DNA of 64,000 nucleotides from Escallonia rubra (lineage: Eukaryota; Streptophyta; Magnoliopsida; Escalloniales; Escalloniaceae), in NCBI GenBank assembly GCA_033065855.1, contig JAVXUO010001788.1, positions 1 to 64,000 on the forward strand, written 5' to 3'. Within the stretch, counting starts at the first letter, position 1; every line of letters begins with the position of its first letter. A program made the position numbers and the translations under genes. The notes below the pieces were generated by a model. That model was not told the DNA's origin. It searched no databases and worked only from the letters and a program-made list of their open reading frames with translations. Positions 1 through 64,000 of this stretch are shown here, piece after piece.

Positions 1-566
1 TGTGGCCTCAGTTGCGTCCTTGGGAGTACAGCCGGAAGAATAGCCACTGCCGCAGGAGTCGATCCCCATCACAACATCACGTTCTATCGAGGGGAGTTCG
101 ACCGCCTATCTCCGGGCCAATTGCGTTGGGCACCGTACATACGTTTGGCGCGACGGGTAGAAGAGTCGTTCGTCTTCACGCTATCCGGGTTGCAGCGCAC
201 ACCCCTCATCCACTTCGAGGACGCAGAGTGGCAGCTGCCAAACCGAGCAATGCGCCATTTTGAGTTGGAGCAGGGTTTGCCCGCCGGTGCCCCAGATATG
301 AGGGTTAACAGGGACCCACCAGATGTCGGGCGGTTTGGCAAGGCCAATGCGCAAGAATTGTGCGCGCCGAACTAGAGCTCTGGACTTCTTGGCAGGACAC
401 ACTGGCGGCCATCGTCTCGGAGCTGGACCCCGTTATCAGCATCGCGGAGTATGATGAGTGGTACTCCCGCATCACGCGGAGGAGAGTAGCCCCAGTCAAC
501 TTTGAACGCGGGGCGAGGTATGCGCTAGGGGTCAGATCGATGAGCAGATGGCACACAATCTCGTAA
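1..566 (+). pseudogene. Plant mobile domain (MAIN/PP7-long-form-like) remnant
   Basis: Two overlapping reading frames give a protein resembling the plant mobile domain (PF10536) of MAIN/MAIL proteins and their transposon relatives. Frame 1 (about 121-372) reads LRWAPYIRLARRV, then TPLIHFEDAEWQLPNRAMRHF. This fits the family pattern of W-PY, a hydrophobic I-x-F-x-x-x-E stretch and R-x-x-R-Q-F. A different frame (about 360-566) continues with LWTSWQD and EYDEWYSRITRRRV, matching the family's W-Y-R-x-x-T-R motif. The frame change around 330-375 means at least one indel, so this copy is broken. A GTAAGT donor at 565-570 follows. The start lies upstream of the window. It probably belonged to the same gene as the Ulp1-like exon that follows. 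Confidence 0.6.
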
Positions 567-635
567 GTTGCCCAACTTGTCTTGAATATATTAGAACTGA
601 TTAAAGTTACTTATTTGTTATCTCTTTGGATGTAG

Positions 636-2299
636 GTTAATGCCTCGCTTGCATTCTTCCAGAAGTTGAGTGAGCGGAAGGATCTGATGAGCGCAATGGG
701 CGAGGATCTTCGCCAACAGACTGCTGCACTGGCTATAGGCTGCGGGAATTTTGTGTGGCAAGCATCGGGACAGTCTTCGGTCGACAGCCCGAGAATGGGT
801 TATACGGGCGCCAGCCCGTATAACGTTGATCCCTCCGGGCAAGCTTCAGGGGTGAGCCAGGGAGTTGGTGGTCCCTCTGTACCGGGGATGGGACATGCTC
901 AAGCGTCGTGGGCCGATTACAGCGGCCCGACCTTCGATTTGTTCCCGGAACCCCAACCCCTCTCTCAGAGTCAAGTCACGCAAGAATGGCCTTACGGTTT
1001 CAACGAGGCACTGCCCATTGTCCCGTGGGCGGGACCACTTGGCGGCCCCGAAGGGCAATATCAGCCGGAGGAAGAAATGGCCGGCGAGCAATATCAGCCG
1101 GCAGGGGCCTCCAAAGGCGATTATCAACCGACCGGGGCCCCCAAAGGCGACTATCAGCCGGCCGAGGCCCCCCAAGTTGATTATCAGCCGGCCGATCCGT
1201 TGGTTGGAGGCCAATTTCTTCCGTTGCTCTTGCCCCCCGGCGGAGGGCAAGAGCAACCGGTCGACCCCCGAGGGCAATATCCGAAAGGGCATCCAGCCAG
1301 GCCCCTGAAGCCGCATAAACACCACCTAATCCATCACCGTTATTTTAGCGGGCCCCCCCCAGACGAAGCGTCGTATGCCGTGAAAAACCCGCAGGGCTTG
1401 GATTACAGTGTCTCGTGGAAAGAACTGTCCACGATGGCGCCGGGGATGTGGTTAGACAACTTCGTCATCTCGCACTACGTGCAAATTCTGCGGCAAAGAA
1501 GTCGGGAGCAGCCTAACTACGGTCCGCGCATTTTTATCCTCGATGCTTACTTTCACAATATGCTAGTACAAGACTTTAACGAGTGGGACAAGGCGAGGAA
1601 GCAGGCGAGAAAGGGGAAGGCCGAGAACAAGTGGAGACCGTCCGCTAACCTACTCGCATATCTTGGTCGGCCGAGTCCAGAGCGCGCAAGTGTGGCGGAT
1701 GTGTTTCTACTCCCAGCTATAGTGAATGCCCATTGGTTCTTGATTTGCTATGAACCGGTAACGAATACCGTATCAGTCCTCGACAGTCTTAACGATGATA
1801 CGGACGCGATTGGTGTGATTGAAATGTACGTAGGCTTAGGGATGTTGAATCCAATGGTAAGAGCATGTTTACTTCTTATTGTAACTTGCATAATGTAGAA
1901 CTGATTAATCGTATTATGTTTGCTATGTTTAATGTTTAATGCTTATCCTGTTACTCGCAGAATCTATTTGCTGCCATGGTCAATAGAGAGCGTTCTAAAG
2001 AGACCCGAGGGAGGGCAGCGGGCGATAGGGAGGTTTTGCGTCCAAGTTTGCGTTACTCATCAAGCTATGTGAATACATTACGTGCAGAATGGTCTTATCG
2101 GATGAATGAACACGAGGTCCTAGTAGCTGATTCACGGAGCATGAATATACCCATACCTCGACAAAAGGCAATCAACATGCCTCGAATTACGTACATGGAG
2201 CTTGAAAGGGCACTTCATCGAATACGCGAGGAAAATAATAGAATGAGAGTTCGTCAAAGTCCGCTAAACATAGATAAGGCCGGAAAAAAAACTAAGTGA
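636..2299 (+). CDS. Ulp1-like (C48) protease-domain gene of the MULE, two exons
   Basis: The long exon (about 636-1856) is open. A GT donor at 1857 and an AG acceptor at 1959-1960 join it in phase 0 to a second exon (1961-2299, stop TGA), removing a 104-bp intron. The middle holds about five imperfect repeats of roughly ten residues built on DYQPA, at about 1060-1195. The C-terminal part has WLDNFVISHYV, then HWFLICYEP and SVLDSL. These correspond to the Ulp1/SENP peptidase pattern, with the catalytic His in HW and the Asp in DSL. The expected Gln and catalytic Cys block further on is not visible. Exon 2 instead encodes a basic, coiled-coil-like tail (YMELERALHRIREENNRMR). So it is either a degenerate protease or a protease-derived fold without activity. 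Its 5' part should be the mobile-domain remnant, but the obvious join there is out of phase. Confidence 0.55.
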
Positions 2300-2725
2300 T
2301 GGGGAACATAGATAAGGCCGAAAAAAAACTAAGTGCTGGGGATGTTACATTCTGCTTGGCTGTCCGCGATATAGTATAGCGGACGTAGATAGGTCCCAAG
2401 AAAAAACTAAGTGCTGGGGAGGCTACATTCTGCTTGGATGTCCGCGATATAGTATAGCGGACGTAGATAGGCCCTAAGAAAAAACTAAGTGCTGGGGAGG
2501 CTACATTCTGCTTGGTTGTCCGCGATATAGTATAGCGGACGTAGATAGGGCCCAAAAAAACACTAAGTGCTGGGGAGGCTACATTCTGCTTGGCTGTCCG
2601 CTGCTTGGCTGTCCGCGATATAGTATAGCGGACGTAGATAGGGCCCAAAAAAAAACTAAGTGCTGGGGAGGTTACATTCTGCTTGGATGTCCGCGATATA
2701 GTACAGCGGACGTAGATAGGCCCAT
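2300..2725. repeat. Palindrome array 1 (five units of about 78-92 bp)
   Basis: Five tandem units each carry A-rich sequence, CTAAGTGCTGGGGAGG, TACATTCTGCTTGG, then a perfect or near-perfect palindrome of the form GTCCGC-(11 nt)-GCGGAC. Palindromes lie at about 2361, 2439, 2518, 2610 and 2688, so spacing is 78, 79, 92 and 78 bp. The 92-bp unit contains a small internal duplication. The array starts right after the Ulp1-like gene stop and ends about 100 bp before the next small ORF. The same palindrome recurs at 3768-4071 and 7131-7407. Confidence 0.9.
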
Positions 2726-2820
2726 TGTGTAGCTATCACACCAATATATTGTGTATGTGTGTGTGGGCTTATTTATATATGTTAGCCATGCTCATCGCTT
2801 TAGAACCAAAACAAAGTTAA

Positions 2821-3090
2821 ATGGCAGGAGTTCCTGGGAGTTTTAGTCTGCGGGGACGTGAGACTGTGTGGTTGTTGTGTGAAAGGAACGACGACTACAA
2901 AGAAGTGAAGTACACGGATCCCAGAGAGTATTATTGCGGTTTACGGAGAGAATGGGCATATCGAGTTAAGGAATCAGAAGCGCTACACCAAGATCTCACC
3001 ACGCTGAGAGCACCTGTGCCGCAACGTCGTTCACTTACTATGTCTCAATATATCGAGGGAATCTCAAACGACACAATTAAGCACAATTAA
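2821..3090 (+). CDS. Small ORF related to the C-terminal exon of the Ulp1-like gene
   Basis: An 89-residue ORF starting at ATG 2821. Its second half (YYCGLRREWAYRVKESEAL, then P-V-P and SQYIEG) matches exon 2 of the preceding gene (SYVNTLRAEWSYRMNEHEVL, then P-I-P and TYMELE). The shared pattern is Y-x-x-x-L-R-x-E-W-x-Y-R, about five residues, E-x-L, then P-x-P-x-R. The two copies flank palindrome array 1, so this looks like a duplicated domain or the tail of a second gene copy. I do not recognise the family. Whether it is translated alone or as a downstream exon is unknown. Confidence 0.4.
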   Translation: MAGVPGSFSLRGRETVWLLCERNDDYKEVKYTDPREYYCGLRREWAYRVKESEALHQDLTTLRAPVPQRRSLTMSQYIEGISNDTIKHN

Positions 3091-3149
3091 GCGAGGAAAA
3101 ATTTCGAAACACAATCAACAAGAACATAAATTATTTTATTAATAATAAA

Positions 3150-3618
3150 TTAGGGTTCACATTGGGGGAAAGAAATTTTTTCACAAGTGCTCTGATCAAA
3201 GATTACAACTTGAAAATCCCACCACCCAAGGTGTTCAAACACTACAAAGTCCCCGAGTTCGAGGCCATGCTGGCGCACGAAGACGTTCCAACCCTCTGCG
3301 AATTGCTTTTTTTGGGGTCGGCCGGGCTTCAGCTTGATTTCAACCTGCCATGCCCCCTTGCGGCTATATAATCTTGCACTGTCATGAATTGTTGTAAATT
3401 GATTGGTCAAGGCTTCCGGTATGTCCTAACAAACACAATACAAAAAATAGGTTAGTTTTTAACCAAAAGATCAAACCTTTAACACACGAAAATACAGAGA
3501 AAGATGGATGGCCTACAAGTTCATTCTCAAACCCTGGCATCACGAATTTGAAAAAGTGTTTGCCTGCCAGGTGCAAGTTGCCAATAAAATCGTTGGTGGT
3601 CTCCGATCCAGAAGCCAT
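3150..3618 (-). CDS. Single B3-domain protein (REM-like), two exons, inside the MULE
   Basis: Exon 1 is 3517-3618 (ATG at 3618, 34 codons). A GT donor and an AG acceptor at 3426-3427 join it in phase 0 to exon 2 (3150-3425), giving a protein of about 125 residues. Nearly all of it is one plant B3 DNA-binding domain. FFKFVMPGF (about 22-30) is the first strand, IPEAL follows the splice, WQVEI (about 60-64), GWNVFV (79-84), LELGDFVVF (89-97) and FQVVIFD (105-111) complete the REM-type fold. Canonical REM proteins often carry several B3 domains, so this is a minimal, one-domain form. It sits tail-to-tail with the upstream plus-strand ORFs and head-on to palindrome array 2. Its length, open frame and splice sites look intact. 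A close relative with the same intron lies at 30536-30972. DNA binding is a family inference; the target is unknown. Confidence 0.8.
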
Positions 3619-3764
3619 CGAGGGGAGGACGGTTTAGCGCCGGAGTTCTGGGCCACCGGAGATGTGGGTGCCGGAGACGGAGTAGTGGCAGATGTTCGAG
3701 ACAGAGAGAGTGCCCTCAGGTAGGATGATTTAGCGATATGATAAATATATATATTAGGATAGAG

Positions 3765-4075
3765 TTATCCGCCACTTTATATAGCGGACATAAAAGAATA
3801 CCAAAAGTTTTTCTTCGATGATGTCCGCTATATTGTATAGCGGACGTAAAAGAAGACCAAAAGTTTTACTGCGATGAAGTCCGCTAGATTGTATAGCGGA
3901 CGGAAAAGCAGGCCAAAAGTTTTATTGCTCATGAAATCCGCTAAATTGTATAGCGGACGTGGAAGCAGACAAAAATTTTTACTGCTCATGACGTCCGCTA
4001 TATTGTATAGCGGACGGAAAAGCAGGCCAAAAGTTTCACTGCGATGACGTCCGCTATATTGTATAGCGGACGGGG
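3765..4075. repeat. Palindrome array 2 (six units of about 56 bp)
   Basis: Six palindromes of the GTCCGC-(11 nt)-GCGGAC type lie at about 3768, 3823, 3879, 3937, 3993 and 4049. Spacing is close to 56 bp, with spacers rich in CCAAAAGTTTT and CTGC(G/T)(A/C)ATGA. The array fills the gap between the B3 gene's upstream side (3618) and the 3' end of the transposase gene (4208). It could serve as B3 promoter sequence or transposase 3' sequence. The spacers differ from array 1, so only the palindrome itself is shared. Confidence 0.9.
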
Positions 4076-4207
4076 CTTACAAAAAAAAAAAGACTATAGA
4101 TTTAATTCGATGGCCTCTCATAGGTCCATTTTTTAAAATTTCCAGTATTCGGTGGAAAAATTATCCCTCCGAAAATTATTACAAATGTCATAACGTTGTA
4201 CAAAAAA

Positions 4208-6496
4208 TTAAAGGTCCACTGCAGCTTGTTCGTCCTCGTCTTCGGCGTCACCTTCTTCCCCGTCTTGCAAACCCCCTGAACTTATCCCCAGTGCCTTGTA
4301 ATGGTTCCGCTTGTCGTGGTCGGTCATTTTGTTGCACAATGCACACCTTCGCAGCTTTTTAGGTTGAGTTGCCGTTTCAATAGAGCTTTTCATCCGCGTA
4401 GATCTCTTGCGGCCTTTCGTTTGCGATATAATTGGGTCCAACAAACAAATATCATTGTCGTCTTCCTCCCCCGGCTCGTCATCTTCTGATACCCCCGTGG
4501 TGTCAATCGCATTGGTGACTGAAGCTGCTTCCAACTGGTCGACAATGGGCTCTTGCTGCTGAGCTACCTCGAGGAGATGTTTATAACCGACCATTGAAGC
4601 AGCAGCCTTTACGGACAAACGGGTGAAACTCGTCACCAGATGATTATACCGCAACGTCTCTGATTCTTCAAAGTCAGTATACGGGTGCTCCGGAAAAGCA
4701 ATGGTACCGTGCAACCTGTTAGCACCTTTCGTCCACCGTGGCAAGACGTATTTATCGGGGATTGTCCTGATATTCTTCTGGGTGAAAAAGCGCATAATGT
4801 GTCTACACAGGATGCCATGGAACTCAAACTTCTTGCAAACACATGTCACCGAGTTCGTCAATGTGTCGTGGCTCACCGTATACATTCTGCGCAGCTTCTC
4901 AGGAACGAGGTCATTCACGAGCGAATAAACCTTGTACTCACGCGTAGACTTCTCTGCCACCTTGTTTATACAGTACCGTCCCGATTTCTGCAGCTCTACT
5001 TGGTATAGCAAGAAGATCTCATTCGTATAGACTTTGGTACCGTTCAGCTCCAGCGGGGTCTCAAGCAACCTTCTCCTCTGTTTGTACTTGGTTGCAAAGT
5101 CTGCAGCCCTTTCTTTCACGAACAACGACGCAACCGCTTTCTGTGCGGATGTGACGAAACTCTTCAAATTGGTAGTTGTACCCACGTAACTATCGAAAGT
5201 GGCATTCATAGATTCACTCCTGCCCGTCGTTTTCATGCCCGCAGAAAAATGCCTCCTCGTGTAAACGCCAATCCATTGCTCTTTGAGCTCGTACAAGTGC
5301 TGGAGCCACCCGTTGTCTTGCAATGAGTAATCGTGAACAAGTTTTTCCCACCTCTCCTCAAATTCCTCAATCGTTAACGACTTGCTAACGCACGTGTCAA
5401 AATCCTATTTAAAGTCTGGAAACTTTGCGTACACGTGATGCAAACGTTCGGGGTATTTGTTGCTTATGTGCCAAGTGCACAAGTTGTGTCGAGTATCTGG
5501 GAAGACGGTGGCAATAGCCTTCTTCATTGCCAAATCTTGATCGGTGATGATAACGTTGGGTGCTTTGAAGTTCATGGCTTCCAGCCACGTCCTAAACAAC
5601 CATTCAAAAGAACTCTCGCTCTCATCCCGTAACAAGGCGAACCCGAACAGGATGGAGTGATAATGATGATTGACCCCCGTGAAAGGGGCAAACGGCATCG
5701 AGTACTTGTTGGTACGGTATGTGGTGTCGAAAGTCACGACATCCCCAAAATGCTTATAAGCAAGCCTGGAACGACCGTCGACCCAAAAAATTGTGCTAAC
5801 TCGATGCTCGTCGTCAAGTTTATAATCGAAGGTAAAATGCGGGTCCTTCATCTGCATCCGCTTCAATAGGCTCATTGTGGCTTGAGCATCATTGAGGTCA
5901 TACGCGGCTCGTCTATGGGTTCGGACCGCGTTGCGAACGTCTGTCGTGTTAAAGTTTAAATTTTGAATTCCCCCGGCATGTTCAGCAAGAACATTAATCA
6001 TGTCGGTAGGTCCTAGACGCGCATCGCTCATTGTGTGAATGAGGCTCCTCGCGACCTTTCCCATCTTCTTGTGTTGATGCATCTGACTCACCTTAGAAGG
6101 GGTTACTAACGGGTGATTGTGTGCCAGTTCCAGGCTGCTAATAAGCCAATGATCTTGCTTGGGTTTATAGCTTACGAACATCTTGACCTGGCAATTCGTT
6201 CGCGCAAAGAAGTCTCGTCTTCTGCGCGAATAGCCTATTTCGTCATCACTGTCCTCGTTGCCTACGCGTGTCTCATTTTGCACTGGGTTTCTGCCCCTAT
6301 GGCACTCGTACATACGAGAGCATATCTTTCTCGTTATGTTGCTCGTTCTTGAAGTCTTTATTCTAATGCCAAATCCAACCCTCAATGAATACGCTCGGAA
6401 ACATTCTCCAGCTTCCTCCAATGTTTGAAAGGTTCGTCCTAGATACGGATCACTAGCATCTACGGGGGTGTTGGAGCTCGACACGAAATCAGACAT
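4208..6496 (-). CDS. FAR1/MULE transposase, one in-frame TAG
   Basis: One continuous frame of about 762 codons runs from ATG 6496 to a stop at 4208, interrupted by a single TAG at 5405-5407. Near the N-terminus (about 21-68) is a FAR1-type zinc DNA-binding domain (FRAYSLRVGFGIRIKTSR, then C and CHRG). The MULE transposase core follows: FDTTYRTN with Asp about 257, IITDQDLAMKKAI with Asp about 319, CTWHISNKY, and GRSESMN with Glu about 428 as the likely third catalytic residue. A SWIM zinc finger (CVCKKFEFHGILCRH) lies at about 552-566, and a second zinc-knuckle-like CALCNKMTDHDKRNH near the C-terminus. Host FAR1-related proteins share this layout, but the flanking mobile-domain, Ulp1 and array content argues for a transposon. 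The lone stop implies very recent inactivation or tolerated read-through. Confidence 0.85.
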
Positions 6497-7127
6497 TGTG
6501 AAACAGCTCCCTATATGTAGAAATATAGACTACGCTGAACAATCAAATGACATTTTCAACTGAAAATATTACCTTAAAATTATCGTGACGAATAGACAAA
6601 TTTAAGATGACAAATATACCATATACATAATCTCAAAAGTCTCCCATTTTGCTAATTATAGATTTATTGAACATAACAAATTAAAATTACTAAGAGCGTT
6701 AGACAAATTCATCATGCCAAAATACAACAAACGTATCTCAAAAAATTCGAATTTAAATAGGATAGATGTGCCGAAGTTAGTGCCCCTCAAAAAAATCAAA
6801 ATTAACTACAATAAACTTCTTTAAAGTTAACAAATTAATTTCTAGAACATCATCAGAAATTTATATTTTTTTGCCCAAAATAAAAAATATACTTTATCAG
6901 TCAATCCACCCAGAAAATATCTGAGATGAGAAACTTACCTTGCTTGAGTGAGAAGAAGATTGAAGCAAGTTTTACTCGAAGAAGCTTGAGGGAAGCCGAA
7001 AATGGAAGCCAGGTGAATCCGAAGGAGAAGAAAATTTTGCGGGAAGAGCTTGAGAATTTTGCGGGATGAGCTGAGAATCAGGAAAAAGAGCTGAGAATCA
7101 GGAACCTCGGGGGTATACGGGAAGCAC
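6497..7127. promoter_or_regulatory. AT-rich upstream region of the MULE transposase gene
   Basis: About 630 bp of AT-rich non-coding DNA between the transposase start (6496, minus strand) and palindrome array 3. No long ORF or recognised repeat is visible, apart from a short direct repeat near 7070-7100 (GAGCTGAGAATCAGGAA). It is the natural place for the transposase promoter and 5' UTR. I could not assign a TATA box with confidence. Confidence 0.35.
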
Positions 7128-7410
7128 ATGTCCGCGATACTATAGTGGAAATTATTCCGCTCTACTGTATAGCGGATGCCTTTTTTGCTGTCTCGTGTCA
7201 GGCAGGGGTGTCAGGCAGGGGTCAGTGTCAGGCAGGGGTGTCAGGCAGGGGTCAGGTGTGAGCCTAGGGACGTCCGCTACACAGTATCGCGGACGACTTT
7301 TTGCTATCTCCCATCAGGACTTTAATGCCCTCCGCCATACAGTGTAGCGGACAATGGCAGAGGGGCAATTTGGTAAAAAAACCCGTCCGCCATACAGTAT
7401 GGCGGACGTA
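7128..7410. repeat. Palindrome array 3 at the MULE terminus
   Basis: At least four palindromes of the same type occur at about 7131-7175 (an imperfect, longer version), 7272-7294, 7331-7352 and 7385-7407. Core variants are GTCCGCTACACAGTATCG, CCGCCATACAGTGTAGCG and GTCCGCCATACAGTATGG. Some variants change both arms together (CGCCATAC/GTATGGCG), so symmetry is kept while sequence drifts. Spacing is irregular, unlike arrays 1 and 2. A G-rich minisatellite of GTGTCAGGCAGGG units (about 7196-7255) lies inside. Confidence 0.8.
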
Positions 7411-7440
7411 TGACAGGTTTTGAAAAAGGCGCGATCTGGA

Positions 7441-7464
7441 CCGTCCATCTTTCGGGATGGACGG
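7441..7464. repeat. Terminal-like hairpin
   Basis: CCGTCCATC and GATGGACGG form an inverted repeat around a short loop. It is flanked by GATCTGGA on the left and TCAGATCGCG on the right, which extend the pairing. The same design (GTCCATCC ... GGATGGAC next to AGATCT/CAGATC) recurs three to four times at 37980-38900, beside the same GGGAGNTGAT motif found near 7510. This suggests it marks an element end. Confidence 0.6.
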
Positions 7465-7520
7465 TCAGATCGCGTTTGCAACTTCTCCTATTTTGCCCAC
7501 GCTCTCAACGGATCAGCTCC

Positions 7521-7544
7521 CATATATATATATATATATATATA
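7521..7544. repeat. (AT)n microsatellite
   Basis: About eleven AT dinucleotides immediately beyond the presumed MULE end. Several units at 38 kb also abut TATATA tracts, so such tracts may be a preferred insertion context. Confidence 0.8.
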
Positions 7545-8826
7545 TGAGGTGTACAAAACAACTAAATACAAGATAAAAACTAACTACAAAGCTTAGAACT
7601 AGATGATAACTAAAAAAAACAATCAACTAAAAGCACAATCAACTAAAAGACTCCCCTAAACAGCCAGTTGCAAGCCCAACGCCAAACACGTGTCTCCGTT
7701 ATTGCCATGTGTCCTCGATTTATGTGACACTCTGGAGCCCGAAAAAACCACCGTCTCTGACCAACACTTTGTCGTTGATCCCAGGGAACACCAAACCAAG
7801 ACCAAAACGGGAGCCCTCAAGACCTCTCAACCACCGACGACCACTTTAAAACAGCGAAAACTCCGATTGAAACCAGCAGAAACTTCGATTGAACCAAACG
7901 ACAAACCAAGCTCCCCCACAACCTGCTAAAATTGGTAAAATAATTCACTGCAAAGCTGAACCACCGTGATCCCGCAACGGCAAAACCAAACTAAAGCAAA
8001 CTAGAATCACAGATGCATCAAGCACACCACTACAAATAACCAACACCTTTCTAAATCTAGGGGGAGGGGAACAAGCTGGGGGAAGGGGGGAAATAAACTC
8101 TAGAAGAAAAGACCTAGATCTAGACTCGCCATCCTTCTCCAACCCGTGGTGGCATCATGACACATAAACCCTGTCAATGAAATCCCTACACACGAAACCC
8201 AACGCAAGTCAACCAAGATGAAAAACCCAGGGGAATCAGACAACTTAACCCCACATCTAAGCCCCAAATCAATTGCCAGCGCTGGATTTGCAACGAATGT
8301 GCCACTTGATCACCAGCGGCGATAGAACCATCTAGCTCCCTTACGCCCTTACCAGCAGGATCTCATCCAAAAACGTAATCGAAAAACCCTAGTTAGCCTA
8401 CCACATCACCACATGCAGGGAATCACGGCAATGGTGACGGAAACGAAGATTAGATGAGAAGACAGAAGGATTGGTGAGGGGAAGAATTTTCCTTTTTGTC
8501 GCCTCTCTCAAAGAGGAGATAGACTCTTTTATATAGAGTTTCATCTTTGGTAACAATAACTCAAACAAACAAATTGTAGCCAAATCTTTAGGAAGTACTG
8601 TAATATGTTTTAGATATAGTGAATTCAACTCCACCCATTTATCATAAAGTGGAAAATTAAAATTTTTTACAATGTAATAGCTCAATCCTTATTATTATAG
8701 ATTAAAAAAAAGTATCATGCATATTACATTCTATATACTAACATATTGTGGATAAATGTCTCAACGTTTTGCACAAAAACACATAAATCTACCCACATTT
8801 TGTCTATATCAGTACCATTTCACTAA
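7545..8826. other. Region without recognised genes
   Basis: About 1.3 kb with only short ORFs. On the minus strand the sequence reads like a transcribed untranslated region (CTAGGGTTTTTCG near 8390, pyrimidine-rich stretches, many short T-rich runs). It ends next to the (AT)n tract with TTTAGTTGTTTTGTACACC. That is compatible with a decayed LINE or a gene 5' region, but I see no coding domain that would support either. Confidence 0.3.
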
Positions 8827-9142
8827 GGCCCTGTTTGTTTCATGGAAAAAAAATTTTGGAAAATACTTTCCGGTGTTTTGTGTGTTTATTAGAAAACTGT
8901 TTACGGATAATATTTTCCATTCATATGAAAAGAAGGCAAACTTTTAGGAAAATGGTTTACGAAAAAAAAAGGAAGTCGTTTTCCTAAAACCAACCCGTCA
9001 CTTTTCTCTCGTCTGCCTCATTCTCACTTCTCTGAAATTGAATGACACCATTGCCCTTCTCTACCCTCCAGGTTTATCCACCACGCCCTTTGCTACCATT
9101 GACTCCACAATCTTCCAGGTTTGTCCAATCTCTCTTTCTTCC

Positions 9143-9500
9143 TGTTACGAAATCGCTCTAGATAAATATGTATAGAACACGATAACCAAATAAGAAAACA
9201 CAAGAAATATGAGAGAACTCAAATCCACTTTGCACAAGTCAGATTTACAACTCCCTCACGTGTATCTCTCAACTGTTTTCCTACTCAAAGAAGGACTCTT
9301 CTTTCTTTCTTTCATACTCAAAGAAAGACTCTCTTCTTTTGCCCTTAAACACAATACAAGACACCTTACTTATACTTGGAGAAAGCAGTGATCTTCTCTC
9401 TCCAAGTAATGTGGGACAAGATGTCTTATATACTAAGGGTCAAGTTGCAACATTCTTTGAGTAACCGATGTGGGACATAAATACAAGACATATATCAGCA
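9143..9500 (-). repeat. 3' LTR of the copia fossil
   Basis: A 358-bp terminal repeat beginning TGTTACGAAATCGC and ending in CA, matching the right copy at 13645-14002 with only about a dozen differences. Confidence 0.95.
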
Positions 9501-12500
9501 ATCTCCACCTTGGCTTGTATTAACAAACCACTCCATGAGGAAAGTGTAATATGCCTTCAGTACCTTCTTCAGGTACTCCACATTGCATCCCCTTTAAAGG
9601 TAGGGATACACTCCACCTTGAACTCAACAAGAAAGAAGATGAATCAAGCTCAAGCAATGCTTGAACTTCTCTGTCATGACTGTCTTCGTGAGCATATCAG
9701 TAGCGTTGTCATTAGTGTGAACCTTGTGCACGACAATTTGTTTAGAATTAATCCATTCTCGGACCCTATGATAACGTACATCAATATGCTTGGTCCTTGC
9801 ATGGAAAACCTGATTCTTTGCCAAATCCAATGCACTCTGACTGTCACACTGTAACAAAACACCACGCTGCTTGAAGCCAAGCTCCTCTACCAGTCCCTTT
9901 AACCATAATGCCTCCTTAGCTGCCTCTGTCAATGCCATGTACTCTGCCTCCGTAGTTGACAATGTTGTCGTAGACTGTAACACTGATTTCCAACATATCG
10001 GCCCTCCATAGAATATAAAAATATATCCAGTCGTGGACTTCTTGAAATCCAATTCCCCAACATAATCAGAATCCACAAAGCCAGAAACCTCACCTTTTGC
10101 CCCATCACGATCAAACATGACGCCAAAGTTGGTCGAACCTACTAGATAACGGAAGATCCACTTTACTGCATCCCAATGCTTCTTTCCTGGATTTCCCATA
10201 TACCTGCTGACCATACTAACTGCATGTGAGATATCAGGTCTAGTACACACCATGGCATACATAAGACAACCAACCGCATTTGCATACGGTACTCGAGACA
10301 TATACTCAACATCTTTTTCTGTACTAGGACAAAGTTGTGAGGATAACTGAAAATGAGCTCCAAATGGTGTACTAACTGGTTTAGCATTAAGCATACTAAA
10401 CCTCTCCAGTACCTTTTTAACATAACTTTTCTGAGTTACCCACAACTTTCCTGCCTTTCGATCTCTATGAATCTCCATACTAAGGATCTTTTTGGCAGAA
10501 CCAAGATCCTTCATATCAAACTTCCTGCTCAACAATTTCTTCAAGTGCAGAATATGAGACTTACTCTTCGCAGCAATCAACATGTCATCCACATATAATG
10601 TGAGCAACAACAGTGAACCATCATCAAGGACTCGATAATACACACAACAATCATACTCACATCGAGAGTAACCATGAGTTACCATGAATGTGTCGAATCG
10701 CTTGTACCACTGCTGAGGAGACTGCTTCAAACCATATAAGGACTTTTTTAGCTTGCACACATAGTCTTTCTTCCCAGGTTCAATAAATCCCTCGAGTTGC
10801 TGCATGTAGATCATATCCTCCAAATCACCATGAAGAAAAGCTGTCTTTACATCAAGTTACTCCAACTCCATATTATGTGCTGCTACAATGGACAATATTA
10901 ATCTGATAGAAGTATGCTTCACTACTGGCGAAAAGATCTCATTATAATCAATTCCCTCATTTTGAGAATATCCTTTTGCCACCAGTCTTGCCTTGTACTT
11001 CTGATCTTCCTTTTTCCTGTAAACCCACTTACATCCAATAGCCTTCACATCCTTTAGAAGTTTAACCAATTCCCAAGTTTGATTCTTCCGTAGAGATTCC
11101 ATCTCCTCATCCATTGCTGTCAACCATAAGTTACCATCCTCTGCCTTGACAGCCTCGTTGTAACTGGTAGGATCTCCACTTCCCACGATTAGTGCAAATG
11201 AGACCAACTCCTCAAAACCATACCTTTGAGTTGGTTTCTTAGTACGTGGCTCTCTATCTCTGACTAGATTCCAAGAATTACTAGGATGCTCATCTGGATC
11301 TTCTAAAGACGGCTCATCTGTAGATCCATCTGTAGACTCATCAGCTGATTTTGTCCTCTCTTCATGCAACTCTATCTCCACTGTGTGACCCTGCCTCTCG
11401 CTAGAAGTTGCATTTGTATTCAACATATGTGCTTCATTGAATACCACATCTCTACTAATCACCTTCTTCTTGGCCACTGGATCCCATAACCTGTATCATT
11501 TTAGTCCTTCCTCATACCCAAGGAATTTACATTCTTTTGACTTAGGATCAAGTTTGGATCGTTCTTCATTTTGAAGATGAACATACACAGGACAACCAAA
11601 AATTCTCATTGCAGAAAAATTAACTTGTTTACCAGACCATATATCTTTGGGAACTCGGTGATTAATGGCAGATGATGGAGAACGGTTGATCAAGTAACAA
11701 GCTGTGTTAACAGCTTCAGCCTAGAAACTCTTAGGCAAATCTGCATTCAACCTCATGCATTTAGCTCGCTCCAGCAAGGTTCTGTTCATCATTTCGGCAA
11801 CCCCATTCTGCTCTGGAGTCCTCTCCACTGAAAAGTGTCTGATGATACCCTTATCCTTGCAGAACTGCAGAAACTCCTCATCCTTGTATTCCATGCCATT
11901 ATCTGATCTGAAGTACTTAAACTTCTTACCCGTCTGATTTTCAAGTCTAGCCTTCCACTGCTTAAACACGTTGAAAACTTCAGACTTGTGCTTCATAAAG
12001 TACACCCATACCTTTCTTGAGAAATCATCTATAAACGTAACAAAGTAACGAGCTCCCCCATTTGAGATATGCTTGATTGGTCCCCAAACATCCGAATGTA
12101 TATAGTCCAGAACCCCTTTACTAGTATGAGAAGCTGCATTAAAACTAACTCATTTTTGCTTCCCAAAAACACAAAATTTGCATAAGTCCAGCTGGCATGA
12201 TTTCACTCCCTGCAGCAACTTGCGTTTGTGAAGTTCCAACATACATCCCTCGCTCAAGTGTCCCAGCCGTTTATGCCATAACTCAGAGTTATCATTGCTA
12301 GAACCTGCATGAGTTGATACTGAAGCTCCACCTATAATTGTGTTCCCTATCAGTTTATACAAATTTCCAATTTTCTGACCTTTCATTATTACCATCGCAC
12401 CTTTGCTGACTTTCATGACTCCACCTTTTATAAATATACTACAATCTATAGAATCAAGTGTGCCCAAGGAAATCAAATTCTTCTTCAAGTCAAGTATGTA

Positions 12501-13644
12501 CCTTACATCACCCAGGGTTCCCACAATCCTATCAAAATTTTTAATTTTAATGGTACCTATGTACCCATTAACACAGTACCACCGTCACATGGAGTAAGAC
12601 AATCAAACCATTCCTTATGTGGGCACATATGAAATGAACATGCAGAGTCAAGAAACCATTCCGTAGAAAAACTGTTGTCTCTAACTAATAAGAGATTACC
12701 TTCTTGCTGCTCAACCGAGGAAACCAAGTAGAGATCACCATCGCTGCTTTTGTCATCTTCTTCAGCAACATTAGCATTGTTCACATGTTTCTTTCCGTTC
12801 TTCTTCTCCTTCCTTTCTGGACACTTTCTTGCAATGTGACCAATCTCTTTACAATACCAGCATTCAGTACTGGACTTGTCCTGCTTTCCACGAGACTTAG
12901 ACCTGTCTTTTCCATGTCCTGGATTTCTGCTTCTAGATCGACCTCTGCCTCTTCTATGACCATTATTATTTTCAGACCTTACCACCAGACCTTCGCCTTG
13001 ACTGCTTGAACTCGTCCCATTAACTCTGCTCAAGTCCATAAGAGCCGACATAACATCATCAACAAGCAATGTCTCCTTCCCAATAAGCAACGTAGTCTTC
13101 AAGGTCTCATATGATTTTGGAAGCGAACATAACAACAAAATCGCCTGATCTTCCTCATCGAGTTTAACATCTATACTAGACAATTGGGACACCAACCGGT
13201 TAAATTTTGATATATGATCACCTAGATCTGAACCTTCATCCATCCGTAACTGGTACAGATCTTTCTTCAGATATAACCGATTCGACAAAGATTTTGACAT
13301 ATATATCTTCTCCAATTTCTGCCACAGAGCTGTTGGAGAAGTCTCTGTCAAAACCTGGTACTTAACCTTCGGGGCTAGATTCAACCGTATCGTAGATACA
13401 GCCTTAGCCTGTAATTTCTCTCAATCGTCCTGATCTATTGACTTAGGTTTATTCCCCAGGAAAGGCTTGAGTAATCCTTGCTGCACAAGGATATCATTCA
13501 CCGTGCTCTGCCATATGCCAAAATTCGTCTTCCCATCGAATTGTTCACAGGCATACTTCATGGTCGTGTTGTTCGACATATTTATCCTCTCAAATCAATT
13601 TTAATTTTGCCCAAAAAAAAAACCTAGAAGCTTTTGATACCACT

Positions 13645-14002
13645 TGTTACGAAATCGCTCTAGATAAATATGTATAGAACACGATAACCAAATACGAAAA
13701 CACAAGAAATATGAGAGAACTCAAATCCACTTTGCACAAGTCAGATTTACAACTCTCTCACGTGTAACTCTCAACTGTTTTCCTACTCAAAGAAGGATTC
13801 TTCTTTCTTTCTTTCCTACTCAAAGAAAGACTCTCTTCTCTTGCCCTTAAACATAATACAAGACACCTTACTTATACTTGGAGAAATCAGTGATCTTCTC
13901 TCTCCAAGGAATGTGGGACAAGATGTCTTATATACTAAGGACCAAGTTGCAACCTTCTTTGAGTAACCGATGTGGGACATAAATACAAGACATATATCAA
14001 CA
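13645..14002 (-). repeat. 5' LTR of the copia fossil
   Basis: A 358-bp terminal repeat, same length and TG...CA ends as the copy at 9143-9500. The primer binding site lies just inside it at about 13634-13643. Confidence 0.95.
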
Positions 14003-14599
14003 TTTCCCTTGTGTATCATTTCCTTCTTCTCTATCTTTCGCTTTCTGCTTCTTCTTCTTCTTCTTCAATCACCATGAAGGAATTAGATTTGCAAATGCAT
14101 TAGTTGTTAGATTTGCATATTGTTGACATGCGGTACAATTCGAATGTCATTGTGGCTACTACAGCTAATTATTGAACAAAGGTTTTCGGCATCAATAGAA
14201 GAGAGCTGTAATTTGTTGCTAAAGACCATTAATCATCACTAGAAAGGTAGATCTGTCACGTATTTCGTAGGATCTGACTTGTTATGATGATTTTTACTTG
14301 GGGGGGGGGGGGGGGGAATCCACCGGCAACATGTATATACATAATGCTTTGCAGTGGGTTTTAGCTTTTTCCCGTTAGAATCTCCACTGAAATAGATGGG
14401 TTTCTAGTGTTAGTTCCTAGATTAAAAAGAAATGGTATTGGAGTTATGAAAAGCCCAGTATTGGAATGGTACCGTCACTGTTTATGTATGAATTGATAAA
14501 TGTTCCATGCTGGGATAGATTATGGCTAAAATTTTGTTTTTTCTTCTGATTTTTTGTGTTCTTGATGATTTAAATGGTGAGTTTTCTTCAGACCTCACT

Positions 14600-16621
14600 A
14601 TGGAGAAGAAGAGAACGAAAATGGGTAAGAAAACTAGAAAAGAGGGAGAGATAAGTGATAAGAGCAGAAACTTTAGGTGGTCAATTCTTATGGATCGCTT
14701 GTTCCTTGAAATTCTTGCTGATGAGGCCACTACAGGAAATAAACCTTCAAGTTCATTCAAGCCCACATCATTTAATCGAGTTGCACAAGCAATCAATCAG
14801 AAGTTTGGATGTGAATGTTCACCACTCCATGTAGAAAATCATCTTAGGACTGTGAAGAAGACATAGAGCACAATATCACTCATTCGGGGCAGAAGCGGAT
14901 ATGGTTGGAATGCAAATTTGAACATAATTATTTGTGACAAGCAACATTATGATGAAGATGTGACGTTATGTGTATTTGCAAATGCGTATTTGGGAAACAT
15001 TTCTGTTTTGGCCCCATGGCATTTCTGTTCTTATATGGATTCTTTGGTTATTATATGCATCAATCTCTTGTTTTCATTTAACTGTCTCAAGGATCTTGTA
15101 TAGGCTGATTGTTAGATTTGCAAATGCATTAGTAAATTGACTATAATTTTTACAAGGTCTATATGTCTATATGCATTAGTTTTTGGTAGATTAGAGAAAT
15201 TGGTTCAATTCACGGACTTTGTACCATGTGATCTGTCTGTTAGTACCATTCTAAATTGTTGGTAGATTAGAGTAATTGGTTCAATTCCTGGATATACCCC
15301 CTTTTTAGACCATTATTATCCTTTTCCTTTATTACCTCTTTTGGGCAAACCTTATCAATCCAGAAGATTGCCAAAAGATTCATAAATAAATGTACTGAAG
15401 TTTCTTCCAGCATCCAGAGGAAGGAAAAATCCCATTTCCATTATGCCATGTTCCTAATCATACCACAAGCAGAATTTGAATTCATATGATGATCTTCTTG
15501 CAGTAAGAAAACAAAGTCCTAATACCATGTTTCAACTAAACTGACCCTCAAAACAGTTGACCAAGGATCAAGTAAGCATATTTTCTGCCCTTTTTTATGT
15601 TAACAAGCTTTCTTAATTTGTCCTTTCAATCACAGAAAATCATTTGCTCCTTTTAAAAATCTTGAAGAAATAGAAAAGGCAGCAACATTGGTTAGGTATC
15701 CTTTGAAGGCATCTCTTTAAACAATGTGCACCAACACCATTGCTAGACAGATTATAGGTTGCATAAGAGAGGTAGCAGAAATTAGATTACCCCATAATCC
15801 CCTTGTGATTTTGGTTGTTTGTGCATATACTAATACTATAATACATATTGTTTTTCATCTGAATGCTATTTCTATTCAAAATCTTATTATAATGCTGTTG
15901 CTATCCCTTTTGAGTAAGCCTGAATGTAAATGATTGTCTATCTCTCTTATGATCTTCTGATTGGAAATTATGTATTCATTCATGTTGTGTTTGTTCTGTT
16001 CTGCTCTTCCTGAGATCTTTGGCCATGGACAAAGATTTGTTTTAGTTGTTTTAGTTAATTTCCTACTTTGGGTATTAAAAATCATTTTTGTCTGGGCAAA
16101 GCAAAGCATAATCCTCCAAAGTAAAAGGTGTCTTCTAAGCTCATTATGTCTGCAACCATATTCAGATATCCTTCTTAGCTGTTAAATTTGTGCTTAACCA
16201 ATAACCATGTCATATCTTGTTAGATATACTATCTTTTAACCGATTATACTTGATTCTTGAATAGAGATGTCCTATCAATGAGAAATATTTGAACAAAAAG
16301 ATTGACATGTACGAAGAGATGGCTCTAGCTGTTAGCAAAGACATTGCAACATGTGGTTTTTCAAAGTCATATGGTGATCTATAGCTAGAAGAAACACAGA
16401 TTGATTCGACATCGTCAGATGATGACAATGAAGTGGCGGCAAAAGGGAAAGACGATTCATCTACAACAACATCGTCACGTGGAAGGCAACATGGAAAGAG
16501 AAAGCATGGAGATGAGGATACGCGGTATGATAAGTTAGCGAAAGAGATTGGGCAGGTTGCATTAGCAATCAAGCAACTCACTAAAAATGAGCTTGTGACT
16601 AGTGATTTATATGATGAGTGA
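14600..16621 (+). pseudogene. Myb/SANT-like DNA-binding protein gene (Harbinger ORF1 type), decayed
   Basis: From ATG 14600 the frame encodes a basic leader (MEKKRTKMGKKTRKEG) and a Myb/SANT-like domain of the Myb_DNA-bind_3 family: FRWSILMDRLFLEIL, FNRVAQAINQKFG and VENHLRTVKKT. A single TAG then stands where these proteins carry a Trp, and the same frame continues with SGYGWNANLNIII and CDKQHYDEDV, typical family sequence. After an intron, a second block from about 16262 reads EKYLNKKIDMYEEMALAVSK, then one more in-frame TAG, then a hydrophilic Ser/Asp-rich linker and a C-terminal helix (KLAKEIGQVALAIKQL) ending at TGA 16621. Two in-frame stops make it a pseudogene. Such proteins are common both as host genes and as the second gene of PIF/Harbinger elements. 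The surrounding inverted repeats favour the latter. Confidence 0.7.
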
Positions 16622-17339
16622 TAAAGACAGAAGGTTTTGATGAGACTTTTTTGGCAACAGTTTCGACTATTTGGTAGAAAATGAAAAACAAGCAAAAATG
16701 TTTATGGTGAAAAGTGACAACCTTCGAAAGATATGGATAACAAATTTCATGACAAAGCATTTAACGGGAAAGTAATTTTGGGATTTATTTAATGTAAATG
16801 AACTGATCTTCTTCGTTATATTAGAACATTTTTTGTTGTACTTGTTTTTTCTCTTAGAACATGTATGTTACTTGGATAAGGTCGTTGCTATGTTTACTAA
16901 CCTTTATGATGATTATATCATATTTATACTATTTTCTTTTTACTTTTAATTTTTGGCATATGATCATGAGTAATTTTATCATTTTTCCGTGTGTCGTCCA
17001 AATAGCGGAAAAGAAATTCATGAAAATGTTTTTAGGAGCCTTCTCGTTTTCCCGAGAGCATTTTTCAGAAAGTGTTTTCCGTAAAGCATTTTCCGTGAAA
17101 CAAACGGGACCTAAATTTTATCGACAAAGGTGTGTACAGTAAAAAGAAATACATTGCTTAACGACAATGAATTATCGATCAATGGATTCTTAATACTTTT
17201 CATTGCATGGATTCGCGTTACGCCTATATTTCCCAAATAATATTAAAAAAAATGAGTGTAATGGACCCTCACAGATATGTGCAGTAGCCTATCTACGTAA
17301 CCGTTGCATATCCATTCACTATGCCCAATAATAATAATG

Positions 17340-17560
17340 AAACATAATAACTTTTGGCTTCTATTTAGGTTGTAAGAATCTTCTTATAACCCTGTATATA
17401 GTGACAATACATAGTCGCTAAATGTTTCTAGTGACTTTTCTGCTAACACTTTTAGAAATAATTCTTAACAATATTTTTTTTAACGTCACTAAATAAAAGT
17501 AATTATAAATATTTAACGATTATTATTTATCACTATATGGGAGATATGAAAAAGATTCCT
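17340..17560. repeat. MITE-like repeat, copy 1 of 4
   Basis: Contains AGTGACAATACATAGTCGC, TTTCTAGTGACTTTT and GCTAACACTTTTAG, and later TTTAACG and CACTATATGGGAG, giving a partly self-complementary unit. Related copies are at about 28500-28710, 29130-29290 and 37350-37560. All share a GTGACAATTAAT-like arm and TTTTTAGTGA. The end resembling AGCCAAAAATTTT next to AAGAATCTTC is shared between copies 1, 2 and 4. Superfamily not determined. Confidence 0.6.
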
Positions 17561-17645
17561 ACTGCTCGAATAACACCAAAACAAATTTCATGCAGAAAAC
17601 CCCAAGAAATTTTAACCTTAAATCAACCCCAAATACCAAACATGT

Positions 17646-17772
17646 GGCCCAGTTTCTTTTAGGGCCTATGTTACCTATTCATAAGTTGGGTTACATCCAG
17701 AAAACAAAGAAGCCCAACGCAGCCCATCCACTTGTGAGCCCACAGCGGCTCAAACACGACCATAAACCCTAA
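17646..17772 (+). promoter_or_regulatory. Ribosomal-protein promoter: site II motifs and telo box
   Basis: Four site II-type motifs (TGGGCC/TGGGCT read on the minus strand) lie at 17646-17651, 17711-17716, 17721-17726 and 17737-17742. A telo box (AAACCCTAA) follows at 17764-17772, 45 bp before the eS19 start codon. The site II plus telo box pairing is well established in plant promoters of ribosomal protein and other growth-linked genes, where TCP and telo-box-binding factors act. It supports coordinated expression of this gene in dividing cells. Confidence 0.8.
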
Positions 17773-17816
17773 TAGCCTTCCATCTCACTCAGTCACACAC
17801 TCGCGCGCACACAAAA

Positions 17817-20677
<2,861 letters not shown>

Positions 20678-22559
20678 AATTTGTTGATCAGGCTGTCTTA
20701 TGGATCTATTTGATACTTCGTGTTTTTTATTTCAGTTGTTTGGACCAAAGTAGATTTAGGGTACTGTTGAATTAGTTTCTGATACTGATATAAATGTCGC
20801 CTTTTTTATTAGTGTATTCGTTGTTGACGTTGTTTAGTTTCTGAACCATTTCCATAAATTGGCAATTTTGTCTGGCTGCTTCCTTCAACATATGATGCGT
20901 AAGATAATTTAAAGAGTTACGCAGATTAGTGACTTCTGGCGAGGCTCTGGTGAGCTCGCCAGCAAAAAGGTTGACATTGTTCAATGTAGTGATCAGTTGG
21001 CGTCTTTTATTTTTATTTTTTTTGGGTAATCAGTTAGTGCTATGAAGCAGCAGCTATTTTTTTCTAAGATTGGGTCCTGTGATTCTGAATTCTTGAATCA
21101 GAGGCAGGTCCTATATCAAAGCCTATGTTTCAAGGCTCCTTGTGTGAACTGGACAGTGGTTCACGCTAAGGCTCATTGCTTTACGGGCTCGACTGTGACT
21201 TTGCGACGGTGTTGGTTTGTTCTGATGATTATCCGGACCCATTTGGACTCACTATAAAGATTTGTTCGCTACCTCTTGGTTGCTAGGGATTTTTGTGCCG
21301 AAAATAATTTTCTCTGCTTTCCTTGGATGTGAGGCTCTTCGGAGGTTCAATGACAGAGAATTCAAGGTTTGCTCAAGGAAATTACTCCAGCTGAGAGCAA
21401 TGGTAAAAGAAAGTGTTGTAGATATGGATGAATTCTGGTGATGGCAATGAGGAAACGAAGTCTTTAGAATGGCTGACGGGATAATCATCGGTCACAAAGA
21501 CGTGAAAACCGTGTCATACAGAGGATGGTCAAATCCTCAAGAGTATGGGAGCAATTCTTAGTTCTAGCTAGTTGAAGATTCGGCCCTCGGGGGTCTTGTT
21601 TTCTACGAACAAGGGATATTGTTTTTGTTGTCTACTAATATTGATCCATGCTAGTAAAATTTATTACGATGCATGTTCCATGTCGATGTGGGGGACGCAT
21701 CGTTAAGATCGTTCCTTGAGGAGATTTAGCCTTGATTAATCGCTAAAATTGACCGGAATTACCCCTATTCTTCAAGCCAATAGCAGAAAATTGAACTATG
21801 TCCGAAAAAAGTTGGAATCAAATGTGTGATGCCTGTATGCACACAAAATTCCACTTTTTTACTTGAAATCTTAGAAGCACAACTGCCCTCGTCTTCTTTC
21901 GCCAGTCACCTACTACTTGAAGGCCCTCACAAGTCACGACCACTTCAACCCATCCTTCATCTACCGCCACAGAGAAGTCTCTACATCTGTTTCATGGTCC
22001 CTCCGCCCCCTTACAGGCCACTCAAAATCCTTCTTTTCCGCGCACAAATTCAATTTGCCGAGCCATGCGACTCCTATCTACCGACACAGCGACATGTAAT
22101 GTCTATCTTCGCACCATGTTACGTTATTCTACTCTCTTATTCTTCGTTAAAAATTTTATATTTTACTGTTAATACATTTTCTAGCAACAAAATAAATGAG
22201 GGCGTGAAACAGTAGTGTGTGAAAATAGACACTAATGATATTCAATGATAAAAAATAAATTGTAACAAGGTGTTGATTCAAGGTGTAGACTAGTTACTCT
22301 ACAAAGGAACAAAGCAAAAACGTTCAATAAGATTTTGCCAAATGGTGTGCGCGGAAGCTCTCGGGTTCACATAGCTCCTTAATTTTGATTGGAAGTTATA
22401 TTGCAATCTCTAATATATTTTGTACTTTACTGTTCTGATTTAATTTTCCGTAGATAAACTACTCGTATAACCATAGACTTTATTTATGATAATTCTTCTG
22501 TTTAACTAAAAAAAAAAAAAAGGTGTTGATTCAAGATGTCGCCAAGTACTATAATTTAG
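20678..22559. other. eS19 3' UTR and intergenic region
   Basis: The first few hundred bases hold the likely eS19 3' UTR. The rest contains only short ORFs in all frames. I recognise no gene or repeat with confidence. A run of A at about 22508-22521 may be a retroposon tail. Confidence 0.4.
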
Positions 22560-22990
22560 GTCGTAAAAAAACTGTTTTACGTTTCCACGTACTAAAATTT
22601 ATGTCCTACGCTGTTGATTCAAGATTTCGCCAAACGGTGTTGTTGATGTCAAAGACCGACTCCTTACAAGATTGATACGTCCAACACTAATTAAAGCAAA
22701 ACAGTTTACACAAATCTAATTAAGGATAAAAAAAAATTACACTATTTTGCTTCAAAATCAAGAAGCAAAGTCGCTACAACATCCTTCTACGAAAACATTC
22801 TTCTTAGGAGAATGCATGAGATGATGCTGATGTACTGGTGCCCGTTTGTGCCCGCAGAGTATCTGCATGTTGATGCCGGTTAGGCGTAATTCGTTAAACT
22901 CTCTGACTCTTTATATAGAGCGTGGAGGATAGGGTGAATAACAATTTAAGTTTGATTAGGAGAGAGTTTCTGCATGCCATTAGGAGTATA
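22560..22990 (-). pseudogene. Relic copy of the ECA1-like gene at 25574-25939
   Basis: The sequence from about 22590 to 22900 aligns by eye with the 3' flank and last coding part of the gene at 25574-25939: ACTCCTTACAAGATTGATA, TACACAAATCTAATTAA, TGATGCTGATG and GGCGTA(A/G)TTCGT are shared. At about 22900 it jumps straight to the homologue of that gene's upstream region (TATAGAGCGTGGAG, CAAGTTTGATTAGGAGAG). The signal peptide and most of the cysteine domain are therefore deleted. It is a duplicated, internally deleted remnant, not a functional gene. Confidence 0.7.
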
Positions 22991-23229
22991 GAGAGTTTAT
23001 ACATATTCTTCTCTCTTTTTTTTGTTGACGTTTTTCGGCGTCCATCAATTTTCTTTTGTCAAACTTCCTAGGGATAATTATCGAGATTGGATGTTGTTGG
23101 GTTTGTGAGTTGTTTGAAAACAAGCAAACTCTATTGTCTCACATTTCTTGAAAAAGAGTTTTGAAAAGGGTTTATAAGTGGGAAGGTGCTTTTACGATGT
23201 ACTTAATAACAAGACTAGAGTGTACTAGT

Positions 23230-25260
23230 CCCCATGCTACGACCCAAAATTTTAGACCTTTCGCTTCTTAAATATTTTATTGAGTTTGAATTAATTTTTT
23301 TTTGCATGCGCTAGGTGATGTTTACAGGAGTAGAAGACTTAAATTTGCGGGGCCGTGTATTTTATGTACACCCACCATTGCATACGGACCGTCCCCTTTT
23401 TGACTTTTTGCGATACCAAGGATAGGTTTATTAGATGTAAACATTGAATTAAACTCAAATAGCAATTATATACCAAACATGTAAGTATTGGATTAAACTC
23501 AAACCATATAACAACCACAGTTTGGCAAGTTAATAGAGAGCAAAAACCATAGCTATCAGAATTGGATGTTCATTGAAGCGGTGAAAGAACTGGTTCAACC
23601 AATGATTCAAATAATATAAATAAACTAAAGTTCATAAAAAATTATTAAAGAGAAAGAAACTACTTGATTAAATACATGATAATATACAAATTTCAAGTTA
23701 ATGGTAAACACAGTGGTAAAAATTCATTGTCTCTTTAATCTTTTGAACTCCAAAGTTTTCAATGGAAAATTAAAATGAGGAAAACTAGGGTCAAATCAAA
23801 GACCCTTAAATTGCTATTAGCGTTGTTGTTTGTCAAGAAAGATGCATATGGTTGGTCAAGTGGCATCATGGTGGTCTATAATTACTCCAGACTGCATGTA
23901 CGTCCGAAGTTAAATCCCCAGTACTAGCAATTCTGTTAACTTCATGACACAAAAATATGATAAACCGGTTCGGTTTATGTCACGTCATCTCGTCAAAGTG
24001 CACATTTTGGTCCAAATCATGAACCTGTCCAACCGGCCGCTGCAGTCCGGTTCTTGTAACTATGGTAAAAACAATGAGTTTAAATCAATTGTTTAATTTC
24101 CAGTTTTCTTAATATTTCTGATTTGTGGGAAAACTGTTTAAAACTTGGACTTTTGTTTTCTGGACTAGACTTTCTGACTTTTACATGATCACGTTGTAAC
24201 ATCAATGGAAAACATGAGCCAAATCGTCCTCTCACAACTGAAGTCATTGGGATATGGTCTTCGATTAGTAACAAATGGTATCCATCGTTGGAAGTTTAGA
24301 GAGGTAATTGCCTCAAATTTTGGGGCTGCTTTTGATATGTTTGTAGTTTCGTACTTTTGGTTTGACTTTTTTATGGACCGTCGTGGTACTCTACATATGG
24401 ATCAAATCATATTACGAAGTTGCAGTTGCTTGAATATTTTTGTAAGTTTATTTCCAGTTTTTCATGTTGCTTAAAAATCTAGAATGTTCAAGTTATGCTT
24501 ATTTTGTTAGAGATCACTAATTTTTGGATTACGTATCAATTTATGTTGTAGCATATGTGAAATAGATGACCCAACTCAATGATTCAAGGATTGCTCATAG
24601 CCACGGAGTGGTGGGCTATGTCCAAATTTTTTTTTTATCCCGGATCAATACTGAAGATATCTCGGATCTGGTTTGCCATATAGTTTCTAGTATGCACTAT
24701 TTCAGTATTGACAGAGTTAAGCCAACTATGTATGATTTCTGCCATATAGTTTCTAGTTTCTAGTATGCACTAATTAAGTTTTGAGAGAGTTAAAATCTTG
24801 CAGTTAAAGGAGTTCAAATCACTAGTAGCTTTTACACGTCATGTTTGAGTACACCAAGGATTGGATTAATTATTGGATTAATGATACTGTAAAATGATCT
24901 CTTATCTCCTTATATTTTGCTTTTTGATGAACAATTGATTGATGTAGAAATCTGTAGCTACACGCGTGTGGCAGTAGCCTTCAATTAGCTACTGGCGCTA
25001 GATCTAGACAGATTGCTGACTAGGAGTCAAGCAAGGAGCAACATGGCCCTTATTTTGGCATGATTGTGTCATGTATGTCGTTCACCTTTTATCTTGGAAA
25101 CAGGGTTGGGGGATTGATCTTCACCAAGAACATGGGAGATGGTACGTTCACTGGAAATATGAGACTGTTCTGCACTTCTACAGACTGCTGAATTGTGAGG
25201 TTTTATACTTTGCTACATGGATGGTGGTCATTGTCTGATGCGTCTTGTTTTACTTGTTTT
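23230..25260 (+). repeat. Duplicate of eS19 intron 1 sequence, no exons
   Basis: Collinear matches with 18225-20050 include GAATTAAA(A/C)TCAAATAGCAAT, GGAAGTTTAGA(A/G)AGGT followed by CTCAAATT(C/T)TGGGGCTGC, CACTAATTTTTGGATTA, ATGTGAAATA(C/G)ATGACCCAA and GTAGCTACACG(T/C)GTGTGG. The match stops just before where exon 2 would begin, and no exon 1 homologue is seen at the left. Divergence is noticeable with several indels, so the duplication is not recent. It lies between the relic and the intact ECA1-like gene, showing that a multi-kilobase block was duplicated here. Confidence 0.75.
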
Positions 25261-25573
25261 TTAGCGACGAAATAAGAGTGTGAACATAAAAAATTTAGAA
25301 GTATGGTCGTCGCCTTTAGCTATGACAAGGTCGCGAAAAAACCATTTTAGGTTCCAAGTACTACTACGCTGCTGATTCAAGATTTTGTCAAACAGTGATT
25401 ATAATGTCAACCAACAACTCCTTACAAGATTGATAGGTCCAAAATTAATCAAAGTAAAACAGATTACACAAATCTAATTAAAGACGAAATCAAGCTACAT
25501 TATTTTGCTTTAAGATCAAGAGCAAAGCCGCTTCCAACATTCTTCTGCGGAAGCATTCTTCTCAATCAAGGGA

Positions 25574-25939
25574 CTAAATAGAAGAATGCAGACGATCATG
25601 CTGATGAACTGGTGCCTCTTTGTCCACGCACATCATCTGCATGTCGAAGTCGCCTAGGCGTAGTTCGTCAAACTTTCTAACTCCGTCCGCAGAGCAACTA
25701 CCCTTCAGATCATAGCAGGCCTTGTGACAATCTCTAGTAGGACCACCAAAGATATAATCGCTGCAGACAAGCGCCGCCCTGTCGGCGGCAGCCAAGCACT
25801 CCTCCCCGCCGGGAAATTCCATGAAAACTGGCACAAATTCCCAGGGAAGAGCTTGGAGGTCTGTTACGTGATCGTGCGCATGGGTTTGTGGTATGGCCAT
25901 GCAGGCAAGGATTAGTGTAATGACAATGGAAGCTCTCAT
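25574..25939 (-). CDS. Small secreted cysteine-rich protein, ECA1/prolamin-like
   Basis: An intronless 121-residue ORF from ATG 25939. The first about 21 residues form a signal peptide (MRASIVITLILACMAIPQ, then THA). The mature part has six cysteines in the order ECLAAADRAALVC, DCHKAC, GSC and MMC. This resembles the Prolamin-like (DUF1278, PF05617) family of ECA1 gametogenesis-related and egg-cell-secreted proteins, which are small, secreted and usually expressed in gametophytes or flowers. The family's usual CC pair is replaced here by C-x-x-C, so the assignment rests partly on the neighbour at 26907-27320, a clearer member with a similar signal peptide. A TATA-like CTACATAAACC lies upstream at about 26003. 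Function beyond a secreted protein is not known. A relic copy lies at 22560-22990. Confidence 0.65.
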   Translation of the reverse strand: MRASIVITLILACMAIPQTHAHDHVTDLQALPWEFVPVFMEFPGGEECLAAADRAALVCSDYIFGGPTRDCHKACYDLKGSCSADGVRKFDELRLGDFDMQMMCVDKEAPVHQHDRLHSSI

Positions 25940-26060
25940 TGTTTTCTTCTCGTTTCTCTCTTTTCTTTCTCTGCCTTTGGGTGAAGAGACATGAAGGTTT
26001 GGGCTGGTTTATGTAGAGCGTGGAGTATGGAGTGGTTAACAGTTCAAGTTTGATTAGGAG

Positions 26061-26878
26061 AGTGTTTCTTCTTTTTCTGTCTCTCTCTTTTTTTTTTTTG
26101 GTGTGCTTTTATAGCTTCCTTTTCCGAGAAAAATAATATTGAGATTAGATGTCCAATTTGGTTATATATTATCGAGAAATAACAATGTTTTTCCTTTCCA
26201 TGGTGGGTGTTAATTTGATCGAAATATAAATTTCACATAAAAAAATAATATTTATTAATACGGAGTAACTTCGATATATAAGCCTCACCGTGATTGACCC
26301 GCTCAAAAGACGTTCCACCACAAGTGAAAGAGCTTATTCGGAAAGACAATACTTAACTTCTTTCTCTAGACAGTTAGAAACAATCTGCATGTTGCATTTT
26401 TTCCGATTCCCTATCTCTTTTCTTCAAAATTTTCCAAGATGATATTGAGATTGAATGTACTGTTCTTGATTTGTAACACTTTAGCGTGTTCGAAATTAAT
26501 CCAAAACTATACCATGGAAACCTCTTTTATGGCATAATAAGTTATTTATTAAGTCAATTCCAACGATATATATATATAGATTTCCTCTCAAGAACAATCA
26601 TGAAGACGAACATCCCTTGCAGCTTTACGAACTCCAAGGAAGAATAAGCAAGAGAAAGATAGTACATAAGGATAAAGGTGGACGAAGAACACCAAAAGAT
26701 ACTAATTAATCTAAAAAGATTTTATTGCTCGAACTAACACCGAAAAATACTAATAATCTGAACAACTATTAATGCTCGATCTTGTACTACAACTGTTCTT
26801 AAACAAATCTAAACTAACTAATTCTTATCAAGCATCTTAAACAAGAAGAAAGCAAATCTAGACTAACTATTACTAGAT
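26061..26878. other. Intergenic AT-rich region
   Basis: About 800 bp upstream of the first ECA1-like gene and downstream of the second. Only short ORFs, a poly-T run near 26090 and TA-rich stretches are visible; no gene is recognised. Confidence 0.4.
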
Positions 26879-26906
26879 CTAGCGCTGTATGTGAATCAGG
26901 CTCCGA

Positions 26907-27320
26907 TCATGCTGGTTGTGGACTTGCCGCCGGTGCAGCGACCACGTGCTCGCAATCTTTTCTCGCTTTGAGCACGTAACGGAACAAGCAAACCTTTTCG
27001 AACCCCTCCACCTCTTCGGCCGAGCAGTTGTCGTCGAAAGCCTGAATAGCCTCACAGCAGTGATCTGCCAAAGAGAGATGGATCCTGGGGAACTTGCCGG
27101 TCTTCTTGATGCAGGACAACACCGTGTTGTGAGCCGCAGCCACGCACTTCTCCTCGCTGGGTGGTGGTAGGTGTACGGGCGGCGGTAGATGTGGCCGGAC
27201 ATGTGGCAGGGCTCTGTACCATGGCCACGGCCACGGTTCTCCGCGTGCATGGCTTGTTGGTGCCATGGATATGGCCATGCATGCAAGAAGCACGAGGATT
27301 GCTGCGGAAACTCCCTTCAT
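26907..27320 (-). CDS. ECA1 gametogenesis-related/prolamin-like secreted protein
   Basis: An intronless 137-residue ORF from ATG 27320. A signal peptide (MKGVSAAILVLLACMAISMA, then PTSHA) is followed by a Trp/Pro/His-rich spacer (PWPWPWYRALPHVRPHLPPP). The cysteine domain carries EEKC, VLSC, DHCCEAI, DNC, KVC and KDC. The CC pair and spacing fit the Prolamin-like PF05617 family (ECA1-like, related to egg-cell EC1 proteins). In Arabidopsis several members are secreted and act in gamete or embryo-sac signalling; a role here is inference. A good TATA box (CTATAAATACC on the minus strand) lies at about 27391-27401, roughly 75 bp upstream. It is tandem with, and likely a paralogue of, the gene at 25574-25939. 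The ORF looks intact. Confidence 0.8.
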   Translation of the reverse strand: MKGVSAAILVLLACMAISMAPTSHARGEPWPWPWYRALPHVRPHLPPPVHLPPPSEEKCVAAAHNTVLSCIKKTGKFPRIHLSLADHCCEAIQAFDDNCSAEEVEGFEKVCLFRYVLKARKDCEHVVAAPAASPQPA

Positions 27321-27390
27321 AGCTCCTTTCTCTCTTTATCTCTCTCTCGCTCAGAGGACTGTGGTGAAGGATGTGAAGGTTTTGGTTGGT

Positions 27391-27401
27391 ATTTATAGTG
27401 C
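27391..27401 (-). promoter_or_regulatory. TATA box of the ECA1-like gene
   Basis: Minus-strand CTATAAATACC, about 75 bp upstream of the start codon at 27320, a normal spacing for a TATA-driven plant gene with a short leader. Confidence 0.6.
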
Positions 27402-28499
27402 TTGATGAACAGGTTTAATGGGAGTAGGATGTAAGGTGATTAAGTTTCAGTAAGAGAGGGCTGCCTTGCTTGATAGGTCAGTTGAAGTAAGAGTAATTCA
27501 ACCAAATCAATACTCCTGTGGGTTGGTATTTAGCAACGTGAGATTGAAGGAAGCCAAACCAATTGTTGCTTTCAGGCTCTCTGCAGGAGGAGTCCATCTT
27601 CTTACTGCAACAAAGGCGTTCTTCAAGATAAAAACTCATTTGCACTGGTTGTGTTACTGTTGTATTTTAACTCTGTTAACTCAATCCAGTAAACTATGCC
27701 AACTAGAGCTATCTTCTTGCGACGAGGGTGTCTCATTCCTGTACAAAGTCAAACGTTCGAGTCTCACGGAAATATTTTGCGATTCATGGAGTCAAGGAAT
27801 ACTAGTCCCCAATATGAAGCACACAACTGAATCTTTTTACTTACTTTCATAGATATACAGATTAAAGTTAAACACCAAGCTGTTGAAAAAAAGCTTGCAA
27901 TATGGAGCAAGAAATAACCGATTTAGTTCAGTGCAACATCATCTCAATCATTATGTAACACGCTAGCTAATGAACCATCGATTCATTCTTTCTTGGAGAA
28001 CGTCCATCTTTCGAATTTCGTACGTACTCAAGCACCCGAGCTACTACCTCTACCAGCCTCGAAATAAGAACCACATCCTGCGAGGAATCTGGCAAATTGA
28101 CACTGACCCTAAAGGAAGAGATGTTGAAAAGGAAAAATCCCAGCTCGCCCGGTTTTTACTTCACATTAGTCTCTCTATAGATGCTTTTCGAGATATGGGT
28201 CAAAGATTGCTATTCGAAATTAAACTTGAGGGTAACCGGCAATATTGTCAAGGTTTTGATATCTCTATTATTCTCTCATCTCATTTGTTGGTTACACGCA
28301 TCATCACTGTTACATTGTTGAAGTTTTTCCAGTGATGCGTTGTTTTCATTAGGGCTTGGGGTTCGTTTGTTAATTAAGGCTTGGCTCGGCTAATTTAGTT
28401 AAGATCGTGAAGAGCTCTTATTTTGTTTAACTTTATCTACATCCAAATAAGCCCTGGTCTGGAAAGCAAACAATAACCAGAATTTCTTGCTTGTTAAGG
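27402..28499. other. Region without recognised genes
   Basis: Two moderately long plus-strand ORFs (about 27466-27852 and 27970-28335) show no motif I recognise, and base composition resembles the intergenic DNA around them. A GTTCGAGTC string near 27750 recalls a tRNA-type B box but no A box is convincing. Confidence 0.35.
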
Positions 28500-28710
28500 G
28501 TTTAGGACGGGAGATAAATATTTGCTCATGATAACTAAAAGTCACTTAATATAGTTAGTGACATTTTTGCTAACACTTTCAACAACAATTATGCAACATT
28601 TTTTTAACGTACATAAAAAAAATCACTAAAAACATTTAACAACCATTAATTGTCACTATACAAGAAGTTATAACTCTTTTTTACAACTTGGGTAGCAGCC
28701 AAAAATTTTC
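28500..28710. repeat. MITE-like repeat, copy 2 of 4
   Basis: Shares AGTGACATTTTTGCTAACAC, ATCACTAAAAACATTTAACA and ATTAATTGTCACTATA with the copies at 17340 and 37350, and ends with GGGTAGCAGCCAAAAATTTT as copy 4 does. Confidence 0.6.
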
Positions 28711-29129
28711 TAGATGGTGGTGTCTCTCGTTAACCAACCTAATAATAATGCATGTTTAAAGAGAATTTATATTCACTTCAACTTAGATTGACAGTGTGAC
28801 ATTTAAAAGTCTCACTAAAAGTCATTTGAAGTTGCTTGGTTCAAAATAGGATTGAAATTTCTTTCTCCCTATGGAAATTATTCAAGTACTTCGACTAAAA
28901 TTCAAAGGTCTAAACAGTTTTAAATCATGTTTTTGAAACACCATATTTGAATGTTTGTGTGTGAATGATACAGTACTTTGTAAAAAATTATTATCTTCTT
29001 GCTTCTAGAGTATTAGTACATTTTTTCATTTGTTCTCGAATCAACTTATAATTTTCATCTTTTCTAAACCACCAAAAAAAAAAACTGTTGGTATGTCAAA
29101 CTTCGTATCTTGATGAATTAGTGAGGCAT

Positions 29130-29290
29130 TAATGTTCGTCAAATTTTTTTAGTGATTTTTATTTAATGACGCATAAAAAGTGATGTTAAGAATTATCGCT
29201 GAAAGTGCCAGCAAAAGTGCTACTTAATGTATTTAGCGACTAATAATTGTCGTTATGAGCTATCTTCCTATAGTCAAAGCAGCAGCAAAA
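29130..29290. repeat. MITE-like repeat, copy 3 of 4 (diverged)
   Basis: TTTTTAGTGATTTTTATTTA, AAAAAGTGATGTTAAGAATT and TTTAGCGACTAATAATTGTC match copy 4 at 37350-37560 in order, with more substitutions and a shortened right end. Confidence 0.5.
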
Positions 29291-29973
29291 ACTTATCCAA
29301 TAGAGAAGGCACACATGAATTGTTTATTAAGTGAGATTATATAATATTTCCTCCTTTAAAAGTAGGCTTTATATGTATGTTCGTGCAAAAGAAACCACAA
29401 TAAAGCTAGACACGTATACATGTTAGTCCAAACCATATGTTTTTTTTTAAATAGTCAGAATTGCAATTTTAAATAGTCCAAACCATATGTTGATTAGGGC
29501 TTTTTGGGTTCTCTACAATCCAATATAGTCCATCATGTAAAAGATAAAGCATAAAACTAGTAAGTTAAAACAGAAAATATCGTAACAAAACTTATTGAAA
29601 ATGGAAGCTATAAACCGAGATGTGTGCTTGCTTTTATCACCGGAGAATTGTAGAGATATTACTTGAGAGAGAGAAACTTATTCTTGATTGTGTGTCACAA
29701 ACTAGAATACAAGAGGGGTCGTCCCTTTGTGGAGAAAGAAGGGTAAAAGCTAGCTGTGTAAATAAAATCAAAACGGATAATTGACTGATAAAATTAAAAA
29801 ATCAATTTTGAGATACGATTGAGCATATATGTGGTTGATGCTAAGCACCAAGATGACTCGAAGCGAATTCCCTTCAAATTGAGTCAAGTACAACTGCTGT
29901 TCGGAGGCCATAATTTGACTCTATTAACTTTGTACTTTTTTTTTTTATAAACCAGAAAATTGCATAGATAATA

Positions 29974-30295
29974 CACTACAAGGAATAAGGTCTTTAGCGA
30001 CGGATTTTCCCGTCGCTAAAGGCCTATATTCCGTCGCTAAAACTTTTAGCGACGGAATGACCGTCGCTAAAAGTCCGTCGTATAAAAGGCCGTTGCTAAA
30101 AGTTTTGCGACGGAATTATAAAATCCGTCGTCTAATATAGAACTTTTGGCGACGGATTTATCACTTAATTAGCGACGGAATATCCGTCGCTAATTATGTT
30201 TTACGTACTTTAATTTATTTTCTTTTTACGAAATTAGCGACGGGATAAACTATTTAGCGACGGAATTAATCCGTCGCTAAAAGTTAAAGTCATTT
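29974..30295. repeat. Left subterminal repeat region of CACTA element 1
   Basis: About a dozen copies of (T)TAGCGACGGA in both orientations, often as close inverted pairs (for example GCGACGG ... CCGTCGC). Confidence 0.9.
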
Positions 30296-30535
30296 TTTTA
30301 ATTTATTTTTATTTTTTAATGCCCAAACCTGTAATAAAAAATTCAAACCAATTGAGTCCCATCCTCCGTCAACAATCTCAGTATATCAAATGCACGATTA
30401 ACAATCTAAAATCATCGATTAAAACAAATCATCGATCAATAATACAATATTTTTCAAAATCATCGATCAATAATACAATATTGTTCAAAATCATCGATCA
30501 ATAGTCAATGTTCGCAACATTGTTCAAAATGTACA

Positions 30536-30972
30536 TTAGGGGAAAGGCTTTTCACAAGTGCTTTCATCAAACACGCTGACTTGAAAACGCATTTGCCCCA
30601 TGTGTTGAAAGACTACAAAGTCTCCTAGATGGAGGTCATGTTGTTGCACGAATTCGTTCCAACCCTCTTCGAAGCAAAGAACCTCTTCGCCAACCTTCTT
30701 CTTCAATCGAACAAGCCATGACCCCTTACAGCTGGTTAAAGTTGCTTCAAATCTCAACGTGGTGAGCAATCGCCAAAATGCTACCGGTATGGCCTAACAT
30801 ATTCATAATACAGTAAGACATGTAAGTTTTTAACCAAAGATAAAACTTTTAACACACACGAAAACATAGAGAAAGCGGGATGACATACAAGTTCTGTCTC
30901 AAAACCAGGCATCATGACCTTGAACAAATACCCATTGACTGAAACGTCCCTGTTCACCGAAGCAGAAGCCAT
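30536..30972 (-). CDS. Single B3-domain protein (REM-like), two exons, inside a CACTA element
   Basis: Exon 1 is 30889-30972 (28 codons from ATG 30972). A GT donor and an AG acceptor at 30794-30795 join in phase 0 to exon 2 (30536-30793), giving about 113 residues. B3 landmarks: YLFKVMMPGF (about 15-24), IPVAFWRLL directly after the splice, WLVRLKKKV (about 54-62), GWNEFVQQH (72-80), LHLGDFVVF (82-90) and FQVSVFDESTCEK (98-110). The intron falls after the equivalent Glu-Leu codons as in the MULE B3 gene at 3150-3618, and the intron sequences themselves are alike (TTTCTCTATGTTTTCGTGTG here, TTTCTCTGTATTTTCGTGTG there). It therefore derives from the same gene family by DNA-level capture. FWRLL here is closer to canonical B3 than the MULE copy. 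Both frames look intact. Expression and DNA target are unknown. Confidence 0.8.
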
Positions 30973-33000
30973 TTAACCTACTTTAACATGAAAAACCAAT
31001 CGATGATTATTCAATCGACAAGCATCAATTTCATAGCTGCTCAGAGTTTATGGTATACGTGGCATGCAACGTAAAACCCATCGGAGGTTACTATCAATTA
31101 TTATTATTTCACTAGCCTGTGTCCCTGGCCACTACTTCCGAGGACTCGCATCAATTTCGTCAAGTATGCGATGACAGTGCTAAATCATTTATTACATTCC
31201 ATAAATGAGCCATAGGAAACGTTAACATGCATCTATGGTAACGTCAGCTTCAAATGAAAGACATGGACCAGCTCCATGGAAGAGCAAGTCCGACATGATC
31301 ATAGTATTGCAAAGGCTCGAACGTTACCTCATAATGTCTGAGTGTGAGAAGAATATCCAACCCCCAAAGAACCAGAATTAGGTCTTATTTACTACTCGTT
31401 AAATACAATCCCCAGGCCAAATTTGCTCCAAATTTATACTGGAACTTTTGTAATGGTTCCAAAGGATTCCAATGACATATCAAGGAGATCAATTTCAACA
31501 TATATAGTGTCCCTCCTAAGAACATTCTCAGTATTGACTTGATACTGTGACGAAAGGGTAACATTATAAACTTATGTGAACGTAATTTTCGCCACTACGC
31601 AAAGGGAAAAACAAGCAAGGTAAATACATGAAGAAGGATGCCCTTTGCACCAAAGTTCCATCATATCGGTCAATATCTGCACCCTACTTGGTTTATCTTT
31701 AAGGAAAGAAAGAGAACACAACTTCTTAATTAGACCATATCCTAATTCAGGAGCCATATTGTGGTTTCTAAAAGGCTCTAGTTAACTACTTAGGTCAGAC
31801 ACGGTAATTTTGTTGAACTGCATGTCAAAGGATGTCTATCAAGGGTGAGTGATGAAACACTAACTGTGAAGACCATGTTGATCACAAGCATATAATTAAG
31901 CTACGCGGTAAATGAATACTAGCCAGTGGTTATTCATGTTGGTTTTCCAGATAGTCTTGCCATTGTACATATTAGCTCGCAGTAGAACTCCAAGAGGTGA
32001 TACTGAGTCTCATTCCGAGTGTCACAATTTCTATTTTGATTTGTTCCAAAATGTATGTCAGGTCAACATATTGAATGTAAATAGTTAATAGGCTTATTTT
32101 TTATGACGTTCTCTTAACCTTGTGCTTCTAACTGCAACTTTGAAAGAGTGGTTTAATGGCATTTCCTTTGGTTTCTGAAATACGGGCTATCCTTTTGGCA
32201 CGTTGATACTGTAACCTGATCTGACCGAGAACATTGAAGTTCGCCTTGTATTCATGCTAACCGCTATAGCAGTTATACTTTGATGCGAGACAAAAACAGC
32301 AAAATTTGTCGCTATAGATTAGCGGCGAATAGTGCAAATATTGCAGCTAAAAGAGCACCCTACTGCTATAGTGACGAAACATCTGAGAGGAGGGATCCAT
32401 TTTTGTACCATCAAGCTACTAAGCGATAACATGCAAGTCCCGTCACAAATGATCAAAGGCCGCAGAATTTGCTCGTATAATCAATTGCATTCCAGATTAA
32501 CAAACGGAAACTCTTTACCTGTTTGAGTATGCATTTACATTCATGTGCACCAAAGATACAAGGATCCTCTAGTATTTCTTTTGTAATATAAAAGTCAAAA
32601 ACCTTTTTAACTCAATTTTATGTCACTAAAATTGTAACAGCAGATAGCATGCTGTAGATGATCCTTAACCACATATAAGATGGATGTAGACACAAAAATG
32701 TGATAGGATTCAGTGTAATTGCAAAATGGACTCAATAACACAATATACCAAATTATAACATGTAATTGCAAAATGAATAACACAATATACCAAATTATAA
32801 CATGTAATTGCAAAATGGACTCAAGAAACGGAAAGAGAAAATATAAAGAGAGAAAACAGGACCGTGACCTTACCTGCGGCAGCAAATCAGAGGGGGAAAC
32901 GGCGACAACAAAACAGACGGCAGCAATTTCTGGTGAGAGAGCAGGAGCGCACAGGCGCTGTACGGCTCAAAGGGAAACGCAGAGGGAACTCGGCCGGTGG
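30973..33000. other. Interior of CACTA element 1 without recognised genes
   Basis: About 2 kb with only short ORFs. Near 32700-32820 there is a short tandem duplication around AACACAATATACCAAATTAT and TGTAATTGCAAAATG. No transposase, gag-pol or other conserved domain is recognisable. Confidence 0.4.
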
Positions 33001-33009
33001 TGACGGTTG

Positions 33010-33180
33010 TGGTGGCGGCGGTCCTTCGATCGGTTTTGAAGATGGGCGGCAGTGGCGGCGTCGGTGGCGGTGGCGGCGTCGGTGGCGGTGGCAGGTGAGA
33101 GAGAGAGAGCAACGGGAGCTAGAGAGCGACAGAGTGTAAATCGCCGGTGAGAGAGAGAGAGAGAGAGAGCAACGGGAGAA
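33010..33180. repeat. GGC-rich and (GA)n low-complexity tract
   Basis: GGTGGCGGTGGCGGCGTC repeats are followed by GAGAGAGAGAGAGCAACGGG copies. A matching arrangement (GGTTTTGAAGATCGGCGGC, GGTGGCGGTGGCAGG, then GA repeats and ACGGGAGAAAGAAA) lies at 50040-50220 in CACTA element 2. It is thus part of the conserved CACTA right arm, not a host exon. Confidence 0.8.
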
Positions 33181-33204
33181 AGAAAAGAAGGGGATCTGAT
33201 ATTT

Positions 33205-33475
33205 TTAAGGAATTTACCGACGGAATTTTACCCGTCGGTAAAAATCCGTCGGAAAAACTAACTTTCACCGACGGTTATTTTTACCAACGGAATAATTCCG
33301 TTTTTAAATAGTTTAAGCGACGGAAAACACCCGTCGGTAAAAGTCCGTCGGCAAAACCCTCTTTCACCGACGGACTTTAAACCGACGGGTGTTTTCCGTC
33401 GCTTAAAAATCTTTTAGAGACGGAATTGTGTCCGTCGCTAAAAGTCCGTCGCTAATGCCCTCTTTTCTTGTAGTG
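33205..33475. repeat. Right subterminal repeat region of CACTA element 1
   Basis: Many inverted and direct copies of TACCGACGG / CCGTCGGTAAA and TAGCGACGG, ending in TCTTTTCTTGTAGTG. The right arm mixes two motif variants (GACGG preceded by ACC or AGC), whereas the left arm uses mostly AGC. Confidence 0.9.
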
Positions 33476-33478
33476 ATA

Positions 33479-34498
33479 AGCTTTTACAAGGATAGCCGTT
33501 ATGGCAAAGGAAAGCATATTCATGGCGCAAACGTCATGAGATACATACAAAGTACATATAAAAGAAATACATATTATGGATAAAAGAAATACAAGTGACA
33601 CCATATAAACAAGTTCTTGCACAAATGGGGGATCACAAAAGATGAATTAGAGAGAGAGATCTCATTGCAGCAAAATCTCATGCACCCAGTCCTGATATAC
33701 AGAGATACGGGCATGACACGCAAAAGCTACTAAAGATCTGACCTCTTTTAGATGCAAGGTTGTAGTCCTGTTAATGCTGCAGCAATAAAGATCAGTTATA
33801 ATATAACAGGTATCATATAGAATTGGTGTCACCTGCGCTGGGATTTCTTCACTTGAGCAATGAGGAACACTTGCCGCACTAGCAGCAAGGAAAAAGTGTG
33901 GCCGGTGAGGTTGCTCTTGCCGCTTGCGAAACACGGACAGCCACTCGGCTAAGTGGTGGGTGGTCCGGGATGGTATTATGCTTGTCTGGGAGAGGAACTG
34001 TAGAAATAGTTTACTTGGTGTGGATTCGCTTCCCTTTTTCAAAATGATAACCCCCGGTCCCTTTTATTGGATCTTTGTTCTTGACTGCAGGATAATACTT
34101 AAGCGAGCATGACAGGTTAAGATATCAAATGTGTTCCTGTAATTAAACCAATTTTTGTTAGACTACATAGCAAAACAAGAGATGAATCAGCGTAATAACT
34201 TACAGCTCTGCCATCACGAGCCCATCTACTTGTCTAACCTCGTGTACATTGATGCTATGAGAGGGTCACTCACCCTGTGTGACTCAAAATTTTGCTTAAT
34301 AAATAAAACTCTCCCAAGAAGGTAAGGGAAAAACCTTAAAGTGCAAAAAGGAAGAAGAAATGGTGGGCCAGTCAAATGGATAGTGAGCTACTCTATTAAC
34401 ACAAGGCCACAAACAAAACTAGATAAACTCCCAGTTACCACCAAGACGACATAATACTCTTGCTCATTCTGCACTCATAGCTTCATACTACAGCTCCC
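33479..34498. other. Intergenic region upstream of CRR6
   Basis: About 1 kb between the CACTA element and the CRR6 start. A minus-strand ORF of 126 codons (33662-34042) has no recognised motif. The CRR6 promoter should lie in the last few hundred bases; no clear TATA box stands out. Confidence 0.4.
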
Positions 34499-36719
34499 AT
34501 GGCTACCAGCAAACCACTCTGCCCACTTCCTTCTCCATTGAAACCGACCATTCCTTCCCTAAGTCCATTAATTTGCTGCAAACCCTCATCAGATTCCTCA
34601 CCTTCTTTTCCTTTATCACACTTGAGCAGAGAAAGAGGGCAAGTTGCAGTCTCAGTAGCGTTCAATCCATCTGGCAACTTTGACCTCTCTCTATCCGATG
34701 AAGAAGACGGTAAGTGCTTCGTTTTCATGAATTCAGCAGTTGTATTGACATTCTAACTGTTCCATCTTGGCTATGAAGTTGCATTCTTGTTGAGTGCTTT
34801 GATTGGTTTACCTTATTCTTGGACGAGTACTGCCACATTATATTTTGTTCATTACCTTTGGTAAAGTCCTGCTTTTTTTCGTCGTCCAAGACGAAGGTCA
34901 AACCATTTAGGACCGTAAGATATATTCTACGGAGTATATGACTTTGTGTCTTCCTTAGCCCCTCCTCCTCCTTAATTACATGGTCAATATTGACGTATCC
35001 CAACCATCTTCCGATAGCCTAATGCACACATTTTGTGCCACCATGGTCGGCCTGAAGGGATTGTCTTCACGTTTTTGAACTCCCAACTGTTTAAGTCCCA
35101 CTATAGGAGATTACAATTTTACCAAGCTGCGCTCTCCCAAGCGATAAGAAGCACTTGATGTTTGAAGCTATTCTTTCAATTAAATTGATCACTCCACGAG
35201 ACACCAAGCACCTTATGGTAGCTCTCAGCAACAAGGTTTTCCCCTTTGTATCTTGTTCTGAATAATGAGACATGCTATGTATCATGAGTGCAATGCTTGG
35301 AAAAACAACTGATTGACAGCTCGCTGGCAAAATGAGATGCGTGTACATGAATCAAGGCAGTGACTGCAAAAATATGCACTGATGTTACATTAGTGGGCGT
35401 ATCGAATAATCTGCTTGAAGCTGTGCTCTGCTAGATGCTCTGTTTGGTTCATAGATAAATCACAAATGAACTTAAACATGAAGAAAGTTTTCTACTTACG
35501 TTGTCCTTCTATGTAGATGTTTCTGCAGTCAAAATCATCTCCAATCTCGTCATCAGATCAGGAAAAAAGTTGGAATATTCGACGTGAGCGATAGTTTCTT
35601 GTGTGTTATGTTTTCCTTCGTCTCAACATCGCCTAGAGTTATTTGCTTTATTTCTCTCTTGCTTCTAATGAGGAGAAATGAGTTCCTTGCTTCATGTTTT
35701 CCAAGAATCAGACAGCCTAAATATGACAGTAGGCAATCTTGTAGGTTTGAACAACTATATTGCAGCCCTTAGCCAATAATTGTTTCCCATCTTCACATCT
35801 CATCTATCAAGCAGGGAACATAACATAGATCAACATTACGTTTGGAAAATGAAGTTCAGAAGTGAAGCAATGTCAACTTGGAACTAAAACTAAGTACAAT
35901 TTGCATTGCCTGTTTTTAGCATCTAAAACTTTTGAATATGACAGAATTTTGATTGACAGATTCCTCAAAGGCCACACCACCGATGCCCCCGACAGAAGGC
36001 CGATTTGAAGTAGTAATCGATAATGATATTATCCGTCGCCTTGACTTGGCTCCATTCGAAATGTCAACTGGAATAACCACACCTACTTCTGGTATGCATA
36101 ATGTGGATAATTGAACTATTTTCTTGGCAGAAGTGGAACTTGCATACTAATACTTCATTTTGCTAAACTTTTGCTGGCTGCTATTGTTATAGCCGAGCCA
36201 AAGAAATTTCTTGAACGCACAATTGGATTTACCATTAACTACACAAGGGAAGATCAGTACGATCCTCGAGAATTATCAGAATTCCCAGATATCAGACTCT
36301 GGTTTCTAAGACTTGATGCTACTTATCCATGGCTCCCTGTACTTTTGGACTGGCGATCGGGAGAGCTTGCGCGATACGCGGCCATGTTGGTTCCTCATCA
36401 GGTAATTATACTCCTCCTTCCACCCCCCTAAAAGTAGGCATTGAACTTACCATCATGTTCTCATATTGAGATCATAACATAATGACTTCTCAAATGCTCA
36501 TTTGTTTGGCAGATGAGTATGAAAATGGGAGTAGTCTTCAATCCTGAGGCACTAGAATTGTTCATAATGAACAAAGTTTTTGTCGCATATTCTTGGCTGA
36601 AGCAGCATAATATTCAAAGGGCTAGATTGAAGACGAAGGACATGGCCAGGATGCTTGGATTCGGGATTGGAGATGAACTCTTCGACCTGGTAGATGAGAA
36701 ACCACTTAAATTACCGTAG
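34499..36719 (+). CDS. CRR6: Chloroplast NDH-complex assembly factor CRR6
   Basis: Four exons: 34499-34709, 35960-36091, 36193-36401 and 36513-36719, all GT-AG with matching phases, coding for 252 residues. The first about 60 residues are Ser/Pro-rich and basic (MATSKPLCPLPSPLKP start), as in a chloroplast transit peptide. The remainder matches the CRR6 family (PF08847), shared with cyanobacteria: IIRRLDLAPF, IGFTINYTREDQYDPRELSE, PDIRLWFLRLDATYPWLPVL, DWRSGELARYAAMLVPHQ and FNPEALELFIMNKVFVAYSW. In Arabidopsis CRR6 is a stromal factor needed for assembling subcomplex A of the NAD(P)H dehydrogenase-like complex, which supports cyclic electron flow. Reading frame and length look normal, so the gene is probably functional. 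Intron 1 is 1250 bp. Confidence 0.9.
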
Positions 36720-37349
36720 AGAAGAGAACTACTCACATTTACCATAAACCAAATCACCTTGAATACTACAAGTCAGGCACACATGTACCATAATTTTTGT
36801 CACTGAGTTCAGCTAATTCATCAATCAAATCCCGATGCTATACAATATGATTATTTCTGAAAGCTTGCTTCAATGGATCTCTAATTGGATTACGTACTGA
36901 GACCTTAGTAAGTGAAATCTGTACCATGAACTTTGAACTGTGGCCTGCTCGGATGTTGAAGTGTTGATCACAATATGTTTGTTCCAAAACAGCAATCTTC
37001 CTTAGAGTTCCTGCCAGGTGAGTGAAGCCAAGATAACAATGTTACAAGCTAAAATGCCGGAAAACTTCTTCAAGGGACACAACCCATTTGCTTCAAGTTT
37101 CCTAATGTCCGTGCCATGTTATAATGTTAGATTTCATGTTAAGTTTCCTCTTCATCTTCCAAAACCCAGCATGATTTGAGCTGGGCTCGTACTTCCAGAG
37201 TCGACGAGTCCTTTGTGGCTAACGGCAGCATGGCAGCCACTTTTTCTACTCCCCTTTTTCTGGTTGTGTGTTTGCAGCATAACGGGAGCACACTTGAAGC
37301 TAAACACTCATTTTGGGAAAGATTTTAGCTGCTATCCGGGTGATAGGAC
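36720..37349. other. CRR6 3' flank
   Basis: About 630 bp after the CRR6 stop with no recognised gene; the first part is probably 3' UTR. Confidence 0.4.
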
Positions 37350-37560
37350 GATACATACAATCCCTCATAGTAACAATTAATTGTCTTTAAATATTTTTAA
37401 TGACTTTTATTTAGTGACGATAAAAAAGTGTTAATAAGAATTGTCGCTGAACTTGTAAACAGAAAAATCACTAAAAACATTTACCGGCTATTAATTGTCG
37501 CTATATAAGGGTTGTAGGAAGATTCTTACAATTAGGGTAACAGCCAAAAAATTTCCCTCA
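37350..37560. repeat. MITE-like repeat, copy 4 of 4
   Basis: The most symmetrical copy. The left arm ATAGTAACAATTAATTGTC, TTTTTAATGACTTTTATTTA pairs with the right arm, read in reverse as ATAGCGACAATTAATAGCC, TTTTTAGTGATTTTTCTG. It thus forms a long imperfect hairpin, as MITEs do. Confidence 0.65.
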
Positions 37561-37904
37561 TTTTAAACTGGTTTTGTCAGGGAGATCAGAGAGAGCCTAG
37601 TGTCCACTCACATACACAAAATAAACCCAAATCGACCTAAAGTTTAAGCTAATAGGACTTAGTCCACCACCGACAACTTAGCTTAAGCTGCCAACACAAT
37701 CTAGCTGTCCATGTTGTCAAAGTGGGCGGCACAGATCACTTCTTTTAATTCCCTCTATCGTCCACATAACCATGTTGTGGATCTCTACTCAAACAGCAAG
37801 TCACCATCCGTAGCACTATGCTACGGACGGTGACTTTTCTTTAAAAAGACCACCTACATCAACAACGTAGATATTTTATTATTTTATTAGCTTGTATATG
37901 TGTC

Positions 37905-37905
<1 letters not shown>

Positions 37906-37936
<31 letters not shown>

Positions 37937-37978
37937 CGCGCGCGCGCGCGCGCGTGCGTGCGTGCGTGCATGCGTGGA
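37906..37978. repeat. Compound (TA)n(TG)n(CG)n microsatellite
   Basis: TATATATATATA, then about eleven TG/GT units, then about eight CG units, then GTGC/GTGCATGC repeats: a strictly alternating purine-pyrimidine tract of roughly 70 bp. Confidence 0.9.
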
Positions 37979-38935
37979 GCTAATAAAATGACAACATCAT
38001 TTGGCCGCCCATCCATTGCGGATGGACGGGCCAGATCTATTATACATTAAGTAAACTTTGTCGTCCGCTTCATTGTGTAGCTGACAGTAAAAATTACAAA
38101 ATGGCTCCCTTTATTTGCCTACGAATCCCACTGACTCATGAAGTAACTACGAGGCATTTTGGTCAAAATTGTTTCGCTACATAATGTAGCGGACAACCAT
38201 TTTTAAAAAATGAAAGTTAGATCTGGTCCGTCAATGGATGGATGGCCAGATTGCGTACGCAACTTGGCTTAAGTTGCCTGCGGGGGGAAGGGATCACACA
38301 CATATGGGAGTTGATATGTTGCTCGCGCATGCAACTTAAAGTAAGTTGCCAGAACCATCTGACAGTCCATCCATTGCGGATGGACAAGTTAGATCTTTTT
38401 TTTTTAAGTAAACTTCAACGTTCGCCACATAATGTAGCGGATGGTAAAATTTACAATACAGCCCTCCTGTTTGCTTGCGAATCTCTCCGACTCATTAAAT
38501 ACCTTGGAGGTATTTTGGTCAAAATCACCGTTCGCTAGATAATATAACGGACGATAGTTTTTTTATTTATTTAAAAAAGTTAGATCTATATATATGGGAA
38601 CTGATAAAATGACAGCGCATACAACTTTAGATAAGTTGTCAGTGTCATCTAATTGTCCATCCATTGTGGATGGACGAGCCAGATCTGTTTTTCATTAAGT
38701 AAACTTTACTGTCAGCTACATAATGTAGCGGGCGGTGAAAATTACGACCCCAATCCCACCGACTCATTTAATAATTGCGAGGCACTTTGGTCAAAATACC
38801 GTCTGTTACATAATGTAGCGGACGACGGGTGTTTTTTCAAAAAAGTTAGATCTAGTTCGTCCATCCACTATGGTAGGACGGTCAGATGACGTTGACAACT
38901 TACTTAAGTTGCCTACAAGGGTAAGGGATCATGAC
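37979..38935. repeat. Cluster of MULE-end-like units with hairpins
   Basis: About three successive units of roughly 300 bp (about 37979-38295, 38300-38590 and 38591-38935). Each holds, in order, a start like ATGGGA(G/A)(T/C)TGAT, an AAGTTGC motif, a hairpin CATCCATTG(C/T)GGATGG, AGATCT, and palindrome-like ATAATGTAGCGGACG sequences. In between lie GACTCAT and GTCAAAAT. The first and third units close with an inverted version (CCAGATTGCG / GTCAGATGACG, AACTT, AAGTTGCC, AGGGATCA). The same components in the same order make up the MULE right terminus at 7330-7520, so these look like short non-autonomous derivatives of that family, clustered or nested. No ORF. Confidence 0.6.
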
Positions 38936-39330
38936 CCTATATATATACACACGTGCGCGCACGCGTGTGTGAAGAAATATATGTTCAGCTTACTTTTCAC
39001 ACTTATTCGATGTGTGAGACTATTTAGTAACTCCACATATGCACCTACACAGGTTTTACTCACAAATTAAAGAAGTTGCAAAGATCTCTTCATTGCAGTG
39101 TAGATAAACAAAATTTAGAACATATGTTTGATAGAGCGCGAGTAAGAACAAATATTGGTCTTGTACCCAAACAACCCAACATATTCTATCACAATGATAA
39201 CATGTTATGTGATAGTCGACAGACCCGTTCAAAGAAACCTTATCATCCTTAAATATTGATTCCAAGGAAGTGAGTTTGCGGTACACATGAAGGTACTACA
39301 AAGAATGCAATCCATGTTAAAGGCCAAGTG

Positions 39331-42300
39331 TGCTGATGTGGGATAGAGCAAGGATGGAACAAGGGCGGAGACGAAGGCGTCCCAAACTAAGCCTTAGGAG
39401 TGGATAGTGCTGCGAGGGCGAAGTCATAGGGTGGATACATGATGATAGTCACTAGTCAAATGCTTAGGTCCAGTATTAGGGTCCTGTGTGTTTCTCTCTC
39501 TAGAATTCTCTAGCCCTAAAATTCTAGAGTGAGAAAGTGAAATGTGAAATGAGTTATGTCCTCTTCTGATATGAATTCTCAAGTCCCTTGTTTATAGGGG
39601 TTGAGAATGTGATGTCATTAATCAACATTTGACTCTCCTCGGGAGTGACACCTTGTTGACGGTGCCACAAATACTGGTGTCCCATAGACTATCAGATCGC
39701 ATACTCATCTTGTCTGCGTCACTCAACTTCGCTCTGTCTGTCTAGAAACATTGCTTCACATAGTGATTGTAATATCCCGAAAATTTCCTTTTTTTCGTGT
39801 GTGAAATTTTTATTTTTAGTAAATAAGCTTGTGGTCTTTTTGAGAATATTGAGAAAGTGATTTTTATCATTTCTGAACATTTCAGTCGAATGGAAGTGGT
39901 TTCAGTCGACTCAAAACTCTTCGATGTTAAAGTTGTGGAGTCTGAAGGATTCGGTCGACTAAAATAGTTTTTAGTCGACTCAAAAGTTTTTAGTCGAATG
40001 AAAAGTGTTCAAAATTTTGACAAGAAAGTTTCTGAAGGATTCGGTCGACCTAAAATAGTTTTTAGTCGACTCAAAAGTTTTTAATCAAATGAAAATTGTT
40101 CAAAATTTTGATAAATAAGTTTCTGAAGGATTCAGTCGACTAAAATAGTTTTTATGGACTAAAAAGTTTTAAGTCGAATGAAAAGTGTTCAACATTTTGA
40201 TGAGGAAGTTTATGAAGGTTTTAGTCGAATTAAAAAGTTTTTAGTCGACTAAAAGTGTTTTAGTCGACTTAAAAAAATTATTAAAAAAACATTCGCCTAA
40301 AAAGTTTTTAGTCGACTCAAAGTGTTTTCATTCGACTTAAATGTTTTAAGTCGAATGCAAAATTATTATTTTTTTGTCCCTCCATATAAATAGTGTCTTA
40401 TTTCATTATCTTGCTTTTTCGGAGTTTCTCTGTTTCTTCCTCCTTTGCGCGGGAAAGAGAGAGGGAGAAAAGGCCTTGGAAGTTTGGAAGATCTAAGGTG
40501 AAGCTTAAGGTTTTGCATTTCTCAAAGGCTTGGCTAAGGTAAGGGTTATTTTCAAAATTCAATTCAGTGATGGACCGATCGCTCTTGTAAGTCCTTAGTT
40601 TCTTTTTGAAATCTGAATTTCTTCGAATTGAGTTAAGTGATTCTTCTTATCCTCTTTGTTTTGAGATTTACTATGAATAACTTGTTCAAAATGCTATGAC
40701 TTGTGAAATTCAATTTCTGTCGAATTTGTCTGATCTTAGAATTTGCGATGTTGATATCGTTCGTTTTAGAGATTATCATTATTTCATAAACTCCGTATAT
40801 TGTTTGATATGTCCGGTATTTGATTTTGTTAAATTGAATTCTTTATTTTGATAACTCTATGAGCCATGTCACAGTGTATGTGACTTATGTCTGACTTACC
40901 CACGTGGATTGAAACATGAGCTAGCTCAGGGGAGTTGAGCTAGAGATCGCGATCTTACTTTCTGAACCAGCCTCATATGTCAGTGATGACGTATGTGACC
41001 ACTTTTTGAATGGCTCTCTAGTGTCTGTTTCTTTATTCAGATATGTTTTGACATTCGAAATCTGGTTTGATTGTCCGTTCTGTTGATACCCTTTGTGCTT
41101 CCGAAATTTTCATTTCTCTGATATTTTTGTTTCCGTTTGATTGGTCCTTTGAGCGACCTTACTGGGCATTTGGCTCACCCCCTTATTGTTGTTCCTTTCA
41201 GGAGACCAGTAGGTGGGACCTTGTATTGGAGGGCTAGCTAAGCGATCAAGAGTTAGTTGTTTTGTCTCAGATATTAGTTCGGACGCTACTTGGGTATATT
41301 TTTGGAAACTCCGTGTTGCAGAACATGACTTGTATAAAAGCTTTGGGGTCATTTTGTTAGACATTGATGTATTTTGGGAATTATTAGTATATGCTCTGAT
41401 TTACCATTTTGGAGTTCTTATGATAATTATAGGATTTTATCAGATCTCTGTGTATTCGGCATTAACGCTCCGGAAATAAATTCGGGGCGTTACAGTGATG
41501 GTGTGGCCAGAGAACCCCTTGATCTAGCCATCAGTCCAAAGCTCTTGTTGAGTCCCATGACGGTGTCAAAAGATGCAGAGGACCTAGCAGCGATGGGGAA
41601 GGCCCGATCTCCAATTTCCAAGCGAATTAGGCACAATTCGCTTTCAAAAACCTGCTCCCATCTCGGAGTGACTTGTGGGCCATAGTCCCTAGGCATGCCA
41701 ATGAAGAACCCCTAGTGCCGGAGCATGTAGACTAGTCAAGCAGACACTTTACCAAAGATAGTGTCCCGGAGGAGATTTCTATCCCGCGGGTGAGTCCTAT
41801 TTCAGGCACTCAGAGCCTGCCAAGGTAGTGTCCTGAGAGGAGTCGCCTACATGACAAACCAAGGTAATTGCCTAAATGAGTCACCTACCCGACACTTCAA
41901 GGTAGTGTCCCAGAAGAGCTGCCAACCAAAGCACTCAGAGCTCCCTGAGGTAGTGTCCCGGAAGAGTCGCCTACCTTGAGGATGATGCACACTCCGAAAA
42001 GTGCGTCTAAGTATGTTACACGGCCAAGGCGAGGTTTGTATGGTGTGTGAACAGACAGACCAACATCAGGGCTTGGTAGTGTGGCATAGTGTCGTGAGGG
42101 GTGGCTGTATTAGTGGCATGGCGCATCGGTGTGTCAGGATGTCTGCAGTTCTGGGCGCACCCTCAATGGAGATGGCGCAGGGGAGTGGTCACTAAGTGTT
42201 GTGCAAGAGCACATCACACGGCGACTGTGCAGGGGAGCTATTGTGGGAAAGTGCGTCGGGAGCACGTATAGAAGTAGGCGGTGCTCGAGCGTAGTCAGAC

Positions 42301-42950
42301 GTCTCGCCTGGCAGCGCACATGACGCGGAGACTGTGCTCTGGAGTGGTTGGGGGTCGTAACGATAGACATCGCGTTGGGGAAACGTGACACGGAGACGAC
42401 GCTCGGACATGGTTGGGAGTTTCGTTATTCAGGCTTGGCAACGAGCATTGCGGTGTTCGAGCGCGGTGACAAGCATCATTCCCTGAGCACGTGATGCAAA
42501 GACAGTTGTCGGGCACGATCAGGCGTCTCAATAACAGGTGTTGGATTGCTTGGGTGCAATCACGAAAGTCATGGAGCTTGGAGTTCCCAAGGGAATGAGA
42601 GACTAAGTGGTGAGACAAGGGAGGCCCCAAGGAAAGGAATCCCCCAAAGGGACAAGGAGAGGGAGCTTAAGACAACCCCTTGGTATGAAGGCGTAAGGCT
42701 GACCCCTTCGGGGAAAGGCGCGGGCCAACCGCTTTATGGAAGGACATAGGGCCGACCTCCTTAAGGAAGGAAGGCACGCCAAATCGAACACTTAAGGAGA
42801 GATTTTTGGAGAAAATGCGAAGGGCACGTGACTTGAGCGTGTGTCTTGGGTTAACCAGCTGGATATAATTGAACTTTGATCGTTGAATATTTATCAACGT
42901 GTCGCAAGAGAGGGAATCGAGAGCGATCAAAGGTGCATAGGCTAGCAACA
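39331..42950. mobile_element. GC-rich LTR-like repeat fossil, copy 1 (right end uncertain)
   Basis: It starts TGCTGATGTGGGATAGAGCA and is collinear with 54661-57371 over several blocks: GTGCTGCGAGGGCGA, ATGCTTAGGTCCA, GAGTGAGAAAGTGAAAT, GGTGTGGCCAGAGAACCCC, CATAGTCCCTAGG, ATAGTGTCCCGGAGGAG and ACTTGAGCGTG. It is interrupted by a solo LTR (39768-41494). No protein domain is recognisable. Class is unclear; the TG start and length suggest an LTR or a non-autonomous LTR element. The copy is old and diverged. Confidence 0.5.
39768..41494. mobile_element. Solo LTR fossil (gypsy-like ends)
   Basis: Begins TGTAATATCCCGAAAATTTC and ends GGGGCGTTACA, flanked by a perfect 5-bp target duplication GTGAT (39763-39767 and 41495-41499). 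Such TGTAA.../...TTACA ends with CCCG/CGGGG near the termini are typical of plant gypsy LTRs. The 1.7-kb repeat has no internal coding region, so it is a solo LTR left by recombination. The paralogous repeat at 54661-57371 lacks it at the matching place (around 55083), which gives the empty site. A cluster of AGTCGACT-like palindromes occupies about 39890-40350. Confidence 0.85.
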
Positions 42951-43190
42951 TATAAAATGGTGTTTTTATCTATGAGCCTATATGCTACATCGACTAGGAG
43001 CCTCCATTTTATGGCCAAATGGATATTTGGTAAAAAAAAATCTTTCCAAGCAAAACAAAAATTTTGATCACATGAGGAACACAAGGTTTGATCTGTCCGA
43101 GGACACGTCTATATGATGAGGCCGATAGCCCTTCAAAGGTCTGATTGATAAAAGGTGGAACTTTGTGATATTTCAAACAATTTCAAAGAA

Positions 43191-43352
43191 CCATTCCTTA
43201 ATGGCTACAAATGCAGGGATCAAGACTATTTAAGGGATTAAGAGTAGCCATCTGTAATTTTTTTTTTTTTTGCACCAAAAAAAAAGTACAGATGGCTACT
43301 CTTAATCCCTTCAATAGTCTTGATCCCTGCATTTGTAGCCATTAAGGAGTGG
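43191..43352. repeat. Long hairpin: 65-bp inverted repeat arms
   Basis: Left arm 43191-43255 and right arm 43288-43352 are reverse complements with only about two mismatches in 65. The 32-bp loop is itself mostly T then A, so the fold can extend. The arms contain GGCTACAAATGCAGGGATCA and its complement. The near-perfect match implies a recent inverted duplication. A transcript would form a long near-perfect duplex, as in young MIRNA loci or siRNA hairpins. No target is known to me. Confidence 0.85.
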
Positions 43353-44811
43353 GCTCATGTTCCATCTATCATGGCCTGTCATGCAAGAGGCAAATCTGCC
43401 AAACACAGCCAACCTCTTAAGACTATAATGTCACAATGTCAACGTTCAAATGCTTCATGCCATAGCCATCACCAGTTGAGCTCATGCCCATGTGACAGCG
43501 TACGACAGAACATGTGAAACTTCCAGCTTATGGCTATGGAAAAGCATTGGGAGGAACAAGAAAGCAACATGAAGGCCATCATGTATCACGTCTGCAGCAG
43601 ACAAGTTTGCAAAGAATTTCAAAGGCCCTCACATGACAGAGCTTTGCTTGTTTTCTTGGGTGAAGAAGATGGGTTACTGCTCTGGTTGAAGACGTTGTCA
43701 ATTTCGTGGGGCTTGTCGGGTTCTCAATTGCCCGTTCATACTAGGGTTTGTTCCAATTTTGGTCCAGCAAGATATACAACCTACTATGTTCAAAATTCTG
43801 CATGGTTAATAAACTTGGTTGAAAGAAATGAAAAGAAAGAGAAGAGAAGAGAAAACGAAAGGAAAGGAAAAGCGATCAATCTCTCATATTTTTTTTTTTT
43901 TTTTGGGTAGTTTAGCTCACATAAAAAAACAAAATTTGTACATGAAGCTATGGGGCGTGACCTGAGTTACGAGAGAAACCCACGCTATAAAACTTCCCAA
44001 GGACAATGAAAAAGACCGATGTACGAGCCTAAAACGAGAATTCTAGAAATTTGGCACAGACAATCAAACATATATATACTGTCTAATCAGACTTGACTAG
44101 TAATAACTCAAAATCCAAGCCAAGTCAAACTAGGGAACATGAATGAGAACGCATATCTTAAATTATCACCAAGTACATGGGAGTCTTAAATCAATCTTAC
44201 CCGTGCTCTCTCACACGTATTAAGTTTATAAAGTAAATCCGCCTTTTTTTGTGTTAAAAGTTGATTTAATCTAATTTTAGAGGTATTACAAAAAAAACAA
44301 AACTCATGAATGTAGAGTCATACACGAACGATTAAAAATTTACATTTGGCTAACATACCAATAAAATGATGACAAAACAATCTTCCAACCAAGTGTGAAA
44401 TCCAAATATCAATATTCAGCATCCAAAGAGTCCAGCCCTGAAATTTGCTGTTAACACTGTTAGAATGCTGGCAAGCACCCCCATGATACTGGTGAGTTCC
44501 TTTGAAAATTAGCTTAATCATCTAAAGTATTTTCCAACCATTATTTTGCTTAGCCCCAACTGCAACAAGGACTGGACGTAGTTCCGGTCTGTGATTAGCA
44601 GTCTGCGACTTGTGAGAGGTAGTAAAAGTTGTAGCTAGTAGTGCCAACAACAGGAAACTACAATAATAGAGGTCTGGTCACTGGTGTATAGTCTCCTTCC
44701 TCTAGCTTGGATCAGTGATACAGTGCTGCCATGCCACGGGTTGTGGTAGCAAGAGACTTGGCATGAGAAGAACATACTAAGGTGGCCATATTTCCTTTTT
44801 ATTTGTTAATT
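43353..44811. other. Region without recognised genes
   Basis: A plus-strand ORF at 43530-43910 (126 codons) ends in a Lys/Glu/Arg-rich stretch made from purine-rich DNA, followed by a poly-T run near 43890; it does not look like a protein gene. No other feature is recognised. Confidence 0.35.
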
Positions 44812-45180
44812 CACTACAAGAAAACAGGCTTTTAGCGACGGGAAAATCCGTCGCTAAAAGAATTAGCGACGGATTCACCGTCGCTAAATATCCCTCGTAT
44901 AAAAGCCCGTAACTAATAGTTTAGCTAAATCCGTCGCTAAATATGTGATTTTTACCGACGGATTTATTTTTCATTAGCGACGGATATTCCGTCGCTAATT
45001 ATATTTTTAGAATTTTAATTTATTTTCTTTTTTGTCCAATTAGCGACGGATTAAATATTTTAGCGACGGATTAAATATTTTAGCGACGGAATAGTCCGTC
45101 GCTAAATAACTGATTGAAAGGAATACTTTAGCGACGGAAGAAATCCGTCGCCAAAAGTCAAATTTTTTTTTATTTTTCAA
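44812..45180. repeat. Left subterminal repeat region of CACTA element 2
   Basis: About fifteen copies of TTAGCGACGGA in both orientations, including a small tandem duplication of GCGACGGATTAAATATTTTA near 45045-45085. Confidence 0.9.
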
Positions 45181-45399
45181 TTACCTAGACCTGTACAGAA
45201 ATACAATTTTCAATTCTCAACAACTAATCAATACTTAAAGAAATATATATAATCAATTATAAAAAATATTTATTATAAAAGAAACTCATACATGTACAAG
45301 CCGGGAACCGGAGATAGCCGGTTAAGAGAGAGGAGAAGAGTACAAGCCGGGCGCCGGGGGGGGGGGGGGGAAGCTAGGAACGGGCACGGGAAGGGGCTC

Positions 45400-47115
45400 A
45401 TCAGGGGTTCCTGAGTCCCGGATCTGGATCCTGTTGATCCGGGGCCGGGGCGGCTAGTCCAGCAGTGCCCTGCTCCCTCATCATCCGGCACACCACTGTA
45501 GCAATGCGCTGGATCTCCTCGTCGTCCAACTGAGGCCGAGGAGCCGGTGTCTGTGGAGGGGCAGCAGGGGGTGAGGACGCTCCTATCACGGCACGAGGAG
45601 TCGTGCTAGGCAGGCCGCGTATGCGACCTTTCAGCCGATTCACGACCTCCGGCGTATCCAGCCATCGCTTCAACCGCCCAGTACTCGCAGTCGTACTAGT
45701 GGACGCTGATGGCTGTCCGGACTACTGCTCGGACCCCCTTAGCTATTCATACGAGGCCTGCAAAAATAGTGGTTTAACGATATGTTAGGGCATTAATTAA
45801 CGAAACAGACATTGAGGATATAAAGAAAAAACATTAACTTAAATAAATTGACTCACATCGATCCGCCGGGCAATATCTGAAATATAGTCGCCCGCCTGGT
45901 GCGTCTCGTCCTTGTCCTTCTTCCGCACGTGCGTCTGAGTGTAGGTCAGAGCTATGACCTCATCCTCCTCTAGATCCGGGTGCTCGACCGCGTTCATGTG
46001 TCGGACGATGTTGTGTGGCACCGACACCCCGTGTGCGTCGGATCTCTGTTCTGTCTGTTCTCAGCCCCGCTCTTACTCTTGGCGTCCCAAGCTGGATCCG
46101 CAGCCCACCGATCTATCATCTCCCCCCATACACAGTGAGATATCCAATGTGGGGGATATTTCATCATGTCCGTCATCGGGGCACCCGCGGGCAGCGCCTT
46201 CTTCGCCCGGTCCCGTGCATCGTGGAGCCATCGGCGGTAATTCTTGCCGATGTAGGCAAAGAAAGCCTGCTACCCCAGTACCTACTGCTCAGGCGTGTCA
46301 AACGTGAACCCCTCCTGTAATGCATTCAATAACACAAATTAACAACATAAAACAAACTGTAATTTAACATTTACTAACGCTGAAAAAAATACTTCACCGT
46401 ACCAGCCACTCCTCCCATAGGGCCTCCCTCGCAGCGGCATCCCAGTCCTTCCAGTACAGGCGTGGCTTGAAGAATCGGCCCTTCACAAGAACGCCGATCT
46501 TCGTCCTCGCCATATTCTCCAGGATCCTGCCAAAGAAGTAATTAAATTAATTAATACATTTCAAATATAAATTAACACCCACAAATTTTAAACATAAGGC
46601 ATGAGGTGATATTTTTAGTACTTACAGGCCCTCCTGCGTGAGCGTAACTCTCTGTTTACGCTGGGGGTCGATGCATACCCCGCGTGTCGGACCACGGCCT
46701 CGTCGAGATCCTACAAAACACAGACATTAATACAGTTCAAATATAAGGCTAGCGAAAATGTACGAAACACCGTTATCAACTATACCTGAGGTAGAACCCA
46801 CGGAAGATGGAGAATGCACGCGCATGTGGGATGAATCTGCGTCGGGCTGGGGCGACGGCTCGAGCTGGGGCGACGGCTGGGGCTGGGTCGACGGCGATGG
46901 CTGGGGCGACGGCTGGGGCTGGGTCGACGGCGATGGCTGGGGCGACGGTGACGGCGACGGCTGGGGCTGGGCCCCCGATGGCTGTCCGCGATCACTCTGT
47001 ACCTCGTCATCAGTAGGCAATGACGAGGTGGGACTAACCGGGGAGGAAGCAGCTCGGCGTCCAGCCCGGCCACGAATAGCCCGTATCCTATCCATATCTG
47101 ACTTCATATAGATTA
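45400..47115 (-). pseudogene. CACTA Transposase_24 (Ptta/En/Spm) type gene, degraded
   Basis: Several minus-strand coding blocks occur in the order expected for this plant transposon gene family (PF03004). First, MDRIRAIRGRAGRRAASSPV and a low-complexity PSPSTQPQPSPQ repeat (about 46790-47092). Then RGRGPTRGVCIDPQRKQRVT (about 46620-46710), ARTKIGVLVKGRFF plus YWKDWDAAAREALWEEWL (about 46400-46515), and PPHWISHCVWGEMIDRWAAD plus DAKSKSGAENRQNR (about 46040-46160). A frame change leads to VPHNIVRHMNAVEHPDLEED, IALTYTQTHVRKKD (about 45860-46025), and a tail DDEEIQRIATVVCRMMREQG (about 45480-45545). At least one frameshift and in-frame stops are present, so it is a pseudogene. Intact versions are thought to provide the accessory TnpA-like function. 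GC content is well above the flanking DNA. Confidence 0.65.
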
Positions 47116-47281
47116 TATACAAAGACATTAACACGTGAAAAACAATTATAAAGGCATAAATCATCATCGGCACTATATATATATATATATATATATATGA
47201 ACGGATGTGCAAAAACACATCAATAAACACCAAGTTCTAAAATGTTACTACATTTTTCCCGTGATGTTACAACATTACAAG

Positions 47282-47773
47282 TCAATCATTTTCAGTTTGC
47301 GAATCATCTTCATCACTATCCTCGTCGCCCTCTTCTTCGTGGGACTCGTCGTCCTCTTCATCTTCTAATTCATCCTCTTCATCAGTAGACTCGGTCACAT
47401 TATCTCCAACACTTTCAACATCTTCCGCGTCATCATCTACGACTTCTTCTCCCACAAGAAGTGTTGTTGGAAGAGGAAGATCGTCCTCCTCGTTGTTGAC
47501 CTCAACAGGGAACAAGACACGTGGTTGGTCGGCTTGAAAGGAGTCTAGCTCACTGTCATATGTCACGGGCAATTTCTTGGACTTGATAGTTGTATACCAA
47601 TGAGATTTGGGATTGGCGACGTCCTCCGCGTAAAAGACTTGTACAGCTTGACTAGCAAACACAAAGGGCTCGTCTGATGCAAGTCTTGACTTGACATTGA
47701 CATCTACAATCTCTTGAGAGCTAACACGGATTCCTCTACTGCATGTGACATCGAACCACGTACACTTGAACAT
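47282..47773 (-). pseudogene. DUF4216 C-terminal fragment of the CACTA TnpD-type transposase
   Basis: A 163-codon open stretch begins MFKCTWFDVTCSRGIRV and continues VNVKSRLASDEPFVFASQAV, QVFYAEDVANPKSHW and YTTIKSKK. This is the DUF4216 domain, which forms the C-terminal part of plant En/Spm transposases after Transposase_21. The remaining about 70 residues are almost all Asp and Glu, the usual acidic tail, ending with a stop. The catalytic N-terminal two thirds of the transposase are missing; tandem repeats and an NLR fragment occupy the space upstream. It is therefore a truncated remnant. It lies upstream of the Transposase_24-type remnant on the same strand. Confidence 0.75.
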
Positions 47774-47884
47774 TACCAGGCAGTTTTGGGAACCCAGATA
47801 TGTTAACTAACATGTATCTCAATCCAATTGGGTCTCATCCTCCGTCAACAACCTCAATTCCGACACCTCATATAGGGTGTCGAT

Positions 47885-48075
47885 ATGGTGTCCGATACGT
47901 GTCTGACACCTCCGGACACGTGTCCGACACATACCGACACGTGTCCGACGCCTTTGGACACGTGTCCGACGCCTCCGGACACGTGTCCGACGCCCACCGA
48001 CACGCACCTCCAGACACATCGACATACGTTAATTTGTTTTTTAAATGTCGGACACCGTCGATCAGACGTGGTGTC
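47885..48075. repeat. GTGTCCGAC minisatellite
   Basis: About seven units built on CACGTGTCCGAC(A/G)C(C/A)TCCGGA, period close to 22 bp (tandem CGGACACGTGTCCG palindromes). Both strands stay open over part of it, giving spurious ORFs rich in CPT or GHVS repeats. Confidence 0.85.
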
Positions 48076-48465
48076 CGTGTCTGCGCTAACTAACAGGTAT
48101 CTCAATCCAATTGGGTCCCATCCTCCGTCAACAATCTCAATTCTCAATTCTCAAATGCTCAATGCAATAAAAATTAACAAAAATCACACATTCAATCCAA
48201 TTGGGTCCCATCCTCCATCAATAATCTCAATATCTCAAATGCTCAATGCACAATTAACAATCTAAAATCATCAATTAACAACCTAAAATCATCAATTAAT
48301 AATCACAATTACTTCAAATGCACAGCTAATAACCTAAAATCATCGATCAATAATCACAATTCTAAAACGCACAATTAACAACCTAAAATTATCAAACAAA
48401 TGATCAATGTTCAAATGGGAAAAAAATGTTCAAAATTCACATATCCGATGCGCTTGAATTATTTC

Positions 48466-49348
48466 AATTTAGGGTTCGATTGTATTAGGGCATTCAATTT
48501 AGGGTTCAATTAGTTTCATTTAGGGTTCGGTTCGATTAGGGCATTCAATTTAGGGTTCAATTTAGGGTTCAATTAGGGGGTTCTATTGATTCAATTTAGG
48601 GTTCAGTTGATTTGAGGCATTAAATTTAGGGTTCAATTAGTTCAATTTAGGGTTCGGTTCAATTAGGGGGTTCTATTGATTCAATTTAGGGTTCAGTTGA
48701 TTTGAGGCATTAAATTTAGGGTTCAATTAGTTCAATTTAGGGTTCGGTTGAATTAGAGCATTCAATTTGGGGTTCAACTAGGGTTCGGTTAGATTGGGGC
48801 AATCAATTTAGGGTTTAATTAGGGGTTCAATTAGTTTAATTTAGGATTCGATTCAATTAGGGCATTCAATTTAGGGTTCAATTACTTTAATTTAGGGTTC
48901 AATTAGGGGGTTCTATTGATTCAATTTAGGGTTCGATTGATTTGAGGCATTCAATTTAGGGTTCAATTAGTTCAATTTAGGGTTCGGTTGGATTAGGGCA
49001 TTCAATTTAGGGTTCAAATAGGGTTCGGTTAGATTGGGGCAATCAATTTAGGGTTTAATTAGGGGTTCAATTAGTTTAATTTAGGGTTCGATTCAATTAG
49101 GGCATTCAATTTAGGGTTCAATTACTTTAATTTAGGGTTCAATTAGGGGGCTCTATTGATTCAATTTAGGGTTCGGTTAATTTGAGGCATTCAATTTAGG
49201 GTTCAATTAGTTCAATTTAGGGTTCGGTTGGATTAGGGCATTCAATTTAGGGTTCAATTAGGGTTCAATTAGGGTTTAGGGTTTAGGGGTTAGGGGTTTA
49301 GGGGTTTAGGGGTTAGGGGTTTAGGGGTTAGGGTTTAGGGTTTAGGGT
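48466..49348. repeat. Telomere-like tandem repeat array
   Basis: About 880 bp of AATTTAGGGTTCAATTAGGG-type units. They are organised into a higher-order period of roughly 120-250 bp (GGGGGTTCTATTGATTC and GATTTGAGGCATT recur several times). The last about 90 bp (49260-49348) become nearly pure degenerate plant telomere repeat (TTTAGGG/TTAGGGG). It lies between the transposase remnants and the captured NLR fragment, wholly inside the CACTA element. Confidence 0.9.
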
Positions 49349-49355
49349 TCAGCAC

Positions 49356-49928
49356 GTGTATTTTAGTAACGGAGATCTGTTAAGGAATGGTTTTCCAAGT
49401 TCTCTTCTTCAACTAAAGAATTTGCAAACGATTAGAGTTGAAGAGGACGTTACAGTTGAAGGGGACGTTACACAGGGTTGCAGCCAATCATTTGTTGATA
49501 CGAGCGTTTTAAGATTTCAGTGCTTGCGGATTCTAGATTTAAGGAACTCCATATTCGAGACCCTACCACGATCCATTGGGCGTTTGAAGCATCTGAAATA
49601 CCTGGACATAAGTTGGAATGGAAATCTCAAATCGCTTCCTACATCCCTTTGCAAATTGTAGAGTTTGCAAACACTACAATTAGAAGGATGCTGGGAGCTA
49701 AAAGAGTTGCCTAGGGATTTTGGAGACCTAATCAGCCTCAGATGCTTGGGTCTAACAACACAAGAGAGATTTCTGCCGGCGAATGTTTTCCAAAGATTGA
49801 CATGTCTACGAGCTTTAGAAATGTTTCGATGTGAAAATCTAGAATGTCTATTTCAGACTAAGGGGAACAAGACTCAAAGCATCCCGAGTGGCCTCCGCAA
49901 ATCACACATTACAAGTAAATTCGTTTAA
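49356..49928 (+). pseudogene. Captured leucine-rich-repeat fragment of a CC-type NLR resistance gene
   Basis: One frame runs through the region with a single in-frame TAG at 49662-49664. It reads FQCLRILDLRNSIFETLPRS, IGRLKHLKYLDISWN and LKSLPTSLCKL before the stop, then SLQTLQLEGCWELKELPRDF, LISLRCLGLTTQ and LTCLRALEMFRCENLECLF. These are canonical R1/RGA-type NLR leucine-rich repeats (LxxLxLxxCxxLxxLP). No NB-ARC or coiled-coil part is present, and the fragment starts abruptly at the telomere-like repeats. It is best explained as transduplication of a host NLR piece into the CACTA element. The low level of decay suggests the capture is not ancient. Confidence 0.85.
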
Positions 49929-49984
49929 ACAAGCATACACATTACAAGTAAATTCGTGAAAGGCAAATGGATATGAAAAACTGG

Positions 49985-50220
49985 TGCAAAACCTACCTGA
50001 AAATCAAGAGACCGCAAGAGAGATCGACGGCAGTGGTGGCGGCGGTTCTTCGGTTTTGAAGATCGGCGGCACTGGCGGCGACGGTGGCGGTGGCAGGCTA
50101 TATTCCGTCTGGGGGTGGGTTGCCGGGGATGGCGACGGAGGTGGCGTCGAAGGAAATATCGCTGATGAGAGTTAATGGAGAGAGAGAGAGAGAGAGAGAA
50201 AGAAAGAAACGGGAGAAAGA
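49985..50220. repeat. GGC-rich and (GA)n tract in the CACTA right arm
   Basis: Contains GGTTTTGAAGATCGGCGGC, GGTGGCGGTGGCAGG and AGAGAGAGAGAGAGA, in the same order as 33020-33180 in CACTA element 1. It marks the shared right arm of the two elements. Confidence 0.8.
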
Positions 50221-50249
50221 AATGCAGAAGGGGATCTGTGTTTTTTAGA

Positions 50250-50594
50250 CCTTTACCGACGGAACACACCCGTCGGTAAAAATCCGTCAGGAAACCTCTG
50301 CTTTCACCGACGGGTATTTTTACCGACGGCATTATTCCGTCGCCTCTATGTTTTTGAAAATCATCGAAAATAAAAAAACCTATAAAATATTTATCGACGG
50401 TACTTTTAGCGACGGAATAAACCGTTGATGCAAAAGCTGTCGGTAAAAATATTTAACGACGGAGTGTTCCGTCGGTAAATATTTTTACCGACGAATTTTC
50501 ATCGACGGTTTATTCCTTCGCTGAAAGGGCTTTTAGCGACGGAATAAATTCCGTCGCTAAAAGTCCGTCGTTAAATCCTTCTTTTCTTGTAGTG
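50250..50594. repeat. Right subterminal repeat region of CACTA element 2
   Basis: Dense TACCGACGG, TTAACGACGG and TAGCGACGG copies in both orientations up to the terminal CTTGTAGTG. Confidence 0.9.
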
Positions 50595-50597
50595 ATT

Positions 50598-51067
50598 TTT
50601 TTAATCTTTTTTTGGTATTTTGATTAGTATTTTCCTTTTTTCTTTGTGAAAGTATAGCTTATAAGCAGGTGCGGAATCATGGATTTTTTTCAGGGGGTGC
50701 AAATTTTTTTATTAATTTAATAAAACAAATTAGCAATATTCTTTGTCGACAACAGTAATTAATTTTAGTCGGCAACAGACAACAGTAATCATTTAATAAT
50801 AAATTTATTTAATTAAGATGGAGTGATAAAATCATCTCTCACCAAGAAAAGGGAAAAGTTTATTAGTTTCTTACGACGTCATAAATCTAATCCCTCTAAA
50901 AGAACATCTGGATCAAGAAATTCATAAACTATGCAGGCGTTAGTTTTTAAGAGCTATACAATCTAACAGAATCCCATAAAGCATGTAACGATTTTCCCCA
51001 AAAAGATGTGCTTTAACAGTTCGATTTAGCAACTAAGAACTATTATCAGATTGATTGCTCAAACTAA
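50598..51067. other. Intergenic region without recognised genes
   Basis: About 470 bp of AT-rich DNA between CACTA element 2 and the Stowaway MITE; nothing recognised. Confidence 0.4.
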
Positions 51068-51069
51068 TA

Positions 51070-51440
51070 CTCCCTCCGTCCCTTTTTAAGTGACTCGTTT
51101 TATTTTGCACGTATATTAAGAATTTAGGTTATATATTATGTCTTTCCCATTTTACCCTTTAGAGAGAAGGAGGAAGAGAGTGGGCCATGGGAGAGAAAAT
51201 TGGTTGGTAGAGTGCTAAATGTGGAGAGAGAAATAGAATAAAAAAGTGTAAAGTGGTGGGCCATGAGAGAGAAAATGAGTTGGTAGAGAATTAAATGTGG
51301 TGAGAGAAATAGAATAAAAAAAGTATAGAAAGGGTAAATGTGTAAAAATACCTAAAGAATCTTTCCTAATTTGGAAGTGATCACTTATTGTGGGACGGCC
51401 CAAAAAGAAAATTTGATCACTTAAAAAGGGACGGAGGGAG
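51070..51440. mobile_element. Stowaway-type MITE (Tc1/mariner)
   Basis: Terminal inverted repeats CTCCCTCCGTCCCTTTTTAA and, in reverse at the right end, CTCCCTCCGTCCCTTTTTAA, both flanked by TA (51068-51069 and 51441-51442). CTCCCTCCGT plus a TA target duplication is diagnostic of Stowaway MITEs. Length is 371 bp with a near-duplicate internal stretch around GTGGGCCATG(G/A)GAGAGAAAA. The two ends are almost identical, so it is rather young. Confidence 0.95.
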
Positions 51441-51442
51441 TA

Positions 51443-54079
51443 CAATATTTTGATCATAAAGTTCCAAGAGGAATATTGAAAACCCACATAAAATCCAGAC
51501 ATAACCACAAACAACCTACTAGATGTCGTGGCAGTTCTTGACTAGGCATCTGAGTTCATTGAACAATTGGGCATGCTAGGTTATTGGTTCTATGTTCTTT
51601 AAGTTATTAAGGGTGGACTAACCTAACCTAGCTCTTCCCAACACGGAACACACTAGGGGTGGAAAGACAAGCAAAGGGAGTGAAGCACATGATGAATTCA
51701 GAATGAACTTCCAAAGCTTGCCCTCGTAAAGCTACTGGTTTTCAAATCATATGCCTTTATTCAATCAAAGGAGGGGCAAATTCTGCTCAGAAACTCAGGG
51801 TGCTACATCTGAGAATTGGTACTTTGACAGTATTAAAAGCCCACAAAAACCTCTGTTTGGTCTACTCTCGCCTGTATTTGGTTATCTTTCAAGCCATTTT
51901 TCTTGTTTACATGGCTCACATCATTTTCTACACTATACACCGACCTACAATTATGACCACTCTGCCTTGGCTTCGAAATAATATCCCCACCATACCCATA
52001 GGTGAAGTCTAAGCAAGTACAAAGTGATTAGTATCCCCCAGAGTGGATTCTAAAATACCTAATAGCAGTTGTTGATCTCAAATATGCATGTCCACTCTCA
52101 TAGGGCAACTAATGTCAATTCAACATAATTATACATATGCGATGAGCATTTTATCGTCTGATATAAGAAGGGCGAGTTCTTGAAAAACTTTTAAAGCAAC
52201 TACACAACAAGTGATAACGGGAAAATAAAAATGAAATATGATTATTACAAACCAAGGCTCGTCAGTCCAGGACTGCTTGTTTGTCATATAAATATGAGTT
52301 AGATCTCGAATCTACGGCTAGAAAAAAGCCCCCGCAAATGTTAGAAATCAAGCTGTATGTTCAGCTTGGGGGAAATAGATAAACAAGTCTTGTTTGGAAG
52401 AGTCTCGAATTTAGTTTCATTGATGAAGAAGATGGGAAAGAAACTGATGTTGGTTTGTTAAGATTGTAAAAGCAACTTGGTCATATGTAAAAAAGAATAT
52501 GATTATTGCTACATGTGGTGTGGTGCATCTACTGCATAGCACTGCAATCAGCAGTAACTCTCTTGCCTTCAAGTGAAATTGTTCTGAAATATGTCTGGTT
52601 TTTGAGGTTTCAAGAATATTCGGCATTCATTGAAGATCTATCTGGCTGACTCCCGGAGTTATGATCTGCCTAGCTAACAAAGGCATTTCCTAATGCATGA
52701 ATGCTTGCCTCGTGCAATTATATCTCAAGTTGAAGGGTGTCAGAAGACTGATCAGAACCCCAATCTATCTACTTTGTGCTTGACCCAGATTTATTAATTA
52801 ATCCTGTCTATTTGCCCCCACAAAGCCAGCCACCACGTATGGCAACATATATATTTATATGTATAATAATCTAGTAAGCATGTCACAAGAGAGATCATTT
52901 TATCTCGAGGATATTCTTAAATTCTAGTAGCGATAACAATGTTAATCAAGATTGTACCAACTGTGTTAACAATTTTTCGTTGTCCTTGCAGCAGGAAAAC
53001 TGCTCGAGCAATATTTTTTTTGGTACAAAAAAGGGTGATAAGGTTTGTCACACGCTTTTCTCTGCTCATAACTATATTATCGGAGTGTTGGATCTGTTAA
53101 TTAAGGGTCTATACCGTGTCTTCGTTGCCTGTTGTGGCACCACATTACCCGTCGTGCCACCAAACAGCCCATGATGCGTGTCGTGGCAACAAATTGCTTG
53201 AAGTTTTGTGTCGCACAACCACACTAGTCGTACGCAAGCCAAACAGCCCATGACGCCCGTCGTACCAACACACTGCTCAACGCTAGAATGGTGTTCTAAA
53301 ACCCTAATCCAACTCAAGGATGGCAAAGACCAACGCAAGGCCATGAGTAGAATTCAGACTTAGAAACTAAATAATACATGTCCACTGATACCATAGCAAG
53401 ATTGTATCCGGAGGTACAAAGTTGGAAGAGTTTGATTAGGGAGTATGACTAAGCCAACTTCTTTCTCAAACTTGCTCGATACGAGACTACCATATATAAC
53501 TCATCGTGTATATACATCAACAGCTTCTACCTCTTACCAGAAAAAAGAATATCACCGAGTTCTTTTTTCTTTTTCTTTTTCTTTTTCAAAATTACTGTAG
53601 TAATAAGAGGTTATATTAATAGTCACATGGGAGGGCAGGTGTTACCTTCTTCTCTTCACTTGGGGCCACAACTTACTACTACATAAGAATACATCGGTTC
53701 ATAAATAGAGATAACTACTCCGTATCATTTACCAATCATCGTCCGAAGGCAACAAGTTTGATACTCATGTTCAGCAACAGGTTTTGGGGAAAGTTAAACC
53801 CTTAATTACTCGTCTTATGTTATCATCAGTCAACTAATCCTCAATTATAAAACATGGGTTTTCTTGAAGTTCCAACTTCCCGATCGAGTGACAGAAATGC
53901 TTGTCGTGACCAGCCAGACACACAGTCAAGAAACATGTATCAAGAAGTCAAGGATAGCAGATTATTTACTGAGAAAATGGTCCAATGTTTCCATATTGAG
54001 TCCAAGAAACAGAATGTCTAATTGTCGGCCAATAGCCCTAAACCAGTTTAGCATTATTTCTAAAGACACTTAACCTCAG
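51443..54079. other. Long region without recognised genes
   Basis: About 2.6 kb with only short ORFs, none showing recognisable domains. A short direct repeat family CGT(C/A)GTG.CACCA.A...CA and CAAACAGCCCATGA(T/C)GC recurs at 53125-53285. I see no RNA gene. Confidence 0.4.
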
Positions 54080-54420
54080 TGATGTCTTCCAAAGTGTTAT
54101 CGCTGTCAACCTTTAAAGAACCCTTTTAATTGAAGCTTATATTTTTTTATTTAAAAGTCCTTTCTCTAGGATATTCGTCTCATAATACTATTTAATTTGT
54201 CAACTAATAAAAAAGAAATAGTAGAGAAGCATGGAGTTTCTTTATTTATAACCTCCATGATGATTTCGTCCAAAGTATTATCACTATCAATCTGTAGTAT
54301 TGAACCTTATATATATTTTATTTAAAAGTGCATTATCTAGGATATTGTCTCGTAATAATACTATTTTGTCAACTAATAAAAAAGAAAGAGCAGAGAAGCA
54401 TGGTGTTTCTTTATTTGCAA
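54080..54420. repeat. Diverged tandem duplication, period about 177 bp
   Basis: Two copies (about 54080-54256 and 54257-54420) share TCCAAAGT(G/A)TTATC, TTTATTTAAAAGT, CTAGGATATT, GTCAACTAATAAAAAAGAAA and AGAGAAGCATGG followed by GTTTCTTTATTT. AT-rich, non-coding. Confidence 0.85.
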
Positions 54421-55318
54421 TGATTAAATCCCAATCTGTACCTTTTAGTACTATTGAATAGTGATCATGTTTAGATAGCCTATAGGGTCCATTTTGGATG
54501 TTTCTTATTTAAGGATTTACAACTTTTCTAAAGGGAAAGTTCTTTTATGGCGGGCATGTGTATTATGCATTTTCCGGATGTTAACCTGATGCCAAGGAAA
54601 TGTGGGTTCGAGCTTACGTGGAGGTGCCACAAAGGCTGCAGTCCGAGTCAGCTTCCAAGTATGTTGATGTGAGACACAGCAAGGGTGGAACAAGGGCAGA
54701 GACCAAGGGCTTCCCAGACAGAGCTTGAGGGTGGCAGTGCTGCGAGGGCGATAGCGCAGGATGGATATACGACGACAGTCACAGTCCGATGCTTAGGTCC
54801 AAAGTCAGGGTCATGTATGTTTCTCTCTCTAGGATTCTAGAGTGAGAAAGTGAAATATGTTCTGAAAATGTCCAACTCTTCCTCCTGTTATGAATTCTCA
54901 AGACCTCTATTTATAGAGATTGAGATGATGATGTCATTAACCGACACGTGGCGCTCCCCGGGAGTGACACGTCACCGGGGGGTCCACAGATGCCGGTGCT
55001 CCACGGACTGTCAGATCGCATATTCAACCGGCCTGCTCCTCACAGCGTCGCTCTGTCTGTCTGGAAAGACTGGCTCCCACCGCATCGGTGTGGCCAGAGA
55101 ACCCCCTTGATCTAGCCTCCAATCCAAGCCCTTGCGGAGTCCCACAGGCCTGACAGCGGTGGGGAAGACCCGACGCCCAACTGCCAGGTGAACTAGGCGC
55201 GATGCCCTCCGAAGACCTGCTCCCGTCTCGAAGTGACCCGGGGGTCATAGTCCCTAGGGGTGCCGACGCAAGCCCCCAGTGCCGGAGCACGTAGGCCAGT
55301 CACGCAGGCACCCTGACG

Positions 55319-56130
55319 GAGATAGTGTCCCGGAGGAGTCGTCTATTCCGCAGGCCAAGGTAGCATCCCGGAGGAGCCGTCTACCCGGCCGGCCAAGGTA
55401 GCATCCCGGAGGAGCCGTCTACCTGGCGGAAGGGGAGTTGAAGAGCTCCCTGGCAGAGATAGTGTCCCGGAGGAGTCGTCTATTCCGCAGGCCAAGGTAG
55501 CATCCCGGAGGAGCCGTCTACCCGGCCGGCCAAGGTAGCATCCCGGAGGAGCCGTCTACCTGGCGGAAGGGGAGTTGAAGAGCTCCCTGGCAGAGATAGT
55601 GTCCCGGAGGAGTCGCCTATCCCCGCGGGTGAGTCCTTATGCCGGAGCACTCGGAGCATGTCAAGGTAGCATCCCGGAGGAGCCGTCTACCCGACTGGCC
55701 GAGGTAGCATCCCGGAGGAGCCGTCTACCTGGCGGAAGGGGAGTTGAAGAGCTCCCTGGCAGAGATAGTGTCCCGGAGGAGTCGCCTATCCCCGCGGGTG
55801 AGTCCTTATGCCGGAGCACTCGGAGCATGTCAAGGTAGCATCCCGGAGGAGCCGTCTACCCGACTGGCCGAGGTAGCATCCCGGAGGAGCCGTCTACCTG
55901 GCGGAAGGGGAGTTGAAGAGCTCCCTGGCAGAGATAGTGTCCCGGAGGAGTCGCCTATCCCCGCGGGTGAGTCCTTGTGCCGGAGCACTCGGAGCATGTC
56001 AAGGTAGCATCCCGGAGGAGCCGTCTACCCGACTGGCCGAGGTAGCATCCCGGATGAGCCGTCTACCTGGCGGAAGGGGAGTTGAAGAGCTCCCTGGCAG
56101 AGATAGTGTCCTGGAGGAGTCGCCTATCCC
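55319..56130. repeat. Tandem array: 137-bp then 169-bp units
   Basis: GAGATAGTGTCC(C/T)GGAGGAG marks unit starts at about 55319, 55456, 55593, 55762, 55931 and 56100, that is two 137-bp steps followed by three 169-bp steps. Each unit contains further copies of AAGGTAGCATCCCGGAGGAG followed by CCGTCTACC. The 169-bp units are almost identical, indicating recent expansion or gene conversion. The identical 87-codon ORFs they create are by-products. Confidence 0.95.
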
Positions 56131-56204
56131 CGCGGATGATGTACACTCCGGAGAGTGGGTTGAAGCATGTTCCATGACCAAGGCAAGGTGCGCATGGTGT
56201 GATG

Positions 56205-56660
56205 AATGAGTGTGGTGCCCGGGGGCATGTTTGTGTCAATGGTGGCGCATGGGCGCGACAGAGTGCGTAAGGTGCCGGGGGCACGTTGGTGTCAATGGTG
56301 GCGCATGGGCGCGACAAAGTGCTTATGGTGCCGGGGGCACGGTAGTGTGACAGAGAGCCTGGAGGCACGGCTGTATCAGCGGCGCGGCGCACGGGCGCGG
56401 CGGAGTGCGTAAGGTGCCGGGGGCATGTTTGTGTCAATGGTGGCGCATGGGCGCGACAGAGTGCGTAAGGTGCCGGGGGCACGTTGGTGTCAATGGTGGC
56501 GCATGGGCGCGACAGAGTGCGTATAGTGCCGGGGGCACGTTGGTGTCAATGGTGGCGCATGGGCGCGACAAAGTGCTTATGGTGCCGGGGGCACGGTAGT
56601 GTGACAGAGAGCCTGGAGGCACGGCTGTATCAGCGGCGCGGCGCACGGGCGCGACGGAGT
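56205..56660. repeat. Tandem array of about 62-bp GC-rich units
   Basis: GTGCCGGGGGCA(C/T)GTTTGTGTC- or GTTGGTGTC-type starts, followed by AATGGTGGCGCATGGGCGCG and ACAGAGTGCGTA. About six units occur, with a larger period of about 250 bp that includes GTGTGACAGAGAGCCTGGAG. Confidence 0.9.
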
Positions 56661-56689
56661 GTTGGAGTGTGACGCCCGGACGTCGGTGA

Positions 56690-56990
56690 CGAGGGTCATG
56701 AAGACGACGTCCGGGCGACGGGGTCGCGGAGTTGTGTCCGGGCGACGGGGGTCGCGGAGTTGTGTCCGGGCGACGGGGGTCGCGGAGTTGATGGACGACG
56801 GACGACGGACGACGGACGTCGCGAGGTTGATGTACGAACGTCCGTAAGGTGATGCACGACGGATGTCGCGAGGTTGATGTACGAACGTCCGTAAGGTGAT
56901 GCACGACGGACGTCGTGAGGTTGATGTACGAACGTCCGTAAGGTGATGCACGACGGACGTCGCGAGGTTGATGTCCGGATGATGGGCGAA
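56690..56990. repeat. Tandem arrays of 29-bp and 46-bp units
   Basis: First three units of GTCCGGGCGACGGGG plus GTCGCGGAGTTGT (about 56708-56795, period 29), then about four units of ATGCACGACGGA(C/T)GTCGCGAGG plus TTGATGTACGAACGTCCGTA (about 56800-56985, period 46). Confidence 0.9.
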
Positions 56991-57371
56991 GGGCGTCGCG
57001 AAGGATGCAAGGCCTCTTGAAGAGAAGTGAAGGTGCTAAGGATAGAGGCCAAAGGCCAACCCTTCGGGGAAGGCCGAGGCCGACCCCAAGGGGGAGGCCA
57101 AGGCCGAGGCCGACCCCAAGGGGGAGGCCAAGGCCAACTTCCTTAGGCAAGTGTCATGGCGCGTCGTTGGGCGACGGGCGAAGTGTCATGAGGCTTGGTC
57201 ACGTTACTTGAGCGTGCATGCTTTGACCGGTTGTGAGCGTTGAAAAAGTATGTTGCTTGTGCGGACGTGTCATGCAAAGTGGGACCGTAGTGGGCCTTTG
57301 GGTACGACCAGAATAGGTTGGGAACATAACCAATATTAATTATCTTCATGGTCATTTTTGTCACATCAACT

Positions 57372-60348
57372 ATTTTTAACATTCTCTATCCAACTAATTT
57401 TCACAGCTTCGCTCTACTGATTTTGCAACTGTGTCAACCAATAAATGTTTTTTTTATTTTTTATTTTTATTTTTTTTGGGGTGGGTGGGGTTTACAATAT
57501 GAGCTTTCCATGCCCTAATGCATGTACATATTCAATTCAAAAAATTGTTGTATAATAGAAGAATTTTGACAGCAGCCTGAATGTATTTAATTAGTAACAC
57601 TATCAATGTCTTGCTAAAAGCCTTTGAATAAGTGTGCTTATCATAATCGTTATTGATTGTCTATATACGTGGGGAGTTGTAGCCAGAAGAGTACAATCCA
57701 AACTAAAGTCAAATTTTATCCATGCGTAAACTCTTGCAAGATGAATATATGTGGCCATTTTTCTTTCTATATCTCTTACTTTTAAGTTACGTGCACTCAA
57801 GAAAGCGAATTATGATGTTTTAAAATATGCCCGCCGTAATAAGAAAAATATATATATAACGGTAATGGATGTGACGTGGTGCAATCAATTTATGAGATGA
57901 GAGAATGAATAATACAAGTTTGATCACATATATATTATCTGAGAATCATTTTATCTCGTTAGATTTCACTCGTCCGTACGTTATGTTTATCGCTGTCACG
58001 CTGAAGATTTTTCCTTTATCACGAATATAGTTTTAAGAAGGGATAACATTACTGTAAAAAGTATTTTCATTGATGTATCATTAGTTCTAAGCATCAAGCA
58101 ACTTGAGATGCTTAACTTTTTCTTTAGTAAATTTTCAGAAGTTCATTAACAAAATAGATTAACTGACTCTCAAAACGGTGAATATTCACCTGGAATGTGT
58201 GTGTGTGTGTGTGTGTTCTTGGGTAAAGCTCACTTACCCCCTTATAAAATTTCTCACCACCCCACAAGTTGACAGACACCTTCTCCCAACAGCTAAAACT
58301 GTCGCTTCCCCGAGTGTCTTGTGTTGGCTAAAGCACTGGCAAGCAGCATGACTAGTCCCTTACTTACCACGTGGCCTGCTTATCCCACGTCATCGGTTTT
58401 GTGGGTCCCAGGACAGGGACGTCCACGTGGATCAGCCTCCTCTCCGGCAGCTACAGGACAAATGCCTCCCTCCGTCACCCTCACATTTACTTCTCTTGCT
58501 CCCCCCCTCACTGGCCTACTAGTTTCTCCTTGTTAATAGCCACCCAAAGAGGAAAATTCATAAGCCCCCACAATTAAGATCAGCTACTCTTTAATCTTTG
58601 AGCTCCTCGAAGTTCGCTAAAGTCGTTAAGTTGTTCTTGTAGATATTCTGAACTGTCGCTTCATGCCTTAAGAGAGTTCGAATAGCTTTATCTAAAGCTC
58701 ATATATCAATTCAGTGATTCTTTTACGTATTTACACGATATGACAAGTCAACAGTTGTAAGGAGGCCAAAACAGTTAGTTTTTCGGTGTAAGCCTTACTG
58801 AGAGCGGGTCAGGCTACTTGGTAGATATTTGGCAAAATTGCGAGAATTGAACACTTTACTAGGTGTATATAACATAGTTCTCGTGTCGTATAATTACCGT
58901 CAACCTTTAAGAAAAGTGTGAACTAAAGTTAATCGGTTGTACAAGTCACATTTATTGGTGGTCATGACTTGTCATTTATCAAGAATAATGCAAAATTTTC
59001 TACTATACACACCATTTTATGTACATGATTCTTAACATCTTTTGGGATCCTTGCCAGGAGGGTTGCATTCCCCCTTTAGAGCATGCTCCCACTCCCATTC
59101 TCGCTGTTGTTACAAAACTCACACGAAAAAGATTCTATTCATTTTTACTCTTGCGATTTTATTCTAATTTCTGAATAAAAGCAAAATGAGTTGACACGTA
59201 CAAAACCATAACTACAACAAAATCACGCCAAAACCTTCTCCAACCCCCCCCCCCCCCCCCCAATGTGTGTGTGGTCTAATTGGCAATAGCTTTGCCAAAA
59301 TGCCCCTATAAAGGTGGTGTCTTATCTATATCCTTAATTCTCTATACTATCACTGGATACAGATTCTAATCATGGCACAATACACACTACATTGAGGGTG
59401 ATAGGATCTGATTAAACATAGAAACGGCGAGGTAATTCATAGGGAAAAGATGGGACCTTTACACAAATTTATGTATAAGATCAATCAATGGCTGGAACTT
59501 GGCATTTCAATGGGACAATTGAAAGATTGGCACACACTGTTATGATTGCACAAAGCATAAAGCTTTCTGGTTGAGAGTGTGTATCATGGTAGCATTCATT
59601 TGATAGGTACAAGGTGAGTGGTCATTGAACATATTCTAGTGCCCTAAGAATTTGATACACCCTCTTAAGGAGACACCCTGCCCTAAAAGGGTGGGAACTT
59701 GAGCCTACACACAAAACAGAGGGCACTTTTCACACTTTCTTTTCATCTCCAACATTGTCTTGTTGCAATACAGCAACTTCAATTTCAAGATTGTGAAACC
59801 AACTCACCCACCCCCTTTTCTGAGTACAGGTTTAATATGTGCACCCCACCTTCATCAAACCCCCTTAGCATAGTGGGGAAAGGGGGTAATGGCAGCAATT
59901 TGAGAACCAAATTTTGAGACAAATGGTGAAAATCTCTGTCACTACTCATGAAAAAAATAGATTTGTTGTTGTCATTGATGATTTACACATGCAGTGAAGT
60001 CAAGGTTTGTGATGCAGTAAATCGGAAAAATCTGTTAATAAGACGCACGATTACGGGACATGATGTTCAATCATTCAGCCTCGTGTGATCAAATTAGTGG
60101 CGGCCGCAAATATGAAAAACGTAAAAAACATAAAAATTTATTATGAAACGTTTGATTGTGGAATATGGCGTCCATCGTTTCATCGCCGTGCAATAAGTTA
60201 TTGGCAGCCACAGATGTGCTATACCAAACTCATTTTTGGATTTGTACGCTTCAGGTAAAATTTGTAAAGAAAAACAAAAAAAGAGTTCTGGTTTACTTTT
60301 TATTAACAATTTTCAAAAGCTTTAGGTGGGGCCAACATCATGTGAGTG
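57372..60348. other. Long intergenic region upstream of the RGF gene
   Basis: About 3 kb without recognised genes. It contains a T-rich tract near 57447-57478, a (GT)n microsatellite at 58196-58216, a G-box cluster (listed separately) and a C-run near 59245-59261. ORFs at 58321-58577 overlap in two frames and look like chance. Confidence 0.4.
58363..58432. promoter_or_regulatory. Cluster of ACGT-core (G-box-like) motifs
   Basis: Three ACGT-core motifs in 70 bp: ACCACGTGGCC (about 58367), CCCACGTCATC (about 58384) and TCCACGTGGATC (about 58420). Two are full CACGTG G-boxes of the type bound by bZIP and bHLH factors. The stretch is GC-richer than its surroundings. It is 2.1 kb upstream of the RGF start codon, so a link to that gene is speculative. 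Confidence 0.35.
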
Positions 60349-60357
60349 TATATAAGG
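60349..60357 (+). promoter_or_regulatory. TATA box of the RGF/GOLVEN gene
   Basis: TATATAAGG followed by a CT-rich stretch (CCTCCCCTTCTTCTGACC), a typical plant core promoter. It lies about 170 bp before the start codon at 60528, leaving a leader of about 140 bp. Confidence 0.6.
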
Positions 60358-60527
60358 AGGCCTCCCCTTCTTCTGACCATTGCACAATCTTTATTGCGTA
60401 TCCATGTTCTTCAAGAAAGAGAGAAAAGCCACCTTTCGTTACTGAACATAGGAATTCCAAATCTGTCTACCTTTTGCAGCCTCAGTTTCCCTTGCAATTT
60501 ACTCTTTATAAGCTATTCTAAGCTCAA

Positions 60528-61063
60528 ATGAAGCCTTCTTCATTGGTCTTTGTTTTACTCTTGTCCAGTCTCCTCTTTGAGGCTCAAGGTATGCCCAGTT
60601 CAGTTATACATATCTATATTTCTTGACAAGTTAAGATCGTGTTCTTTAATTTGTTGTATGCCTATACCGTATTGCTAAACATTTTCTTTGTTCTTGGTTA
60701 AGGTATACGCTTGGGGAAGTTCTCTACACCAGCTGGGGATAACAAAATACAGGTGGGTGTCCATTTTTTTTCATATGCTCTGTACTCTGGTTCCAAAGGA
60801 AATTAAAATATCTTGAGAAATTGTTGAAGTGTGATACCTCTACGTCTGGGTATTGATCTTCTCTTGTTTTAATGCAGCAGGAGGAGGATGATTTGGTGAG
60901 AAGAAACAATGGTGGTGTTGGAGAGGTTATTCTATGCAAAGATGGACATTGTTCAGGTACCAAGAGAAGATTTTCTAGAGTAACCAAGGACTCTCACCAT
61001 TGGTTACCAAAGGTTCATGAAGATTATTATGGACCCAGGATTCACAACCCTAGGCACCACTAA
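60528..61063 (+). CDS. Alternative short isoform of the RGF gene with a different C-terminal peptide
   Basis: If the donor at 60957 is not used, exon 3 continues to TAA 61063. Exons 60528-60588, 60703-60752 and 60878-61063 then give 98 residues with the same signal peptide. The new tail is GTKRRFSRVTKDSHHWLPKV, then HE, then DYYGPRIHNPRHH. This last 13-mer resembles RGF peptides such as DYSNPGHHPPRHN: Asp-Tyr start, Pro at 5, His at 8, Pro-Arg-His near the end. An acidic residue precedes the Tyr, and a basic stretch precedes it as a possible processing region. Chance read-through of an intron would not be expected to give such a motif directly before a stop. Retained-intron noise cannot be excluded from sequence alone. 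Confidence 0.55.
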
Positions 61064-61832
61064 TCTTCTTCCTCATAGGATTCTTCCATTTAGTTTTCCC
61101 TTTTTCCTTTCGAAAGGATTAGTCTCTTGAAGCTTGACTAGAGCTAGCTGGGTTTCAAAAAGACTTAAACCCATGACCATGTACTTTGAAAATCATCTTT
61201 GTAGTTTCTCTAACTCTTTAACTTGATCCAGTTATATATTAAGCATGTTGCATGAGACTTAATTGCTGCCTTCGATCGTTTTTCTGTAAATCAACGCAAA
61301 AGCTTCATGGAGGCATCACTAAAGAAGTTGCATACTCCCCCATCCTTTCAAATAGGCTCTACTTCAGAAGTCTACAGTATGATACACAGTTTTTACCTTA
61401 AAATCTTGCCACATAAATGGTTTCTGATGTATTTTGCAGGAATGATGAATAGAAAACTTGTTAGCACACCCACCTCTACATCTACTTCCACCACCAATTC
61501 AAAGGTTGGTTTCTCAATAATGAAAAAGTTTCTAACAAGCACTAGAATCAGAGAGCAATCCCCTCCCCCTCCCCCTCCCGTTTTGCTTGTCACCTTACAT
61601 GATTCTATGCTTCATGTAACAGAGTCACAAGAACGAAGGAAATAAAGCTGACCCCATTTCAAAGGGCAAATCAAGTAGTGAAGGACTAGGTCGGAAAGAA
61701 GAGAGTTTCTCCGTTAATTCATCACCGGTTTCCCATCACCGTGAGGCCGCCTCCGAGGGCTACCCGGACAATTTAGACATAGCTGGGATGGACTATTCTC
61801 CAGCAAAGAGAAAACCTCCAATACACAACTGA
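60528..61832 (+). CDS. Root meristem growth factor/GOLVEN/CLEL peptide precursor (long isoform)
   Basis: Five exons: 60528-60588, 60703-60752, 60878-60956, 61440-61504 and 61623-61832. All have GT-AG borders and phases fit, giving 154 residues. A signal peptide (MKPSSLVFVLLLSSLLFEAQ) leads into GIRLGKFSTPAG, EVILCKDGHCSG, MMNRKLVSTPTSTST and a hydrophilic variable region. The C-terminal 13 residues DYSPAKRKPPIHN match the RGF/GLV/CLEL mature-peptide consensus: Asp-Tyr for tyrosylprotein sulfotransferase, Pro-Pro near the end, terminal His-Asn. RGF peptides are secreted, Tyr-sulfated and Pro-hydroxylated, and are sensed by RGI/RGFR receptor kinases to maintain root meristem or control gravitropism and lateral roots. 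Exon 3 can also be read through to a different end (separate entry). The gene assignment rests on exon phases and the C-terminal motif; transcripts were not available. Confidence 0.85.
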
Positions 61833-63739
61833 GAATCAGTCTTGAAGAGATAGTTTTAGATCACAGGGAATACAAGTTGGACAGCATTGCATAAATGCTG
61901 CAGTTTTCTTAGGGTTTAGGAAGATTTTGTACATAGAATATATGTACTATGTGCTTGTTTTTAGGATACTTGTTTAATGATTAAGTCATAAGCACTTGGG
62001 TTGGGGAGCTTAGCAGCCTATGTAACCCAAAAGAATTATTACATGGAAAGTTCTATAGTACTACCACTTTTTGTTATGCTTCTTTTTGAACTTACGAGTA
62101 GCTAGCTTAATGTATTGAGAAAGAACGGCGTGTACTTTTTCGCGGTTTATTACTTCAATTTTTGTCATTCTCATAGTCCATCATACGCCACTTTTGCCTC
62201 GGGTACACAACAGCGGGGGGACACTTTTCCCCATTTCCTAAACCCCCAACTCCGATTGTATGCCGTCACGTGTCTCTTGCTACGACACGAGAAAACTTTA
62301 TCAGCTAAAATTGGCCGACGCTCGCTAGTTATAAGGTGAACAAAATTCATTGACAGACAAAAAAAAAAATTAACAAAAGAAAAGTCTATTAAGGTGAGAA
62401 CCACAGATCTTTTGAGTAATTGCAAGTAGAAGTGGCCTTGCCATAAATGAAGTAGGTGCTCTGCATTATGTGAACACCACCAACCCCTTGGGTGTGTCTA
62501 TCTTCAAATGGGGCAAATGGCCCGCAAGGGGGTTTTGGACCAGGCCCACCATGTTTCACTTATTGATTGCATTTCATTATATGAGTGGTCACACCGACAT
62601 ATGGGCTCAGATGCCCTTTGTTGGGTCAAGTTTGTGACCCAAACAAGTGAGGGCGTGGTGCACCGCAAAATGGGGAGATGCATTTATGGCATCTGTGTCC
62701 TAAGTTTTGCACATAAAAGACCTACATGTGTTTGGAAAAAATGTGCACTCGTTGTCAATGGGCTATACGTGACCAGTGTCAATTGGTGTTGATTGATACG
62801 AAATATCATGCTTGATGAGACAGTTTTTTTTATCGTTTATACATGAGATGATAATGCGGAGCGATTCTATGTTCAGGATTTGATATATGTGATAAGATCG
62901 ATTGGACTTCAAAAGCATGTTCATTTGATTATGTCTACTCCATTCGCCCTCAGGTGGAACGAAGAACTGGGTGCATGATAAGAACTTTGAGATACTCGAC
63001 CTAGTACTGAAGTTAGACCTGGGCTACACAATCTGTCACCCTAGAGTGGGAAACGTGCTATAATTGCACTCTCACGAGTTTGGAATGAAATCCGGTCCAA
63101 TTGGTGAACTGAGCTGCAAATTCATTGTTGGCGAATGACAAGGTGCATCGTGTCCATTATCCAACGTAAGTGATGTGCAAGACCACCTCTACCTAGCGAG
63201 CGAAGCAACCATTTGTTTGAGAAAAAAGCACTGGTCGTTTAAAGAAAACAGAAGCTGAATTCAATATGATATCTCCATGTGGTATCAAAGCGACCTCTCT
63301 ATTAAGACAATTAATTTACTTCTTCACCTCAAGCCCCATTTCTTTCTTATTTGATTTGAAGCTTGCAAATAAAAATTATAGACAAATATTATGTTGGTTA
63401 AAGTAATTATGGATATTCATCACCATTGTGAAACTACTTTTTATGAATTTGCGCTCTGGCGGTCAGGCATTCGTGAATTTTTAAAACTAATGGTCTCGTC
63501 CACTCCCATTTGCATTCACATTACAAGCTTCTTACCTAGGGTGAGACTATGGCATGAGGCACCAGACAACTAACATCCTCCCCCAGCCTCAACCCAATCT
63601 TAAATTTTCTACTCCATTTGTCCATAAACATTCATTTTACTACTTTAGCAACAATCTTATTTTATTTTATTCTAGCCTTGACATCATATTTCTTGTCTCT
63701 ATCTGTATTTGAAAGTCATCTATCGTCATACAATCCTAA
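61833..63739. other. Region downstream of the RGF gene without recognised genes
   Basis: The first 150-250 bp are probably the RGF 3' UTR. The remainder has only short ORFs, the longest at 62508-62792 (94 codons) without a recognised domain. Confidence 0.4.
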
Positions 63740-64000
63740 AGGGTTGCCCTGATGATTAAAGAAGTTTGTTCCCTTCCTTCACTTCCTGTGTTCAAACCTT
63801 ATATTCAACACCCGGGAGGAAAAATTCTCATCTGAACGCACCAGGCCAATCTGTGATGCGCCTTAAAATGGCTCTGAGAGGTACTTAGTCTCGGTTGATT
63901 CCCAAACTGACCCAATGATACTCTTGCGCTCTTATAATGTCTCTGAGAAAGACTTAGTCTCAGTTGACGCCAAAGCTGACCCAATGAAACTCTCTACTCC
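63740..64000 (+). repeat. Possible tRNA-derived SINE, cut by the window edge
   Basis: GGTTGCCCTGATGATTAAAG resembles a tRNA A box and, about 40 bp on, TGTGTTCAAACC resembles a B box, the spacing of an RNA polymerase III promoter. Downstream, a 70-75-bp unit is repeated twice (CTCTGAGA..., ACTTAGTCTC(G/A)GTTGA and CTGACCCAATGA). The 3' end is outside the window, so no tail or target duplication can be checked. Confidence 0.35.

Follow-up and report, generated by a model that had tools for sequence, protein, structure and literature searches.

Does one gene in Escallonia rubra encode two different peptide hormones of the RGF/GLV/CLEL family, one at each of two alternative 3' ends? The window that raises this question is the whole 64,000-nucleotide stretch of DNA that was analysed (positions 1 to 64,000 of contig JAVXUO010001788.1). 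The original prediction for this locus named a splice donor, an acceptor, a set of shared exons and two endings. Inspection of the sequence and its translations showed all of these landmarks to be present, at correct coordinates. Translation of the frames places the RGF/GLV/CLEL gene at positions 60528-61832 of the window, on the + strand, with the following parts.

60528-60588, + strand: coding part of exon 1, common to both isoforms, with the start codon and an N-terminal hydrophobic leader, MKPSSLVFVLLLSSLLFEAQ
60703-60752, + strand: exon 2, common to both isoforms, with an AAG^ acceptor and a CAG^GTGGGT donor; the frame is kept
60878-60956, + strand: exon 3 up to its donor, common to both isoforms, ending ...VILCKDGHCSG; the frame is kept
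60957-60958, + strand: splice donor GT inside the open frame, CAG^GTACCA, phase 1 (after one codon base)
60957-61063, + strand: read-through extension of exon 3 including the stop codon, an alternative C-terminus; the frame is open to TAA
61022-61060, + strand: proximal peptide DYYGPRIHNPRHH, Group H-like, directly before the stop
61438-61439, + strand: acceptor AG of the distal isoform, TGATGTATTTTGCAG^GAA, which restores the frame
61440-61504, + strand: exon 4, distal isoform only, joined in frame to exon 3
61505-61622, + strand: intron 4, GT...AG, 118 bases, whose removal restores the frame
61623-61832, + strand: exon 5, distal isoform only, including the stop codon, with a match to Pfam PF21529
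61791-61829, + strand: distal peptide DYSPAKRKPPIHN, Group R, the top-scoring 13-mer in the window

Both frames, both motifs and the splice signals are thus directly visible in the DNA, and both isoforms run in frame through the same three exons. Use of the donor at 60957, with exons 4 and 5 joined, gives a 154-amino-acid precursor ending in DYSPAKRKPPIHN; as had been proposed, this phase 1 donor fits the acceptor at 61438-61439 and the frame is restored. Left unspliced, the same donor is read as 34 extra codons with the tail TKRRFSRVTKDSHHWLPKVHEDYYGPRIHNPRHH, which close at a TAA stop codon (61061-61063) and yield a 98-amino-acid precursor ending in DYYGPRIHNPRHH. The claim that reading through the donor leads to an RGF-like motif at the extreme C-terminus is therefore borne out. 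The frame that starts at 61440 closes at 61645, and hence the distal peptide needs the intron at 61505-61622 to be removed; no ATG in 61064-61622 reaches the distal peptide when intron 4 is retained. The leader in exon 1 has a hydropathy of 2.95 over its best 11-residue stretch. Exons 4 and 5 have no hydrophobic leader of their own, and so depend on exon 1.

Published sequences and systems are compared below as given in the accessible text of each source. Residues 123-154 of the long isoform match Pfam PF21529 (GLV1-2; E 4.2e-9, 37.6 bits against a cut-off of 28.1). For the short isoform, neither Pfam (E up to 10) nor NCBIfam (E up to 1) gave a match, PF21529 being a model of the GLV1/2 type only, and a PDB search with the peptide returned no match. 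Both peptides are C-terminal 13-mers with Asp1-Tyr2 and the conserved proline in the second half that define the RGF/GLV/CLEL family. The distal peptide has K6, R7 and K8, the central Arg/Lys residues that characterise Group R. The read-through peptide has H8 and a stop right after residue 13, as in the description of Group H given for lycophytes (PMC8329595); it carries Asn9-Pro10 and His13 and lacks the Pro9-Pro10 and terminal Asn of the Arabidopsis His8 members, hence we name it Group H-like. A published grass RGF domain, DYYGASVHEPRHH, likewise has Glu9-Pro10 and His13.

To score both endings on one scale, we built a matrix from the 10 Arabidopsis RGF 13-mers in a published table (PMC11534595). 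Among the 3105 C-terminal 13-mers in the six frames of the window, the distal 13-mer ranked first (31.5) and the read-through 13-mer second (16.7), with the third at 6.8. The same two also ranked first and second among all 64,594 13-mers in the window, where the third scored 12.5. In simulated DNA, none of 1,048,257 C-termini reached 16.7, the best being 15.7. The read-through 13-mer scores slightly lower than any of the 10 Arabidopsis members (leave-one-out range 17.9-36.0) and higher than the grass domain, which scores 14.6 on the same matrix. We came upon the grass domain after the matrix result, during reading with another aim; it is common to four monocot proteins, AC200065.5_FG009, AC202076.3_FG009, Seita.1G353400 and Sobic.004G333000 (PMC8708909). 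It and the read-through 13-mer agree at 9 of 13 positions (D, Y, Y, G, H8, P10, R, H and H), and none of 9,741,196 simulated 13-mers was as close to it (best, 8 identities). The two proteins with AC identifiers are presumably from maize. Given the distal matches to Pfam and to a tomato peptide (below) and the read-through match to the grass domain, we assign both peptides to the RGF/GLV/CLEL family, as Group R and Group H-like, respectively.

Plant introns are as a rule high in T. T makes up 23% of the read-through stretch and 36% of what remains of intron 3; introns 1, 2 and 4 have 45, 41 and 31%, respectively, and exons 2-5 have 22%. On these small samples the stretch is distinct from the remainder of intron 3 (Fisher p 0.015) and from the pooled introns (p 0.005), but not from exons 2-5 (p 0.69); its composition is exon-like rather than intron-like.

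We considered four other explanations for the read-through ending. One is that intron 3 simply happens to be open into an RGF-like string; the window had been scanned for oddities, hence some selection was involved, but the simulations described above, in which no null C-terminus reached the score and no null 13-mer was as near to the grass domain, reject chance read-through, which is strongly disfavoured and, in our judgement, vanishingly improbable. It is very unlikely that the proximal peptide belongs instead to a different family of sulfated peptides, for example PSY, in which case the gene would switch between hormone families. Its IHNP does resemble the HDP/HNP end of PSY motifs, and a PSY matrix with a gap allowed gives a score of 11.7 that 0 of 104,719 null C-termini reach. 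However, the ungapped PSY score is 0.2, against 16.7 for RGF, and the likeness to the grass RGF domain, together with a length and position that fit RGF exactly, favours the latter family. Nor does the proximal peptide carry the combination of Asn8, His11, Asp/Asn12 and Pro13 found in nine PSY rows of the published table. RGF fits better whether or not a gap is allowed, and we rejected PSY membership.

Alternatively, a short Group H gene could stop at 61063 and a second, Group R gene could be transcribed downstream of it from a separate promoter in intron 3. Each peptide has its own stop, and exon 4 is open upstream to 61256. Five in-frame ATGs (61307 to 61445) would reach the distal peptide with intron 4 spliced, but no hydrophobic leader follows any of them (highest hydropathy 1.03; exon 1 has 2.95), and the donor of exon 3 fits exon 4 in phase. 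We rejected a separate downstream gene on this list of starts, and consider it highly improbable. Finally, the gene may formerly have ended at 61063 with a Group H peptide and then gained downstream Group R exons, the old end now always being spliced out, so that the read-through frame would be a recent fossil or would occur in degraded, intron-retained RNA. In favour of such a relic, the donor looks ordinary. Moreover, if the transcript were polyadenylated at a distal site and intron 4 removed, about 440 bases would separate the read-through stop from a downstream splice junction, and a stop codon so placed is a typical trigger of decay. However, a fossil intron would be expected to lose its motif, and here the 34-codon tail is intact, its composition is exon-like and its motif is still near the grass domain; we regard a relic as unlikely, though less so than the other three.

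How might a single gene with two live ends work? With splicing at 60957, exons 4 and 5 would be included and the precursor would end in the Group R peptide. When this donor is skipped, with intron 3 retained or polyadenylated within, the shared leader and pro-region would instead be followed by the 34-residue tail and its Group H-like peptide. If skipping went with a poly(A) site in intron 3, the short mRNA would be stable; if it went with a distal poly(A) site and splicing of intron 4, the stop would come to lie far ahead of a splice junction. Both precursors would pass into the secretory pathway, to be sulfated on the tyrosine of Asp-Tyr and trimmed to the mature peptide, so that one promoter would deliver either peptide according to the 3' end chosen. 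We infer transcription of both ends, regulation of the choice between them, and processing and activity of both peptides; the original prediction adds that the two may act on different receptors. In Arabidopsis, CLEL6 and CLEL9 depend for maturation on cleavage by subtilases and on an Asp ahead of the sulfated Tyr (PMC7162652); both predicted peptides retain this Asp-Tyr, which is needed for sulfation. We examined the signals at which such a choice might be made. Donor 60957 matches 6 of 9 consensus bases, compared with 6, 7 and 6 for the gene's other three donors. It thus resembles them and is not visibly weaker, so an argument for regulated splicing from a weak donor failed, and the sequence alone gives no hint of regulated skipping. 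AATAAA is absent from 61064-61439, downstream of the proximal end, and also from 61833-62208, downstream of the distal end; poly(A)-like hexamers in general did not separate the two ends, and we discarded them as a marker.

Genes of this layout have been predicted in conifers. In spruce, alternative splice sites are predicted to select different CLEL peptides for CLEL14/CLEL22 and CLEL15/CLEL25 (Strabala et al. 2014, PMC4016512). For CLEL14 the prediction places an AG^GTA donor within the terminal coding exon and takes a peptide from a different exon (PMC4016512). As in the Escallonia gene, the read-through and spliced forms of CLEL14/CLEL22, CLEL18/CLEL23-24, CLEL15/CLEL25 and CLEL20/CLEL26 encode different CLEL peptides behind shared 5' exons (PMC4016512), and the window gene has the corresponding features, CAG^GTA at 60957 and in-frame distal exons 4-5 with a second CLEL peptide. 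The likeness is one of described layout. The spruce genes are from conifers and have alternative exons separated by about 1 kb (PMC4016512); in the window gene, the distance from one peptide to the other is about 730 bases. According to the same authors, the Arabidopsis CLEL splicing that has been observed leaves the peptide unchanged, and regulation in at least part of the conifer CLEL genes is quite unlike that of the corresponding angiosperm genes (PMC4016512). Transcriptomes of gymnosperms contain pairs of Group H and Group R precursors with similar N-termini (Furumizu and Sawa 2021, PMC8329595), again resembling the two products of the window gene. In the accessible text of that study, such pairs are recognised in several gymnosperm lineages only, and their frequency within and outside gymnosperms is posed as a question (PMC8329595).

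Both ends of the window gene have published counterparts in flowering plants. Tomato SlRGF2 (Solyc07g007270) is printed as YSPAKRKPPIHN, with the leading D missing, and is otherwise identical to the distal peptide DYSPAKRKPPIHN; soybean Glyma.17G106100 and Glyma.13G165000 are said to share its domain (PMC8708909). Synthetic SlRGF2 peptide causes root waving, with a root effect weaker than that of SlRGF1 (PMC8708909). No alternative end is reported for SlRGF2 or the soybean pair in the accessible text of that paper, whose survey gives one RGF domain per protein for 203 RGF proteins (Fang et al. 2021, PMC8708909); the grass proteins with DYYGASVHEPRHH are likewise listed with one domain each, in contrast to the two ends of the window gene. 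Arabidopsis CLE18 is also one gene with two peptide motifs, but there a CLE and an RGF motif lie in one precursor, without alternative ends (PMC11534595, PMC8708909).

We then looked for relatives in the same genome. A PF21529 search of the 566-Mb assembly gave 16 matches, four of them over the cut-off, including the window gene. We read the matches at the window gene and at four GLV peptide loci; one further match is an exon of the second gene at C1525, and ten weaker matches, with E values of 0.28 or higher, were set aside. The four loci are these.

C1525, positions 2522-2870 and 5236-5598 of the extracted piece: tandem two-exon GLV genes about 2.7 kb apart, with peptides DYTPARRKPPIHN and DYTPPRITPPIHN and ends DYTPARRKPPIHN and DYTPPRITPPIHNG; in the second gene the peptide is altered, with one residue added
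C1552: GLV peptide locus with peptide DYAQPHRKPPIHN, followed by RKP
C1158: GLV peptide locus with peptide DYSHVKRRRPIHN, under the PF21529 cut-off

The peptide DYAQPHRKPPIHN has been reported in six eudicot proteins (PMC8708909); with the tomato and soybean matches of the distal peptide and the size of the genome, this makes a eudicot host likely. No Group H-like partner was found in the 8-9 kb examined at each of the four loci. By eye, the exon before the long intron at C1158 also seems to end in SG ahead of its donor, and no RGF motif was seen on reading through it. A partial copy of the window gene lies at C869:33838-34195 and is 95% identical to 60662-61018. It begins in intron 1 and stops a few bases short of the read-through peptide, lacking exon 1 and both peptides, and it differs at 1 of 41 positions in intron 1, 3 of 50 in exon 2, 6 of 125 in intron 2, 4 of 79 in exon 3 and 4 of 62 in the tail. 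The copy is probably a dead fragment. Because it has no exon 1, ends before the peptide and has differences spread over all parts, it cannot serve as a test of conservation. We also scanned contig collections for relatives of exon 3 plus the tail. In viral contigs, 13 stretches matched the pattern and none was a relative; in bacterial and archaeal contigs there were 90 pattern matches, of which one, bacterial, passed, with 63% identity over residues 14-32 (19 residues) in the part from exon 3 and the early tail, the peptide not being covered; we set it aside. These collections being viral and bacterial/archaeal, the scans give no evidence on conservation.

Taken together, the shared in-frame exons, the Pfam match, a 13-mer not attributable to chance, its likeness to the grass domain, the exon-like T content, the leaderless exons 4-5 and the precedents in spruce and other gymnosperms lead us to favour, with fairly good confidence, a single hormone-precursor gene of the RGF/GLV/CLEL family whose two 3' ends exclude each other. 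Against it stand the missing Pro9 and final Asn, a score below all ten Arabidopsis members and a short isoform without a Pfam match, as well as an ordinary donor, the lack of AATAAA, four other GLV loci without a pair and a survey with one domain in each of its proteins. The original prediction of one gene whose alternative ends encode different RGF-family peptides is thus upheld by the sequence, the statistics, the distal Pfam match, the grass match and the spruce layout, and it was probably right in kind; it mentioned neither the intron at 61505-61622 nor the 2014 conifer precedent.

By analogy of layout, the window gene is another member of a two-ended kind already described in conifers. 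As judged from its sequence, it is a good candidate for an H/R pair outside gymnosperms and, among the literature matches listed and in their accessible text, the first known. Those matches, from the main texts of open-licence papers, include no angiosperm RGF/GLV/CLEL gene whose alternative ends give different peptides. The exact read-through peptide was not found in print, and fragments of it, including DYYGPR and HNPRHH, gave no match among the open-licence papers searched. Such a layout in a eudicot would answer the question of Furumizu and Sawa on H/R pairs outside gymnosperms, and would suggest that the second end of such a gene can escape surveys that take a single domain for each annotated protein. 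More speculatively, the H/R switch could be an old device of seed plants, in which an ancestral RGF gene chose a Group H or Group R peptide by read-through or splicing at a terminal-exon donor before gymnosperms and flowering plants split; we think this rather doubtful. If it were true, the grass genes of the DYYG...HxPRHH type and the tomato and soybean genes encoding DYSPAKRKPPIHN would be the two ends of one locus, annotated one at a time.

Elsewhere in the window, 25574-26008 and 26907-27335 (both - strand) encode two small, secreted-looking, cysteine-containing proteins of similar layout, which matched no Pfam family and which we take to resemble egg-cell proteins of the ECA1 type. The region 9624-13420 (- strand) holds the remains of a copia-type retrotransposon, with an RVT_2 reverse transcriptase domain in 9627-10853 and adjoining frames that, by eye, look like integrase and gag. 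At 4208-6529 (- strand) lies a transposase of the FAR1/MULE type, its frame split by a stop into two neighbouring open stretches. An open stretch at 636-1898 (+ strand) contains an Ulp1-type protease domain (Peptidase_C48); domains of this kind are often borne by plant transposons.
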